Made by a program: the position numbers and the translations under genes. The notes beneath the pieces were generated by a model. That model was given only the letters and a program-made list of their open reading frames with translations. It made no database searches and was not told the origin of the DNA. From contig DRHW01000026.1 of NCBI GenBank assembly GCA_011053005.1, positions 1 through 64,000 of the forward strand: DNA of 64,000 nt, in the 5' to 3' direction. Positions 1 through 64,000 of this stretch are shown here, piece after piece; within the stretch, counting starts at the first letter, position 1; the number at the start of each line of letters is the position of its first letter. Source of the stretch: Methylophaga sp. (GTDB lineage: Bacteria > Pseudomonadota > Gammaproteobacteria > Nitrosococcales > Methylophagaceae).

Positions 1-112
1 ACACGCTGATGATTATGTGACAGAAATATTTGGCAATCAACATAGTGTTATCGATAACATCAATAGGTTACCAGAGAAACTCCCCGCATTATTTACACAT
101 CTCACCAAATAA
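1..112 (+). CDS. C-terminal end of a NorD/CbbO-type von Willebrand factor A protein (partial)
   Basis: Only the last 36 codons are inside the window, read in the frame that starts at base 2 and stops at TAA 110-112. The tail contains IFGNQHSVIDNINRLPEKLP and ends LFTHLTK. This resembles the very C-terminus of NorD/CbbO family VWA proteins, where a short strand of the form 'G...vI.....LP..LP.ly..L' closes the metal-binding VWA domain. These proteins work with a MoxR-type AAA+ ATPase (NorQ/CbbQ) to activate nitric oxide reductase or RuBisCO. The family call rests on a short segment, so which of the two (or another VWA protein) it is cannot be decided here. Confidence 0.5.
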   Translation, partial: HADDYVTEIFGNQHSVIDNINRLPEKLPALFTHLTK

Positions 113-202
113 CCGCAAACCATTCAATGCAATAGTTTGTTATCCTAATCTCTCGAAAAAAAACCAAGATAACAACCAGCCCCATAAATTAAGGAATGCA
201 CG

Positions 203-964
203 ATGACCAAATCGCATAAATATACAATAGCGGCTTGTATGATGACCGCTATTTACATGAGTCCTGTCAGTGCTGACTGGGGAAGTTTACTAGAAGATGT
301 CACCACTAAAGGAAAAGCACTGTTATCAACAGACACTAAAACAGCAGCCTCATCTTTAGATACCAGCACCATCACATCAGGTTTAAAACAAGCACTTGAT
401 GTTGGCGCACGAAAAGCGATTGAAGATGTTAGCAAGCCAGGTGGTTATTTAACCAATCAACTTATACATATCGCCATGCCGCCACAGTTACAGCAAGTCA
501 GTGGCTTAATGCATAAATTTGGCATGGGCGACCAAGCAGATGCATTTGAAGAGAGCATGAACCGTGCAGCAGAAAAAGCGGCACCAGAAGCGACTAATAT
601 TATCGTTAATGCGATCAAAAACATGAGCATTGAAGATGCTAAAGACATTCTTCAAGGCCCAGATAATGCAGCAACTGAATATTTCAAAGCGCAAACATCA
701 GATAAATTAACCGGTTTATTTAAACCTACGATTAGTAGTTCATTGAATGAAGTCGGCGCCACAAAATACTACAATGATCTGACGGAAAAAGTCGCAGCAC
801 TACCATTAGTCGGCGAAAATGTGAACCTAAATTTGCCCAACTATGTCACTGATCAAGCTTTAAATGGCCTGTTTACCATGATCGCGGCAGAAGAAAAAAA
901 GATTCGTGAAAACCCAGCAGCAAGAACGACTGATCTTTTAAAGAAAGTTTTCTCTTCACAATAA
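203..964 (+). CDS. DUF4197 domain-containing exported protein
   Basis: 253 residues. The first about 24 residues look like a Sec signal peptide ending VSA before Asp25, so the mature protein is probably periplasmic. The rest matches the DUF4197 family, a small all-alpha protein of unknown function. Typical segments are the early 'GLKQALDVGARKAI' stretch, the 'FGMGDQADAFEESMNRAAEKA' area around residues 105-125 and the 'TEYFKAQT' area near 160. A Shine-Dalgarno-like AAGGA at 192-196 lies 6 bases before the ATG, which supports the start. The gene stands alone: the preceding gene ends 90 bases upstream and the next starts 450 bases downstream. Function cannot be given beyond the family name. Confidence 0.85.
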   Translation: MTKSHKYTIAACMMTAIYMSPVSADWGSLLEDVTTKGKALLSTDTKTAASSLDTSTITSGLKQALDVGARKAIEDVSKPGGYLTNQLIHIAMPPQLQQVSGLMHKFGMGDQADAFEESMNRAAEKAAPEATNIIVNAIKNMSIEDAKDILQGPDNAATEYFKAQTSDKLTGLFKPTISSSLNEVGATKYYNDLTEKVAALPLVGENVNLNLPNYVTDQALNGLFTMIAAEEKKIRENPAARTTDLLKKVFSSQ

Positions 965-1417
965 TCTGATTTATTAATCATAAAATCATTGCTGCCATAA
1001 CAAGAATCGGAGCATCCGATTTATATCATCATTTTATGATTTTTAGCGACATATAAATAACAGCCATTTTGCACTTAAGACTTTAACGAACAGATAGTTA
1101 AGCGTGATATGGCTGTTGTTTTTTTCTAAAAACCAACCATCAGCTACAACAAAATAGTTCAAGCTAATGCTTGATATTAAAAATATATTTACAGTCGATA
1201 CACAATGCAAATATGTCATCATCGGCATGTAATCTGATAGTGCTTATATAAGCTATTTCATTTAAAAAATGACCGCAATTTACACTATTATTCTGTCGTT
1301 CTCGCCCAACAACTCCCAAAATAACCAGTGACATTGCCACTTATTAAGCCTATTCAATTATTCCGTTCTGTACTACTATAACCACTCATTTTTTACTGAC
1401 ACTCTTAGGAACTCATA
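965..1417. other. 453-base intergenic region with inverted repeats, no gene
   Basis: No convincing coding sequence is present. It holds a small hairpin (arms 1005-1011 and 1015-1021) and a larger stem (1059-1067 with 1109-1117) followed by a T run, listed separately as a possible terminator. The remaining 290 bases before the haem protein gene are very AT-rich and presumably carry its promoter, but no box is good enough to name. Confidence 0.6.
1059..1126 (+). terminator. possible rho-independent terminator after the DUF4197 gene
   Basis: AACAGCCAT (1059-1067) pairs with ATGGCTGTT (1109-1117), directly followed by GTTTTTTTC. Inside the 41-base loop TTAAC (1083-1087) can pair with GTTAA (1097-1101), giving a branched or extended hairpin. 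The loop is longer than usual for a terminator, so the role is uncertain. Confidence 0.35.
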
Positions 1418-2182
1418 ATGGCTGAAGCACATAAACTAAATCTTAGTAGCCAAGGTATCGCTCTCAAAGCTTTATTCACTGGATACTTAATTGTGGTCGC
1501 TATTGGTTATTTAATGGCCATTGTACAAATTCAATTTACCCACGGTATGGCAGATGGAAAATTGGGATTATCTATCGACGATATCGTATATAGCTATTAT
1601 GGCAAGCGTTCAGGCTCTGTGCTTGAGGCAAAGCTTAATGGCTCGATGAAAGTCATGGCGCCAGAAGAAGATCGTTTAAAAATCATTGACTGGGTCCATA
1701 AAGGCGCTGACGAAGAATCGTTTAACTCAACGGGCATTCGCAAAATTATGGAAACAAACTGTATTGCTTGCCACAGTGCCGGTTCAGGTATGTCAATTCC
1801 AGATTGGACCAAGTTTGAAAATGTCGCTAAAGCTGCTGAAACAGACACTGGAGCGACGTTCTCATCATTAGCTCGGGTATCGCATATTCACTTATTCGGT
1901 ATTGCTTTTATCTTTATGTTTGTTGGTCTTATCTTTAGTTTAGCAGCCGGTGTACCTAGATATTTGAAAGCCGGAATGATCGTGACACCTTATATCTTTC
2001 TTATTCTAGATATCTCCTCATGGTGGTTAACAAAACTGAACCCTAACTTTGCATGGTTAGTCATTATCGGCGGTAGCGCAATGGCATTATCATTTGCATT
2101 TATGTGGACCGTATCAATGTATGAAATGTGGATCCGTCCGCGTAAAGGTGTAGATAATCGTGATGCATTATTAGACGAATAA
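1418..2182 (+). CDS. membrane-anchored monohaem c-type cytochrome-like protein
   Basis: 254 residues. One haem c attachment motif is visible, C115-I-A-C118-H119, in a soluble segment (about 40-150) between an N-terminal membrane helix (about 17-38) and three C-terminal helices (about 157-178, 185-203, 212-233). His156 and His158 at the start of helix 2 and aromatic-rich WWLTKLNP (202-209) are further possible ligands or quinone contacts. The order of parts suggests a membrane electron carrier with the haem on the periplasmic side. I recognise a conserved, unnamed proteobacterial haem protein rather than a known oxidase subunit. It is monocistronic, with a strong terminator 18 bases after the stop. 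The SD TTAGGA (1405-1410) fits the ATG. Function beyond electron transfer is not assigned. Confidence 0.7.
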   Translation: MAEAHKLNLSSQGIALKALFTGYLIVVAIGYLMAIVQIQFTHGMADGKLGLSIDDIVYSYYGKRSGSVLEAKLNGSMKVMAPEEDRLKIIDWVHKGADEESFNSTGIRKIMETNCIACHSAGSGMSIPDWTKFENVAKAAETDTGATFSSLARVSHIHLFGIAFIFMFVGLIFSLAAGVPRYLKAGMIVTPYIFLILDISSWWLTKLNPNFAWLVIIGGSAMALSFAFMWTVSMYEMWIRPRKGVDNRDALLDE

Positions 2183-2200
2183 TCTAATATTAATCCGATA

Positions 2201-2236
2201 AAAAAACCCGCCTCGATGACTCTAGGCGGGTTTTTT
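2201..2236. terminator. bidirectional rho-independent terminator
   Basis: A 13-bp perfect stem, AAAAAACCCGCCT (2201-2213) with AGGCGGGTTTTTT (2224-2236), has a 10-base loop. Both strands end in a T run, so it can serve the haem protein gene (plus) and ppnN (minus), which converge on it. Confidence 0.92.
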
Positions 2237-2262
2237 ATTGGGCGAAAGTTAAGCCTTAATAA

Positions 2263-3612
2263 TCAAACAATCTGATAACAAGGTTTATAGTCATCCTCAC
2301 CTTGGCCTAGTTTCATCCGTTGGTCTTTGACAAAACCGCGTAATAATTCATCCACCGCATTCATTAAACCAGCATCGCCATGTATTTTATAAGGGCCATG
2401 TTTAGCCACTTCACGTATGCCAAATGATTTAACATTACCGGCAACAATACCCGAAAAAGCCGAACGTAAATTAGAAGCCAATTCATGTTTTGGCAAGGTG
2501 CGATCGAGTTTTAACGCCGCCATCGATTCATGTGTCGGCATAAAAGGAAATTGTAAATCTGCTGCAATATTAAGCTGCCAATTAAAGTAATAAGCTTCAC
2601 TGTTGGCGCGACGTTGTTCATGCACAAGCGTCACACTTTCCTTTGCTAAACTACCCACTTTATCCGGTTCACCAATCATAATTTGATACAGATCGGCAAC
2701 ATCATCACCAAGACAATATCTTAAGAATTTATCTAAGGTTTCAAAGTAAGCACGGCAGTTTTCAGGACCTGCAAAAATTAGCGGAATACCTGTTTTGTTG
2801 TCGGGGTGAAGTAAAATACTCAGTAGATATAAAATTTCTTCAACCGTACCCACACCACCCGGAAAAACAATAATGCAGTGACCAAGTCGAACAAATGCTT
2901 CTAAGCGTTTTTCGATATCCGGCATAATCACCAGTTCGTTAACAATCGCATTAGGTGATTCGGAAGCAATAATGCCTGGCTCGGTAATACCAATATAACG
3001 ACCATTTTTATTTTGTTGTTTGGCATGACCAACCGCAGCACCCTTCATAGGCCCTTTCATCGCGCCAATGCCACAGCCGGTAATAATATCCAGACCACGT
3101 AGACCTAATTCATAGCCGACATGTTTTGCATAATCATATTCTTCGCGGGGAATGGAATGCCCTCCCCAACAAACGACTAAGTTTGGCGAAACATTAGGTT
3201 GAACAACGTCGGCATTACGCAAAATACGAAAGACTTTATTGGTCGCCGTCACCGTATCACCATCAGCGAGCACTTTAAAATCTGTATAAACAATATCGCG
3301 TAATACAGAAGATAAATGACCTTGAATACCTTTGATCATTTCACCATCAACAAATGATTGGCTAGGTGCATTTAATATTTTAAGCCTCACGCCACGTGAT
3401 TCAGGATTAAGCGTTATCTCGAAATCAGAATAACGATTAAAAATTTCTTCTGCATCATCTTCATGACTATCCGTATTAAGTACGGCAAGTGCGCATTCTC
3501 TAAATAATTGGTAAAGATCGGCACTGGGATTACTAAGCTTGTAGATTTCATCCTGAGATAATAAATTCAGACCACGAGCAGGTCGAATAGACGTGTGAGC
3601 AATTTTGGTCAT
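2263..3612 (-). CDS. ppnN: pyrimidine/purine nucleotide 5'-monophosphate nucleosidase PpnN (YgdH, LOG family)
   Basis: 449 residues, the usual length of PpnN (E. coli YgdH 454). The Rossmann-like LOG domain in the middle shows both signature motifs: GCGIGAMKGPMKGA at about 179-192 and PGGVGTVEE at 251-259. Family knowledge: PpnN hydrolyses nucleoside monophosphates to base and ribose 5-phosphate, with GMP a good substrate, and is controlled by (p)ppGpp. The N-terminal (1-145) and C-terminal (about 340-449) extensions that distinguish PpnN from short LOG proteins are present. An AAAGGA SD sits about 5 bases before the ATG. It is cytosolic and alone in its transcription unit. Confidence 0.92.
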   Translation of the reverse strand: MTKIAHTSIRPARGLNLLSQDEIYKLSNPSADLYQLFRECALAVLNTDSHEDDAEEIFNRYSDFEITLNPESRGVRLKILNAPSQSFVDGEMIKGIQGHLSSVLRDIVYTDFKVLADGDTVTATNKVFRILRNADVVQPNVSPNLVVCWGGHSIPREEYDYAKHVGYELGLRGLDIITGCGIGAMKGPMKGAAVGHAKQQNKNGRYIGITEPGIIASESPNAIVNELVIMPDIEKRLEAFVRLGHCIIVFPGGVGTVEEILYLLSILLHPDNKTGIPLIFAGPENCRAYFETLDKFLRYCLGDDVADLYQIMIGEPDKVGSLAKESVTLVHEQRRANSEAYYFNWQLNIAADLQFPFMPTHESMAALKLDRTLPKHELASNLRSAFSGIVAGNVKSFGIREVAKHGPYKIHGDAGLMNAVDELLRGFVKDQRMKLGQGEDDYKPCYQIV

Positions 3613-3752
3613 AGAGTTCCTTTGATTGATTTTCTATTTTCGACGCTAGTATTCATCGTAAATTAGGATCACTGTGTTAAAAAATGTAAATGGAATAAAT
3701 AACCAACTTGACGATTTATCCCGTTAAAATTCAGTAGCAACTTCATTCATAT

Positions 3753-5108
3753 TTATTTTTTTGCGAAATATTCTTTAGTCAATTTAAAAACAACCGGACT
3801 AAGTAATAACAAGGCAATTAAATTCGGAATAGCCATCATCGCATTTAAGGTGTCAGCTACTAACCAAATAAACGATAAATTGGCCATCGCGCCAATGGGA
3901 ATCGCGATTATCCATGCGATTCGAAATGGCGTAATCGCTTTAACACCAAACAAATACGACACACATTTCTCGCCATAAATGCTCCAACCTAAAATGGTCG
4001 TGAAGGCAAAAAGGCTCAGGCCAAAAGTTACAATATAGCCGCCAAATCCTGGCAATGCCGACTCAAAAGCCAGTGAAGACAACGTCGCACCTGTTTCACC
4101 GCTCATCCAAGAACCTGACACAATAATCACTAAACCGGTAATCGAACAAATAACAATAGTATCGATAAATGTACCGGTCATCGCGATTGTGCCTTGTCGC
4201 ACTGGACTATTAGTTGTTGATGCAGCATGCGCAATGGGCGCACTACCTAATCCTGCTTCATTTGAAAACACGCCACGTGCTACACCAAAACGAATGGCAG
4301 CCCACACTGCTGCACCCGCAAAACCACCAGTAGCGGCAATTGGCGTGAAGGCGTGAACAAAAATCAATTCAAAAGCAGCGGGGATTTGGTCAGCATGTAA
4401 ACCTAAAATAACAATACCAGCCATCACATAACTTACCGCCATAAATGGCACTAGTCTGCCAGCAACATTAGCAATGCGTTTAATACCGCCTATCAACACC
4501 ATCGCCACTAATACCGCAATCACAGAGCCTGTCAATAATGGTGGCACGCCAAAACTAGATGATAAAACATCGGCGACTGAGTTAGCTTGAATCGTATTAC
4601 CAATACCAAAGCCAGCTAATGCACCGAATATGGCAAAGGTTGTGCCTAACCAAGCAAAGCGTTTACCCAGTCCATTTTTAATGTAATACATTGGACCGCC
4701 GACTTTATTACCATTGTCATCGGTTTCACGATAATGAACTGCCAGCACCGCTTCTGCATATTTAGTGGCCATGCCGACTAGAGCCGTCATCCACATCCAA
4801 AATAAAGCGCCGGGACCACCTAAAAATATTGCCGTTGCCACACCAGCAATATTACCCGTACCAATGGTTGCTGAAAGCGAAGCCATTAACGCATTAAACG
4901 GTGCGATATCGCCTTCACCTTGCTGCGTTTTAGTGGCGCGGCCTGCCCAAAGCATTTTCAGGCCGTAACCTAACTTGGCAATCGGCATGCCTCTTAGCCC
5001 GATCATCAACATAAAACCGGTGCCTAAGATCAATACCAACATCAATGGCCCCCAAACAATCCCATTAAGCTGGGTAATGAGATCGGTCATTAATGCCAGT
5101 ATATCCAT
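3753..5108 (-). CDS. sodium:alanine (AGCS family) symporter
   Basis: 451 residues and strongly hydrophobic, with about 10-11 membrane helices. The AGCS hallmark ATIGTGNIAGVATAI at residues 80-94 is present, as is the second signature NEAGLGSAPIAHAA near residue 275. Family members import alanine or glycine with Na+. The substrate cannot be fixed from sequence. The N-terminus (MDILALMTDLITQLNGIVWG) is the normal one for the family. It is transcribed alone, 48 bases downstream of uup on the same strand, so co-transcription is possible. Confidence 0.9.
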   Translation of the reverse strand: MDILALMTDLITQLNGIVWGPLMLVLILGTGFMLMIGLRGMPIAKLGYGLKMLWAGRATKTQQGEGDIAPFNALMASLSATIGTGNIAGVATAIFLGGPGALFWMWMTALVGMATKYAEAVLAVHYRETDDNGNKVGGPMYYIKNGLGKRFAWLGTTFAIFGALAGFGIGNTIQANSVADVLSSSFGVPPLLTGSVIAVLVAMVLIGGIKRIANVAGRLVPFMAVSYVMAGIVILGLHADQIPAAFELIFVHAFTPIAATGGFAGAAVWAAIRFGVARGVFSNEAGLGSAPIAHAASTTNSPVRQGTIAMTGTFIDTIVICSITGLVIIVSGSWMSGETGATLSSLAFESALPGFGGYIVTFGLSLFAFTTILGWSIYGEKCVSYLFGVKAITPFRIAWIIAIPIGAMANLSFIWLVADTLNAMMAIPNLIALLLLSPVVFKLTKEYFAKK

Positions 5109-5156
5109 GCTTATTTGCTCCCAAAAATACGTTCAGTGACTTATTGTATTGCTAGA

Positions 5157-7055
5157 TTAAGCGTCTTGTTTTGCTTCCAATGCTTCCCATTTTTCATAGC
5201 TAGCATCAAGCTCAGCCGTGACTTTTGCTAACTCAGCTTGAGTAGCAGCAATCTTATCTTCTGATTGTTTATAAAACGCAGGCTGACCAATTACATCGTG
5301 TAGCTCAGCTTGTTTTTTATCAAGCTCTTCAATTTTTTTAGGATAAGCAGCAAGATCCAACTGCTCTTGATAAGTCAGATTAGATTTTTTATTCGCCTTT
5401 TTTTCTACTGGTTTGGCTGATTTAGTCACAACAGTATTTTTTTGTGCTTCGTAGTCTTTATCTTGTTGGCGCTGTTGTTGCCAATCATCATAACCACCAA
5501 CATATTCACGCACCACACCATCATCATCAAACACAATCGTACTGGTGGCTACGTTATTCAAGAAACTACGATCATGACTCACCAACAATAACGTGCCTTT
5601 GTAGTTCATCAATAAATCTTCTAACAAATCGAGCGTTTCAGCATCCAAGTCATTGGTCGGCTCATCCATCACTAATAAATTAGCAGGTTGAGTAAATAAT
5701 TTAGCTAATAACAATCGGTTACGTTCACCACCCGACAACGCTTTAACGGGTGTGCGAGCGCGTTCTGGCGTGAACAAAAAGTCTTGTAAATAGCCAATAA
5801 TGTGTTTTTGTGTACCACCTATTTCGACAAAATCACTCCCTTGGCTGACGTTTTCCGTAACACTTTTTTCTTCGTCTAACTGACTACGCAATTGATCGAA
5901 ATAGGCAACATCGATTTTAGTACCACGAATGACATTGCCGGTTTCAGGTTCAGCGCGTCCAAGTAAAATAGCCAGCATGGTACTTTTACCACAGCCGTTG
6001 GCACCGATAATACCAATGCGATCGCCGCGTTGAATAACGGTTGAAAAGTCTTTGAATAACACACGACCATCGAAACTTTGACCTAAGTTTTCAGCTTCAA
6101 ACACTAATTTGCCGCTACGATCAGAGTCTTGCAATTTCATTTTGACATTGCCCAACACTTCACGACGCTGACCACGTTCACGACGTAATTGTTCTAAAGC
6201 ACGCACTCGGCCTTCATTACGCGTTCTTCTGGCTTTTACACCTTGGCGGATCCACACTTCTTCTTGTGCTAATTTTTTATCAAACAAGGCATTTTGTTGT
6301 GCTTCGTCTGATAATAAAGCTTCGCGACGTTCTAAGAAGTTGGCATAATCACCGGGAAAGCTGACCAAATTACCGCGATCTAATTGCACAATTCGAGTCG
6401 CTAATGCTTGTAAGAATGTCCGATCATGGGTGATGAACAGTAAAGTACCACCATAACTTTTCAAAAACTCTTCCAACCAAGTAATGGATGCAATATCCAA
6501 ATGGTTAGTCGGCTCATCAAGTAATAAAATATCAGGCTGTTTAACTAAAGCTTGAGCGAGTAAAACACGGCGCTTCATCCCGCCTGATAAGCCTGCAAAA
6601 TCAACATCACCATCTAATGATAATCGTGAGATAACACTTTCAACACGCTGTTCTACAGTCCAACCATCAACGGCTTCTAAGTTGTGTTGTACTTTTTCAA
6701 GTTCAGCTAAAATTTGGTCTGAACTATCGGTCGCTAAACGGTGAATTACATCATGATAAGCAATTAAAATAGGCGCAATTTCACCTAGGCCGTGAGCGAC
6801 AACATCGAATACGCTACCCTTCGTACCTGCTGGAACTTCTTGTTCCAAACGAGCAATTTTTAAGCCTTGGCCTCTAATTTCACCTGAATCTTGTTTAATT
6901 TCACCTGCAATCAATTTCATCAAGGTTGATTTGCCAGCACCATTACGGCCGACAAGACACACTCGCTCACCTTGATCGAGCTGAAAATCAACTTTATCTA
7001 ATAAATTGGGACCGCCATAACTAACGGTAATTTGTTTTAATGACAATAACGCCAC
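5157..7055 (-). CDS. uup: ABC-F ATPase Uup
   Basis: 632 residues with two ATP-binding domains and no membrane part, as in ABC-F translation/ribosome factors. Walker A motifs are GRNGAGKS (36-43) and GANGCGKS (near 350). Signatures LSGGMKRR and LSGGERNR and Walker [12 protein letters not shown] and LVMDEPTNDLD are all visible. The second Walker B with NDLD and the C-terminal charged coiled-coil (from about residue 545) are features of the Uup branch. Uup is linked to ribosome and branched-DNA functions and affects precise transposon excision. It lies 31 bases after yheS on the same strand, so the two are probably one operon. Confidence 0.92.
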   Translation of the reverse strand: MALLSLKQITVSYGGPNLLDKVDFQLDQGERVCLVGRNGAGKSTLMKLIAGEIKQDSGEIRGQGLKIARLEQEVPAGTKGSVFDVVAHGLGEIAPILIAYHDVIHRLATDSSDQILAELEKVQHNLEAVDGWTVEQRVESVISRLSLDGDVDFAGLSGGMKRRVLLAQALVKQPDILLLDEPTNHLDIASITWLEEFLKSYGGTLLFITHDRTFLQALATRIVQLDRGNLVSFPGDYANFLERREALLSDEAQQNALFDKKLAQEEVWIRQGVKARRTRNEGRVRALEQLRRERGQRREVLGNVKMKLQDSDRSGKLVFEAENLGQSFDGRVLFKDFSTVIQRGDRIGIIGANGCGKSTMLAILLGRAEPETGNVIRGTKIDVAYFDQLRSQLDEEKSVTENVSQGSDFVEIGGTQKHIIGYLQDFLFTPERARTPVKALSGGERNRLLLAKLFTQPANLLVMDEPTNDLDAETLDLLEDLLMNYKGTLLLVSHDRSFLNNVATSTIVFDDDGVVREYVGGYDDWQQQRQQDKDYEAQKNTVVTKSAKPVEKKANKKSNLTYQEQLDLAAYPKKIEELDKKQAELHDVIGQPAFYKQSEDKIAATQAELAKVTAELDASYEKWEALEAKQDA

Positions 7056-7086
7056 GTTGCTACCTCTATAACTCTGGGCTGAAGAG

Positions 7087-8973
7087 TTATTCTTGCCCAG
7101 CTAATTCTAATTGTTCACTGGCTGCTAACCAGTCCATTTCTACTGTATCTAATTCTGTTTTTAAATTGCCTTGTTCGACTAATAAGGCTTTTAATTTATC
7201 TTTGGCTGCGCTTTCATAAAGGCTGTTATCGGCTAATTGCAGCTCGATATCATTCAATTTATTTTGCAAAACATCCATTTTCTGTTCGGCTTTTTTCACG
7301 ATGTTTCGTAACGGTTGCAGTTTTTTACGTGCTTCCGCAGCATTGCGTCGGTCATCTTTTTTATTCGCGGTATTACTATTATCTACAGCCGTTTTTGCAG
7401 GTTTGTCTTTGTCGATTAACCACTGGCGATAATCATCAAGATCGCCATCAAACACTTTCGCTTGACCGTCTGACACTAACCATAAATCATCCGCGACAGT
7501 GCGTAATAAATGACGATCATGCGAGACAACAACCAACGCGCCTTCAAAATCTTGCAAGGCCATCGTTAATGCTAATCGCATATCTAAATCAAGATGGTTG
7601 GTCGGCTCGTCAAGTAATAATAAAGCCGGTTTTTGATAGACCAATAAGGCCAATACTAAGCGTGCTTTCTCACCACCTGAAAATGGACCAACAGGCGCAA
7701 GTGCGTCATCACCTTGAAAACCAAAACCACCAAGATGATTGCGTAATTCAGTTTCAGGTCGCAGCGGATCTAAGCGTTGCACATGCTGTAATGGACTTTC
7801 ATCCATCGTCAATTGTTCTAATTGATGTTGAGCAAAGTAGGCAATTTTAATGTCTTTGCCTTCTTTACGCTTGCCATTTAGCGCAGGCAACTCACCCGCA
7901 ATTAATTTAATTAGCGTTGACTTACCCGCGCCATTTGGCCCCAACAACCCAATGCGGTCGCCCGGTGCTAGTGACAAATTAACGCCCGATATCAACGGTT
8001 TATCATTATAGCCAACCGCTACTTTATCTAAACTTAATAAAGGCGCAACTAAACGTGTCGGCGGATAAAACCTAAAATGAAAGGGTGAATCTACATGCGC
8101 CGGTGCAATCAATTCCATTCGTTCGAGTGCTTTAATTCTACTCTGTGCTTGTTTGGCTTTAGTTGCTTGCGCTTTAAAACGGGTCACAAAGCTACGAATA
8201 TGAGCAATTTCACGTTGTTGTTTATTGTGTGCGGATTGTTGATGAGCCAAATGTTCGGTACGCGCTAATTCGAATGCAGAATAATTACCAGTGTAAGCTT
8301 TTATCTTTTGTTGCTCGATATGGACAATTTGCGTGACCACGCGATCAAGGAAATCGCGATCATGCGAAATCAATACTAACGTGCCGGGATAACTCCGCAA
8401 CCATTCTTCTAACCAATAAACCGCTTCTAAATCCAAATGGTTGGTTGGTTCATCAAGCAATAATAAATCTGAACGACACATCAATGCCTGCGCCAAATTT
8501 AACCGCATTCGCCAACCACCTGAAAATGACGTAACCGGCAATAATTCTTGTTCAGCGGTAAACCCTAAACCATGCATCAAACGCCCAGCACGACTACGTG
8601 CCGTATAACCATCAATTGCAGCTAATTTATCGTGTAACTCGCTTTGTTGATGACCATCATGTGTCGCTTCTGCCTGCGATAATTGCTGTTGCAAACGCAT
8701 ATATTCTTCGTCGCCCTGCAACACATATTCAATAGCAGCAATATCAACCGCGGGCGTTTCTTGTGCAACATGAGCAATCACCCACGCAGCAGGAATCGAA
8801 GCACTACCATGATCGGCCTGTAATTGATGACGAAATAAGGCAAATAAACTCGATTTTCCAGTGCCATTAGCACCCGTTAGACCGACGTTTTGTCCTGGAT
8901 GAATCGTCAAATTGGCAGAATCAAATAAAAGCCTTGTGCCACGACGAATAGAAAGTTGATTTAGTTTTATCAT
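7087..8973 (-). CDS. yheS: ABC-F ATPase YheS
   Basis: 628 residues from the ATG chosen here. An in-frame ATG three codons upstream (8982) is possible, but MIKLNQLSIRRGTRLLFD aligns with the YheS N-terminus. There are two nucleotide-binding domains: Walker A GANGTGKS and GPNGAGKS, signatures FSGGWRMRL and FSGGEKARL, Walker [12 protein letters not shown] twice. The linker between domains and the coiled coil at the C-terminus (about 535-620) are as in YheS/ABCF2-type proteins, which bind the ribosome and help with specific stalling peptides. It is followed closely by uup. No membrane partner gene is nearby, consistent with ABC-F rather than transport. Confidence 0.92.
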   Translation of the reverse strand: MIKLNQLSIRRGTRLLFDSANLTIHPGQNVGLTGANGTGKSSLFALFRHQLQADHGSASIPAAWVIAHVAQETPAVDIAAIEYVLQGDEEYMRLQQQLSQAEATHDGHQQSELHDKLAAIDGYTARSRAGRLMHGLGFTAEQELLPVTSFSGGWRMRLNLAQALMCRSDLLLLDEPTNHLDLEAVYWLEEWLRSYPGTLVLISHDRDFLDRVVTQIVHIEQQKIKAYTGNYSAFELARTEHLAHQQSAHNKQQREIAHIRSFVTRFKAQATKAKQAQSRIKALERMELIAPAHVDSPFHFRFYPPTRLVAPLLSLDKVAVGYNDKPLISGVNLSLAPGDRIGLLGPNGAGKSTLIKLIAGELPALNGKRKEGKDIKIAYFAQHQLEQLTMDESPLQHVQRLDPLRPETELRNHLGGFGFQGDDALAPVGPFSGGEKARLVLALLVYQKPALLLLDEPTNHLDLDMRLALTMALQDFEGALVVVSHDRHLLRTVADDLWLVSDGQAKVFDGDLDDYRQWLIDKDKPAKTAVDNSNTANKKDDRRNAAEARKKLQPLRNIVKKAEQKMDVLQNKLNDIELQLADNSLYESAAKDKLKALLVEQGNLKTELDTVEMDWLAASEQLELAGQE

Positions 8974-9028
8974 GGCGCGCATTGTAGCAGGGACAAGGCG
9001 ATCCTTGCTTAATTACACATAGCTTGTT

Positions 9029-9733
9029 TTACAGCAGTGAGCCTTGGCTATAAGTGACATTTGGCAATGACCAATCGATAGCTGACTTACTATGTGTAGC
9101 AAGATAACTATTTGCCTGACTAAAGTGTCGACATCCCAAAAAACCACGGTATGCCGATAGCGGTGATGGATGCGGCGCTTTTAAGACTAAATGCTTTGTT
9201 TGATCAATCATGGCACCCTTTTTCTGGGCATAACTTCCCCACAACATAAACACAACGTGTTCGCATTGTTGGTTCACGATATCGATGATCTTGTCGGTAA
9301 ACGTCTCCCAACCCTGCCCTTGATGAGCATTGGCATGCGAATCTTCTACCGTTAAAACGGCATTTAATAACAACACACCTTGCTTAGCCCACGTTTCTAG
9401 ATAACCATGATCGGCAGGTGGAATATCTAAATCAGTCTGCAATTCTTTATAGATATTGACTAACGATGGCGGTACTTTGACACCTGCTTGCACCGAAAAA
9501 CAAAGACCATGCGCTTGCCCCGCTTGGTGATAAGGATCCTGTCCTAAAATAACCACCTTCACGTTATCTAATGCGGTCGCTTCTAAAGCATGAAACCAAT
9601 CAGATTCGTTAGGGTAAATCACTTTTCCATGATGTTTTTGTGCCGCTAAAAAGCTTAATAAATTCTGCATATAAGACGCGTTAAATTCTGCGTTTAATGC
9701 CTTCTGCCAGCTAGGCGCTTTTTGTAAAGCCAT
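9029..9733 (-). CDS. ung: uracil-DNA glycosylase (family 1)
   Basis: 234 residues. The water-activating motif GQDPYHQ is at 64-70 (catalytic Asp66). The uracil pocket motif LLLNAVLTV is near 121-129. The DNA-intercalating loop [10 protein letters not shown] is at 188-197 with catalytic His188. All are complete, so the enzyme should be active in removing uracil from DNA as the first step of base excision repair. It is transcribed alone, divergent from the MATE gene, with the shared 149-base spacer carrying both promoters. Confidence 0.95.
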
Positions 9734-9882
9734 AAAAACTCACTTGATAATGGAATATTTAAAATAATATCAGTTTTGTGATTAGAAAATTATCCGCATT
9801 AATCTCACATCAAAAGTGATATTGTTCTTACCATTTTCGCGCTGACAACACGCCATCTGTTTATATACCTTTAGGAATCAAT

Positions 9883-11202
9883 TTGGACTTAATCCGCGAT
9901 CCGATCCCTCAATTGCTTAGAAAAATAGCAATTCCAGCCAGTGTCGGCATGTTCTTCAATACAATGTATTACGTGGTGGATAATTTCTACGCAGGTATGT
10001 TGTCATCAACGGCCTTGGCCGGCATATCACTCGCCGCGCCGATTTATTTTATGGGTCTTGCGATATCTATTGGTGTCGGCCAAGGCACTAGTGCTTTAGT
10101 CGGTAATTCACTCGGTGCAGCAAGACAGCAAGAAGCAGAACAAATAGCGGGCAGCGCACTCTCCTTTGCTTGGGTTTGTGCTTTGGCGATGGGATTGTTG
10201 GTTCTATTCTTCGCGCCTAACATGTTCACACTGATGGGCGCAGAAGGCGATTATGCTAATGATGCGCTGAATTATCTTTCTATTATTTTGCCTACTTTAG
10301 TTTTTTTAGCTCACGGCATGGCGGCTAATGGCATATTAAATACGATGGGTGATACGACGAGCTTTCGTAATAGTTTAATCGTCGCCTTTTTAGCGAATAT
10401 CGCACTTGATCCCTTATTTATATTCGTTTTTGATTGGGGCATTTATGGTTTAGCAGCGGCGACGGCTTTAACGCAATTAGGCAGCGCAATATATTTAACG
10501 GTTAAAGTACGACAAAGTAAATTAGGTAACTGTCTGAAGGCTAGTAACTTGCGTCCAAACCTATCGCATTATGCTTCACTCATCAGACAATCATTACCAG
10601 CGAGCGGCAATATGTTTTTGATTGCATTAGGTTCGATTATTGTCACTGCCGCAGTCACTCGGTTTGGTGAAGATGCGGTCGCCGGATTAGGCATTGCATT
10701 GCGTATAGAACAACTCGTTTTACTGCCTGCTATCGGTATTAACATTGCCGTATTGTCATTAATTAGCGTTAATTATGGCGCCAAACATTATCAACGCATG
10801 GAAAAAATAGCACTCGACTCGATCACTATTGGCACGATCATGATGGTATTCGGTGGCATATTATTATTTATTTTTGCCCGCCCACTTATCGTTTTATTTT
10901 CAGATAATCCCGCTGTGATTGAAGTGGGTGTTGGCTATTTGCGTGTTGAAGCCATTATTTTGCCTGCTTATATTTTAGCCTTTGTTTCTGGCGCGGTTTT
11001 ACAAGGCATGAAACAACCCGAAATTCCCATGTATTTTAATATCGTTCGACAACTTTTATTGCCGCTCAGCTTAATCACCATTGCGCTGACGGTCATTGGC
11101 ACTGACATTTATGGCGTGTGGTGGTCTATTGCCATTGCGAGTTGGATGACTGCCAGCGTGCAATATTTTCATATGAGACGTCGAGTGAAACAAAGACTCT
11201 AA
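9883..11202 (+). CDS. MATE family multidrug/Na+ efflux protein
   Basis: 439 residues with about 12 hydrophobic helices in two homologous halves. Typical MATE features are PIPQLLRKIAIPASVGMFFN at the N-terminus, the VVDNFYAG helix-2 segment (31-38) and the second-half counterpart around residues 230-290. The start codon is TTG (9883-9885), supported by the SD AGGAA at 9872-9876. No upstream ATG fits and the protein starts correctly for the family. MATE proteins expel cationic drugs or other small molecules in exchange for Na+ or H+. The substrate is unknown. Confidence 0.88.
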   Translation: MDLIRDPIPQLLRKIAIPASVGMFFNTMYYVVDNFYAGMLSSTALAGISLAAPIYFMGLAISIGVGQGTSALVGNSLGAARQQEAEQIAGSALSFAWVCALAMGLLVLFFAPNMFTLMGAEGDYANDALNYLSIILPTLVFLAHGMAANGILNTMGDTTSFRNSLIVAFLANIALDPLFIFVFDWGIYGLAAATALTQLGSAIYLTVKVRQSKLGNCLKASNLRPNLSHYASLIRQSLPASGNMFLIALGSIIVTAAVTRFGEDAVAGLGIALRIEQLVLLPAIGINIAVLSLISVNYGAKHYQRMEKIALDSITIGTIMMVFGGILLFIFARPLIVLFSDNPAVIEVGVGYLRVEAIILPAYILAFVSGAVLQGMKQPEIPMYFNIVRQLLLPLSLITIALTVIGTDIYGVWWSIAIASWMTASVQYFHMRRRVKQRL

Positions 11203-11507
11203 ACAGGGTCCATACAGCCCAAGTTAAGTCCACTTAAACCAGCTGAATTGAATGCTACTTTGCCGCTAAATTTATTAAAGGTGATAACACTTACTTTTAA
11301 AAACCGCTTAAATACATGCCATATTTACTGATTTCATCGTTAAGATAACAACATTCAAATAGTGGGCAACCCAAATCATGCATTCGTTTACTAGAAACGT
11401 CGTTCGTAGACAGCGAGATATCAATATAAATTAACTCATGCACCTCACTATTGTGACTCTGTTCACAAAAAGGCATAATTCCCGAAATCGAAGCTAGAGC
11501 AAAATTT
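11203..11507. other. 305-base intergenic region before msrB
   Basis: No gene is visible. It contains a short palindrome TTAAGT-CC-ACTTAA (11224-11237) just after the MATE gene and a CRP-like palindrome near the msrB start (listed separately). The rest shows nothing I can name. Confidence 0.5.
11452..11467. promoter_or_regulatory. CRP/Vfr-type binding site upstream of msrB
   Basis: TGTGA-CTCTGT-TCACA is a perfect TGTGA-N6-TCACA palindrome, the core of the cAMP receptor protein site. It ends 40 bases before the msrB start codon, a position usual for activation or for overlap with the promoter. No clear -35/-10 pair was picked out next to it. Confidence 0.5.
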
Positions 11508-11909
11508 ATGATGTCAAAATCAGAAAAAACTGACTCGCAGTGGCGAGAATTGTTGGATGATGAACAATATCGTGTAACACGTCAGGCTGGTACTGAAAAA
11601 GCGTTTTCAGGTGAGTATGTCAATCATAGTGAAAATGGTGACTATCTATGTGTCTGTTGCCAAAACACCCTTTTTTCATCTAACAATAAATTCGAATCTG
11701 GCTGTGGCTGGCCTAGCTTCTCATCTCAAATCGAACATGGCGTTGTGACGCATCATGAGGATTTATCACATGGCATGGATAGAACCGAAGTTCGATGCCA
11801 ATCTTGTGACGCTCATCTTGGTCATATATTTGATGATGGCCCCGCCCCAAACGGCTTTCGTTATTGCATCAACTCTGTCGCTTTAAATTTTGTAAAAAAA
11901 GAAGAATGA
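11508..11909 (+). CDS. msrB: peptide-methionine (R)-S-oxide reductase MsrB
   Basis: 133 residues. Two CxxC zinc pairs (Cys48/Cys51 and Cys97/Cys100), the SGCGWPSF motif (64-71) with the likely resolving Cys66, and the catalytic RYCIN motif with Cys120 are all present. The enzyme reduces the R epimer of methionine sulfoxide in proteins, using thioredoxin. Two ATG codons stand in tandem at the start (11508 and 11511) and either may be used. The stop codon overlaps the start of the GIY-YIG gene (ATGA), so the two genes are translationally coupled. A CRP-like site lies just upstream. Confidence 0.93.
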   Translation: MMSKSEKTDSQWRELLDDEQYRVTRQAGTEKAFSGEYVNHSENGDYLCVCCQNTLFSSNNKFESGCGWPSFSSQIEHGVVTHHEDLSHGMDRTEVRCQSCDAHLGHIFDDGPAPNGFRYCINSVALNFVKKEE

Positions 11910-12163
11910 CGCTAAGTGCTTGGTTTGTTTATATTGTTGAAGCAGAAAATGGTCACTTTTATACTGGTATTACCACCGATTTAGCGCGACGTTTGACCGA
12001 ACATCAAACCAAACAAGGCGGCGCACGTTTTTTTCATACTAGTGCTGCTAAGCAAATGGTTTATCAAGAACCGCACCCAGACCGTAGTAGCGCGTCGAAG
12101 CGTGAAGCTGCAATCAAAAAAATGTCACGAAAAGCAAAGATTACTCTTATCGAAAACCAGTAA
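11906..12163 (+). CDS. GIY-YIG nuclease-superfamily protein (YhbQ/UPF0213-like)
   Basis: 85 residues from ATG 11906, which overlaps the msrB stop as ATGA. A longer reading from 11864 lies inside msrB and is rejected. The single GIY-YIG domain is visible as WFVYIVEA (6-13), Y19-T-G and then the [10 protein letters not shown] helix with Arg28/Arg29. KREAAIKK follows with the conserved Glu, and the protein ends soon after. Stand-alone proteins of this size are related to UvrC-type nuclease domains and have been linked to DNA damage responses. The true substrate is not known. Confidence 0.85.
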
Positions 12164-12170
12164 GGTCATG

Positions 12171-12176
12171 TATAAT
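12171..12176 (+). promoter_or_regulatory. likely -10 box for ybiT
   Basis: A perfect TATAAT stands 41 bases before the TTG start chosen for ybiT. The -35 region about 17 bases upstream (around 12148) is a weak match (TATCGA/TTATCG), so the promoter is only moderately supported. An ATG overlaps this box, which argues that it is not the start codon. Confidence 0.45.
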
Positions 12177-12216
12177 GGCGAGTTTTTCCAAGCTCCCATA
12201 CAACAGGAACACCATC

Positions 12217-13812
12217 TTGCTTACTACTGCAAACATCACCATGCAATTCGGCGCAAAGCCATTATTTGAAAACGTCTCGGTTAAATTCGGCGAAGGCAAT
12301 CGTTACGGACTTATCGGCGCAAATGGCTGTGGTAAATCCACGTTCATGAAAATCATCTCTAAAAAGCTAGAGCCGACTGCCGGTAATGTCAGCTACGATC
12401 CTCATGAAACGTATGCGGTGCTTGAGCAAGATCAATTCGCTTATGAAAATCAACGTGTTATTGACGTAGTTATCATGGGTAATAAAGCATTATGGGAAGT
12501 GCATCATGAACGTGATCGCATTTATAACTTGCCTGAAATGACCGAAGAAGACGGCATTAAAGTGGCTCATCTTGAAGGTGAATATGCTGAATTAGATGGT
12601 TACACTGCTGAATCTCGCGCGGGTGAATTATTGCTAGGTGTCGGAATTGGCACTGAACAACATTATGGCCCAATGAGTGAAATCGCACCGGGTTGGAAAT
12701 TACGTATTTTGTTAGCCCAAGTTTTATTTGCTGATCCAGATATTTTATTACTCGACGAACCAACTAACCATTTGGATATCAACACGATCCGTTGGTTAGA
12801 AAGCATGATCAATCAACGTAGCGGCACGATGATTATCATCTCGCATGATCGCCATTTCTTAAACAGTGTTTGTACACATATGGCCGATATGGACTTTGGT
12901 GAGCTACGCGTTTATCCGGGTAACTACGACGAATACATGCTGGCATCGATTCAAGCACGTGAGCAGCAACTATCTGATAATGCTAAGAAAAAAGCACAGA
13001 TTATTGAATTGCAAGACTTCGTTCGTCGATTCTCTGCTAACGCATCAAAAGCAAAACAAGCCACATCACGAGCAAAACAAATCGATAAAATTCAACTGGA
13101 TGACATCAAACCATCTAGTCGTGTAAATCCTTTTATTCGTTTTGATCAAGATAAAAAATTATTCCGTAATGCCTTAGAACTACAAAGCATTACGCAAAGT
13201 TATGATGATGAAAAACCATTATTTAAAGATCTAAAACTAATGGTTGAAGTCGGTGAGCGCATTGCTATTATCGGGCCAAACGGTATCGGTAAATCAACAC
13301 TGGTTAAGACATTAGCGGGTGAATTACCACCTAAATCAGGCGCGGTTAAATGGTCTGAAAATGCCAATATTGGTTATTACGCACAAGACCATGAAGCCTT
13401 ATTTGATAACGACTTAACATTATTCGAATGGATGCAACAATGGGGTCAGCCATCAGATGATGAACAAGTTATTCGCGCCACATTAGGTCGTTTATTGTTC
13501 TCGGGTACCTCAATTGATAAAAAAGCGAAAGTGTTATCAGGTGGTGAAAAAGGCCGAATGATGTTTGGTAAATTGTTATTACAAAAACCAAATATTTTGA
13601 TTATGGATGAACCGACGAATCACATGGATATGGAATCGATTGAATCGGTCAACATGGCTTTAACGCAATATGAAGGCACGTTGTTCTTTGTCAGTCACGA
13701 TCGTGAGTTTGTATCATCATTAGCAACCCGCGTATTGGATATGACTGAAAACGGTATTGTCGATTTCCGTGGTAGTTATGAAGATTATTTGATGAGCCAA
13801 GGCGTTAAATAA
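12217..13812 (+). CDS. ybiT: ABC-F ATPase YbiT
   Basis: 531 residues from the TTG at 12217. This start is preferred to the ATG at 12175 because an SD AGGAA (12205-12209) precedes it, a TATAAT covers the upstream ATG, and the resulting N-terminus [11 protein letters not shown] matches YbiT. Walker A motifs are GANGCGKS (34-41) and GPNGIGKS; signature LSGGEKGR and Walker [12 protein letters not shown] and [11 protein letters not shown] are present. Both ATP sites look intact. YbiT is a ribosome-associated ABC-F. It is the third ABC-F of this window and is closed by a strong terminator. Confidence 0.92.
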
Positions 13813-13820
13813 GTCACACC

Positions 13821-13848
13821 AAAGAGCCAGCATTCGCTGGCTCTTTTC
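13821..13848 (+). terminator. rho-independent terminator after ybiT
   Basis: AAAGAGCCAGC (13821-13831) pairs with GCTGGCTCTTT (13836-13846) around an ATTC loop, followed by TC. The stem lies 9 bases after the ybiT stop. Confidence 0.9.
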
Positions 13849-13950
13849 TATCTACATCCTTACTCCCCATTATTTAGTCATGTTGTGCGTTGTGTCGCCA
13901 TAACAAAGCGTTTATATTGAATTCATTTTACTAATTCAAATAGACAGACT

Positions 13951-14283
13951 ATGACCACCGAATCCTACCCTGCTAAAACCTGTGATATCTCACGCCTTGT
14001 TACTCAACCCAAATTAGTTGAAGCCACACTCGCTGGCAAAAAAACACAGCAACGTCGCGACGGCATTTATGCCTATCCCGGTGAAACCTTTGAACTGGAA
14101 GGCATACTATTTGTCGTCACCGATCTGACACGTGAAACACTCGATGACATGAATGATGAACGCGCCCAAGCTGAAGGTTATCCTGATCTAGCCTCTTACA
14201 AAGCACTTATTCTGCGTATGCACCAAGGTATGGAATGGGATCTAGACCATAAAGTATGGGTACATTGGTTTGAAAGAGCTTAA
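13951..14283 (+). CDS. ASCH domain-containing protein
   Basis: 110 residues. The segment from about residue 18 to 108 (TLAGKKTQQRRDGIYAYPG, then FELEGILFVVTDLTRETLDD and the closing HKVWVHWFERA) matches ASCH-fold proteins, small PUA-like beta-barrels thought to bind RNA or nucleotides. Some ASCH proteins hydrolyse N4-acetylcytidine, but the residues required cannot be judged safely here. No clear SD precedes the ATG. It sits just left of the cassette block, but its codon use looks like that of the core genes, so I regard it as chromosomal. Confidence 0.75.
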   Translation: MTTESYPAKTCDISRLVTQPKLVEATLAGKKTQQRRDGIYAYPGETFELEGILFVVTDLTRETLDDMNDERAQAEGYPDLASYKALILRMHQGMEWDLDHKVWVHWFERA

Positions 14284-14365
14284 TTCCATCGGGCTAAAAT
14301 TGAATCTGTATGATCACGATAATTCCCGCTTTTCTTCTTAATTATCGGATTACAAGGAAAATGAG

Positions 14366-14398
14366 TCCCGTTAAGTATAAAAATTACCGGGAATTTTT
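14366..14398 (+). terminator. rho-independent terminator after the ASCH gene
   Basis: TCCCGTTAA (14366-14374) pairs with TTACCGGGA (14384-14392) with one mismatch, loop GTATAAAAA, followed by ATTTTT. It separates the ASCH gene from the first cassette gene. Confidence 0.7.
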
Positions 14399-14435
14399 AA
14401 TCCCTTTAACAACAAGTTAAACATCAAGGAAGGTT

Positions 14436-15428
14436 ATGGAATATGTAGGTACGGACTTAGAACCACTAAATAAAGATTTAAAAAATGATTTCTTGAGTCT
14501 TCGTAGATTCCTTTCTGAGCAAGATAAGTCTGGGCACTTACTATTTCTATATCGTGGTGAAGAGCAGCGAAATATCGTGCGCAGACTGATTAATGGTAGG
14601 TTAGGAATAAATAGCGGTAGCGAAGAGGTATTTCAAAGAGCTTTCTATTTCGGTGATAAAGCTAGACATTTTGCAGTAGACGTTTTTGATGATGACCGTA
14701 ATTTCCTAACTGATATAAATGATTGCTCTGATGAAACTCTTGCGTTTATTTATGATCGTATATGCAATGTTTTAGAAGAACCAAGAGCTTGTCAAAAAAT
14801 TAAGCAGAATACAGCAAGAGAATTTAGAGAGTTCTTTCAGGGGCGAAACAATCTTCGTGAGTTTATTCAAAAAATAAACGAGTCCTATACGCCTGAAACA
14901 AAACTAAAAGTCAGAGACTATTATCTATATTTTCTACATGTTGCAGGTGCGGCTGGTATTCGCAGAGAAACCATGTTCGTTTCAACATCAACAGATAAGC
15001 GAGTTGCGTATGAATTTTCTATTGCTGGGCGTAGAAAAAAATCCAGAATAATATTTCACTATTTTATTCCTCAACCATTTCATCTTCACGCGATAGCACC
15101 ATGGGTAGCAGATCATCATCAACGAATAGCTTACGAAATCGGACTTCCAACATATAAGCCTACAGGATTATTCCCAAAGCAAAGAGAAGTTTCAGTGAAG
15201 GGTGCTTTATTTCCTCATTTTATATTAGGGGTAGAGCTAGTCAATGAAAGAAAGTTCATCATAAACTCAAACTTTTGTGAACATGACAATAGAGCGGATT
15301 TCGAAAGAATTGCAAGGCATGGGTTTACAATAGATCAATCTGATTTCCATAATAGGCTCTTTGACACTGGCTATATCAGATGGGGGCAGACCGATCTAGC
15401 TGGAAACTTCGAGTCAAATGATGTTTAA
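14436..15428 (+). CDS. putative ADP-ribosyltransferase-fold protein on an integron-type cassette
   Basis: 330 residues, no family recognised over the full length. Three motifs stand in the order and style of the R-S-E class of ADP-ribosyltransferases: L-Y39-R40-G41-E-E, F-V-S183-T184-S185, and Q249-R-E251-V followed by GALFPHFILGVE (256-267). In that class the Arg and Ser-Thr-Ser place NAD and the final Glu is catalytic. The region between (about 60-170) is unrecognised and helical. There is no signal peptide, so it should act in the cytosol. SD AAGGA (14426-14430) supports the ATG. The TAA stop is part of an attC-like site. Base composition is far more AT-rich than the flanking genes (many ATA and AGA codons), indicating transfer. 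An FRG-type domain is the main alternative. Confidence 0.55.
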   Translation: MEYVGTDLEPLNKDLKNDFLSLRRFLSEQDKSGHLLFLYRGEEQRNIVRRLINGRLGINSGSEEVFQRAFYFGDKARHFAVDVFDDDRNFLTDINDCSDETLAFIYDRICNVLEEPRACQKIKQNTAREFREFFQGRNNLREFIQKINESYTPETKLKVRDYYLYFLHVAGAAGIRRETMFVSTSTDKRVAYEFSIAGRRKKSRIIFHYFIPQPFHLHAIAPWVADHHQRIAYEIGLPTYKPTGLFPKQREVSVKGALFPHFILGVELVNERKFIINSNFCEHDNRADFERIARHGFTIDQSDFHNRLFDTGYIRWGQTDLAGNFESNDV

Positions 15429-15446
15429 CAAAGCGCTGCGTTAGGG
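15423..15446 (+). repeat. miniature or decayed attC-like site
   Basis: GTTTAAC (15423-15429) fits the R'' consensus RYYYAAC perfectly and GTTAGGG (15440-15446) fits R' (GTTRRRY) in six of seven positions. Only ten bases (AAAGCGCTGC, with palindrome AGCGCT) lie between. Normal attC sites are 55 bases or longer, so this one has probably lost its centre. The stop codon of the upstream gene forms part of R''. Confidence 0.5.
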
Positions 15447-15456
15447 AGCAATACAG

Positions 15457-15813
15457 ATGGATACGCAAAAAGAAAGCACAGAAATAAAAACTGCAAAATC
15501 GATTGATATACCTGCATCGAATAAATCATTTAAGGTTGTGAAAATATTGACATGGCTTGCCGTAGTTTCATGGCTCATTATTTTCGCTAAAGTCAGTATA
15601 GCTAGCCCCTTGGGATTTGCAGCTATGCTAACTATTTTTATTGGACAATTAATGGTTTTAATCTATATCTCAAGAACTGCTAATGCACACGGTCGAAGTG
15701 GGATTGTATGGGCTGGCTTATCCTTTATTACGATACCTATTGGGAGCATAATTGCAGCATTAATGCTTGCAAAAATAAGAAAAGAAGAAATATTTGATGT
15801 CACGGCCCCCTAA
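15457..15813 (+). CDS. small cassette-encoded membrane protein of unknown function
   Basis: 118 residues, not recognised. A polar N-terminus (1-25) is followed by three hydrophobic stretches (about 29-46, 50-71 and 84-104) joined by a loop with SRTANAHGRSG. This is the profile of a small inner-membrane protein with the N-terminus probably in the cytosol. SD-like TTAGGGAG lies about 10 bases before the ATG. It is enclosed by attC-like sites on both sides, so it is a separate cassette rather than part of the neighbouring genes. Its stop TAA is inside the next attC. Whether it is an immunity or defence partner of the upstream protein cannot be told from sequence. Confidence 0.6.
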   Translation: MDTQKESTEIKTAKSIDIPASNKSFKVVKILTWLAVVSWLIIFAKVSIASPLGFAAMLTIFIGQLMVLIYISRTANAHGRSGIVWAGLSFITIPIGSIIAALMLAKIRKEEIFDVTAP

Positions 15814-15901
15814 CAAAAAGGTGAAATTAACTTCAGCCACAAAAAGCGTGGCTTTCGTTGGGACGCGCAAAAAGCCGCGCCCCTTACCTAGATCGTTATG
15901 C
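15808..15901 (+). repeat. attC recombination site (branched, about 94 bp)
   Basis: R''-like CCCTAAC (15808-15814) and R' GTTATGC (15895-15901) bound the site. Inside, AGGTGAA (15819-15825) pairs with TTACCT (15884-15889) leaving one extra G, as expected of an extrahelical base. The centre folds into further stems such as GCCAC...GTGGC and GCGC...GCGC. The upstream gene stops in R''. Confidence 0.7.
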
Positions 15902-15921
15902 ATCAACAAAGGAGTCTTAAG

Positions 15922-17172
15922 TTGACTGCTAGTTATATAGAAAATTTACATTTAGAAAATGTAAGGCAATTCAAGAAACTTAATATAACTTTTAATAAAG
16001 GTTTCAATTTTATTGCGGGTCCAAACGGCTGTGGAAAAACCTCAATTCTCGCTGGTATATCCCACTGTTTTAGCCATCAAAGTTTTAAATTCTCTAGATT
16101 CAAAGACGACTCTCAATTTTGGGTTGATGTTAAAGTTAATAATAATGATAAAAGAATTGGGTCTGGCCCTCACTCACTGAATTTGGCAGGATATAGAAAA
16201 GACTCTCTAAAATCTTGGATAAAACCGCCTAAAGCTGAAGGTAGAGAGAGTCTTTCAATTAACGAAGCAATAACAATAATCAAAGGTTTTTGCCCATTAT
16301 TTATTGGCGCGCATCGAAGTATTAAATATAAGCAAATAAGTGGCATGAAGCGTGAGATGCCTTTAGATCAGCAAATCAATAGCAATCTATCCTCTAGCTC
16401 GGAATCCTTATATGGAGAAAAGGAATCAAATATTAAGCAGTGGTTTGTAAATCGCTATTTTGTTATTGATAAAGACTGGGCTCAAGAAGAAAGAGCGAAT
16501 TGGTTTCATATGATTGAAAACCTTCCATTTATTGGCCCGTTTAATAGCAATTTTTCTTATATTAGAACTGGACAAGAACTGGAGCCAATATTTTCTATTT
16601 ATGGCGAAGAATGTTACTTGGAAGAGTTATCAGCTGGCTTTCAGGCAGTATTGTCAATAATAGCTAATATATTTGAATGGGTAGAGGGGACTAATGAGCC
16701 AGGTAAGAGAATCGCACTGAATGCAGAAGGAACCGTTTTAATAGATGAACTGGATTTGCATCTTCACCCTGAGTGGCAATTCAGCTTAAGAGAAGGTCTT
16801 TCAAGAATATTCCCGAATCTACAATTTATAGTAACAACTCATTCACCACACCTTCTTTCTTCTGCAGGGGAAAATGAAGTTATTATTATGCAAAAACAAG
16901 ATGATAATAAATATACATTGCAGCCATCAAAGAAAAGATTTTCGGGGTGGAATACTGACCAAATATTATCTGAAATTATGGGAGTTAAAAGCCTCGAAAA
17001 TAAAGATTACGAAAAGCTTATAGCGATTGCCTTAGTGAAAATTGAAGAATCATCAATACAGGGATTAAGGAATGCTATTTCAAACCTTGTTGAGGTTTGT
17101 CATCCAGGTGACTCTATTGTTACAGTATTGAAGGCACGTCTTGCTTCCATGGTGGCTTTACAGGATGATTAA
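15922..17172 (+). CDS. ptuA: Septu anti-phage system ATPase PtuA (AAA/ABC-type)
   Basis: 416 residues from a TTG start at 15922, which has the SD AAGGAG (15909-15914) 7 bases upstream. The ATG at 15898 lies inside the attC R' box and has no SD. The N-terminus IENLHLENVRQFKKLNI and Walker A GPNGCGKTS (33-41), the LEELSAGFQAVLSI signature (about 235), Walker B VLIDELDLHLHPEW (about 272-285) and the switch TTHSPHLL (about 304-311) place it with RecF/OLD-like AAA ATPases. The next gene is an HNH nuclease of the PtuB type, and this pair defines Septu, in which the ATPase complex controls a nuclease that acts on phage infection. It is AT-rich like the other cassette genes. Confidence 0.82.
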   Translation: MTASYIENLHLENVRQFKKLNITFNKGFNFIAGPNGCGKTSILAGISHCFSHQSFKFSRFKDDSQFWVDVKVNNNDKRIGSGPHSLNLAGYRKDSLKSWIKPPKAEGRESLSINEAITIIKGFCPLFIGAHRSIKYKQISGMKREMPLDQQINSNLSSSSESLYGEKESNIKQWFVNRYFVIDKDWAQEERANWFHMIENLPFIGPFNSNFSYIRTGQELEPIFSIYGEECYLEELSAGFQAVLSIIANIFEWVEGTNEPGKRIALNAEGTVLIDELDLHLHPEWQFSLREGLSRIFPNLQFIVTTHSPHLLSSAGENEVIIMQKQDDNKYTLQPSKKRFSGWNTDQILSEIMGVKSLENKDYEKLIAIALVKIEESSIQGLRNAISNLVEVCHPGDSIVTVLKARLASMVALQDD

Positions 17173-17908
17173 ATTAGAACGTGAGGTCGGGCCTCAGGGA
17201 ATGATCGATAATAAATCACAATGGAAAAGTGATTTACAGAGTGCCATTGTTAAGTACGGTTCATACAAAGAAATTCCAGAAAAAGAAAAGCAAAAACTTA
17301 TATCTTTTTATAATAATGAGGCAGTTAGAAATGGATTAGTGAAGAGCTCATTCGGTAAGTGTGCATTTTGTGAGTGTATACCTAGTGAGGGTGGAAATAT
17401 TGAAATTGAGCATTTCAGACCAAAATCAAAATATCCTGAGCTTACATTTGAATGGAATAATTTTTTGCCATCATGCAGGAAGTGTAACGGCTCTAAGGAC
17501 AGCCACGATACAGGGGTAGAGCCGATCATTAACCCTTACGATATAGATCCAAAAAATGCTTTCTATTTTAATGATATAGAAATTAAAGCTTGCGATAGCA
17601 ACATGAAGCAACTAGCAGAAAAAACAATTGAAGTTTGTGGTCTTAATACTGTAAGGCTGTGGAAGCCAAGAGCTGAAATATTAATATCTTTACGAATTTT
17701 TTCAAGGTCCATAGAGGATGCCACAGAAGAACTAGCTAACGCTGATACTGATCGTAAAAGGGCTAATAAGGTAAAAAAACTAAGGGAAGCAATAGATACT
17801 ATCGAAATGCTAACTTATGCGTCTGAAAAATACTCAAGTTTCTGCTGTGATTTCTTAGAGCGTTCAGATGCTTACTTTAAAGCAAAGCAGTTGGTTGAAA
17901 ATGCATAA
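17165..17908 (+). CDS. ptuB: Septu anti-phage system HNH endonuclease PtuB
   Basis: 247 residues from ATG 17165, which overlaps the ptuA stop by 8 bases. An in-frame ATG at 17141 adds eight residues unlike the family. MIKLEREVGPQG is the usual short beta-start of PtuB. The HNH core is complete: C66-A-F-C69, E82-H83-FRPKSKYP, W97-N98, then C104-R-K-C107-N108 with K111. The paired CxxC motifs bind a structural zinc and His83 is the expected general base. PtuB-like proteins also occur as effectors of some retrons, but no reverse transcriptase or retron RNA is seen here. The TAA stop forms the left end of the attC that follows. Confidence 0.85.
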   Translation: MIKLEREVGPQGMIDNKSQWKSDLQSAIVKYGSYKEIPEKEKQKLISFYNNEAVRNGLVKSSFGKCAFCECIPSEGGNIEIEHFRPKSKYPELTFEWNNFLPSCRKCNGSKDSHDTGVEPIINPYDIDPKNAFYFNDIEIKACDSNMKQLAEKTIEVCGLNTVRLWKPRAEILISLRIFSRSIEDATEELANADTDRKRANKVKKLREAIDTIEMLTYASEKYSSFCCDFLERSDAYFKAKQLVENA

Positions 17909-17962
17909 CAAACGCGTCAAAGGCGACGCTCATACCTCGCGCGCTTTACGCGCGCGTTAGCA
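17903..17962 (+). repeat. attC recombination site (complete, about 60 bp)
   Basis: The two ends form an imperfect inverted repeat. The left side reads TAAC-AAA-CGCGT-c-AAAG-g-CG-a-CGC, and the reverse complement of the right side reads TAAC-GCG-CGCGT-AAAG-CG-CGC. That is a paired R box, an unpaired AAA/GCG central spacer, a paired stem with three extrahelical bases on one strand and a terminal loop, exactly the attC plan. R' is GTTAGCA (17956-17962). Confidence 0.85.
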
Positions 17963-18281
17963 AGGTAAATGAATAACTTTCTTCAATAAATCACTGACTT
18001 GTTAAACCAAAACTGTGGAGCCGTGGTGCTGGAAATCAAGGAGATCGTCAGAATGTTTGATATTTGAATGGCCTAGCTAATAATCAAAGCTCTTTCCCCT
18101 ATCACAATAATAAGCGCTGTTCCTTAAGTCGTCTTCACGCATGCTAGCTGTAAGCAAAACTCTTTCAAGTATGAATTTCTCGGTAATAATCGGCATTGAT
18201 ACACGTTAAGATAAATGGCTGTTGATTGAATATAATGATATGTTATATCACATTAAAAACTAGTTAATTAAGAAATACGCT
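17963..18281. other. 319-base region between the last attC and the M23 peptidase gene
   Basis: No gene is supported. It is the right junction of the cassette block with the chromosome. A short open stretch around 18000-18055 (codons for LWSRGAGNQGDRQNV then stop) could be the tail of a lost gene, but it has no start and I could not assign it. The promoter of the M23 gene is presumably near 18220-18250 (AT-rich, TATAATGATA), but no good -35 is seen. Confidence 0.4.
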
Positions 18282-19661
18282 ATGAATAAATCACACATCA
18301 CGATAATTAGAAAAAGCCATGCATTACGTATCCTGCTGATTACAATATTAATAATTGCTACTTTGACTATATTGTATTCGTCAAATACTGCAAAAAACAC
18401 CCCGTACCCATCACCATTAATCCAGCCTAATCTTGTAACTAGTTATTCAGCCAGCAAAGACGAATTGCAAAATCATGAAGACAATAAACAAGAGCAGCAG
18501 CTGGTAGCTTCAAAGGTCAATTTTCATGATGTCCACTATCAAGTAAAACAGGGCGATAATCTTGAATCAATTTTCAATCATCAGAACATATCAGGCAATA
18601 CGCTTAGCGAAATATTAGAGGCAGATGAACAATATCTTGATATTGATGTTTTAAAGCCCGGGGAGCAACTCACTTTCAGGTTTGATAATCACAATAAATT
18701 AGCTGAGTTAATGTTCGTTAGTAATCCCAGTAAAACGATTCTGTATCAACGACATGATGCAGAACATTTTGAGCATAAGCAGAAATTAATCCCTACGCAA
18801 TGGGTAACTGACGTGGTTAGAGGCACCATTAAAAACAGCTTCTATGTTTCAGCGGCAAGCGCTGGGATGACAGATAAAACGATAATGAATATACAGAAAC
18901 TATTAAGTCAGAAAATAAACTTTCGTCGTGATATCCGCAATGGTGACAGTTTTCAAGTAATCGTAGAGCGAGAAACGATAAATGGTTCGCCTGATGGCAA
19001 GAATTATGTGGTTGCCGCCCGTATCAACGGTAAAAATGTGAAATTATTAGGCGCTTATATGCATACTGATGGCGTGTATTACGATAAAAATGGCAACAAT
19101 TTATCCCCCGCTTTATTGCGTTACCCGACCAAGCAACACTTTCGAGTCAGCTCCCCCTTTAATCCTAGAAGACTCAACCCCGTCACGGGGCGCTATGCAT
19201 CACATAATGGTGTCGATTTTGCTATGCCTATTGGCACACCTGTTGTCTCGACGGGAGATGGTGTCATTGAACGAGTGGCAAGCCAAAAATATGCGGGGAA
19301 ATATCTTGTGATTGATGAATTTGGACCTTTTTCGACTCGCTATTTGCATTTAAGCAAAATATTGGTTCATAAAGGACAAAAGGTATCGCGAGGTCAAGTT
19401 ATCGCTCTGTCTGGTAATACTGGGCGTTCTACTGGGCCACATTTGCATTATGAGCTTCATATTGACGACAAGCCCGTTAATCCTATTACCGCAAAAATCC
19501 CTCTGCTGAAGTCGATACCAAAAACAGATTTCGCCGCGTATAAAGCACACGTTCATACGTTAGACGACTTAATGACGGGTAAAACAGATGTTGCAGCTTC
19601 AAACCTTGATTGGCTAGATAAGTGGGCGATGAATCAGCAACAGGCCAACTCAAACACATAA
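18282..19661 (+). CDS. M23 family murein endopeptidase (MepM/YebA-like)
   Basis: 459 residues. One N-terminal membrane helix (about 14-31) anchors it. A LysM/OapA-like segment around residues 85-125 (VKQGDNLESIF) follows, then a middle domain, then the LytM/M23 zinc peptidase with His308 and Asp312 (HNGVDFAMP) and H387-L-H389-YEL. All metal ligands are present, so it should be an active DD-endopeptidase cutting cross-links in peptidoglycan in the periplasm. The arrangement is that of MepM, although the neighbours (no znu genes) differ from E. coli. It is transcribed alone. Confidence 0.88.
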   Translation: MNKSHITIIRKSHALRILLITILIIATLTILYSSNTAKNTPYPSPLIQPNLVTSYSASKDELQNHEDNKQEQQLVASKVNFHDVHYQVKQGDNLESIFNHQNISGNTLSEILEADEQYLDIDVLKPGEQLTFRFDNHNKLAELMFVSNPSKTILYQRHDAEHFEHKQKLIPTQWVTDVVRGTIKNSFYVSAASAGMTDKTIMNIQKLLSQKINFRRDIRNGDSFQVIVERETINGSPDGKNYVVAARINGKNVKLLGAYMHTDGVYYDKNGNNLSPALLRYPTKQHFRVSSPFNPRRLNPVTGRYASHNGVDFAMPIGTPVVSTGDGVIERVASQKYAGKYLVIDEFGPFSTRYLHLSKILVHKGQKVSRGQVIALSGNTGRSTGPHLHYELHIDDKPVNPITAKIPLLKSIPKTDFAAYKAHVHTLDDLMTGKTDVAASNLDWLDKWAMNQQQANSNT

Positions 19662-19663
19662 TC

Positions 19664-19764
19664 GGTTTAAGCCGGACAACTTAATATCAACTGGGTAGTC
19701 GATTATCAGGCTAAAAGTAGCACTTAAGTAAAAAGCATATATTTTGCTTCTGTCGGCTTAAACC
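19664..19764. repeat. 101-bp segment bounded by an inverted repeat
   Basis: GGTTTAAGCCGGACA (19664-19678) is the reverse complement of TGTCGGCTTAAACC (19751-19764) apart from one extra G. The arms enclose about 72 AT-rich bases with a small inner hairpin (AGCA...TGCT near 19736-19749). It begins two bases after the M23 gene stop. It may be a transcription end structure or a small non-autonomous element. No second copy was noticed. Confidence 0.45.
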
Positions 19765-19921
19765 TGTCGATTTTATGTTCTAAGCTAAATTTAAGCATGC
19801 CACTCGATCATTTGATATTCAGTTTGAATATGGCCTAACCGAATTCATTTAAATAAAACGATTTTCACACAAACTTAAATTACAGCGTTTCGCTTTAGCT
19901 TATCAAGTGTTTGTTTAAAAC

Positions 19922-20131
19922 TCAGTCTTCAATTTTAAAGCCAACCTTAATAGTGACCTGCCAATAGTGCACACCATTATTTTCGATATAACCGCGAGTT
20001 TCTACTACCTCAAACCAGTGCATGTTTTTAACTGATTGTGACGCTTTAGCAATCGCATTTTTAATCGCTTGATCTGAGCTTTCAGCCGAACTGCCCGTTA
20101 ATTCAATATGTTTGTAAGTATGTTCTGTCAT
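19922..20131 (-). CDS. dodecin (flavin-binding small protein)
   Basis: 69 residues, the normal size for dodecin. The sequence YKHIELTGSSAESSDQAIKN, then NMHWFEVVETRGYIENN and HYWQVTIKVGFKIED, follows the dodecin pattern of beta strand, helix, then two strands. Trp39 is in the place of the flavin-stacking tryptophan. Dodecins form hollow 12-mers that store riboflavin, FMN or FAD, often in stress or stationary phase. SD GAGGAT lies 6-11 bases before the ATG on the minus strand. It is transcribed alone. Confidence 0.92.
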   Translation of the reverse strand: MTEHTYKHIELTGSSAESSDQAIKNAIAKASQSVKNMHWFEVVETRGYIENNGVHYWQVTIKVGFKIED

Positions 20132-20602
20132 TTTAATATCCTCATTGTTTAAATAAACTAAGTAAAAGGTTTTCGACGAGCATGCAACTAATTAAATAAT
20201 AAATGCCTGCTTAGCAATCCCATCGTTATCATCTTCTGTGACATTTACTGTGCTGAATAACGATAGCATTTCAACCCGATGTTAAGCCATCTTGATTCAA
20301 AAATAAAATATAACAACAATAAGCAATGCAACCTTTATTGCCCGACTGATCACAATTAAAGACTGGCTTACTATTACCAACCAGACATTTTATTAAAATA
20401 CATTAACGCCAACTAAACTAGGCTATTTATCAATGCTAAGCCTTTGTACAGCCTAAATTATGAATAGATGTGAATGCTATATCAAAAATATTCAACAGAC
20501 TGATTTAACTGTATTTTATATCTCAACTAGCGTACAATTACGCGATTGCTTTCTCCCCCCTATTAGTTTTACTTTTAAAACTGATCTTTCACAGGTTTAT
20601 AC
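20132..20602. other. 471-base intergenic region, leader of deaD
   Basis: It lies between the divergent dodecin and deaD genes and is AT-rich without a credible gene. A TACAAT at 20533-20538 is a candidate -10 box about 65 bases before deaD, but its -35 is poor. Cold-shock RNA helicase genes often have long regulatory leaders, so the length fits. No defined structure can be named. Confidence 0.4.
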
Positions 20603-22384
20603 ATGTCCACAGAACAACAACCAACTACACCTACATTCGCAGAATTAGGCTTAGCAAGTCCTATCTTAAAAGCCGTCCAAGAAGCTGGCTATGAAACACC
20701 CTCGCCGATTCAGGCACAAAGTATTCCTCCGCTACTCGCAGGTCGCGACCTATTAGGTCAGGCGCAAACGGGTACCGGTAAAACAGCCGCTTTTGCATTA
20801 CCGTTATTAGGTCGTATTGATCCTAAAATGAAAGCGCCACAAATGTTGGTATTAGCACCAACACGTGAGTTAGCGATTCAAGTAGCTGAAGCAATTCAAA
20901 GCTATGCTCGTCACATGAAAGGTTTACATGTGTTGCCAATCTATGGCGGACAAAGCATGGGCATTCAATTGCGCCAATTAGAACGTCACCCACAAGTTAT
21001 TGTCGGCACGCCTGGTCGTGTTTTAGATCATATTCGTCGTGGCACATTAAAGTTAGGTGATTTAAAAGTATTAGTACTTGATGAAGCCGATGAAATGTTA
21101 CGCATGGGCTTTATTGATGATGTTGAAACGATTTTAAAAGAGACGCCAGAAAGCCGTCAGGTAGCATTATTCTCAGCAACGATGCCTACCGCGATTCATC
21201 GTGTAGCCACTCGTTATTTGAAAGATCCTGTTGAAATTAAGATTAAATCTTTAACATCAACGGTTGATACGATTAACCAACGTTACTGGCAAGTAACGGG
21301 TATGCATAAATTGGATGCCCTAACGCGTATTTTAGAAGTTGAAACATTTGATGCGATGATCATTTTCGTTCGCACAAAAAATTCAACGACTGAATTAGCA
21401 GAAAAATTAGAAGCACGCGGTTATTCATGTTCACCTTTAAATGGTGATATGAACCAAGCAGCGCGTGAAAAAGCAATTGAACGCGTCAAAAAAGGTAAGT
21501 TAGATATCTTAGTTGCAACTGATGTTGCTGCGCGTGGGCTAGATATCGAACGTATGAGTCACGTTGTGAACTACGATGTGCCTTACGATACAGAGTCTTA
21601 TGTACACCGTATTGGTCGTACAGGCCGTGCTGGTCGTAAAGGTGAAGCGATTTTATTTATTGCGCCACGCGAAAAACGTATGTTGTTTGCTATTGAAAAA
21701 GCAACACGCCAAACCATTACATTGATGCAATTACCTAGCACTGAAGATGTGGCTGATAAACGGGTAATGGAATTCAAGCAACAGCTTAGCGAAACGATTG
21801 AAGCACAAGATTTGAGCTTTTTTGAAGCAGTTGTCAGTAGTTATCAGCAAGAACATAACGCTGATCCAATTGAAGTCGCTGCAGCATTGGCTTATTTAGT
21901 ACAAAAAAGCCGTCCGTTAAAACCGGTTAAGCATGTTCAAGAACGCCCTGCTCGTGAAGATCGTCCATCAAGAGATAGAGATGACAGACCTCGTGATAGC
22001 AGAGGAGAACGTGATCGTTCACCTCGTAGAAGCAGTGGTCAACAAGCTGAACAAGGTATGGATAGTTACCGCGTAGAAGTCGGTAAATCAGATGGTGTTG
22101 AAGCTAAGAACTTAGTCGGCGCGATTGCTAATGAAGCGGGCATTGATAGTAAAGATATTGGTCGCATTACGATTCTTGATGATTACAGTGTGATTGATCT
22201 ACCAGAAGGCATGCCAAAAGATTTATTCCAACAATTAGGCAAAGTTTGGGTCAACAATAAACAATTGAACCTAAGCCCTGCAAAAGAAGGTTTTGAACAT
22301 GCTAGTCGTGATCGCAAACCAAGAAGAACAGGCAAACCTCGTATGCGTCCACGTGATGGTGCAAAACGACCTTCTAGAGGCTAA
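20603..22384 (+). CDS. deaD: ATP-dependent DEAD-box RNA helicase DeaD/CsdA
   Basis: 593 residues. The N-terminal Q motif region (F12...SPIQAQSIP), motif I AQTGTGKT (54-61), PTRELAIQ, GTPGRVLDH, motif II DEAD (160-163), SAT (motif III) and the helicase C motifs ARGLDIERM and HRIGRTGRAGR are complete. After a charged RS/RD-rich linker (about 448-485) comes the DbpA-like RNA-binding domain (SYRVEVGKSDGVEAKNLVGA...), then a basic tail. This is the DeaD/CsdA layout, which helps 50S ribosome assembly, translation start and RNA decay at low temperature. A strong terminator follows. Confidence 0.95.
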   Translation: MSTEQQPTTPTFAELGLASPILKAVQEAGYETPSPIQAQSIPPLLAGRDLLGQAQTGTGKTAAFALPLLGRIDPKMKAPQMLVLAPTRELAIQVAEAIQSYARHMKGLHVLPIYGGQSMGIQLRQLERHPQVIVGTPGRVLDHIRRGTLKLGDLKVLVLDEADEMLRMGFIDDVETILKETPESRQVALFSATMPTAIHRVATRYLKDPVEIKIKSLTSTVDTINQRYWQVTGMHKLDALTRILEVETFDAMIIFVRTKNSTTELAEKLEARGYSCSPLNGDMNQAAREKAIERVKKGKLDILVATDVAARGLDIERMSHVVNYDVPYDTESYVHRIGRTGRAGRKGEAILFIAPREKRMLFAIEKATRQTITLMQLPSTEDVADKRVMEFKQQLSETIEAQDLSFFEAVVSSYQQEHNADPIEVAAALAYLVQKSRPLKPVKHVQERPAREDRPSRDRDDRPRDSRGERDRSPRRSSGQQAEQGMDSYRVEVGKSDGVEAKNLVGAIANEAGIDSKDIGRITILDDYSVIDLPEGMPKDLFQQLGKVWVNNKQLNLSPAKEGFEHASRDRKPRRTGKPRMRPRDGAKRPSRG

Positions 22385-22406
22385 ATAACGCCATTAGAAA
22401 AACTTT

Positions 22407-22434
22407 AAAAGGACGCTCTTTAGCGTCCTTTTTT
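22407..22434 (+). terminator. rho-independent terminator after deaD
   Basis: AAAAGGACGCT (22407-22417) pairs with AGCGTCCTTTT (22422-22432), loop CTTT, ending in six T residues. It lies 23 bases after the deaD stop. Confidence 0.95.
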
Positions 22435-22459
22435 ATTATCAGCTATGTAATAATGAATC

Positions 22460-23689
22460 ATGCTTAATTTCATCTGGATCGCTTTTTTTACCATTGCCTT
22501 TATCGTTGCACTGATAAAGCTATTTGTATTCGGTGATACTCAGATATTTGATCAAATGATGACAGCTATGTTTAGCCTGTCAAAAAGCGCCTTCGAAATA
22601 TCACTCGGTCTAACGGGGATATTAGCCTTATGGTTAGGCATTATGCGTATCGGCGAACGCAGCGGTTTTATTGATTTACTGACGCGGGGTTTAACGCCGC
22701 TTTTTGCTAAATTAATGCCCGAAGTACCGAAGAATCACCCTGCTTTGGGAGCGATGGTCATGAACATTGCAGCCAATGCCTTAGGTTTGGATAACGCTGC
22801 CACTCCGCTGGGCATCAAGGCGATGAAAGAACTGCAAACGATTAACCCAAACAAAGACACGGCAAGTAATGCTCAAATTCTATTTTTGGTGCTCAACACC
22901 TCGGCCGTCACGTTATTCCCTGTCACGATCTTCACTTATCGTGCTCAAATGGGCGCTGCAAATCCAACTGATGTGTTTATTCCAATCCTGATCGCAACGT
23001 ATGCATCGACGATGATAGGTTTGCTCGCTGTAGCAACTGTACAAAAAATTAATCTGTTTGATAAAGTGATTGTTAGCTATCTCGGCGGATTCACCTTATT
23101 CATCGCGGCACTTTTATCTTATTTTTCTAGTCTGAATCAGGCCGACATGCTGACCCAGTCAGCACTGATCAGTAATATCATTTTATTTTCATTAGTCATG
23201 TTATTTATTGCCGGCGCTGTCATCAAAAAAGTAAATGCTTATGATGCGTTTATTGATGGCGCTAAAGAAGGTTTTGAAACCGCGATTAAAATCATCCCCT
23301 ATCTCGTGGCAATGCTGGTTGCTATTGGCGTATTTCGTGCCAGTGGAGCACTCGACTTATTAGCCAACGGTTTACGTCATATTATCTTGTCGTTGAATTT
23401 AGATGATCGGTTTATTGATGCCATGCCAACGGCTTTAATGAAACCATTTAGCGGCAGTGGCGCTCGCGCCATGATGGTCGATACCATGCAAGTATATGGC
23501 GCGGATTCCTTTGCCGGTCGTTTAGCTTCGATTGTTCAAGGTAGCACTGAAACAACATTTTATGTTTTAGCGGTTTATTTTGGTTCAGTAGGTATCAAAA
23601 ATATTCGTCATGCCGCAGCCTGTGGTATTGCCGCTGACATTGCAGGTATCGTTGCCGCTATCATGGTTGCTTACTGGTTCTTTGGCTAA
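22460..23689 (+). CDS. nucleoside-recognition (Gate) domain membrane protein, SpmA/SpmB fusion type
   Basis: 409 residues, about ten hydrophobic helices. Two Gate/nucleoside-recognition halves can be seen: residues about 40-200 with MNIAANALGLDNAATPLG (SpmA-like) and about 270-405 with MPTALMKPFSGSGARAMM and IVQGSTETTFYVLAVYFG (SpmB-like). In Bacillus the two are separate spore maturation proteins. The fused form is common in non-sporulating proteobacteria, where its transport substrate is unknown. It begins 26 bases after the deaD terminator and has a weak SD. It is not known to be linked to its neighbours. Confidence 0.85.
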   Translation: MLNFIWIAFFTIAFIVALIKLFVFGDTQIFDQMMTAMFSLSKSAFEISLGLTGILALWLGIMRIGERSGFIDLLTRGLTPLFAKLMPEVPKNHPALGAMVMNIAANALGLDNAATPLGIKAMKELQTINPNKDTASNAQILFLVLNTSAVTLFPVTIFTYRAQMGAANPTDVFIPILIATYASTMIGLLAVATVQKINLFDKVIVSYLGGFTLFIAALLSYFSSLNQADMLTQSALISNIILFSLVMLFIAGAVIKKVNAYDAFIDGAKEGFETAIKIIPYLVAMLVAIGVFRASGALDLLANGLRHIILSLNLDDRFIDAMPTALMKPFSGSGARAMMVDTMQVYGADSFAGRLASIVQGSTETTFYVLAVYFGSVGIKNIRHAAACGIAADIAGIVAAIMVAYWFFG

Positions 23690-23791
23690 TGAGAAATGGT
23701 TAACTCCACGCTTATACTCAATAATAATCAAGCACATTGAGCAACAATAGAACAAAATATAGCACCCATTTTTTAGTCTTCGGTATTTGTA

Positions 23792-24739
23792 ATGACAAGC
23801 CAACAAGCTAACTTAGAAAATATAACGCCTATCGTGGTGGTCGACATTTATAATGAAAATGACGATACCGTTGCCGATAAAACCTATTGTGTAATGGCAA
23901 CGATTGATCCTGATTTGGTTGAGGCTTCGCCGCTGTCTAATGCTGATCTAGCTGAACAGCATGACGATATCATTCCTGATATAACTTATTGTGTATTGGC
24001 GACGCTTGATGGTGATACGTCTGAAATTTCGCCATTGATTGTCGCTGAACTATCTGAGCAAATCGATGAGGCTGTATCTGACAATGCTTATTGCGTCGTC
24101 ACCACGATTGAAAATGATTTAGTCAATATCGCACCGCTCGTCGTGATTGATATCTATGACCAAATTGCCGATGCATTGGCCGATAAGGGGTATTATATTG
24201 CACCCGAATTGCTACCTGAAACGATGACGGCTTCTCTACATCAACATGTTACACTGCTTACTACTGATGATTATCAGACTGCGGGGATCGGCCGTCAACA
24301 AGCATTTCAACTCAATCAACAAATTCGCCGTGACGAAACTCGTTGGCTAGCAGAAGATAATGCCATTGATAACCAGTATCTCGATTGGATGGCCAGTTTA
24401 CGGATTGAACTCAATCAACGTTTGTTTATGGGCTTGTTTAAATACGAAGCACATTATGCACATTACCCTCCCGGTGCTTTTTATCAACGTCATGTTGATG
24501 CCTTTAAGGGACAGTCTAATCGCGTATTAACCACATTGTTATACCTCAACCCTGATTGGAAAACCGCTGATGGTGGTGAACTACTGATCTATCATCCTGA
24601 AACCGAAGAAATCATCGAACAAATACTGCCTGAATACGGTAAATTTGTTGTATTCCTTAGCGATCAGTTTCCACATCAAGTGCTCAAAGCCAATCGGGAT
24701 CGTTATAGCATTTCCGGTTGGTTTCATATCAATAGTTAA
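23792..24739 (+). CDS. 2OG-Fe(II) oxygenase (prolyl 4-hydroxylase-like) with a fourfold N-terminal repeat
   Basis: 315 residues. The C-terminal half is a dioxygenase of the SM-20/P4H type: iron ligands His234-x-Asp236 (YQRHVDAF), distal His295 (FPHQV) and a 2-oxoglutarate-binding Arg at about 304. The N-terminal 137 residues hold four copies of one unit with an exact 34-residue period: prolines at 13, 47, 81 and 115, and the pair Y-C at 32-33, 66-67 and 100-101, changed to Y-Y at 134-135. The fourth copy (DALADKGYYIAPELLP) is the natural beginning of the enzyme domain, so three extra copies seem to have been added by tandem duplication. The likely substrate is a protein prolyl or similar side chain; this is inference. 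The gene is 10 bases before def. Confidence 0.82.
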   Translation: MTSQQANLENITPIVVVDIYNENDDTVADKTYCVMATIDPDLVEASPLSNADLAEQHDDIIPDITYCVLATLDGDTSEISPLIVAELSEQIDEAVSDNAYCVVTTIENDLVNIAPLVVIDIYDQIADALADKGYYIAPELLPETMTASLHQHVTLLTTDDYQTAGIGRQQAFQLNQQIRRDETRWLAEDNAIDNQYLDWMASLRIELNQRLFMGLFKYEAHYAHYPPGAFYQRHVDAFKGQSNRVLTTLLYLNPDWKTADGGELLIYHPETEEIIEQILPEYGKFVVFLSDQFPHQVLKANRDRYSISGWFHINS

Positions 24740-24749
24740 CGAGGAAAAC

Positions 24750-25289
24750 ATGACGATGAACCATACAGACTTTGAATTAATTGAATTAGGTCATCCTCAC
24801 CTTCGCCGTCACGCTGAAGTCGTTAAAGATGTTTCAGGTACTGATACTCAACATTTATTAGATGAACTATTAGCCTTTGTACTAGCAAAAAATGGCGTCG
24901 GTATTGCTGCGCCTCAAGTTGATATCAACCAGCGTATTTTCATCATGTGTTCTCGGCCTAACTCACGTTATCCTCTCGCACCCGATATGCCGCCAACATT
25001 TATTATTAATCCAGAAATCATCTGGCGTTCTGATGAAACTGAAAAAGGTTGGGAAGGTTGTTTAAGTTTACCGGGGATCCGAGGCCTCGTACCGCGTCAT
25101 CAGGCGATAAAAGTACGTTATACCACTCGGTCAAATGAATCTATTGAAGTAGAATATACTGGCTTTGTTGCACGCATTTTTCAACATGAATTAGATCATC
25201 TTGACGGTATCGTTTATCTTGATCGGGTTGAAAGCACGCATGAAATCATGATGGAAAAAGAGTGGTTGAAACTGTTCACTAGTAACTAA
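24750..25289 (+). CDS. def: peptide deformylase
   Basis: 179 residues from ATG 24750, which has the SD GAGG at 24741-24744. A longer in-frame reading starts inside the upstream gene and is rejected. All three deformylase motifs are present: GVGIAAPQ (49-56), E102-G-C104-L-S and H146-E147-LDH150. The enzyme removes the N-formyl group from new proteins with a bound metal ion. The usual partner fmt is not next to it, so this may be an additional deformylase of the type found away from the fmt operon. Confidence 0.92.
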   Translation: MTMNHTDFELIELGHPHLRRHAEVVKDVSGTDTQHLLDELLAFVLAKNGVGIAAPQVDINQRIFIMCSRPNSRYPLAPDMPPTFIINPEIIWRSDETEKGWEGCLSLPGIRGLVPRHQAIKVRYTTRSNESIEVEYTGFVARIFQHELDHLDGIVYLDRVESTHEIMMEKEWLKLFTSN

Positions 25290-25329
25290 GCCTAGTTTAT
25301 CGTTAACTTAATAATAAGCAGAGAAAAAA

Positions 25330-25962
25330 ATGCTCGATTTAACTGAATACACAAAATTCCTGATTGCGATCCTTGCGATATCTAATCCTATTGGTATTAT
25401 CCCCGTCTTTTTGACGATGACTGCTGATGAGACGGTCGAGCAGCGTGTAAAAATCGGCAAAATCGTGGTGATTGCCACAACCTTAATTTTACTGATCACA
25501 CTATTTTTCGGTGAATTTGTACTTAATGTGTTTGGGATCAGTATTGATTCGTTTCGAGTCGGTGGCGGCATTCTTATTTTACTGATGGCCATATCAATGT
25601 TGAACACATCACACGGCACTATTAAACAAAATAGAAATACCGTTGAGCAACATGATAGTCAATCTATTGCCGTTGTGCCCTTGGCGATGCCTCTGTTAGC
25701 GGGTCCTGGTGCAATTGGTACGGTGATTATTAATGCATCTAAAGGAACAGGCGTCATTCACTATGGTTTCTTAGCCGTTTCGATCATTTTATTGGGTGTT
25801 GTTTTATGGTTAATATTTAAAATAATGCCTTTAATAGCTAAACATATCAGCACAATTGGCATTAATATTTCGACTAGAATCATGGGTTTAATATTAGCCG
25901 CCATTGCTATCGAGTTTATTGCAAATGGTTTAAAAGGATTGTTTCCGGTATTAAATCAGTAA
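25330..25962 (+). CDS. MarC/YhgN family inner-membrane protein (UPF0056)
   Basis: 210 residues with six hydrophobic helices. The N-terminal AISNPIGIIPVFLTMT segment (about 16-31) and the mid-protein LAMPLLAGPGAIGTVI segment (about 117-132) are the two conserved NPxG- and PGA-type motifs of the MarC family. The function of the family is not established; a role in multiple antibiotic resistance was proposed for E. coli MarC and later withdrawn. SD GCAGAGA stands before the ATG. It converges with the DUF3549 gene, with stop codons almost touching. Confidence 0.88.
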   Translation: MLDLTEYTKFLIAILAISNPIGIIPVFLTMTADETVEQRVKIGKIVVIATTLILLITLFFGEFVLNVFGISIDSFRVGGGILILLMAISMLNTSHGTIKQNRNTVEQHDSQSIAVVPLAMPLLAGPGAIGTVIINASKGTGVIHYGFLAVSIILLGVVLWLIFKIMPLIAKHISTIGINISTRIMGLILAAIAIEFIANGLKGLFPVLNQ

Positions 25963-25963
25963 G

Positions 25964-27016
25964 TTAACTAAATAGTTTTCCGACAGCAATGCTTAATTCT
26001 GCTGAGCGTTGCGGTGCACGTAGAGCCTTCATGATATGTAAACGCATACCCGGCAGATACAAGACATCAACAATCAGCTGATTAAAGCCTTCTTGACCAG
26101 CATCATTGCGTGCCAGTTGTTCTTGAAATAATTGGCAAATGGCCTCTTGCTTTAGCACGCGCCAGATGCGCCCTGTAATCGTCGCTAAAACTTCAATATT
26201 TTGGCTACATGGATGCTTTAAAACTCGCTTGACCATTGAATCAACTAAACCGGTGGCGGGGCTATTTGAAGCCGCTCGCAGGCAGGTACACACTAGCTTA
26301 ATATCGGGATTCTTTTCGTATAGTTCTGTGCTTAAACGATGTGCGAATACCTCAACTAGTCCCGCAACTGGCTCGGCATGTTCTAAAAAACCACTGACTG
26401 CATGCCATGGTTCCTCAGGTAGTCGTGGCAGCGTAGCAATCAAATCTATCGTTTCTCCACCATGATTAGCTAATCTAATCGCTACATCTGCAATGCCTTG
26501 CATCGCCAATGATTGCCACTCGTTCTTGTCTGTAATACCAGTGAAATAAGCAACAGCAGGTTCATAAAACGGTGATGCGGCCATTTTAAGTTCGTTGGTT
26601 ACTTGTGCATTAAAAGCAGCCATTTTTTGTTGTTGAGGCACAAATGTATAGGGGCTATCTTTTAATGCGCCTTCGATATGCTTTCCGTCTTCAGCCGCTA
26701 ACATACATTCGCCGACGCGATCTAACAGCATGACCAAAAACTCGTCTCTTGCTGCCTGAATAAGCAAACCTTGTTCATCTAAGGGTAATGTCAAAAACCA
26801 TACATATTGCTTGTTTGTATCGTCAGGACTCCAAAAGACAATACCCAACAATGCCCGTTGTTGTAATGGATATGGATACGGCATGCTGGCTTTTTCAAAG
26901 CCGACAAACTCATTCGCTGTGAGTTTAACTACTCGGCGGCCCATATCAAACACTCGATAATGGACTCGGCTACGGTGTAGAAACTGGCCTAAGGTGGTTA
27001 TTGCATTATCTGACAT
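25964..27016 (-). CDS. DUF3549 domain-containing protein
   Basis: 350 residues, soluble, matching the DUF3549 family along its whole length (start TLGQFLHRSRVHYRVFDMGRR, later YPYPLQQRALLGIVFW and DEQGLLIQAARDEFLVMLL). The family is restricted mostly to gammaproteobacteria and has no known function. It lies 9 bases downstream of argJ on the same strand, so it is likely in the secA-argJ operon. Confidence 0.85.
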   Translation of the reverse strand: MSDNAITTLGQFLHRSRVHYRVFDMGRRVVKLTANEFVGFEKASMPYPYPLQQRALLGIVFWSPDDTNKQYVWFLTLPLDEQGLLIQAARDEFLVMLLDRVGECMLAAEDGKHIEGALKDSPYTFVPQQQKMAAFNAQVTNELKMAASPFYEPAVAYFTGITDKNEWQSLAMQGIADVAIRLANHGGETIDLIATLPRLPEEPWHAVSGFLEHAEPVAGLVEVFAHRLSTELYEKNPDIKLVCTCLRAASNSPATGLVDSMVKRVLKHPCSQNIEVLATITGRIWRVLKQEAICQLFQEQLARNDAGQEGFNQLIVDVLYLPGMRLHIMKALRAPQRSAELSIAVGKLFS

Positions 27017-27025
27017 GACTAAAAC

Positions 27026-28252
27026 CTAAGTGCGGTATTCGGCATTTATTTTCACATAATCATAAGAAAAATCACACGTCCAAATCGTATCAGAGGCATC
27101 ACCTCGACCTAATACGACTCGAATCAAGATTTCATCTTGACTCGTTACTTGCTGGCCTTTTTGTTCTGTGTAATCTGCCGCAGGCTCACCGCCGTCGACA
27201 ATACAGACATCGCCCAGATATATTGTGACTTTTGATAAATCAAAATCACGAATCCCACTACGTCCAACTGCGGCTAAGATTCGTCCCCAATTAGGATCAG
27301 AAGCGAATAATGCAGTTTTAACTAATGGTGAATGGGCAATTGTATAAGCAACTTGTCGACATTCTTCGCTATCTTGGCCTTGTTCGACGACGACTTCGAT
27401 GAATTTAGTAGCGCCTTCACCATCACGCACAATCGCATGAGCAAGATGTTGACTGACTTCTGCAATGACCTGATATAAAGCCTGAGCATTCGCCGAATCA
27501 AAATCCGTAATAAGTTCATTACCCGCTTGGCCAGTTGCCATTAAGACACAGGCATCGTTGGTAGAAGTATCACCATCAACAGATATTCTATTGAAAGATT
27601 GATTTGCAGATTTTAGCAACATGGCATCTAACACCGACTTTTCAACGGCCGCATCTGTTGCAATATAGGACAGCATCGTCGCCATGTCAGGTCTAATCAT
27701 GCCTGAGCCTTTGGCTATTCCCGTCACAGTGACAGTTTGACCATCAATCTCAACTTGTTTTGATAAAGCTTTGGCGATGGTATCTGTCGTCATAATCGCT
27801 TTTGCAGCAGCAAACCAATTATCAGTGGCTAAGTTTTGATAAGCCGCTGGCAATGCTGTTTTGATTTTTTCTACCGCTAATTGCTGACCAATGACACCCG
27901 TAGAAAAAGGTAATACAGTATTACTATTTAGGTATGAAAGTTCAGCGACGGCTTGGCAACAAGCTTGTGCTGCTAACATGCCCTTCTCGCCTGTTCCAGC
28001 ATTAGCATTACCTGAATTTATCAGCAAATAACGTGGTGATGCTTGACTCTGATGTTGCTTAGCCAACGTTACAGGAGCGGCACAAAATGCATTTTGAGTA
28101 TAAATTGCCGAGCTTACTGTGCCCGCAGTCAATTCGATTAATACTAAATCAATACGACCGACTGTTTTTATACCTGCGCTCGCCACGCCCAATTTAATTC
28201 CGGCTATTGCTAATAAATCTTGTTGTTGTGGAGCAAGAAGGTTTACTGGCAT
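27026..28252 (-). CDS. argJ: bifunctional ornithine acetyltransferase / N-acetylglutamate synthase ArgJ
   Basis: 408 residues. The self-cleavage site KGSGMIRPDMATMLSYI is present, with cleavage expected between Ala191 and Thr192, Thr192 being the nucleophile of the mature beta chain. The active-site NSGNANAGTG motif (79-88) and the C-terminal DPNWGR are intact. The enzyme moves the acetyl group from N-acetylornithine to glutamate in the cyclic arginine pathway. Whether it also uses acetyl-CoA cannot be read from sequence. Its ATG overlaps the secA stop by one base (TAATG). Confidence 0.95.
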   Translation of the reverse strand: MPVNLLAPQQQDLLAIAGIKLGVASAGIKTVGRIDLVLIELTAGTVSSAIYTQNAFCAAPVTLAKQHQSQASPRYLLINSGNANAGTGEKGMLAAQACCQAVAELSYLNSNTVLPFSTGVIGQQLAVEKIKTALPAAYQNLATDNWFAAAKAIMTTDTIAKALSKQVEIDGQTVTVTGIAKGSGMIRPDMATMLSYIATDAAVEKSVLDAMLLKSANQSFNRISVDGDTSTNDACVLMATGQAGNELITDFDSANAQALYQVIAEVSQHLAHAIVRDGEGATKFIEVVVEQGQDSEECRQVAYTIAHSPLVKTALFASDPNWGRILAAVGRSGIRDFDLSKVTIYLGDVCIVDGGEPAADYTEQKGQQVTSQDEILIRVVLGRGDASDTIWTCDFSYDYVKINAEYRT

Positions 28253-30972
28253 TAGTTAATAGCACCATGACATTGTTTGAATTTTTTGCCTGAACCGCAT
28301 GGGCAAGGGTCATTACGTCCCACTTTCGAACCATCACGTAAATAAGGTGTTTCTGCAGCAGGAAGATGATTTTCTTCTTCATTATTGAGACTTGCTGCTT
28401 CCTCATGTTGATATTCCATTTCTACCGCTTGGCGGCGCTGTTCTTCAACAGCTTCCACATCTTCTGGTGCACGAACTTGTACACGAGAAATTAATGAAAT
28501 GACTTCATGTTTAATACTATCTAACATGCTGGTAAATAACTGAAAGGCTTCGCGTTTAAATTCTTGTTTTGGATCTTTCTGAGCATAACCACGAAGGTTA
28601 ATACCCTGACGTAAATAATCCATTTGTGCCAAATGCTCTTTCCACTGATTATCTAGCGTTTGCAGCATAATCGCTTTTTCGAAATGACGCATTAACTCAG
28701 CGCCTGTAGTGGCCTCTTTGGCATTACAAGCAGCTTGAACTGCTTCAATAACACGTTGATGCAAGCTTTCCTCATGAAGATCTTTGTCTTGCTCTAACCA
28801 GCTTGCGATGTCTAACTGTAATCCAAAGTCATCACGCAAGGCATTTTCTAGCCCAGAAATATTCCATTGCTCATCGATACTGTTCGGTGCTACATATTGG
28901 CTAATCATGTCTGTCAACACAGTTTCACGCATTGAAATAACGGTTTCAGACACATCATCTGCTGCCATTAATTGATTACGTTGTTCGTAAACGACTTTAC
29001 GTTGATCATTCGCCACATCATCAAATTCAAGTAACTGTTTACGGATATCGAAGTTGTGACCTTCTACTTTGCGTTGTGCGTTTTCTATAGCACGAGATAC
29101 CCAAGGATGCTCAATCGCTTCACCCTCTTCCATGCCGAGTTTTTGCATTAGACCCGCCATGCGTTCTGAGGCGAAGATCCGCATTAAATTATCTTCCAAT
29201 GATAAGTAAAAACGGCTTGAACCAGCGTCACCTTGACGACCTGAACGACCACGTAATTGATTATCAATACGACGAGACTCATGACGTTCTGAACCAATTA
29301 TATGTAAGCCACCAGCAGCCAGAACGGCATCATGTTTTACTTGCCATGCTTCTTTAGCCTTCACTTTTTGGGCATCTGTGGCATCTTCGCCTAAGGCTTC
29401 ATAATCAGCATCTAAGCTACCACCTAAAACGATATCAGTACCACGACCCGCCATATTCGTGGCAATAGTCACAGTCCCTAAACTACCTGCTTGAGCAATA
29501 ATCTGTGCTTCTTTCTCGTGAAATTTAGCATTAAGGACGGCATGTTTAATTTTAGCTTTATTCAATAAACCGTCTAAATACTCTGAGCTTTCAATTGATG
29601 ATGTACCAATTAATACAGGCTGTTGGCGTTCAATACAGCGCTTAATATCTTCGACAATTGCTTCGTATTTTTCTTTTGTCGTCAAAAATATTTGATCGGC
29701 AGCATCTTTCCGTTGCATTGGTTTATGGGTAGGAATAACAATAACTTCCAAGCCATAAATTGATTGTAATTCAAAGGCTTCTGTATCCGCTGTACCCGTC
29801 ATACCTGACAATTTTTGATATAAACGGAAATAGTTTTGGAAGGTGATAGAAGCTAATGTTTGATTTTCATTTTGAATAGCGACGCCTTCTTTAGCTTCAA
29901 CCGCTTGGTGTAAGCCTTCAGACCATCTACGTCCCGGCATTGTACGACCGGTAAATTCATCAACAATAACTATTTCGTCATTTTGTACGATGTAATCAAC
30001 ATCACGCGTAAACAAAACATGTGCTCGTAACGCGGCGCTAACATGATGCATAAGGCCAATATTAGCGGCATCATACAAACTTGCCATTGGATCTAATAAA
30101 CCGATTTCGGTTAATAAGCTTTCAATTTTTTCATGACCCGCTTCAGTAAAATGAACCTGTTTCGCTTTTTCATCGAGGGTGAAATCACCTTCAACTTCAA
30201 CTTCAACTTCATCATCCTCACCAATTTGGCGAGTTAAACTTGGGATCAAGGTATCAACACGTTGATACAATTCAGCACTATTTTCAGCAGGACCAGAAAT
30301 AATTAATGGCGTGCGAGCTTCATCGATCAAGATTGAATCCACTTCATCGATAACAGCAAAATGTAAGGAACGCTGTACTTTTTCTTCTAAGCTAAAGGCC
30401 ATATTATCGCGCAGATAATCGAAGCCGAATTCGTTATTGGTACCGTAAGTAATATCACAGGCATAAGCAGCACGACGTTCATTCGGGGCTAAACCTGAAA
30501 CAATAACACCGGTTGTTAAACCCAAGAAACCGTACAGTTGACTCATCGATTTTGAGTCACGTTGTGCCAAATAATCATTCACGGTAACAACATGCACACC
30601 TTCACCTTCTAAGGCATTCAAATACACCGCTAAGGTTGCCACTAACGTTTTACCTTCACCAGTACGCATTTCGGCAATTTTGCCATCGTTGAGCACCATG
30701 CCACCAATCAATTGCACATCAAAGTGACGCATACCTAAGACACGTACACTTGCTTCACGGACTACTGCAAATGCTTCCGGTAATAATTGGTCGATGGTCT
30801 CCCCATCTGCTATGCGTTGGCGAAATTCAGCTGTCTTTCCTTGTAAACTCTCATCACTCATTTGCTGTATTTCAGCTTCACGCAGGCCAATCTGTTCAAT
30901 AATCTTGTTTAGTCCCTTAAGAAAACGTTCATTGCGACTACCGAAAATTTTGCTGAAAAACTTGCTTACCAT
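28252..30972 (-). CDS. secA: preprotein translocase ATPase SecA
   Basis: 906 residues, normal for proteobacterial SecA. Motif [10 protein letters not shown] (102-110), the [19 protein letters not shown] region (from about 213), helicase half 2 ([15 protein letters not shown]) and RGRSGRQGD are complete. The C-terminal zinc site C890-x-C892...C901-H902, which contacts SecB and ribosomes, is present. SecA drives export of unfolded proteins through SecYEG. A short acidic Val-Glu repeat near residue 250, coded by repeated ACTTCA on the plus strand, lies in a naturally variable part. argJ overlaps its end. Confidence 0.97.
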
Positions 30973-31116
30973 TGCTTGTTACTACCTGTATTTGAGCGGA
31001 GGCTATTGCCCGGAATGAATATATTAGAATATAAACGCGTAATTATAACGCGCGAAATCTATTTGGTTCTAAAGTCAATTTATGGAGATGGGGAATATCT
31101 GTAAAAAATTCAAGCT

Positions 31117-32028
31117 CTATCGATTAACAAATTTATAAGGATCGATTTTTGTACCTTCTCGCAGCACTTCAAAATGTACGTGTGGTCCTGTCGAGCGTCC
31201 TGTTGATCCCATTAAAGCTATCGCCTCACCTTTTTTAATTCTGTCGCCTGTTTTGACGATTATTTTTTCATTATGTGCATATCGCGTGACATAACCATTA
31301 CCATGATCAATCTCAATCAGTTCGCCGTAACCATTTCGATCACCGATATAACTGACAATACCATCAGCTACTGAAATAACTTTTGTGCCTTCTTTTGCAG
31401 CAAAGTCGATACCTGAATGAAAGGTTTTCTTACCGTTAAAAGGATCGATGCGATAGCCATATGACGATGATAGAAAGCCACCAACAACAGGTCGACCTTG
31501 CGGAATTGCAGAGGTAATGCTTTCTCGAGTTAAGAATAAATTCTGGATAGTATTAAGCTGTTCATTTTGCTTGCTAAATTTATCCGTCAGTTGAGACATT
31601 TCTGTTTTGAATAACGTAGGCGACAATGACTCGCCTTTTTCATCAATACCACCTTGTGCTGGTACTGAATCTAACTGAAATTCACTGACATCAACACCTG
31701 CAATTTCTGCCAATTTTTCTGTCAACGCAGTTAGTCGCATGGACTCTGCCTGTAATTGACCTAAACGCTTTGCATAATAGTCTTGTAGATTGGTCTCTTC
31801 TGGTTCTGCTACGATTTTTTTATCAGGTGATGGTGCTTCGGAGATGACAACGGGGACGGCGGTACTGAGAGTATGTAAGCGGCTAAGTAAATTGAAATGT
31901 TGGTTTATAATAAAGAGGCCTATCATCAGGAAAAGCATACTAAATCCCGCCAGCATAAATAGCTTTTTAGGTGAGATGTGCCAATGTCGGTGACTAGTAT
32001 TATTAGGCGATATAATGATAATCTGCAT
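31117..32028 (-). CDS. M23 family metallopeptidase, membrane-anchored
   Basis: 303 residues. A membrane helix at about 24-46 is followed by a coiled-coil-prone stretch (75-175) and a LytM/M23 zinc domain with HSGIDFAAKEGTKV and HVHFEVLREG. The three metal ligands (HxxxD and HxH) are visible, so it can be an active murein endopeptidase. This gene commonly sits between secA and lpxC in gammaproteobacteria, next to DUF721, as here. It is divergent from the DUF721 gene, with 32 bases between the start codons. Confidence 0.88.
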   Translation of the reverse strand: MQIIIISPNNTSHRHWHISPKKLFMLAGFSMLFLMIGLFIINQHFNLLSRLHTLSTAVPVVISEAPSPDKKIVAEPEETNLQDYYAKRLGQLQAESMRLTALTEKLAEIAGVDVSEFQLDSVPAQGGIDEKGESLSPTLFKTEMSQLTDKFSKQNEQLNTIQNLFLTRESITSAIPQGRPVVGGFLSSSYGYRIDPFNGKKTFHSGIDFAAKEGTKVISVADGIVSYIGDRNGYGELIEIDHGNGYVTRYAHNEKIIVKTGDRIKKGEAIALMGSTGRSTGPHVHFEVLREGTKIDPYKFVNR

Positions 32029-32060
32029 AGTATTCTTTAACCTGAGTAGTTACTGTATTC

Positions 32061-32504
32061 ATGACCAATAAGCCCGAAAAAGTGAGTCTCGTTTACAAAC
32101 AAAACAGTCAGCTTTATAAAATAGCCCAAAGGGCACAGAAGCTTAACCATCTTAACTATATTGTGCAACAAGTTATGCCGCCTCAATTTTCTGCACACTG
32201 TTTGCTAGCGAATATCAACAATCAAACTATTATTATTCATACAGATAATGCCAGTTATGCAAGCTTACTGCGCTTTCAGGCAAGTACATTATGTAAAGTA
32301 ATATCTGAACATACATCACAAAATATAACCAAATTAGAAGTAAAAGTTAAACCTTCTTTTCAAGCAATTCAACCTACAAATGTGCGACATATTTCTCTGC
32401 CTAGCAATGCGGCTGAGTCCCTAAGTCAAACAGCTGACAACTTAGATGATGGCCCATTAAAAACAGCTCTGCAAAAACTAGCTCAACGCTACAATAAATC
32501 GTAA
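32061..32504 (+). CDS. DUF721 / DciA-like protein
   Basis: 147 residues. The central part (about 30-100; LNYIVQQVMPPQFSAHCLLANI, then IIIHTDNASYASLLRFQ and ITKLEVKVKP) matches the DUF721 domain. This KH-like fold is typical of DciA, the ancestral loader of the replicative helicase DnaB in bacteria that lack DnaC. Gene order lpxC-DUF721-M23-secA is widely conserved. The C-terminal tail looks disordered, as in DciA. It converges with lpxC, leaving three bases between the stops. Confidence 0.78.
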   Translation: MTNKPEKVSLVYKQNSQLYKIAQRAQKLNHLNYIVQQVMPPQFSAHCLLANINNQTIIIHTDNASYASLLRFQASTLCKVISEHTSQNITKLEVKVKPSFQAIQPTNVRHISLPSNAAESLSQTADNLDDGPLKTALQKLAQRYNKS

Positions 32505-32507
32505 CGA

Positions 32508-33425
32508 TTAACTCACGATCAATGCAGCAGGACGACTGAACATAATTGGCGCATCTTTTTCTTCTTCGAAACTAACCAGTTCCCAAGAATCTTCATCTGC
32601 CAATAACTTGCGCAATAATTTATTATTTACTTCATGGCCCGATTTATGGCCACTAAATGAACCGATCAAGCTATGTCCTAGCAAATATAAGTCGCCGATA
32701 GCATCTAACACTTTATGACGAACAAACTCATCTTCATAACGTAAACCATCTTCATTCATAACTCGATAATCATCTACGACTATCGCATTATCTAGACTTC
32801 CGCCTAATGCAAGATTGTTTTCACGTAACTTTTCGATATCTTTCATAAATCCAAAAGTACGAGCTCGACTAACTTCGCGAACAAATGATGTTGAGGAGAA
32901 ATCAACATCAACTTGTTGTGGTCGTCCCTTAAATGCTGGATGCTCAAAATCAATCGAAAATGACACTTTGAAGCCTTCAAAAGGTTCAAATTTAGCCCAT
33001 TTATCACCATCTTCTAATATAACGGTCTTTTTAATCCGAATAAATTGCTTAGGTGCATTTTGTTCTTCGATGCCTGCCGACTGCACTAAAAAAACAAAAG
33101 GCCCTGCGCTACCATCCATAATCGGTACTTCAGGTGCATTTAACTCTATATAAGCATTATCGATACCTAAACCAGCAAATGCGGATAATAAATGTTCAAC
33201 GGTGGATACCCGCTGTCCATTTTGAACGAGTGTTGTTGATAATGCAGTTTCACCGACATTAACGGCTTTTGCCTCAAGTTCAACAACAGGATCCAGATCA
33301 ACCCGACGAAAAATAATACCCGTGTTAGGCGCAGCTGGGCGCAAGGTCAAATAGACCGTATCACCACTATGCAACCCAACTCCGGTCGCACGAATCACGT
33401 TTTTCAATGTTCGTTGCTTAATCAC
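32508..33425 (-). CDS. lpxC: UDP-3-O-acyl-N-acetylglucosamine deacetylase LpxC
   Basis: 305 residues, same as E. coli. Zinc ligand His78 in [10 protein letters not shown] and the C-terminal [14 protein letters not shown] (His and Asp ligands) are visible, as is the [11 protein letters not shown] catalytic segment. It performs the committed step of lipid A synthesis, so the organism has an LPS outer membrane. It is the last gene of the division cluster, 80 bases after ftsZ on the same strand. Confidence 0.97.
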
Positions 33426-33505
33426 CGTTTAATCCTCACAAATCTTTATAGATCTGAACATAATATCATAGGCTTATCCACTCTCGCCAATTACACCGCT
33501 ACAAA

Positions 33506-34660
33506 CTAATCAGCTTGGCGACGTAAAAAGGCAGGAATATCTAAATAATCCATATTGACATCACCGTTATCAAACTCTTTTTTCTGTTCTGGTTTACTGT
33601 TACGAATCACCGTCGGTTCATCATAATTAATATCTATTGATTTTTTTACAATCTCAATTTGCGGCGCAGCAGCAATAGGGGTTTCTTGCTTAGCTACTTT
33701 GATACCACCTAAACCAGTTGCGACAACAGTCACTCTAATCTCATCCGTCATTTCTGGATCGATAACCGTTCCAACCACCACGGTGGCATCTGCTGAAGCG
33801 AATTCTTTAATGATATTACCAACATCATCAAATTCACCAATGCTCATATCAAGGCCACCAGTAATATTAACTAACACACCACGAGCACCAGACAAATCAA
33901 CGTCTTCTAATAATGGGCTAGAAACAGCTAATCGTGCTGCTTCTTTAGCACGGTTTTCACCAGATGCTTGACCGGTACCCATCATTGCCATGCCCATTTC
34001 AGACATAACAGTACGTACGTCAGCGAAATCCACGTTAATCATACCTTCACGGGTAATTAACTCAGCAATGCCTTGAACCGCACCTAACAACACATCATTA
34101 GCTGCTTTAAAAGCGCCTAACAATGTCATTTCGCGACCTAGCACAGCCAATAATTTTTCGTTAGGAATCGTAATTAAAGAATCAACATGCTGTGTTAATT
34201 CAGCAAGGCCTGCTTCGGCGATTTTTAATCGTTTAGCACCTTCAAAAGGAAAAGGCTTAGTCACTACGGCAACCGTTAAAATACCCATTTCTTTAGCAAC
34301 TTGGGCGACAACAGGCGCTGCCCCAGTACCTGTACCACCGCCCATACCGGCAGTAATGAAGACCATGTCTGAACCTTTGATCAACTCCATCACACGTTCG
34401 CGATCTTCTAATGCGGCTTGTCGACCGACATCAGGATTAGCACCGGCACCCAATCCTTTCGTAATATCTGTACCTAACTGAAGTTGGGTTGGCGCAGAGC
34501 TTTTACGTAATGCTTGCGCATCAGTATTGGCACAAATAAAATCAACACCTTCGATTTGGTTTGCCACCATATGCTCAAGCGCATTACCGCCACCGCCACC
34601 CACACCAATTACTTTAATCACTGCTGTTTGTGTATATGTATCTATTAATTCAAAAGCCAT
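33506..34660 (-). CDS. ftsZ: cell division GTPase FtsZ
   Basis: 384 residues. The tubulin signature GGGTGTG is at 107-113, the GTP-contacting GGGGGNA loop at about 21-27, and the T7 loop [11 protein letters not shown] is present. The last residues [14 protein letters not shown] form the conserved tail that binds FtsA and ZipA. FtsZ forms the division ring. It is 56 bases downstream of ftsA, a gap large enough for its own promoter or SD control. Confidence 0.97.
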
Positions 34661-34716
34661 TGTTTTTCTCCCCAGTTTTTTACTGATTGTATCTATATGT
34701 ATTTATTAAGGTTGTT

Positions 34717-35970
34717 TTAAAAATTACCCTGAAACCAACTTTTCATTTTCGCTAACATGGACTTAAAGCCATCACCTGTACTTGTCTCGCTTCGTACTTT
34801 TGCACCATCTTGATGACCGAATAATAATAATCCCACACCAGTAGAATGAATCGGGTTACGGATAACATCGACTAAGCCGCCGACGTGTTGTGGTAAGCCT
34901 AATCTCACTGGTAAATGAAATACTTCTTCTGCTAATTCGACGACACCTTCCATTTTTGAGCTTCCGCCCGTTAACACCACACCTGCCGCTAATAATGGTT
35001 CAAAACCACTTCGACGCAATTCGGCTTGCACTAACATCAATAGCTCTTCGTAGCGTGGTTCAACGACTTCGGCCAATGTTTGTCTTGATAATTGACGAGG
35101 AGGTCTATCACCTACACTCGGCACTTCAATCGTTTCATCTTCGCGTGCCAATTGTCTTAATGCACAGGCGTATTTTATTTTTATTTCTTCGGCATATTGG
35201 GTTGGTGTACGTAAGGCTACGGCAATATCATTGGTCACTTGATCGCCAGCAATAGGAATTACTGCTGTATGACGAATCGCACCATCAAGAAAAACAGCAA
35301 TATCTGTTGTGCCGCCACCGATATCAACGATGCATACACCTAACTCTTTTTCATCTTGTTCAAGTACTGACAAGCTTGATGCCATTTGTTCTAAGATAAT
35401 CCCATCGACGGTCAAACCACAGCGCTCGATGCATTTAGTAATATTTTGTGCCGCACTCACTGCACCAGTAATTAAATGTACTTTTGCTTCCAACCGCACA
35501 CCTGACATACCAATTGGCTCACGAATACCCTCTTGATTATCAATAATATATTCTTGAGGTAACACATGAAGCAATTGTTGATCACCTGGAAAATGCACTG
35601 CTTTAGCTGCATCTAACACTCGGTCAACATCACCTTGTGTGACTTCTTTATCGCGAATTGCAACGGTTCCATGGGAATTTAGGCTGCGAATGTGGCTACC
35701 TGCAATGCCGGCATACACTGAATGGATTTGGCAACCCGCCATTAACTCTGCTTCTTCGATCGCACGCTGAATCGATTGAACTGTTGATTCAATATTAACC
35801 ACAACGCCCTTTTTCATACCACGGGCTGGGTGTGAACCAATGCCTATTATGTCCAAAGCATTATCATTAGGCCCCGAATCTAAATTGGGAGCGGCGACGA
35901 TTGCCACGACTTTTGACGTACCAATATCCAGTCCAACAATCAGTTCTCTTTCATTTCTTTTTAACATCAT
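34717..35970 (-). CDS. ftsA: cell division protein FtsA
   Basis: 417 residues of the actin fold: GLDIGTSKVVAIV (phosphate 1), DIGGGTTDIAV (phosphate 2) and LTGGSSKMEG (adenosine motif). The C-terminal SMLAKMKSWFQGNF is the amphipathic membrane-targeting helix. FtsA tethers FtsZ to the membrane and recruits later division proteins. Its start overlaps the ftsQ stop as ATGA (a second ATG follows directly). Confidence 0.96.
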   Translation of the reverse strand: MMLKRNERELIVGLDIGTSKVVAIVAAPNLDSGPNDNALDIIGIGSHPARGMKKGVVVNIESTVQSIQRAIEEAELMAGCQIHSVYAGIAGSHIRSLNSHGTVAIRDKEVTQGDVDRVLDAAKAVHFPGDQQLLHVLPQEYIIDNQEGIREPIGMSGVRLEAKVHLITGAVSAAQNITKCIERCGLTVDGIILEQMASSLSVLEQDEKELGVCIVDIGGGTTDIAVFLDGAIRHTAVIPIAGDQVTNDIAVALRTPTQYAEEIKIKYACALRQLAREDETIEVPSVGDRPPRQLSRQTLAEVVEPRYEELLMLVQAELRRSGFEPLLAAGVVLTGGSSKMEGVVELAEEVFHLPVRLGLPQHVGGLVDVIRNPIHSTGVGLLLFGHQDGAKVRSETSTGDGFKSMLAKMKSWFQGNF

Positions 35971-36794
35971 ATTGTTCCATTAAAATCATGTTTATGCCCT
36001 GCAACCCAAGCTACAGAAAGCCCATTGGTGTATCTCATATCCACAGCAGTTATGTCCTCTTGGTAGGGTTGTAATAGTTTTTTATAAGTAGTGGCAAATC
36101 GTTGCAAACGCTGTTCACTGTCAGTACGGCCCAACATGACATTCATCCCATTACTCAATTTAATTGTCCACGCTCTTCTTTCATTCATTTCAACTTCCTT
36201 CACGCTTAATCCAAGCGTGGCGACTAGTCGTGAGACTTCAGAATATTGTTCAACAACCTCGCGGCTACTGTCTTTTGGTCCTGTTAATTTTACTAAGCCA
36301 TCAGGAAAACTGGCTTTTGTAGGGAAAAATAACTTTCCTTCATCATTCATCAAACCATCTTGGCCCCATAATGCGATTGCATGGTGTTCTTCAACAACCA
36401 AATGCAAACTATCGGGCCAAACACGTTTAACTTGTATCTCTTTTACCCAAGGAATGGCTTCGCCTGCTTCACGTAATTTCGCCACATTCACGCTCATGAT
36501 TCCGCCTATTGCATAGGGTGTTACCGCTTCGACTAAAGCCTTTCTATCAACATGACTAAAATCACCATCCACTGTGACGTGTAATATTGGAAACATCGGC
36601 GATGTCTCCACTTGATCTAAATAAGCGCCACATCCAATCACGCCAGCAACCAACGTAAATGCCACGCCGTAACGCAACCAATATTTCCACTGGATAGGCG
36701 GACGTGCTTGACGAACAGGGATCCGCGTTGCACCTCGGCTACTTTTTCTAGCGATCAAGACTGTTTCCCCATGCTGTTTTCTAAAATCTTCCAT
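35967..36794 (-). CDS. ftsQ: cell division protein FtsQ
   Basis: 275 residues from the upstream ATG. A cytosolic basic tail is followed by one helix (about 42-60), a POTRA domain (about 70-140; FPILHVTVDGDFSHVDRKAL) and the beta domain (to about 260). FtsQ links early and late division proteins with FtsL and FtsB. The ATG at 36794 overlaps ddl by 40 bases. A TTG at 36758, with SD GGGGA 7 bases before and a 4-base TTGA overlap with the ddl stop, is a reasonable alternative start giving a protein 12 residues shorter. Confidence 0.93.
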   Translation of the reverse strand: MEDFRKQHGETVLIARKSSRGATRIPVRQARPPIQWKYWLRYGVAFTLVAGVIGCGAYLDQVETSPMFPILHVTVDGDFSHVDRKALVEAVTPYAIGGIMSVNVAKLREAGEAIPWVKEIQVKRVWPDSLHLVVEEHHAIALWGQDGLMNDEGKLFFPTKASFPDGLVKLTGPKDSSREVVEQYSEVSRLVATLGLSVKEVEMNERRAWTIKLSNGMNVMLGRTDSEQRLQRFATTYKKLLQPYQEDITAVDMRYTNGLSVAWVAGHKHDFNGTI

Positions 36795-37690
36795 ACCAAA
36801 TCAGCAAAACTCAAACCTGCTTGTTTTGCAGCCATTGGCACTAAACTATGATCGGTCATGCCAGGAATACTGTTCGCTTCTAATAAATAGAATTGGCCAG
36901 CTTCATCACGCATAAAATCAATTCGTCCCCAACCTGACATCCGCAAAGCTTTAAATGCTTGTAATGCTAATTGTTGACATTGCAATTCATCTTGTTTTGT
37001 TAACGTAGATGGGCATAAATATTGGGTTGTGTTTGCTTGATATTTAGCATCAAAATCATAAAACTCATGCGGTGTTTTAAGCTCGATAACTGGTAAAGCT
37101 TCATCAGCTAATACCGCAGCAGTAAACTCTTGGCCAACGATCCAACGTTCGGCAATGACTTCAGCATCAAATTGAGTAGCAAGCTTAATAGCGGCGCTTA
37201 AATCTATAGCAGATTTCACTTTGCTCATTCCAATGCTAGAACCTTCATTGACCGGTTTAATGATCAATGGCAAACCTAATTTAGCGATCAAAGCATCAAC
37301 ATCTGTCTGCGCAGTTACTTGTTGATATTCAGCCGTTGGCAAACCTTGTTGAAGCCAAACTTGCTTGCTCAACATTTTATTCATTGATAACACGGCGCCA
37401 CTGATATCACTGCCGGTATAAGGCATGGCTATTGATTGCAATAAACCCTGAATCTCACCATCTTCGCCGCCACGTCCGTGTAATATGACAAACGCGCGAT
37501 CAAATTTACCTGCTCGTAATTGCTCACAAACATCAAGCCCAACATCTATTTTATGGGCATCAATACCTTGCTCAACTAAGGCTGCTAACACAGCATGACC
37601 ACTTTTAAGTGAAATCTCACGTTCAGCAGACCGTCCGCCCATTAACACGGCAACACGACCAAATTCAGCAGCTGATTGAACGACACGCAT
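36755..37690 (-). CDS. ddlB: D-alanine--D-alanine ligase
   Basis: 311 residues, ATP-grasp fold. Visible are RVAVLMGGRSAEREISL at the start, the HGRGGEDG motif (about 90-97), the KPVNEGSSIGM ATP loop and the metal site LEANSIPGMTDHSLVP. It makes the D-Ala-D-Ala used by MurF. The start overlaps the murB stop by one base. Its position between murB and ftsQ is the usual one for ddlB. Confidence 0.96.
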   Translation of the reverse strand: MRVVQSAAEFGRVAVLMGGRSAEREISLKSGHAVLAALVEQGIDAHKIDVGLDVCEQLRAGKFDRAFVILHGRGGEDGEIQGLLQSIAMPYTGSDISGAVLSMNKMLSKQVWLQQGLPTAEYQQVTAQTDVDALIAKLGLPLIIKPVNEGSSIGMSKVKSAIDLSAAIKLATQFDAEVIAERWIVGQEFTAAVLADEALPVIELKTPHEFYDFDAKYQANTTQYLCPSTLTKQDELQCQQLALQAFKALRMSGWGRIDFMRDEAGQFYLLEANSIPGMTDHSLVPMAAKQAGLSFADLVWKILENSMGKQS

Positions 37691-38580
37691 TACTCGACCT
37701 CACCTAAAATATGAACTTCTGTTACTAATTTCACACCTTGCATTTGTTCAACTTTTTGCTGAACAAGTCCAATCAGTGCTTCAATATCTGCTGATGTTGC
37801 AGCAGCATCATTAACGATAAAATTGGCATGTTTTTCTGAAACGCTTGCACCACCTATTTTCAAACCTTTCAATCCGCACAACTCAATCAAGCGTCCAGCA
37901 AAATCACCTTCAGGATTTCTAAAGACTGATCCTGCACAAGGTTGATTCGTCGGTTGACTTACATTACGGCGTTTTAATAAGGTTTTAATTTCTTCTACTT
38001 CATGTTCGGCACTACCTTCTGCCAAGCTTAATGTGGCAGCAACAAACCATTCATTTGCTGGTAACGCAACATGGCGATAACTTATTTCAAAATCTTCAGG
38101 ATGACGATTACGGATAACGCCATGGCGATCAATCGTAGTGACATCACGAACAACAGACCATGTTTCACTATTATGGGCACCTGCATTCATCGCTAACGCG
38201 CCACCTAATGTACCTGGAATACCCGCCAAAAATGCCGTACCCGTTAATCCTGCTTTTGCTGCTTGTTTAGCCAATTTTGCACAATAAACACCCACTTCAG
38301 CTGTCATCGTTTGGCCATCAATTGCTAGTTGTTGCAATGTGCCTGATGTTGAAATAACGGTGCCAGCAAAACCACCATCGCGGATCAGTACATTACTGCC
38401 TAATCCCAACCATAATAAAGGTTCGTTCTCTGGTAATTGTGCTAAGAAAATTGCTAAGTCTTTAACATTTTCTGGACGATAAAAACGCTTAACCTTGCCA
38501 CCTGTACGCCATGAAGTATGTTTGGCTAAGGTCTCATTAAGCCTTAAATCACCTTGCAGATTGTTGAATACAGTGCTCAT
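37690..38580 (-). CDS. murB: UDP-N-acetylmuramate dehydrogenase MurB
   Basis: 296 residues, the shorter (type II) form. The FAD-binding segment [14 protein letters not shown] (57-70), the [17 protein letters not shown] motif, catalytic Ser in GSVFRNP and Glu in the C-terminal VTEVHILGE are present. It reduces enolpyruvyl-UDP-GlcNAc to UDP-MurNAc. Its ATG overlaps the murC stop as ATGA. Confidence 0.96.
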
Positions 38581-39998
38581 ACAGCAACGGTCTCTAACAA
38601 CATGGGTAATTCACGCGCCATACTGCCAATATCACCCGCACCTAAAGTTAGTAAAGCATCACCATCACTCAATAACCCGGGCAATATTTCAAACAAATCT
38701 TGTTTATTATCAACAAAAACAGGCTCGACTTGACCGCGTAAGCGAATTGCACGACACAAACTTTTAGCATCTGCTCCTGCTATTTTGTGTTCACCCGCCG
38801 CATATACTTCCATCACCACCAATACATCAACGGTAGACAATATATGAGCAAAATCTTCAAATAAGTCACGGGTGCGGGTATATCTGTGTGGTTGAAATAC
38901 CACGACAAGACGTTTATCTGGCCAGCTCGCTCTTAACGCGGCAACGGTTGCTGCAATTTCAGTAGGATGATGACCATAATCGTCGATCAACAACACTTCG
39001 CCATTCGGTGTTTTGATGTCACCTAAAATATTAAAACGACGATTAACACCCGAAAATTCAAGTAATGCGCGTTGACATGCTTCAATCGGCACACCTAAGT
39101 TTCTCGCTACTGCTAATGCTGCTGTAGCATTCAAAGCATTGTGTAAACCAGGCATATTCAAGGTAATAGGAAAGGTATGACCCGATTTTTTATCAATTAC
39201 ACTAAAATGACTTTGACCTTGTGCTTGTTGTAAGCCAATCAATTGGAAGTCTGCGCGTTCATCAGTGCCATAGGTCATCACTGGACGAATTACTTCAACC
39301 AATAATTCTTGCACCACAGGATCATCAATACACATCACAGCCAAACCATAAAATGGTAAATGGTGTAAAAATTCTATAAACGTTGCTTTTAATTTGCCAA
39401 AATCGCCGTCATAGGTCGCCATATGATCTTCATCAATATTGGTCACTACCGAAATCATTGGCTGTAAAAATAAAAATGACGCATCACTTTCATCAGCTTC
39501 GGCCACTAAATAACGACCACTACCTAATTTGGCATTAGTACCGGCGCTGTTCAAACGACCACCAATAACAAATGTTGGATCTAAGTCACCTTCACTTAAT
39601 AAAGCCGCCACTAAACTCGTCGTCGTTGTTTTGCCATGTGTGCCAGCGATAGCGATGCCATAACTAAAGCGCATTAATTCAGCTAACATTTCAGCACGTG
39701 GCACGATAGGAATTCGACGTTCTCTGGCGGCTTGTAATTCGATATTGTCTTCTCCGACAGCCGTCGTAACCACCACGACTTCAGCACCCGCTAAATAATC
39801 AGGATCGTGACCAATCATCACCGTCGCACCTAAGTCACGCAAATGGTCGATCAATGCATTATTTGCAATATCAGAACCTGACACCTCATAGCCTAAGTTC
39901 AGCAATACTTCAGCAATACCGCCCATACCCACGCCACCGATACCAATGAAATGAATATGTTTAACTCGACTCTGCATGGCTGACGTTAATTTATGCAT
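38577..39998 (-). CDS. murC: UDP-N-acetylmuramate--L-alanine ligase MurC
   Basis: 473 residues. [19 protein letters not shown] (Rossmann domain), the ATP loop [13 protein letters not shown] and [18 protein letters not shown] are typical for MurC. It attaches L-Ala to UDP-MurNAc. The start overlaps the end of murG by 8 bases. Confidence 0.97.
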
Positions 39999-41073
39999 GG
40001 GTCACTTCCTTTAAACAAATATCGGCGACGACTTTTGCCGTACCTAATTTAGCTTGGCTACGTGCTGCATTGGCCATATTTAATAATTGCTCACGATCAT
40101 TAATAAAAACGCTAAGTTGCTTGAATAAACCTTCGGCTGTCAGCGTATCTTCTGGCATTAAAATAGCAGCGCCCGATGTCATTAATGCCGAAGCATTATG
40201 AGTTTGATGATCATCAACAGCATAGGGATAAGGCACCAATATCGCACCTACGCCACTCGCCGCTAATTCTGCAATAGTCAATGCGCCAGCACGACAAATC
40301 ACTAAGTCTGCCCATGCATACGCACTGGTCATATCCGCTATAAATGGGGTCACATCTGCTTTAATGTTGGCCGCGTTATAGTTTTGTTGGCATGGCACAA
40401 AATGACGTTCACCGCTTTGATGTTTTATTTCAAATAGGTTTGTTTCATCAGCGAGCGCAATTGCCTGCGGTACAACGTTATTTAATGCTTTAGCACCTAG
40501 GCTACCGCCTAATACTAACAAGCGAATCGGGCCTACTCTATTCGCGAAGCGACTATCAGGTGCAGCAATGGCTTCAATACTTGCTCGCACTGGATTACCA
40601 ACCCAAACAGCCTCTTGAGATGTATCAAAACTTTGTGTGAAGCCTTCTAATATTTGTTTGGCAAATTTCGCTAATAAGCGATTAGTCATGCCCGGGATTG
40701 CATTTTGTTCATGAATGACAACTGGCACTCTTAATAGCCAAGCAGCAAAACCGCCAGGACCAGATGCAAAACCGCCCATTCCTAATACAACATCAGGTTT
40801 GATTTTTTTAATGGCCGTTATCGCCTCAAAAACCGCTTTTACTAATTTAAACGGTGCTAATAACCAGCCCATCATGCCATTGCCACGCAGGCCTTTAACA
40901 TTGATATAGGTTAATGGATAACCCGCTGCAGGGACTAATTTAGCTTCAATACCATTTGCAGTGCCCATCCAGAAAACGTCACAATCTCGCGAGCGTAATT
41001 CACCGGCCACTGCTAATGCAGGAAAAACATGTCCACCGGTGCCGCCAGCCATAATCAATACACGCGTAGTCAT
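39991..41073 (-). CDS. murG: undecaprenyl-PP-MurNAc-pentapeptide GlcNAc transferase MurG
   Basis: 360 residues, GT-B fold: [15 protein letters not shown] (9-23) and the donor-site region [25 protein letters not shown]. It turns lipid I into lipid II at the inner face of the membrane. The start overlaps the ftsW stop as ATGA. Confidence 0.97.
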
Positions 41074-42209
41074 CGACGTAACCTCGCTGCGGCTTTTTCT
41101 GGATGACGCGTTTCCATATCAACGCGGAATAATAATCCTATTGCGATACAAGCAATCACTAAACTACTGCCGCCATAACTCATCAGTGGCAAAGTCAAAC
41201 CTTTGGTTGGCAATGCACCCATGTTTACACCCATATTGATACAGGCTTGTAGACCAATCCAAATACCAATGCCATAAGCAATTTGTGCTGCAAATACTTG
41301 GCCTGCTAACTCTGCTGCACGACCAATCACTAATGCACGCCATACGAATAAGAAGAATAAAACAATAATGCTCATTGCGCCGACTAAACCTAATTCTTCA
41401 GCCAAAATCGAGTACAAAAAGTCGGTATGTGCTTCGGGTAAATAAAACAGTTTTTGCATGCTACTGCCAAGTCCAACACCAAACCAATCTCCTCGTCCAA
41501 ACGCAATCAAAGCTTGTGTCAATTGGAAACCACTATCAAAAGGATCAGCCCACGGATTCATGAAACTTTGTAGACGTTCCATGCGGTAAGGTTCAATCCA
41601 AATCATTAGCCAAAAACCAGCAGCCAGCGCACCGATTAATGCAGCAAAGACATCTAAACGTGCACCGCCTAAAAACAACATGGCGAGTACCGTTGATAAA
41701 ATAACCACAACAGAACCTAGATCTGGCTGAGATAGTAATAAGACAGCCGCTATAACCAGTAAAAACAAAGGTGCAAATATTTTAAAGAACGATGCTTTCA
41801 ACAAACCATAATGACGCTGTAAATAGTCCGCAATATAAACAATTGCTAATAACTTAATAATCTCAGCAACTTGAATATTAATCGGACCCAATGGCAACCA
41901 ACGTCGGCTACCATTCACTAATCGGCCTACGCCGGGAATCAATACCAACACTAATAAAACAGTGCCAAATAACAATAAATGAGGCGCATATCTTTGCCAT
42001 GTAGATAGGTGAATCGAATAGGTTAACCAAGCAAATCCTATCCCTGCAACAGCAAACAAAAACTGACGAGTAAAATAATAGAACGGTTGATCCATCTTAC
42101 CCGCAGCCATACTGATCGATGCCGAGCCAACCATCACTACTCCAATGATCAACAAGGACATGGTTGCGAACAATAAAATACGATCTAGTGGCATTGCATC
42201 ATTATTCAT
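41070..42209 (-). CDS. ftsW: SEDS peptidoglycan glycosyltransferase FtsW
   Basis: 379 residues from the ATG at 42209, which overlaps the murD stop by 8 bases (ATGAATAA) and has SD AAGG 11 bases upstream. A longer in-frame reading to 42284 lies in murD and is rejected. There are ten membrane helices. Conserved parts include QPDLGSVVVIL, the FGRGDWFGVGLGSSMQKLFYLPEAHTDF loop and PLMSYGGSS near the C-terminus. FtsW polymerises septal glycan with its partner PBP3 (FtsI), coded in the same operon. Confidence 0.95.
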   Translation of the reverse strand: MNNDAMPLDRILLFATMSLLIIGVVMVGSASISMAAGKMDQPFYYFTRQFLFAVAGIGFAWLTYSIHLSTWQRYAPHLLLFGTVLLVLVLIPGVGRLVNGSRRWLPLGPINIQVAEIIKLLAIVYIADYLQRHYGLLKASFFKIFAPLFLLVIAAVLLLSQPDLGSVVVILSTVLAMLFLGGARLDVFAALIGALAAGFWLMIWIEPYRMERLQSFMNPWADPFDSGFQLTQALIAFGRGDWFGVGLGSSMQKLFYLPEAHTDFLYSILAEELGLVGAMSIIVLFFLFVWRALVIGRAAELAGQVFAAQIAYGIGIWIGLQACINMGVNMGALPTKGLTLPLMSYGGSSLVIACIAIGLLFRVDMETRHPEKAAARLRR

Positions 42210-43563
42210 TTGCAATCGCCTTAACCGCTGTTTCAAAAGCATAACCACGTTCAACATAACCACTAAACATGTCAAAACTTGCACATGCGGGGGACAGTAA
42301 AACGTTATCTCCTGGCCGTGCTATCGCATGAGCTTGCGTTACCGCATCTTGTATTGTTTTCGCGTTATAAGTATCAATATTTGTCGGTACGATAGCTGCA
42401 ATTAATGAAGCATCCCTACCCATTAAAATGACTGCATAAACATGCTTTTGCAATGTATCTGTTAATGCTGAGAAGTCTTGATCTTTACCTTCGCCACCGG
42501 CAATAAGGATGATTTTACCGCTCGCATCTAGCCCCTCAATCGCGGCAATACTGGCACCAATATTGGTTGCCTTTGAGTCATTAAGCCAACGAATATCATT
42601 GTGTTTGGCGACTAGACGGCAACGATGAGGTAAACCTGAATACTGTTGTAAGGCCACCAACATGGCTGGTAGCGATAAGCCCATCGCTGAGCCTAATGCT
42701 AATGCAGCTAGTGCATTCGACACATTATGCTTTCCAACAATTTTTAAGTCATCAACCGCAATTAATGCTTGATGACCTTCAGCTAACCACTGCTGACCGC
42801 TTTGTTCTATCACACCAAAATCGACACCTTGGCTCGCTTTCAAACTAAATCCAATTTGATTACGGCCAGTACGTGTTAATTTATTCACAATCACGTCATC
42901 ACGATTAATGACCATTACGCCATCACCATCATATATCCGTGCTTTTGCAATTTGATAATCTTCTATGCTGTCATAACGATCTAAATGATCGGGACTGACA
43001 TTTAGCACTGTTGATGCAAACGCATTCAACGACGTCACAGTTTCTAATTGAAAGCTTGATAATTCAAGAATGTAAAAATCAGGTGCTGGCTCACAAATCA
43101 AATCTAATGCAGGTGTACCTAAATTACCGCCGACACGCATTGTTTGACCAGACTGTTCGACCATTTCAGCTAATAAAGTGGTAACGGTACTTTTGCCATT
43201 TGAACCTGTAATAGCCACAATCGGTGCATTTGCATAACGAGCAAATAATTCAATATCACCTACTAACTCAACACCCAGTTTTTTCGCAGCTGCAATTTCA
43301 GGAAGACGCGGATCAACGCCAGGACTGATAACGATAACATCAGCTTGTTGTAACCAGTCGCTATCTAAACCACCAACATGCAGGATAACTTCAGGATATT
43401 CCGTCTGTAATGTAGTTAAACCAGGCGGTTGGTCACGCGTATCCATTACTGCTACGGTATAACCTTGTTTAACCAAAAATTGCACGCATGACAAACCTGT
43501 TTGGCCAAGACCAATAATCAGATATGACGGAATATGCGTCGCTTGATTAGCCATAAAACTCAT
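42202..43563 (-). CDS. murD: UDP-MurNAc-L-Ala--D-glutamate ligase MurD
   Basis: 453 residues from ATG 43563, chosen because it overlaps the mraY stop as ATGA. The reading is open to 43617, but that part lies in mra[18 protein letters not shown] (Rossmann part), the ATP loop [12 protein letters not shown] and [13 protein letters not shown] are present. It adds D-glutamate to UDP-MurNAc-L-Ala. A second ATG three codons further on is also possible. Confidence 0.95.
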
Positions 43564-44642
43564 CGTATTTTCAAACTCGCTAGACCGATTAACACCAAAA
43601 ATACGGTAATAATCCAAAAACGGACGATGATGCGTGGTTCAGGCCAGCCTTTTAATTCATAGTGATGATGAATTGGTGCCATCAAAAAGACGCGTTTGCC
43701 ACGTAATTTGTATGAAGCAACTTGTAAAATAACGGATAGGGTTTCAATAACAAACACCCCGCCCATGATGAGTAATACCAATTCTTGGTGAATTAACACG
43801 GCTACGGTGCCTAGTGCTGCACCCAATGCTAATGCGCCGATATCGCCCATAAAGACTTGTGCTGGATATGTATTAAACCAAAGGAAACCTAAACCAGCAC
43901 CGACCATCGTGGCACAAAATACGGTTAATTCGCCGACACCCGGAATATAAGGAATTGAAAGATAGCGAGCAAACTCAGCATGACCCGTCACGTAACTAAA
44001 TATGCCTAACGCCGCCGCCACCATTACTGTCGGCATGATCGCTAATCCATCTAAACCATCCGTCAGATTGACGGCATTACTACTGCCTACAATCACTAAG
44101 TAGGTCAGTAACATGTACCAACCACCAAGCGGAATAATGACATCTTTAAAAAATGGCACGATAAGTTGTGTTTCTACAGGGCCAATCGCTGTCATATATA
44201 AAAAGATGGCCGCACCGCCACCAATGACCGATTGCCAAAAATATTTATAACGACTTAATAAGCCTCTTGTATCTTGGCGTACTAATTTAATGTAATCATC
44301 GACAAAACCAACTATACCGAATGATAAAGTCACAATTAAAGCCACCCAGACATAACGGCTACTTAAATTTGCCCATAGCAAAGTACTAATCGCAATCGCT
44401 ACTAAAATCAGTGCGCCACCCATTGTCGGTGTGCCTTTTTTACTCAAATGCGATTGTGGGCCATCATCACGAACAACTTGACCGATTTGTTTAAAACTTA
44501 AATGACGGATCATTGCAGGGCCAACAATTAAGGCAATCCCTAACGCAGTGATAACACCTAAGATGGCGCGTAATGTCAGATATTGAAATACATTAAACCC
44601 AGTATAGTACTGAGTTAAATATTCACTTAGTGATAACAACAT
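43560..44642 (-). CDS. mraY: phospho-MurNAc-pentapeptide transferase MraY
   Basis: 360 residues, same as E. coli, with ten helices. Catalytic motifs are GFVDDYIKL (DDxxK type), [10 protein letters not shown] and the cytosolic [13 protein letters not shown] loop. It makes lipid I from UDP-MurNAc-pentapeptide and undecaprenyl phosphate. Its start codon shares one base with the murF stop (TAATG). Confidence 0.97.
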
Positions 44643-45997
44643 TAGGCTTTGTCCTCTTGTGCTAACGAATCAGCTAACTTATCTAATTGCATAAAACGAG
44701 AACCTTTGATTAAACAGGTGACATCTTGTGTGATGGTTTGTTTGAGCACTGTTTCAAGCGCGGCTACATCGTCGAAATGTTGTGCACCTGCACCAAATGT
44801 TTCACAGGCATTTTTACTTTGTACGCCTACCGTCCATAATCGTTTAACACCTGCACTTTTTGCATCAACACCCATTTGACTATGTAACTGCTCACTATCA
44901 GCACCTAACTCGCCAAAATCACCTAACACTAACCAATGTTGGCCTGAAAACGTGGCTAATGTGGCTAATGCTTGTTTGTAAGACCCAGGGTTAGCGTTGT
45001 AGCTATCATCAATCAGTTGGGATTGATTCAGTCCTTTTCGTAATTGCAATCGATGTGGCACTGCAGCCACCGAGGCTAACCCCTTAACCATAGCTTCAGC
45101 AGAAATGCCCATCGCATGGGTAATTGTTATTGCCGCAAGTGCATTCGCCACATTATGTCGACCTGGCAATGGGACATTGATGTAGTGAAATTCGCCTGCA
45201 AGTTCCACCATGAAATGGCTTGAACTTGTATCCATTTGCAAGTCTTTTGCTGTGATATCCGCATCATTATCTAAGGCAAAACTTAAGCTTTTTCTGTTAG
45301 CAAGTACTTCCTTCCACGCATCAACAAAATCCATATCCGCATTGATGACACCGACACCATCATCTGTTAAACCGTAATAGATTTCTGCTTTTGCTTTAGC
45401 TACACCCATCAAATCGCCAAAACCTTCTAAATGAGCAGGGCCGACGTTATTTATAAGTGAAAACTGTGGCTGAGCCATTTCAACAAGACGCAAAATATCG
45501 CCTCGACGACTTGCGCCCATTTCTATCACGGCAAAATCAGTTAATGCGGTTAAACGCGTTAAGGTCAGTGGCACGCCTAAATCATTATTCAAATTGCCTT
45601 GTGTTGCGATCACGTTTCCAGATTGACGTAATATCGCGGCAATCATTTCTTTAACACTGGTTTTACCATTACTGCCGGTCACTGCAACAATTCTTGCATG
45701 ACTTTGTTGACGCCAAAATGTCGCTAAAGCAGCAAAGGCTTTCACCACATCTGCTACGACTAATTGTGGCAAAGGATCGTGTTGTTTAACTGAAACAAGT
45801 GCAGCGCTAGCCCCCGCTTTTCTTGCCGCAGCAATATAATCATGACCATCAACACGCTCACCAGCAATGGCTACAAATAATGATCCTAAAAATACTTTAC
45901 GGCTATCAATAGCTGTTCCTGTTATCGCGACATCTACAATGGGCGTATCACAACCTAAAACATCGGCAATTTGAGATAAAGACAACGGAAGACTCAC
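44642..45997 (-). CDS. murF: UDP-MurNAc-tripeptide--D-Ala-D-Ala ligase MurF
   Basis: 451 residues. The N-terminal uridine-binding part has [17 protein letters not shown], the ATP loop is [13 protein letters not shown], and the C-terminal domain has [15 protein letters not shown]. It adds the dipeptide made by Ddl. The start overlaps the murE stop by 4 bases. Confidence 0.96.
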
Positions 45998-47544
45998 GAT
46001 TTAAACCTCTGTAACAATTGGCTAGCATCATTGGCTGCAAGCAATACATCTTGAACAGCTACCGAATCGCTAAACGGATATTTTACGCCAGCAACTTCTT
46101 GGTATTGTTCATGTCCTTTACCTGCAAGTAAGACGATATCAGTTGATTTAGCATGACTTGTCACGTAAGTAATCGCTAACTGACGATCATGTTCAACATG
46201 CACGTTTTGCGGTTGTTTAATGCCCGATAAAATGGCTTGAATGATAAGCTCTGGCATTTCACTTCTTGGATTATCATCCGTTAATACTATTTTGTCGGCA
46301 TAACGTTCTGCTATTTCGCCCATGAGAGGTCGTTTGCCACTATCACGATCCCCGCCACAACCGAAGACACACCACAATTGGCTATCACCGCTTACATGAA
46401 CACGTAATGATTTCAAAGCCTGTTCTAACGCATCTGGCGTATGTGCAAAATCAATCACAACCTGAGGCTGTTCGTTTCCGCCATAACATTGCATACGGCC
46501 ATCAACAGATTGACATTGCGCCAACGCTTTTGCCACATCATCGAATGACACATCTATCGCTAATAAACTGCTTGCAGCGGCGAGTAAATTATCGACGTTA
46601 AAACGTCCTAATAATTGACTTTGAATATTGGCCGTTAAAGATTCATTAACTAATTCAAAACTAAAGCCATCACTTGTCGCGTCTACGTTTTTCGCTTGAA
46701 GCGTGACATCGTCAAAGCCCAGGCTGCTATAAGTCATTAACGCCAAATCATCTTTAGCAGATAAGCGTGTAATCAATAATTTACCGAAGTCATCGTCGTT
46801 ATTGATCACCGCTGTTTTGATATTATCCATCTCAAATAAACGCTGTTTTGCTGAGGCGTAATTATCCATTGTTAGATGATAATCAAGATGATCACGACTC
46901 AGGTTAGTCAGTACTGCAACATCAACATCAACACTATTTAACCGACCTTGCTCAAGTGCATGAGAAGATGCTTCTATTACTACGTATTTAATAGATTGCT
47001 GACATAAATCAGCTAATGCTGCTTGCAAGCTAATAGGATCAGGCGTTGTCATACCATTAGACTGTAAATGACTCACCCTGCCGACGCCAAGAGTGCCAAT
47101 CACACCACAAGGCAAACCTAAAAACTCTAAACTTTGAGCAATAAACTGACTCACTGAGGTCTTGCCATTTGTGCCCGTCACTGCAATGACGGTCATCGCT
47201 AATGAAGGATGGCCATAAAAACGAGCGGCAATTTCACCTACTTTATCAGCCAATTTTTTGATTGGATAAGCTTCAACATGGGCATCTGTTAATACTTTTA
47301 GTTCCTGCTCAGACAACGCTTGAGTAGCATCAAATAATACAGACTGCGCGCCTAATGTAAGTGCTTGCTCTAGATATAAACGGCGTTGGTCATTATCTGA
47401 GGATAATGAGATAAATAAATCACCACTTTGAACGCGTCGACTATCTAACGTTAATCCTGTTACAACAAAATCAGCAAGGATCGAAGGATCAGCTAACATT
47501 CCAGCTAGCAGCAACGGTAAAGATTGTTTATTAGTGACAATCAT
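45994..47544 (-). CDS. murE: UDP-MurNAc-L-Ala-D-Glu--meso-diaminopimelate ligase MurE
   Basis: 516 residues. The ATP loop is GTNGKTSVSQF. The substrate motif is DNPR at about 424-427, which marks meso-diaminopimelate rather than lysine specificity, so the cell wall is of the usual Gram-negative type. The start overlaps the ftsI stop by 4 bases. Confidence 0.97.
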   Translation of the reverse strand: MIVTNKQSLPLLLAGMLADPSILADFVVTGLTLDSRRVQSGDLFISLSSDNDQRRLYLEQALTLGAQSVLFDATQALSEQELKVLTDAHVEAYPIKKLADKVGEIAARFYGHPSLAMTVIAVTGTNGKTSVSQFIAQSLEFLGLPCGVIGTLGVGRVSHLQSNGMTTPDPISLQAALADLCQQSIKYVVIEASSHALEQGRLNSVDVDVAVLTNLSRDHLDYHLTMDNYASAKQRLFEMDNIKTAVINNDDDFGKLLITRLSAKDDLALMTYSSLGFDDVTLQAKNVDATSDGFSFELVNESLTANIQSQLLGRFNVDNLLAAASSLLAIDVSFDDVAKALAQCQSVDGRMQCYGGNEQPQVVIDFAHTPDALEQALKSLRVHVSGDSQLWCVFGCGGDRDSGKRPLMGEIAERYADKIVLTDDNPRSEMPELIIQAILSGIKQPQNVHVEHDRQLAITYVTSHAKSTDIVLLAGKGHEQYQEVAGVKYPFSDSVAVQDVLLAANDASQLLQRFKS

Positions 47545-49244
47545 TGTTTTGCCACCAGCATACGTGACTCAGGTAAATTATCAGGATCAATATTTAACAA
47601 ACGCATTGCCGAAGTCATGACAGATGAAAACACAGGCGCCGCAACGATACCACCGTAGTAACTACCTTGTGGCTCATCAATCATCACGACCATCGCTAAG
47701 CGTGGTTTACTCGCCGGAATCACCCCTGCAAATACAGCTACATATTTTGCAGCTGAATAACCACCAGCTGATGCTTTTTTCGCCGTACCTGTTTTACCCG
47801 CTACACGATAATTTTCCACAGCCGCTCTTTCAGCAGTACCACCCGGTAATGCAACGCTTTCCATCATGCTTAATACGTGTTTCATTGTATCTTCTGAAAA
47901 TACCCGTTGGCCTTCAGGCAAATTATCTGTTTTCATCAAACTAACAGGTCTTAAAATGCCACCATTGGCAAGCACCATATAAGCTCTAGCTAATTGTAAG
48001 GTTGACGTAGCCATGCCATAACCAAAGGCTAAGGTTGCTCGGTCAAATGCACCCCATGTTTGTAAATCAGGCAAGCTGCCCATTGCTTCACCCGGGAAAT
48101 AAGCGCCGGTTGGTTGGCCTAAACCAAATGATGAAAAACCTTGCCATAATTCTTCAGGCTCAACGGTTAAAGCAACTTTACTTGCCCCTACGTTGCTCGA
48201 TTTTTGAATCAATGTTGCCAGACTAATTTCACCTAAATTATGATGATCTCTTATAGTATGACCGCCAGCACGAAAATGCCCTGGGTTGGTATCGATGATT
48301 GATTCTACTGTAAATTTTCCTGATTTTAAGCCTGTAGCTACAGTAAATGGTTTTACAGTAGAACCCGGCTCAAACAAATCAATAACGGCACGATTACGAT
48401 AATCACTTGCACTCAAACCCCGACGATTATTCGGATTAAAAGCAGGCTGATTAACCATCGCTAAAACTTCGCCTGTTTGTACATCTAAAATTACTGCAGA
48501 ACCAGAGCTTGCTTGGAATTTATTTACAGTTAACTTGAGTGCTTGATAACTCAAATATTGCAATCGTAAATCGATGCTCAATCTGATATCTTCACCTGCT
48601 TTACTGGCGACAAGTTGCTCACCACCACCAACATAGCGTCCATAGCGATCACGCATCATCCGCTTTAAACCTGGCACACCTTGCAAATACTCGTCATGCG
48701 TTAACTCTAGGCCTTCTTGTCCCTTATCATCAACATTCGTAAAGCCGATCAAATGCGCCGTCACTTCGCCTGCTGGATAAAAACGTTTGTATTCTCGCTG
48801 TAATGCTATGCCAGTAATATTCAGCTGCTTCACTTTGTCTGAGAGTTCAGGTGAAATACGTCTTTTTAAGTAGACAAACTCACGCCCTTTATTCGCTTTT
48901 ATTTTTTTCTTAACCGAGCTGATATTGATGCCTAACAAATCAGCCAACTTAGGTAATTTAGTATCACTAACGGATACATCTTTTGGATTAACCCAAACCG
49001 AATCTACGGGTGTACTAATGGCTAAAGGCTCGTCATGTCTATCGAGGATCATCCCACGATGAGCAGGTACCGTCACATCACGAAGATGCCGTGCATCGCC
49101 TTGTCCACGTAAAAAATCTGAATTTAATACCTGAATATCTGCCAAACGCCAAGCAAGCCCTACCACTAAAATAATAAAAACCAGACGCACTAGGTTGAGT
49201 CGCCAAGACCCAACTTGAGTGACGATATTAGTCTGACGACTCAT
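47541..49244 (-). CDS. ftsI: septal transpeptidase PBP3 / FtsI
   Basis: 567 residues. It has one membrane helix at about 17-35, a pedestal domain (about 55-215) and a transpeptidase domain with S295-T-V-K298, S349-S-N351 and KTGTAKK near 485. All active-site motifs are intact. It cross-links septal peptidoglycan together with FtsW. The start overlaps the ftsL stop by 4 bases. Confidence 0.97.
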   Translation of the reverse strand: MSRQTNIVTQVGSWRLNLVRLVFIILVVGLAWRLADIQVLNSDFLRGQGDARHLRDVTVPAHRGMILDRHDEPLAISTPVDSVWVNPKDVSVSDTKLPKLADLLGINISSVKKKIKANKGREFVYLKRRISPELSDKVKQLNITGIALQREYKRFYPAGEVTAHLIGFTNVDDKGQEGLELTHDEYLQGVPGLKRMMRDRYGRYVGGGEQLVASKAGEDIRLSIDLRLQYLSYQALKLTVNKFQASSGSAVILDVQTGEVLAMVNQPAFNPNNRRGLSASDYRNRAVIDLFEPGSTVKPFTVATGLKSGKFTVESIIDTNPGHFRAGGHTIRDHHNLGEISLATLIQKSSNVGASKVALTVEPEELWQGFSSFGLGQPTGAYFPGEAMGSLPDLQTWGAFDRATLAFGYGMATSTLQLARAYMVLANGGILRPVSLMKTDNLPEGQRVFSEDTMKHVLSMMESVALPGGTAERAAVENYRVAGKTGTAKKASAGGYSAAKYVAVFAGVIPASKPRLAMVVMIDEPQGSYYGGIVAAPVFSSVMTSAMRLLNIDPDNLPESRMLVAKQ

Positions 49245-49531
49245 GGTTTGATCACCACCGTCATATCTGCTGTCGGCGCAACCATGTCCAAGCGAAGTTC
49301 GGCTTGTTGTTCAATTCTTGCAGGGCTCGCCCAAGTGCTTTGTTCCAATAACAAACGACCCCATTCTTCGTTAAGATGATCGCGTCGTTGTTCTGATTTT
49401 TGTAATGCGACGAATTCTATCCGACCAAGATGTTTGCTATAGACAACACCTACAGCAGTAATAACCACCGCAAAAACGATGACTAGCAAAGGTACTTCGA
49501 TACGAATAGGTTCTAATTTATCGAGCAACAT
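49241..49531 (-). CDS. ftsL: cell division protein FtsL
   Basis: 96 residues: a short cytosolic part, one helix (about 14-32, VPLLVIVFAVVITAVGVVYS) and a periplasmic coiled coil (RIEFVALQKSEQRRDHLNEE) ending in the short conserved region. Position between rsmH and ftsI and topology identify it. Sequence conservation of FtsL is always low. It activates the FtsWI synthase with FtsQ and FtsB. It overlaps the rsmH stop by one base. Confidence 0.92.
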   Translation of the reverse strand: MLLDKLEPIRIEVPLLVIVFAVVITAVGVVYSKHLGRIEFVALQKSEQRRDHLNEEWGRLLLEQSTWASPARIEQQAELRLDMVAPTADMTVVIKP

Positions 49532-50469
49532 CAGATTAATTTCTCAACGATGCGTAATACAGCACTACGTGCTCGTGGATTAACGGCTAATTCATCCTTG
49601 CTCGCTTTAATTGCTTTACCAATCAACTTAACACGTGGGTTCAGCTCATCAGCTCGTACCGGAAAATAAGCAGGTAAATCATCACCTTTCGCTTGTTCAC
49701 GAAAATAACGTTTAACGATGCGATCTTCTAAAGAGTGAAAACTGATCACCGCTAAGCGCCCACCGACAGCAAGTACATCTAATGCTTGTTCTAAACCCGT
49801 CGTTAAATCGCCTAGTTCATTATTGATATAAATACGGATTGCTTGAAATGTCCGTGTCGCTGGATGTTTGTGTTTTTCACGAAACGGGCTTGCTTTGTCG
49901 ACTAAATCGGCAAGTTGTTTTGTTGTTGTAATTGGCGATGCATCGCGTGTTTCAACAATGGCACGAGCAATGCGCGTTCCAAACCGTTCTTCGCCCAAGG
50001 TTTTAATCACATGGGCAATATCTTCCATTTCAGCCGTTGCTAACCATTCTGCTGCACTCATTCCGGCATCAGGATTCATTCGCATATCTAATGGGCCATC
50101 TTTTTGAAAGCTAAAGCCACGCTCAGCTTCATCAAGTTGTGGAGATGACACGCCGATGTCTAATAAAATCCCATTAATTTTACCTTGCCAAACGCGAGCA
50201 TAAGCCGCGGTCGCTAACTCAGCAAATGAACATTGTTCAATACTAAAACGGGGATCGCGCTTGGCTAAGTCTTGTCCTACAGAAATCGCTGCCGGATCTT
50301 TATCTAAACCCAGTAATCGTCCATCATCAGATAATTGCGTCAATACTTGACGTGCATGACCACCACGGCCGAACGTACCATCCACATAAATGCCATCCGC
50401 CTTAATATCTAAAGCTGCTACAGCTTCATTTAATAAAACCGGTAGATGTTCCGAACGACTAACCGTCAT
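49531..50469 (-). CDS. rsmH: 16S rRNA (cytosine1402-N4)-methyltransferase RsmH
   Basis: 312 residues. HLPVLLNEAVAAL, the SAM loop VDGTFGRGGHARQVL, LLDIGVSSPQLD and the C-terminal FHSLEDRIVKRYF are the family signatures. It methylates C1402 of 16S rRNA, the same nucleotide that RsmI (coded at 57.9-58.8 kb) methylates on the ribose. It starts 9 bases after the mraZ stop. Confidence 0.97.
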   Translation of the reverse strand: MTVSRSEHLPVLLNEAVAALDIKADGIYVDGTFGRGGHARQVLTQLSDDGRLLGLDKDPAAISVGQDLAKRDPRFSIEQCSFAELATAAYARVWQGKINGILLDIGVSSPQLDEAERGFSFQKDGPLDMRMNPDAGMSAAEWLATAEMEDIAHVIKTLGEERFGTRIARAIVETRDASPITTTKQLADLVDKASPFREKHKHPATRTFQAIRIYINNELGDLTTGLEQALDVLAVGGRLAVISFHSLEDRIVKRYFREQAKGDDLPAYFPVRADELNPRVKLIGKAIKASKDELAVNPRARSAVLRIVEKLI

Positions 50470-50478
50470 AACTGCGCC

Positions 50479-50931
50479 TTAAATTGAGAGACTTTCTAAT
50501 TCAACGGGTAAAATACCGTCAAAGTTTTCTTCTAAACACTCATCCATTAGTGCATTCCATGTTTGTTCGTCCCACAACTCAAATTTATTACCTTGACCAA
50601 TCATCACAGTGCTTTTATCTAAACCAGCAAACTCACGCAATTTAGCGGGTAATAAAATACGACCGTTACTGTCCATTTCGCATTCGGTGGCATAACCCAA
50701 CAACATGCGTTTCAAACGACGTACTTGAGGATTTAAACTAGGTAGTTCAGATAATTTTTGTTCAACGCCTTCCCATTCAGGTAAAGGATATAGCTGTAAA
50801 CAATGGTCAGAGTGATCAATAGTCACGACAAGACGACCTTCACAACACACGTCAAGATGCTTACGGAACTTGGCTGGAATGGCCATCCGTCCTTTTGCAT
50901 CTAGATTAAATGTTGCTACGCCTCGAAACAC
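50479..50931 (-). CDS. mraZ: transcriptional regulator MraZ
   Basis: 150 residues with two SpoVT/AbrB-type swapped-hairpin domains, each with its DxxGR motif: LDAKGRMAIPAKFR (10-23) and MDSNGRILLPAKLR (about 86-99). The start codon is GTG (50931-50929), which gives the usual MFRG start and has an SD GAGG about 8 bases upstream; the nearby ATG is out of frame. MraZ represses its own operon by binding direct repeats, which are visible just upstream. Confidence 0.95.
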   Translation of the reverse strand: MFRGVATFNLDAKGRMAIPAKFRKHLDVCCEGRLVVTIDHSDHCLQLYPLPEWEGVEQKLSELPSLNPQVRRLKRMLLGYATECEMDSNGRILLPAKLREFAGLDKSTVMIGQGNKFELWDEQTWNALMDECLEENFDGILPVELESLSI

Positions 50932-50953
50932 TTGCCATCCTCAATTTATGCGA

Positions 50954-50978
50954 TCCACTTTGATCCACAATTACCCAC
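50954..50978 (-). promoter_or_regulatory. MraZ operator (three direct repeats)
   Basis: On the minus strand GTGGG-TAATT-GTGGA-TCAAA-GTGGA gives three GTGGR boxes (50978-50974, 50968-50964, 50958-50954) with an exact 10-base period, ending 23 bases before the mraZ start. MraZ is known to bind TGGG-type direct repeats at its own promoter, spaced about one helical turn. Confidence 0.75.
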
Positions 50979-51521
50979 TAAAGGACACTATATGAGTGAA
51001 CAAGGAGTGTGTCAAGCAACAGAATCACCTAAATCCTCTTTTTAACACAATGACTTAGCGAGGTTTTGTAAGTGTGGGGGAGATAACTATCAGGCGAGAA
51101 CTAAGGACTACTTTTTTATCATAAAACTGGCATCGTAAGTTAATGTAGATTCTAGAAGTTGAAGCTATTCATCACGTCTAAATAAAACTTAAATATTCAG
51201 TAAACTAACTAGAGTACACATACATAAAATAGATTACACGCGGATAAATGCCATTTTAAGAAGTACTCTCATCTTTAGTGAGAGTACAAAATGTACTCAT
51301 CTATCAAAAACAAATCTAAATTTAATCAACTAATAATTCACTTTTTCAATGCTAAGGTCGCGTTTCAATGCCTAATCGGCGATACTGGTATCCGTTAGAA
51401 CATAAGCCAACTTGTATCACATAGTATTTTTTTGGCTTTAGCCTATCCTTAATAAAAAATGTAATCCGATACTCGATCCGCCTCATTGGGCCTGCCTGAT
51501 GTTTCACTAGAGGGAAGAAGT
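50979..51521. other. 543-base intergenic region between mraZ and the porin operon
   Basis: It separates two divergent operons. No gene is seen. It contains a cluster of GAGTAC elements (listed separately) about 225-310 bases before the porin start. The mraZ promoter should lie next to its operator. The 200 bases before the porin gene have only AT-rich stretches, without a clear promoter. Confidence 0.5.
51212..51298. promoter_or_regulatory. cluster of GAGTAC palindromes, probable operator
   Basis: The hexamer GAGTAC occurs four times in 87 bases: direct at 51212 and 51282, inverted (GTACTC) at 51263 and 51293. The last three form two overlapping palindromes: GTACTCTCA (51263-51271) with TGAGAGTAC (51279-51287), and GAGTACA-AAA-TGTACTC (51282-51298). 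This is the arrangement of a multi-site operator for a dimeric regulator. The regulator is not known. The first palindrome could also fold as an RNA hairpin. Confidence 0.55.
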
Positions 51522-52829
51522 ATGAAACTTAAATATCGTTTGACAGCGATTATATTAGCGAATGCATTTGTTAATCCGATTTATGCACAAACCGTAGAAA
51601 TCAATGCTACTGAGCTCGCTAATCTCAAAGCTCAAATTTTGGCACTACAAAATAGGCTGAGTCAGCTTGAAGAGCAAGCCGATGCAAGCACTTCTCAATT
51701 AGCGTCAAATGCTGATACTAAAGCCGAACTCGCTAGCCAAGAGGGCTCGGACACGATCCTTGAGTCTAAGGATGGTATTACCGTAGGCGGTGCCATTCGT
51801 ACCAATTACAGCTATACCTCCTATGACGAGGGTAATAAAAATCGTGGTGGGGATTTCGATTTCGATATTTTCCGTCTGAACTTAAGTGGCACTATTGGCG
51901 ACGTTTCTTTAAACGGCGAAATTCGCTTTTTCGATTATATGACGGCCATTAAATACGCATATGTCGGATACCAAATTAGTGAAAATTGGCAGACTGAGGT
52001 TGGTATTACTAAAGTACCATTTGGTAACAGCCCCTATAATTCGCAAAATTATTTCTTCAGCACTAACTATTATCTAGGGCTAGAAGATGACTTTGATTTG
52101 GGTGTCGTATTTAAACGAACGCTTGCCGATAACTGGCAACTTGATTTAGGTTTCTTTAAAAATGATGAATTAGGCGGCGTTGACGGTTACGTAGATAATC
52201 GTTCTGACCGATATTCCTATGATATTGTTGGCGGCCGGCCTCTAGGCGAAGGAATTTATGATGAGCCAACTCAGGCCATCGGGGAATACAATACGTTTAG
52301 TGGTCGATTTGCTTATCATTTTGATCAGGGTGCGCTATCCACAGAAGTGGGCGTATCGGGCCTATACGGTGGATTGCATGATGGGACCAAGCGTGTGGGA
52401 GATTACCAAGCCTGGGCACTTCATACTAATAGCCAATACCATAATTGGCATTTACAACTACAACAAAGCCAATACCGCTATGACATTGCTCAACTCGATC
52501 GTATTGCAGTAGGTGCCTATTCATTTTATGACTCTATTGCTGCTGAAGCCACCTCTACAACGGTCAATCTGGCGTACGATTTAGCAGTCAATTTCGGCCC
52601 CGTGACAGCCTTACAATTTTATAATAACTACGGCGTTGTATATAACAAGTCAGATAACACTGCTAATACTGTAATGAACGTGACTGGATTTTCAGTAGCC
52701 GCAGGTGGTCTGTTTACTTATTTTGACTGGGTACATGCCAAAAATCAGCCTTTTGTCGGCGGCAGTGGTTCTGGTGACAGCAATGATTATGAGCAACGTT
52801 TTAATATTAATATTGGCTATTACTTTTAA
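51522..52829 (+). CDS. outer-membrane porin with N-terminal coiled coil
   Basis: 435 residues from ATG 51522, which has an SD-like AGAGGGAAGAAG before it and starts with a clean signal peptide (1-23, ending IYA before Gln24); an upstream in-frame ATG gives no signal peptide. After a short coiled coil (about 30-52, LANLKAQILALQNRLSQLEEQ) comes an alternating beta-strand barrel that ends in the aromatic NINIGYYF, the usual outer-membrane sorting end. The coiled coil and barrel resemble DcaP/porin-O/P-like proteins. It is probably the uptake channel for the solute carried by the BCCT protein coded next (60 bases downstream). Confidence 0.78.
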   Translation: MKLKYRLTAIILANAFVNPIYAQTVEINATELANLKAQILALQNRLSQLEEQADASTSQLASNADTKAELASQEGSDTILESKDGITVGGAIRTNYSYTSYDEGNKNRGGDFDFDIFRLNLSGTIGDVSLNGEIRFFDYMTAIKYAYVGYQISENWQTEVGITKVPFGNSPYNSQNYFFSTNYYLGLEDDFDLGVVFKRTLADNWQLDLGFFKNDELGGVDGYVDNRSDRYSYDIVGGRPLGEGIYDEPTQAIGEYNTFSGRFAYHFDQGALSTEVGVSGLYGGLHDGTKRVGDYQAWALHTNSQYHNWHLQLQQSQYRYDIAQLDRIAVGAYSFYDSIAAEATSTTVNLAYDLAVNFGPVTALQFYNNYGVVYNKSDNTANTVMNVTGFSVAAGGLFTYFDWVHAKNQPFVGGSGSGDSNDYEQRFNINIGYYF

Positions 52830-52888
52830 GTAAACATGAAGTTGCTAGCGCATTCTCAAATTAAACAACACACAATAAGGATAATCTG

Positions 52889-54514
52889 ATGACAGATAAT
52901 AATGATCCTATGGTTCCCGATGGCAAGGTGACCCCTATCGATACCGATTATCAAATAGGTCAGGACAATATTCTGCTTAATGTAGGGCCATTTGGCTTAG
53001 ATATACACAATAGAGTTTTTGCCATCTCAGCACTCACAATCATTGCCTTTGTCGTGCTGACCCTGATGTTTCAAAATCAAGTTGAGCCCTTGTTTAGTGG
53101 TGTCAGAAACTGGTTAACAACTAATGTCGACTGGTTTTTCATTAGTGCTGCAAACGTTTTTGTACTGACATGCATTGCTCTGGTGGTTTCACCTTTGGGT
53201 CGAGTGCGTCTCGGCGGCACCGAGGCAACACCTGATTACAGCTATTTAAGCTGGTTTTCGATGTTATTTGCGGCAGGTATGGGCATTGGCCTGATGTTTT
53301 ATGGCGTCTCCGAACCGCTAACCCATTTTGGCACTTCGTTTGCCGGAACCGCCACAGAAAATGGCGTACGTACCGATTGGGCTCCTTTGGCTGGCGCTAT
53401 AGGTAATGCCGAGTCAGCAGAACGTTTAGCGATGGCGGCCACTATTTACCATTGGGCATTACATCCCTGGGCAATTTACGCTGTTATGGGCTTGGGTTTA
53501 GCATTATTTTCGTTTAACAAGGGCTTACCGCTAACAATCCGCTCGGTATTTTATCCAATATTGGGGGAGCGAGTATGGGGCTGGCCAGGTCATATCATCG
53601 ATATATTGGCGGTACTAGCGACCTTATTTGGATTAGCAACATCACTGGGCTTAGGTGCCTCACAAGCCGCTTCCGGTTTACATTATCTGTTTGGCATTCC
53701 ATTGGGCGAAACCACCCAGATCGTATTGGTAATAGGGATCACCGCATTGGCGCTTATTTCAGTAATGAAAGGATTGGATGCTGGGGTTAAAAAGTTATCT
53801 GAAATCAATATGATGCTAGCTTTTATATTATTGTTTTTTGTTGTCATCGTTGGACCAACCCTCGCTATTGCTACCGGTTTTGTCGATAACATCGTCGCCT
53901 ATTTTCAGTATTTGCCGGAACTTGCCAATCCAGTAGGACGCGAAGACAGTAACTTTTCATCAGGCTGGACTGCATTTTACTGGGCTTGGTGGATATCATG
54001 GAGCCCTTTTGTCGGTATGTTCATTGCCCGAGTCTCCCGTGGCCGAACAGTGCGCGAGTTTATCATCTCAGTATTGTTAATACCTTCTATCGCGGGTGCA
54101 TTTTGGATGACCGTCTTTGGTGGTACAGCGATCAAACAAGTTGTTGTAGATGGTTATCAAAAAGTAATTGAAGCAGACTTACCTTTACAGCTGTTTTACA
54201 TGCTTGATGCATTACCGATGTCCAGTATCACATCGTTTATTGCCATTGTTTTAGTGATTGTGTTTTTTGTGACTTCGTCCGATTCTGGGTCACTAGTGAT
54301 TGATGTCATTGCAGCGGGAGGCAAAGTTGATGCGCCTACGCCACAACGTGTATTCTGGTGCTTATTTGAAGGTCTAGTTGCGATAGCCCTTATTTTGGGG
54401 GGTGGATTAGTCGCTTTACAAGCGATGGCTGTATCTACCGGTCTACCCTTTACCATCGTGCTGCTGATTGCTGCCTTTTCCACGATTAAAGGTTTGATGT
54501 CAGAGCCTAGATAA
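52889..54514 (+). CDS. BCCT family transporter (betaine/choline/carnitine type)
   Basis: 541 residues with twelve membrane helices. BCCT landmarks: GMGIGLMFYGVSEPLTHF (helix 3 region), YHWALHPWAIYAVMGL with the aromatic residues of the substrate box, WWISWSPFVGMFIARVSRGRT (helix 8 and the conserved loop), and SSDSGSLVIDVIAAGG. Substrates of the family are quaternary ammonium compounds or related sulfonium compounds. Which one is used here is not decided by sequence. The C-terminal osmosensing tail is short. SD AAGGAT lies about 10 bases before the ATG. Confidence 0.9.
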   Translation: MTDNNDPMVPDGKVTPIDTDYQIGQDNILLNVGPFGLDIHNRVFAISALTIIAFVVLTLMFQNQVEPLFSGVRNWLTTNVDWFFISAANVFVLTCIALVVSPLGRVRLGGTEATPDYSYLSWFSMLFAAGMGIGLMFYGVSEPLTHFGTSFAGTATENGVRTDWAPLAGAIGNAESAERLAMAATIYHWALHPWAIYAVMGLGLALFSFNKGLPLTIRSVFYPILGERVWGWPGHIIDILAVLATLFGLATSLGLGASQAASGLHYLFGIPLGETTQIVLVIGITALALISVMKGLDAGVKKLSEINMMLAFILLFFVVIVGPTLAIATGFVDNIVAYFQYLPELANPVGREDSNFSSGWTAFYWAWWISWSPFVGMFIARVSRGRTVREFIISVLLIPSIAGAFWMTVFGGTAIKQVVVDGYQKVIEADLPLQLFYMLDALPMSSITSFIAIVLVIVFFVTSSDSGSLVIDVIAAGGKVDAPTPQRVFWCLFEGLVAIALILGGGLVALQAMAVSTGLPFTIVLLIAAFSTIKGLMSEPR

Positions 54515-54599
54515 CTCACAATTTGGCGTATGCGTGCCCTGTTTCTAAGCTAAATGAGGTTTAGAAATAGAGCAAATAAACACATCACGGAGTAGGATA

Positions 54600-56480
54600 A
54601 TGCAGGCTGAACAATCCGAAGTGTTGGACTTTTTAAGACGCCATCCGCCATTTTCAACATTACCTGACAAGGAGTCGGCCAACGTTGCCAATAATGTTGA
54701 AGTCGCTTATTACCGAGCAGACTCGACGATATTGCAACTCGGTCAAGATAATCATCAGTGGTATGTAATTCGCAGTGGCGCAGTAGAAGTTTTTCGTCGG
54801 GATGGACAATTATATAATCGTCTGGGAACGGGCGATTTTTTTGGCGAACAAAGTTTGATGCTTAATCGTCCGGTCCGCTTTCCCGTTACAGCGCTTGAAG
54901 ACACCCTGATATACATTATTGGCGAACAAACATTTAATTATTTATTTGATAATTTTGAGCATTTTGCAGATTTTGTAGAAGTAGAAGATCAAACTCGTTT
55001 ACGTCAATCAATGGCCAAACGTGAAGACGATAATGGATTACTTACCGCTAAGGTAGAGAACTTAATAACGACTTTACCCGTCACCGTATGCAGCTCTACT
55101 ACCGTACATCAAGCAGCCCTTCGAATGACCGAAGAAAATGTTTCCTCATTATTAATCACTCGTTCTTCAACAAATCAAACAGAGCCTGAAACCCAAGTTA
55201 TCGGCATTATTACGGACTTGGATATTAGGCGACGCTTAGTTGCAGAAGGTTTAAGCAGCGAAATTCCTGTGGCAGATATCATGACCACAGAATTAATTTA
55301 TGTGCAGAGTCATCAATTTGTGTTTGAAGCAATGATGTTAATGCTCAAACACAATGTTCAGCATCTTCCCGTGCTGCGAAAAAGCCAACCAATTGGTCTT
55401 ATAAGCCATATTGATATTTTGCGTTACGAATCGGAAAACAGCTTATTTGTAGTAAAAAATATTTTTAGCGGCCAAAGTGTAGATGAGTTAGCCTCCCTCA
55501 TTCATGACGTACAAGGTTGTTTTACCCGTATGGTCCACCAAGATGCCAATTCGCAAATGATAGGCAGTGCAATGGCCGTGGTGGGTCGCAGTTTTAAACA
55601 ACGCTTATGTGAGCTTGGAGAAGCATCTCTGGGTCCGCCACCGGTGCCCTATTGTTTTTTAGCCCTAGGCTCTATGGCACGAGGCGAACAACTGATAGTA
55701 ACCGACCAGGATAATGCCATTATTCTTAGTAACAATTATGACCCCGATCTACATGGCAGTTATTTTGAGGCGCTGGCCAATTTTGTCTGCGACGGCTTGG
55801 CGCGTTGTGGTTACAGCTACTGCACTGGCGACATAATGGCCACCAACACTCGGTGGCGCCAACCATTGGCGGTTTGGCAACAATATTTTAGCCAATGGAT
55901 TGAGCAACCTAGCGCTGAGTCTTTATTGCACAGCGCAATTTTCTTTGATCTAGAAGGCATATGGGGTCAGACCCATTGGGCGGAACAACTTAATCGATTG
56001 ATCAGACAGAAAGCCCATAAAAACTCGCATTTTTTAGCATGTATGGCCCGTAATGCCTTACTTAGAACCCCTCCCCTGGGATTCTTTAAGGACTTTGTGA
56101 TGGAGACAGATGGTCGCCAGACAAATTCGATTAATATGAAACGACGAGGTACCGCGCCAATAGCTGACCTTATTCGTTTACATGCCCTCGCCATAGGCTC
56201 ATCGGCACGCAATAGTTTTGAGCGGCTGAAAGATGTTATTGAAGCGGGAATCCTTCCACCCGGCAGAGGACAGGATTTACGTGATGCCCTAGAATTTATC
56301 GCGATGGTCAGGATTCGTCATCAAGCCTTAGATATTGAACTTAAACGCGAGCCAGATAACAATATAGAGCCAGAATATCTCTCGGATTTTGATCGGAAAA
56401 ATCTTAAAGAAGCCTTTCAGATATTGAGCAGTGCACAACGTTATATGAAATTCAGATACCAACCCGGTAGGGTCAATTGA
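54600..56480 (+). CDS. cNMP-binding / CBS-pair / DUF294 nucleotidyltransferase-like signalling protein
   Basis: 626 residues with four parts in order: a cyclic-nucleotide-binding domain (about 10-130; IRSGAVEVFRRDG and GDFFGEQSLML), a CBS pair (about 155-285; IGIITDLDIRRRLVAEG), a DUF294 nucleotidyltransferase-like domain (about 300-440) with G357-S-M-A-R-G-E363...T-D369-Q-D371-N, and a DUF294 C-terminal helical domain (about 475-620). The GS...D-x-D residues needed for nucleotidyl transfer are present, so it may be active. Genes of this layout often stand beside solute transporters and the exonuclease that follows. SD GGAGTAGGA precedes the ATG. Confidence 0.87.
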   Translation: MQAEQSEVLDFLRRHPPFSTLPDKESANVANNVEVAYYRADSTILQLGQDNHQWYVIRSGAVEVFRRDGQLYNRLGTGDFFGEQSLMLNRPVRFPVTALEDTLIYIIGEQTFNYLFDNFEHFADFVEVEDQTRLRQSMAKREDDNGLLTAKVENLITTLPVTVCSSTTVHQAALRMTEENVSSLLITRSSTNQTEPETQVIGIITDLDIRRRLVAEGLSSEIPVADIMTTELIYVQSHQFVFEAMMLMLKHNVQHLPVLRKSQPIGLISHIDILRYESENSLFVVKNIFSGQSVDELASLIHDVQGCFTRMVHQDANSQMIGSAMAVVGRSFKQRLCELGEASLGPPPVPYCFLALGSMARGEQLIVTDQDNAIILSNNYDPDLHGSYFEALANFVCDGLARCGYSYCTGDIMATNTRWRQPLAVWQQYFSQWIEQPSAESLLHSAIFFDLEGIWGQTHWAEQLNRLIRQKAHKNSHFLACMARNALLRTPPLGFFKDFVMETDGRQTNSINMKRRGTAPIADLIRLHALAIGSSARNSFERLKDVIEAGILPPGRGQDLRDALEFIAMVRIRHQALDIELKREPDNNIEPEYLSDFDRKNLKEAFQILSSAQRYMKFRYQPGRVN

Positions 56481-56489
56481 GAGGGCGAT

Positions 56490-57242
56490 ATGTTTTATCT
56501 TGGTAAAGATCAACTTACAGATAAAACCCAAAGCTTGACCGCAACAGACCACGCTGATTGGAGAAAACACTTTGCCTTATTGGCAAAGACGAGTAAATAT
56601 CCCGCATTAAAAGCCTTTTATCAGGCAGGGGTTGTCACTGCATCCACGCCTATAAGTGATGTACCGATGGTTGCTCTAGATTTCGAAACCACCGGCTTAG
56701 ACTCAAATCGAGACAGCATTGTCAGTATTGGTTTAGTTGATATGAGTTTGACACGTATACGCTGTGCTAGCGCCAGACACTGGATAGTCAAACCTGAAAC
56801 CCAGTTGCATTCAAGATCTGTTGTGGTGCATGGGATCACCCATTCCGCTGTCGCAGACGCTCCAGATTTGTCCACTGTGATAGATGAATTATTACTTCGA
56901 TTACAGGGCAAGATCGTGGTGGTACACCATAGCCCTATTGAACGAGGGTTTCTGAATGCAGCCCTTAAACATCACATACACGAAGGGATCGAATTTCCAG
57001 TTATTGACACCATGGCTCTTGAGGCACGTTTTTCCCGCAAACTAAGTAAATCGTTGTGGCGCTATTTAATGAGGCGAAATCTGGCGTCGATCCGCTTGAC
57101 GGATAGTCGTACTCGCTATCATTTACCATATTATCGGCAACATAACGCTTTGACCGATGCCTTAGCATGTGCTGAATTATTGCAAGCTCAGTGCGCAACT
57201 CATCTGACAACCGATACTTTGCTAAATACTATCTGGTCTTAG
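56490..57242 (+). CDS. DnaQ-like 3'-5' exonuclease (DEDD family)
   Basis: 250 residues. The exonuclease core starts near residue 58: D64-F-E66-TTGL (Exo I), VVVHHSPIERGFL (146-155, Exo II with the Asp replaced by Glu-Arg as in this subfamily) and H218-N-A-L-T-D223 (Exo III, DEDDh type). The first 50 residues are an extension typical of the group found next to DUF294 genes. It begins 10 bases after the DUF294 gene, so the products probably work together. The substrate may be a nucleotide or nucleic acid; this is not decided. Confidence 0.85.
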   Translation: MFYLGKDQLTDKTQSLTATDHADWRKHFALLAKTSKYPALKAFYQAGVVTASTPISDVPMVALDFETTGLDSNRDSIVSIGLVDMSLTRIRCASARHWIVKPETQLHSRSVVVHGITHSAVADAPDLSTVIDELLLRLQGKIVVVHHSPIERGFLNAALKHHIHEGIEFPVIDTMALEARFSRKLSKSLWRYLMRRNLASIRLTDSRTRYHLPYYRQHNALTDALACAELLQAQCATHLTTDTLLNTIWS

Positions 57243-57562
57243 TCTCGGCAAAAAGCCTATGCTTAGTCAACTTCGCTGCCGGAATGCTCGGTTGATTCGC
57301 AATGTTACTGACCAAACTCATCATCTTTCCACTACACCTAGAATTCCTACTGTTGATTAAGTTGCAGATAAACTCATATCAGCATTAATTTATCAGCCTG
57401 TATGTAAGGCGGCGTTTAACTTGAGAGGGATTCGATGACCAAAAGAATGAGGTCATTTACAGAACAAGATGATTCTGTAACTGTCAGCATATCAGGGCGT
57501 TAGTACTAACTAAGTAGAAATAATACAAACACGTTGATACTTAAATACTAAAATCAAAAATT
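57243..57562. other. 320-base intergenic region, ends of converging transcripts
   Basis: It lies between the exonuclease gene (plus) and the 3' end of rnpB (minus). No structural RNA or clear terminator is visible. It contains one tiny open frame with a good SD, listed separately. Otherwise nothing is recognised. Confidence 0.45.
57435..57503 (+). CDS. possible 22-residue peptide or transposase remnant
   Basis: ATG 57435 to TAG 57501-57503, coding MTKRMRSFTEQDD followed by nine more residues. A strong purine-rich SD (GAGAGGGA, 57423-57430) stands 4 bases before it. The first residues recall the start of IS3-type OrfA proteins (MTKR.RSFT), so it may be a broken insertion sequence end. No terminal repeats were found. 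The call is weak. Confidence 0.2.
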   Translation: MTKRMRSFTEQDDSVTVSISGR

Positions 57563-57926
<364 letters not shown>

Positions 57927-57934
57927 AGCGGCAG

Positions 57935-57940
57935 ATCATA
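57935..57940 (-). promoter_or_regulatory. probable -10 box of rnpB
   Basis: TATGAT on the minus strand ends 9 bases before the first base of the P1 stem, a correct position for the rnpB start. The -35 region inside the end of rsmI is poor, so rnpB may also be made by read-through from rsmI. Confidence 0.45.
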
Positions 57941-57948
57941 CCTGACAA

Positions 57949-58800
57949 CTAGTCTTTGTGCTGAAGTTTAAGCGCCATGTCATATGCATTGTTCTTGCTA
58001 ATGCCTAATAATGATGACGTCATTGCCGCGGCTTTTTTTACCGGCAACTCCTTAAGCAATAAACTTAACACTCGATTGACGTCTACTTCGCTAGCATCTT
58101 GTTGTTGTTTTGCCCCTTCCACCAGTAAAACACATTCACCACGTTGTTGGTTTGCATCATTAGACACCCAATCTAATAATTCGGCTAATGGTTTAGTGTT
58201 GATGGTTTCGTGCAATTTGGTCAGTTCTCTAGCCAAACACGCGCGGCGTTCTTGACCAAAAACCGTCACCATATCAACGAGTGTTGATTGCAATCGACGT
58301 GGACTGTCATAAAAAATTAAGGTGCGTGTGTCAGCAGCTAATTTTTCTAATGTTTGTAGCCGTGCGCCTTGTTTATGTGGCAAAAAACCTTCGAAGCTAA
58401 ATCTATCTGATGGTAAACCTGAAGCAGAAAGTGCTGCTATGACCGCACAACTGCCCGGGATAGGAATGACCGGAATGCCATGTTCACGGACAAGTGAAAC
58501 TAATTTATAACCCGGATCACTAATCAACGGCGTGCCAGCATCACTAATTAAAGCAATAGACTCACCTTGTTGTAATCGCGCTAATAAGGTTTCACTGCGC
58601 TGTTGTTCATTATGATCATGCAGAGAAACGCTGGGTGTTTTTATCGCAAAATGCTGGAACAAAAAGCCACTATGGCGTGTGTCTTCTGCGGCTATTACAT
58701 CAACAGTTTGCAATATTTCAATTGCCCGTTGTGACATATCTGCTAGGTTGCCAATCGGCGTGGCGACAATATACAAACATGCTATTTCATTTTCTGACAC
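57949..58800 (-). CDS. rsmI: 16S rRNA (cytidine1402-2'-O)-methyltransferase RsmI
   Basis: 283 residues, same as the family. LYIVATPIGNLADMSQRAIE (9-28), the AAEDTRHSG segment, LISDAGTPLISDPGYKLV and FYDSPRRLQSTL are SAM-methylase (tetrapyrrole methylase fold) signatures of RsmI. It modifies the same 16S nucleotide as RsmH. It is divergent from lpoA and followed by rnpB. Confidence 0.96.
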   Translation of the reverse strand: MSENEIACLYIVATPIGNLADMSQRAIEILQTVDVIAAEDTRHSGFLFQHFAIKTPSVSLHDHNEQQRSETLLARLQQGESIALISDAGTPLISDPGYKLVSLVREHGIPVIPIPGSCAVIAALSASGLPSDRFSFEGFLPHKQGARLQTLEKLAADTRTLIFYDSPRRLQSTLVDMVTVFGQERRACLARELTKLHETINTKPLAELLDWVSNDANQQRGECVLLVEGAKQQQDASEVDVNRVLSLLLKELPVKKAAAMTSSLLGISKNNAYDMALKLQHKD

Positions 58801-58892
58801 AAAGAACGCCTTTAATAATTACTCAGTTCTGGTCGTAATATACGTGAGTTGATACTATGTTTCTCTAAATTTATCATTCCCGATGCGACGCC

Positions 58893-60800
58893 ATGACTCA
58901 ACGATTCTATTTAAGCTTATTTATAATCATCGCTCTCAGCCTGAGTGCATGCCAACCCGGAATGTCACCCAATGCTATTCGACCCGATAATACTGCTTTG
59001 CTTGCGGAACAATCAGGCGACTTTTTATCGGCATCACAGCAATATACTGATCTAGCTAAGACCGCTGGTGAACCTCAAAAATCACAATTCAATTTACGTG
59101 CAGCTATTGCATTTTGGCGTCTCAATCAAATTGAACAAGTGAGAAATAGTCTCGTGAATGTTGATCCGAAAGTGTTGAATGAAACTCAGCAATTAAATGT
59201 CGCGTTACTGCAAGCCAATCTGGCTTTAACCGATTCTCAGCCACAACAAGCCTTAGCAGCGCTCGCCCCTTTTGATTTAACCTATACAGCTCAAGCACAA
59301 AAACAACAGGCGCTTAAACTTAAAATACAAGCTTACGCAATGACTGAAAACTGGTTAGAAAAAGCCAATAGTCATATTTTACTTGCACCATTATTAGCTG
59401 ATGAAGAAAAAGCTCAAAATCAACAATTGCTTTGGTCTGCACTGATGTCGCTAACACCTGAAGCATTAGATTTATTTAACCCAAGTATTCCGCCAGCCAT
59501 TGATAGTGGTTGGTTTGCATTGGCGTATTTGGTGAAAACTTATGGTGATAAACCCGAGGTATTCACCGCCGCTTTAGAAGATTGGAAACGTAATTACCCT
59601 AATCATCCTGCCGATCCTCAGCTTTATACTGATCCTGAATTGTATATGGGTGGAATTGGCTTAGGTTCTTCTGATCAGCTAATACCAACAGATATTACCG
59701 ATGTGAGTGATATTGCTATTTTGCTACCTGAAACAGGCCCTTATAAAGCTGCAGCAGAAGCCATTAAACGCGGTATTCTTGCAGCTCACTTTAATAGCAA
59801 ATCTACCGCCCGATTACATTTCCTTGCTGTTGATACCGACAAACAGACCGGCTTAAGTAATGTATTACAAGAATATCAGCATGCTATCGACCTGCATGCG
59901 AGCCTCGTCATTGGTCCTTTAGATAAAGAATCTGTGCAAATTCTAGCGAATGCACCGAACTTACCTATTCCAGTACTAGCACTTAATCGTTTAGCCAATG
60001 ACGCCACCAGACAAAACTTATTCCAATTTGGTTTAGCGCCAGAAGATGAAGCTGTGGCCGTTGCTGATTATGCTAAGAAACAAAATTACCAACGCGCTAT
60101 AATTTTAGCGCCTAGTAATGAATGGGGAGCGCGTATTGCTGATGCATTTAAAACTGAGTGGCAACAAAATGGTGGAACAATACTCAGACAAGCAAATTAC
60201 AATCCTATTCAAAACGATTACGCTACGACGCTCAAACCATTATTGGGTTTAGAGGCCAGCGAACAACGTTATGATGCAGTAAGACAGCGTGTCGGTAATT
60301 CCTTAGAATTTGAACCTCGTCGTCGACAAGATGTTGACTTTATTTTCCTTATCGCTAAGCCTTTAAAAGCCCGTCAACTTGTGCCTCAGCTTAAGTTTCA
60401 TCGCTCAGGCCAACTACCTATTATTGCAACCTCCCATGTTTATGAAGGGTATGATAATCGCCAGCAAAACGTTGATCTTAATAAGCTTGTTATCGGCGAT
60501 ATACCCTGGGTGTTTAATGATCTAGCTCAAACTGATCCGACTTATGTCGCCTTGTATAACGAATCACCCGATCATTTTGCAGAATTTGTTCGCTTATATG
60601 CTTTGGGGGCTGATGCTTATAATCTAGTGCCTCAACTCAATAATTTAAGCCAGTCTCCCGAATCAAGTTTTAGTGGGGCAACGGGTGAGCTTTCGATTAA
60701 CACAACAGGTCAAGTCATCCGTATTCCTAAATGGGCAAAATTTAATAACGGCTTACTCGAGCTTTTACCCGTGTCAGAGCCATTAGCCATTGCGCCGTAA
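58893..60800 (+). CDS. lpoA: penicillin-binding protein activator LpoA (lipoprotein)
   Basis: 635 residues. The signal peptide ends in the lipobox L-S-A-C20, with Gln after the Cys, which suits sorting to the outer membrane. An N-terminal TPR-like helical domain (about 25-255) is followed by a periplasmic-binding-protein-like domain (from about 265; VSDIAILLPETGPYKAAAEAIKRG). This is the LpoA/YraM layout; LpoA activates PBP1A from the outer membrane. It is followed without a gap by yraN (next codon after the stop). Confidence 0.93.
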   Translation: MTQRFYLSLFIIIALSLSACQPGMSPNAIRPDNTALLAEQSGDFLSASQQYTDLAKTAGEPQKSQFNLRAAIAFWRLNQIEQVRNSLVNVDPKVLNETQQLNVALLQANLALTDSQPQQALAALAPFDLTYTAQAQKQQALKLKIQAYAMTENWLEKANSHILLAPLLADEEKAQNQQLLWSALMSLTPEALDLFNPSIPPAIDSGWFALAYLVKTYGDKPEVFTAALEDWKRNYPNHPADPQLYTDPELYMGGIGLGSSDQLIPTDITDVSDIAILLPETGPYKAAAEAIKRGILAAHFNSKSTARLHFLAVDTDKQTGLSNVLQEYQHAIDLHASLVIGPLDKESVQILANAPNLPIPVLALNRLANDATRQNLFQFGLAPEDEAVAVADYAKKQNYQRAIILAPSNEWGARIADAFKTEWQQNGGTILRQANYNPIQNDYATTLKPLLGLEASEQRYDAVRQRVGNSLEFEPRRRQDVDFIFLIAKPLKARQLVPQLKFHRSGQLPIIATSHVYEGYDNRQQNVDLNKLVIGDIPWVFNDLAQTDPTYVALYNESPDHFAEFVRLYALGADAYNLVPQLNNLSQSPESSFSGATGELSINTTGQVIRIPKWAKFNNGLLELLPVSEPLAIAP

Positions 60801-61163
60801 ATGGGTGAAGCATTGACAATAGGGCAACAAGCAGAATTGCTGGCTTGCCAATATTTACAAAAGCATAAGCTCAAATTAATAACAAAAAATTATCATTGTC
60901 GCCGCGGTGAAATTGATTTAATCATGCAAGATAAGATGACATTGGTTTTTATTGAAGTTCGTTATCGTAAAAACGAACGTTTTGGTAGCGCATTAGAAAG
61001 TGTCAATTATAAAAAACAAGCCAAAATAATTATCACTGCCGAACATTATTTATTACAAAATACACAATCTTACTCAGGCTATCGATTCGATGTCATTGCA
61101 ATATCACCAACACCACAAGCAGATGACATAATATGGGTGAAAGATGCCTTTCATAGCAACTAA
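60801..61163 (+). CDS. yraN: YraN family (UPF0102) endonuclease-fold protein
   Basis: 120 residues. It contains GQQAELLACQYLQKHKLKL, the RRGEIDLIM motif (about 35-43, with the Glu-x-Asp of the PD-(D/E)xK fold) and FIEVRYRKN (Glu). The fold is that of Holliday-junction-type nucleases, but the function is unproven. Its ATG is directly after the lpoA stop, so they are translated from one message. Confidence 0.94.
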   Translation: MGEALTIGQQAELLACQYLQKHKLKLITKNYHCRRGEIDLIMQDKMTLVFIEVRYRKNERFGSALESVNYKKQAKIIITAEHYLLQNTQSYSGYRFDVIAISPTPQADDIIWVKDAFHSN

Positions 61164-61224
61164 ATACTAGCAAGCCTGTCTCACACAGGTGATAATAAAC
61201 TCTTACACTTAACAGGATATAAAC

Positions 61225-61800
61225 ATGCCTAAACTGAAAGCCCTCATATTATTAATTATGCCCGTCATCTTATTGCAAGGCTGCGCGGCTGCCGTTGTTA
61301 CCGGGGCGGCTACCGGTGTTGCGGTAGTTCATGACCGACGTTCTGCAGGTACTGTTCTTGATGATCAATCTATTGAAATAAAAGTGTCGAGCATTTTATA
61401 TTCTAATAAGAAAATCTATGATCAAAGCCATGTTAATGCGACGAGCTACAATGGCGTTGTATTGCTAACAGGTGAAACACCAAACGAACAACTTAAGCAA
61501 GAAGTGACAAAAGAAGTACAAACTATTCTCAACGTCCGTCGCGTTCAAAACGAGTTAGTGATTGCAGCACCAAGCTCATTACCTTCTCGTAGTAGTGACG
61601 CTTGGATCACTTCAAAAATAAAAGCAAAACTTACTGCTGATAAATATATCGATCCGTTTTTTGTAAAAGTAGTGACTGAGCATGGTGTAGTTTATCTTCT
61701 TGGCTTAGTCAGCCACGCAGAAGCTGATCGAGTTGTAGATATCGTAAGTCAATCTGCTGGTGTACAACGTGTAATTAAAATATTCGAATACATCGACTAA
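61225..61800 (+). CDS. dolP: BON-domain outer-membrane lipoprotein (DolP/YraP-like)
   Basis: 191 residues. The lipobox L-L-Q-G-C20 follows a short signal peptide. Two BON domains follow (about 45-113 and 122-190; DDQSIEIKVSSILYSN and DAWITSKIKAKLTADKYI at their starts). The lpoA-yraN-dolP order matches E. coli apart from the absence of diaA. DolP supports outer-membrane integrity and BAM activity. An AACAGGATA SD precedes the ATG. A terminator follows 16 bases after the stop. Confidence 0.9.
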   Translation: MPKLKALILLIMPVILLQGCAAAVVTGAATGVAVVHDRRSAGTVLDDQSIEIKVSSILYSNKKIYDQSHVNATSYNGVVLLTGETPNEQLKQEVTKEVQTILNVRRVQNELVIAAPSSLPSRSSDAWITSKIKAKLTADKYIDPFFVKVVTEHGVVYLLGLVSHAEADRVVDIVSQSAGVQRVIKIFEYID

Positions 61801-61815
61801 TAATTGTTTATCGTC

Positions 61816-61852
61816 ATACCCGATCTTTTATCATGAGAGATCGGGTATTTTG
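61816..61852 (+). terminator. rho-independent terminator after dolP
   Basis: ATACCCGATCT (61816-61826) pairs with AGATCGGGTAT (61838-61848) around an 11-base loop, then TTTTG. It stops the lpoA-yraN-dolP operon before the converging hemJ gene. Confidence 0.85.
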
Positions 61853-61859
61853 ATGTAAA

Positions 61860-62285
61860 TTAGAATGGCTTCACAACAACTAAAATAACGACGGCAAGCA
61901 AAATCAACACTGGTAATTCATTAAACCAACGATAAAACACATGACTGTGCTGGTTAGTATCATGACTAAATTGACGAAGCAATCGACCACAATAGCCATG
62001 ATAGGCAAGCAACATTAAAACAAATGTCAGTTTAGCGTGTAGCCAATGCATCGTCTTAAGTTGTTCAAAAGAATAAAAGCTCAATAACCACAAGCCAAAT
62101 ATTACTGTTAAGATTGCACTTGGTGTCATAATCCCCCGATACAACTTCCGTTCCATCACTTTAAAACATTCATTTCCAGTTTTATCAACACACATAGCAT
62201 GATAAACAAATAATCTTGGCAGATAAAAAAGCGCTGCAAACCAGGTTATTACAAAAATAATATGAAACGCTTTAACCCACAACAT
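61860..62285 (-). CDS. hemJ: protoporphyrinogen IX oxidase HemJ (UPF0093)
   Basis: 141 residues with four helices. His8 in LWVKAFHIIFVITWFAALFY (a haem ligand of the family), LPRLFVYH, the YRGIMTPSAILTVIFG stretch and the WLHAKLTFVLMLLAYHGYC segment with conserved His and Lys are all present. HemJ makes protoporphyrin IX from protoporphyrinogen IX in the membrane when hemG/hemY are absent. It converges with dolP and is divergent from the PilZ gene. Confidence 0.92.
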   Translation of the reverse strand: MLWVKAFHIIFVITWFAALFYLPRLFVYHAMCVDKTGNECFKVMERKLYRGIMTPSAILTVIFGLWLLSFYSFEQLKTMHWLHAKLTFVLMLLAYHGYCGRLLRQFSHDTNQHSHVFYRWFNELPVLILLAVVILVVVKPF

Positions 62286-62340
62286 GGTTAGTCCTTTTAG
62301 TCTAGAATAGTACTCAGTTTAATTTCTTGCGGAGATCAAT

Positions 62341-62718
62341 ATGACCAATCTTACCATTGATGAACGTCGTCATTTTAGCCGTATTCCATTCGATGCCCAA
62401 GCACATATTCATGCTGATAAAGGTGAGTTACATCCTAACTGTGAGGTATTGGATGTGTCGCTAAATGGCATTTTAATCGTTAAACCTATCGGTTGGCGTG
62501 GACAACTCAATGATCAATTTCAAATAGATCTATTACTCGAAAATGCACAACTCGTTATTAAAATGGCAGCAATCGTTGCCCACATAGACGATAATTCCAT
62601 CGGCTTTAACTGTAAAAATATCGATTTAGAAAGTATTAGCCACCTAAAACGACTCGTCGAGCTTAATCTAGGCGATGAAGCCTTATTACATCGTGAACTT
62701 TCTTCACTGATCCAGTAA
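62341..62718 (+). CDS. PilZ domain protein (probable cyclic di-GMP receptor)
   Basis: 125 residues with one PilZ domain. The two cyclic di-GMP motifs are present: R10-x3-R14 (ERRHFSRI) and D38-x-S40-x-x-G43 (DVSLNG). It can therefore bind c-di-GMP. The target is unknown; single-domain PilZ proteins often act on motility or surface polysaccharides. Its end overlaps the 3' end of radA on the other strand by 15 bases. Confidence 0.92.
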   Translation: MTNLTIDERRHFSRIPFDAQAHIHADKGELHPNCEVLDVSLNGILIVKPIGWRGQLNDQFQIDLLLENAQLVIKMAAIVAHIDDNSIGFNCKNIDLESISHLKRLVELNLGDEALLHRELSSLIQ

Positions 62719-64000
62719 CGCTGAAATCGCATCGGATAAATGTTTAACGGCTGTCACTTTTATGCCTTTTATCGGTTTTCGTGGCGCATTGGCAATTGGC
62801 ACAATCGCATGGCTAAAACCATGTTTCGCTGCGTCATGAATACGCTCTTCACCTGCTTGCACCGGTCTGATTTCTCCTGTCAAACCTACTTCACCAAATA
62901 ATACCCAATCTTGCGGAACCGGCTTGTTTCGTAAGCTAGATAACACAGCCGCTAAAACGGCTAGATCAGCCCCTGTTTCGCTTAGTTTGACCCCGCCCAC
63001 CACATTGATAAATACATCTTGATCATTGCAGGTAATACCGCCATGGCGGTGTAAAATAGCCAATAACATCGCTAAACGATTCTGCTCTAAACCAACCGAA
63101 ACACGCCGTGGATTACCTAATGGGCTATCATCAACCAATGCTTGTACTTCCACCAACATTGGGCGACTACCTTCTCTGATAACGGTTACGACACTGCCAG
63201 CCAGTGCAGCTTCACCACGTGTCAAAAAGATAGCAGAAGGATTACTTACTTCTTTTAAACCCAGCTCAGTCATCGCAAACACGCCCAGTTCATTAATCGC
63301 ACCAAAACGATTTTTAACTGCACGTAATATTCTAAATCGGCTGGACGTATCGCCCTCAAAATACAATACCGTATCAACCATATGCTCTAATACACGAGGT
63401 CCCGCTAAAGCACCCTGCTTCGTAACATGACCCACTAAAATGAGCGTTGTACCACTAGATTTAGCAAAACGAACTAACTGTGCTGCACTTTCTCGTACTT
63501 GAGCAACCGTACCCGGAGCTGATTGTAAAAGTTCAGTAAACACTGTTTGAATCGAATCAATGACCATCACTTGCGGTTTTCGAGCATGGGCAGTAGCAAT
63601 CATCTGTTCAGCGTGTGTTTCAGCCATCAAATCCAGTGGCGCATTTTCTAATTGCAAACGTTCGGCACGTAAGCGGATCTGCTGTAAGGATTCTTCACCA
63701 CTAATATATAAAGGGCTAACACCACTAGTTTTAGCCATTATCGCCATTGCTTGCAATAATAGCGTTGATTTCCCAATCCCCGGATCACCACCAATCAGCA
63801 CGACTGACCCCGTAACCAAACCACCACCTAAAACACGATCGAGTTCATCCAAACCGGTCGTCCAACGAACCGCCTGTTCTGACGTCACTTCGCTTAAAGA
63901 TTGAACCTGATTTTTTTGTTCACCTGCATAGCCAGTATGACGACTGATCGTAGATTGGCTACTTGCTGATGCCGGGGCTTGTATCTCTTCTTCTAAACTA
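62704..64000 (-). CDS. radA: DNA repair protein RadA/Sms (5' end outside the window)
   Basis: The reading is open to the right edge of the window: residues before the GTG at 63888 continue without a stop (SLEEEIQAPASASSQS... upstream of VTSEQAVRW), so the gene goes on and its N-terminal zinc finger lies outside. Present are Walker A GGDPGIGKSTLL, the RadA-specific KNRFG motif, and a Lon-like C-terminal domain (from about GSVVTVIREGSRP to the end). RadA is a helicase that helps branch migration in recombination. The GTG at 63888 is not the true start. Confidence 0.95.
   Translation of the reverse strand, partial: SLEEEIQAPASASSQSTISRHTGYAGEQKNQVQSLSEVTSEQAVRWTTGLDELDRVLGGGLVTGSVVLIGGDPGIGKSTLLLQAMAIMAKTSGVSPLYISGEESLQQIRLRAERLQLENAPLDLMAETHAEQMIATAHARKPQVMVIDSIQTVFTELLQSAPGTVAQVRESAAQLVRFAKSSGTTLILVGHVTKQGALAGPRVLEHMVDTVLYFEGDTSSRFRILRAVKNRFGAINELGVFAMTELGLKEVSNPSAIFLTRGEAALAGSVVTVIREGSRPMLVEVQALVDDSPLGNPRRVSVGLEQNRLAMLLAILHRHGGITCNDQDVFINVVGGVKLSETGADLAVLAAVLSSLRNKPVPQDWVLFGEVGLTGEIRPVQAGEERIHDAAKHGFSHAIVPIANAPRKPIKGIKVTAVKHLSDAISALLDQ

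Follow-up and report, generated by a model that had tools for sequence, protein, structure and literature searches.

The substrate of the Pseudomonas prolyl hydroxylase PPHD is EF-Tu, which it hydroxylates on a proline of the switch loop. The structure 4IW3 is that of the Pseudomonas enzyme with EF-Tu, and the metal ligands of PPHD are H124, D126 and H183 (PMC6235002). In a related enzyme helix 1 is among the helices of the fold, and strand 1 lies in its major sheet (PMC7864055). In human PHD2 a labile disulfide joins Cys208 to Cys201 and moves the finger loop (PMC5830721), and oxidised Cys208 has been detected by proteomics (PMC10944602). The enzyme family is known, and what is new in the gene described here is a leader of four units derived from the enzyme itself. 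In the open-licence literature we found no paper on a Methylophaga prolyl hydroxylase or on an N-terminal repeat in a bacterial 2-oxoglutarate prolyl hydroxylase.

The window, by which we mean the whole stretch of 64,000 nucleotides analysed, comes from a Methylophaga genome (G000, 2.89 Mb in 44 contigs) and carries a gene for a protein, W, in which the 2OG-Fe(II) oxygenase domain PF13640 is matched at 7.7e-23 over residues about 121-315. The nearest solved structure is 4IW3, at E 4.3e-37 for the window protein alone with the runner-up at 9.3e-13, and at 1.4e-55 with a profile that includes the window protein. His234, Asp236 and His295, the HXD...H metal ligands, are invariant in all 15 aligned homologues and also align with the 4IW3 chain. 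Arg304 is likewise invariant (15/15) and stands opposite an Arg of that chain; we take it to be the 2OG-binding arginine on the eighth core strand. The beta2/beta3 finger loop (164-181) aligns with A53-D70 of PPHD without an internal gap, the loop limits being those given in PMC6235002 and the 4IW3 chain offset of 22 being derived from H124. The original prediction of a 2OG-Fe oxygenase is thus borne out by domain, structure match and ligands, and by sequence we assign the window enzyme to the PPHD type, that is, to the EF-Tu prolyl hydroxylase-like 2OG-Fe oxygenases.

With regard to EF-Tu itself, the motif NAPEE with its proline is present in both EF-Tu genes of G006, one of the genomes with the array described below, and the EF-Tu sequences obtained from G024 and G028 have it as well. 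The EF-Tu gene of the window genome (G000:C20:4-144) runs into a contig end and covers about 47 residues, perhaps reflecting duplicate tuf genes.

A second peptide deformylase gene follows the hydroxylase gene (24750-25289, + strand). A deformylase lies directly beside the hydroxylase in five of eight genomes (G000, G001, G006, G015 and G030), with another elsewhere, and in the other three (G024, G002 and G020) one deformylase was found, not beside the hydroxylase, in drafts that may be incomplete. Hydroxylase and deformylase are thus a recurrent gene pair.

The N-terminal array

The features of the gene are given in Table 1. When the first 145 residues are compared with themselves at an offset of 34 there are 39 identities in 111 positions, and over offsets 5-74 the total score is positive at 34 and its multiple 68 only. 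The best ungapped segment, residues 1-102 against 35-136, scores 211, where 1000 shuffles do not go beyond 53. Compared in register, each of the six unit pairs of the window protein scores higher than all of 5000 shuffles, and the same holds for the six pairs of G001, which with G006 is one of two further genomes of the genus that have the array.

Table 1. Positions in the window of the hydroxylase gene, its parts and the spacer before it
Feature	Position	Strand	Remarks
Spacer; counterparts in G001 and G006 hold UbiA relics	23690..23791	+	window spacer by DNA alignment only
PPHD-like 2OG-Fe(II) prolyl hydroxylase gene with N-terminal array, 315 aa	23792..24739	+	ORF, ATG to TAA
Repeat unit 1, residues 1-34	23792..23893	+	starts with the ATG start codon; Cys33
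Repeat unit 2, residues 35-68	23894..23995	+	first codon ATG; Cys67
Repeat unit 3, residues 69-102	23996..24097	+	first codon TTG; Cys101
Repeat unit 4, residues 103-136, native leader	24098..24199	+	first codon GTC; Tyr135 replaces Cys
Rest of catalytic domain, residues 137-315	24200..24736	+	finger loop 164-181; aligned ligands His234, Asp236, His295, plus Arg304

The original prediction described a four-fold N-terminal repeat with an exact period of 34 residues, marked by Pro at 13, 47, 81 and 115, by Tyr-Cys at 32/33, 66/67 and 100/101, and by Tyr-Tyr at 134/135. All of these residues are present, the self-match of 211 against a shuffle maximum of 53 agrees with it, and the similarity is significant, shuffles never having reached the observed scores. 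The phase has to be changed, as the unit was placed from residue 12 or 13 but the similarity begins at Met1 and ends at 136. For the same reason the fourth copy holds as proposed through residue 136, the "YC" strand, but not for its last 11-12 residues, where there are 0-2 identities. Residues 137-147 are identical to the corresponding stretches of the other units at 0-2 of 11 positions, and residues 103-136 share 2 identities with 137-170, so the period stops at 136. By alignment to PHD2, unit 4 is helix 1 and strand 1 of the catalytic fold.

At the DNA level the window units are identical at 43-62 of 102 bases (in the proline-anchored phase of the original prediction), and Tandem Repeats Finder at score 40 lists no array at this gene. 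Identity at an offset of 102 drops to background at gene base 306 in all three array species, the rows of G006 being out of register before its 3-base insertion. In G001 and G006 the units open with ATG, ATG, ATG and GTT, where the window has ATG, ATG, TTG and GTC. From the matching phase of 1-34, 35-68, 69-102 and 103-136 and the drop at base 306, we read the duplicated piece as codons 1-34 of the gene, the start codon among them, with an uncertainty of a few codons. The anatomy of the array is firm. An assembly artefact was considered and rejected, because the window units differ from each other at 40-59 of 102 bases and the array is common to three genomes.

No Pfam family is matched above its cut-off in residues 1-136, the best being SepQ at E 0.041 (13.4 bits, cut-off 22.9), and NCBIfam has no match there. 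A search of residues 1-118 against 57 genomes of the family finds the three arrays, the self-match of unit 4 and otherwise weak hits (E 0.05-0.09). Of nine loci of these hits that were read again, six have a whole EF-Tu gene, L037 a partial EF-Tu, and L036 and L040 other genes. The weak EF-Tu matches run through an LEGDTSEI stretch among the alignments listed, of which L041 is not one. Mimicry of EF-Tu by the array was considered, and we take the likeness as chance, the matching stretch being different in G001 and G006.

Distribution and origin

The hydroxylase gene was found in 24 of 29 genomes of the genus, and in three of the 24 (G000, G001 and G006) it has the array, with four units each; matches in the 21 other homologues begin at query residue 100 or later. 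Of 63 genomes of the order, 49 give a match, and again these three alone start at residue 1. In an even draw of 369 genomes of the class there are 73 with a match and the window's own alone starts at residue 1, G001 and G006 not being among the matches of that draw. Judged by match limits, homologue matches begin near unit 4 in the genus, order and class searches alike; a distant homologue may still carry an unrelated domain ahead of that point. Loci were taken as the best 30 matches per search, and the weaker homologues of order and class are judged from match limits.

Self-comparison of the open frames at 74 distinct loci (79 were scanned, before merging L001/L032/L042, L002/L031/L033 and L003/L034) gives a 34-residue repeat in the three array places only, which score 133-227 against 42-53 for the best of 100 shuffles. 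L050 is barely above its shuffles (25 against 23) through nine residues at offset 25, which is taken as chance, and L080, which is rich in proline and alanine, ties with them (45 against 45). L028 and L030 lack part of the N-terminus and so say nothing about the repeat. The homologue of G031 (G031:C24:8728-9310) matches as two pieces in different frames, perhaps owing to a frameshift or a sequencing error. A PPHD-like gene with PF13640, 51% identical, is also found near a contig end in the IMG/VR viral collection (L062 25-606).

One relative is of particular value for the origin of the array. The hydroxylase of G024 (L004) has exactly one 34-residue leader, which stretches from Met to GYCI and is in phase with the repeat. 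It is identical to unit 4 of the window protein at 18 of 34 positions and to units 1-3 at 8-12, none of 5000 shuffles being as good in any of these comparisons, and DNA alignment shows its 5' flank to be related to that of the array genes. Because there is one leader in register and the flank is related, we take G024 to show the state before duplication. The original prediction of three diverged duplicates of the enzyme's own leader, with the fourth copy as the start of the catalytic part, agrees well with this gene.

The upstream gene fixes the start codon. In G024 a UbiA prenyltransferase gene is in place (intact 3' end at L004 2-370) and its stop overlaps the hydroxylase start (ATGA). Relics of the UbiA 3' end lie upstream of the array hydroxylases of G001 and G006 (L031 2800-3004 and L003 1362-1504; tblastn 7e-7 and 1e-8, three spacers searched), and it is because both end at the same overlap point as in G024 that the start can be placed. 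The window spacer gives no UbiA match by tblastn and aligns with the spacers of G001 and G006 as DNA. The possibility that the start is wrongly annotated was rejected, since the array has the codon pattern of coding sequence and its ATG and flank are related to the overlap start of G024.

A tree of 44 catalytic domains accounts for the array with a single change (support 75/85; 76% of 200 bootstrap trees) and places the array species, together with the single-unit G020, G002 and G024, in a starred clade of six (97/98). The tree leaves out L028, L030, L062, duplicate loci and the class-level L063-L088, and L055 is also missing, apparently through the length filter. The shared count of four and the tree support suggest that the array arose, most simply, once, in a common ancestor of the three related species.

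A profile of the 24 single-unit leaders matches the arrays in register with weak full scores, which in bits against the shuffle maximum are 6.4 and 11.0 for the window protein, 8.3 and 8.3 for G006, and 9.3 and 6.8 for G001, the shuffles being those reported by hmmsearch (1456, 1457 and 1382 of 2000 per protein). The best single stretch of the window protein has 2.2 bits, below the 99th percentile of the shuffles at 2.8. The case for descent from the leader thus rests on unit 4 and G024, not on the profile.

Divergence, constraint and possible roles

The outer units of the three species all have D24, D29 and C33 (9/9) and the pattern [YF]-C-[IV] (9/9), while the inner unit 4 has A24, G31 and Y33 (3/3). 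The G024 leader has Ala24, Gly31 and Cys33, and also Asp29. Among the 24 single-unit relatives position 33 is Cys in 8 and Ile in 16. Each of the three array proteins has three cysteines, one per outer unit and none elsewhere, but in four of the eight single-unit relatives with this Cys it is likewise followed by no other, which makes a catalytic part free of Cys unremarkable. Residues 1-102 of the window protein have 22 D/E and 1 K/R, and with one Cys in each of units 1-3 the repeats are indeed acidic and cysteine-bearing, as had been proposed.

With the direction of change read from the single-unit gene of G024, the outer units appear to have departed together from the fold-forming leader while retaining the Cys, and the inner unit to have done the reverse. 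That Asp24 is common to the outer units suggests that they all go back to a single outer copy which had already diverged.

Between the window gene and that of G001 the differences over residues 1-102 fall at codon positions 1, 2 and 3 in the numbers 34, 15 and 55. For residues 12-113 pN/pS is 0.325, 0.383 and 0.287 in the three comparisons (bootstrap 0.22-0.46, 0.25-0.56 and 0.14-0.58), against 0.124, 0.142 and 0.122 for residues 148-313. Values for unit 2 are 0.57 and 0.65 when the window gene is one of the pair and 0.05 for G001 against G006, and for the inner unit 4 they are 0.12, 0.20 and 0.40, the last being G001-G006 (0.395). The dN values are 0.27, 0.27 and 0.08 for the array against 0.09, 0.10 and 0.05 for the catalytic part. 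These figures come from three species of which two are close, and for that reason column conservation has little power. By codon-position differences and pN/pS the array as a whole is translated and constrained, less so than the enzyme.

The account that we favour, with a little more confidence than an even chance would give, is an in-frame duplication of the leader leading to an acidic, thiol-bearing tail for regulation or docking. The first 34 codons, comprising the start, a short head, helix 1 and strand 1, were duplicated in tandem to give four copies, of which the one adjoining the catalytic domain kept the fold-forming residues. In the outer copies position 24 would have become Asp and Gly31 been lost with the Cys kept, and the inner copy would then have lost its Cys. 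The outer copies are translated, under real but weaker constraint at the protein level, and would probably no longer be part of the catalytic fold. The tail may tether or tune the enzyme through a partner or substrate complex, with catalysis presumably remaining with the catalytic domain. An acidic thiol tail is favoured because the outer copies lost residues of the fold-forming leader.

It is possible, but we think rather unlikely, that the copies accreted passively, as tolerated duplications with no specific job, in which case the constraint would come down to the avoidance of aggregation, degradation or a poor start of translation. Change is faster in the array than in the catalytic part, so that the array may matter little, unit 2 is weakly constrained in the comparisons with the window, and the array is limited to one small clade, with 21 other homologues in the genus lacking it. 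Against it, pN/pS for the whole array stays under 1 in each of the three comparisons (upper bootstrap limits 0.46-0.58), and Cys33, Asp24 and Asp29 are kept in every one of the nine outer units.

Another reading concerns the cysteines, which may have moved out of the catalytic copy so that the enzyme is regulated when they are oxidised, through cross-linking or another change of the tail. Such a switch draws on the location of all three cysteines of each protein in the array (C in 9/9 outer and Y in 3/3 inner units), on the alignment of their position with Cys208 of human PHD2, and on the effect of the labile Cys201-Cys208 bond on the finger loop, as described in PMC5830721. Sixteen of the 24 single-unit relatives have Ile at that position, and the Cys-free catalytic part recurs in four of the eight Cys-bearing ones. 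We consider the switch unlikely and keep it as a minority reading because no unit has a counterpart of Cys201 and oxidative dimers of PHD2 are ascribed to cysteines of the core fold (PMC4703963). It is doubtful also that the three-unit acidic thiol array, with its PHD2-Cys208-like Cys moved from the catalytic copy, is a redox or docking module that gates hydroxylation of EF-Tu.

Since unit 4 consists of helix 1 and strand 1, elements of the major sheet (our alignment, and PMC7864055 on a related enzyme), one could imagine the outer copies folding to replace or extend the edge of that sheet, within or between molecules, and the [YF]-C-[IV] pattern, kept in all nine outer units, would favour this. 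This is very improbable, as the outer units have lost A24 and G31 and carry Asp at 24, and as both predicted models are at pLDDT 34-35 (34.7 and 33.7, two AlphaFold2 predictions from two-row alignments).

We give still less credence to binding of Fe(II) or another metal by D24, D29 and C33 of the outer units, for instance to feed the active site. The three residues are in all nine outer units and the tail is acidic, but Asp29 and Cys33 are already in the single-unit leader of G024, so that D24 is the sole novelty of the array among them, and neither Pfam nor NCBIfam has a match above cut-off in the array.

We regard as barely worth entertaining the idea that the duplicated start codons let translation begin at unit 2 or 3 as well and so yield a series of isoforms. 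Unit 2 opens with ATG in all three species and unit 3 does so in two, the window having TTG there, and the anti-SD energies ahead of units 1 and 2 are the same in G001 and G006 (-3.0). Against this, the energy in the window is positive ahead of units 2 and 3 (0.3 and 0.6), and unit 4 opens with GTC or GTT.

Comparison with described enzymes

The array offers a clean, small case of a protein growing a new N-terminal extension from its own beginning, in which the states with one and with four copies can both be seen, as can the segment that was duplicated and the way in which features were afterwards divided between copies. The nearest gene for comparison is that of G024 (L004), which encodes the same enzyme with a 34-residue Met-to-GYCI leader in register with the array unit, but has one unit instead of four, and this sole unit has the Cys that is replaced by Tyr in unit 4 of the array proteins.

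PPHD, the EF-Tu prolyl hydroxylase of Pseudomonas putida (PDB 4IW3, 4J25), aligns with the catalytic domain over nearly its whole length, with the same HXD...H ligands and a finger loop of equal length (18 residues). However its crystallised chain of 229 residues aligns from residue 34, which leaves no room before it for a three-unit array.

Human PHD2 (EGLN1) is of the same catalytic superfamily with the same order of elements, and its Cys208 aligns with the position of the array cysteine (numbering from PMC4709589), but the Cys201 partner is absent from the array proteins. Its N-terminal extension holds a MYND zinc finger (PMC6235002) and not a set of copies of the catalytic leader. Should the array regulate its enzyme, bacteria would have a counterpart of the N-terminal extensions seen in the animal oxygen-sensing prolyl hydroxylases.
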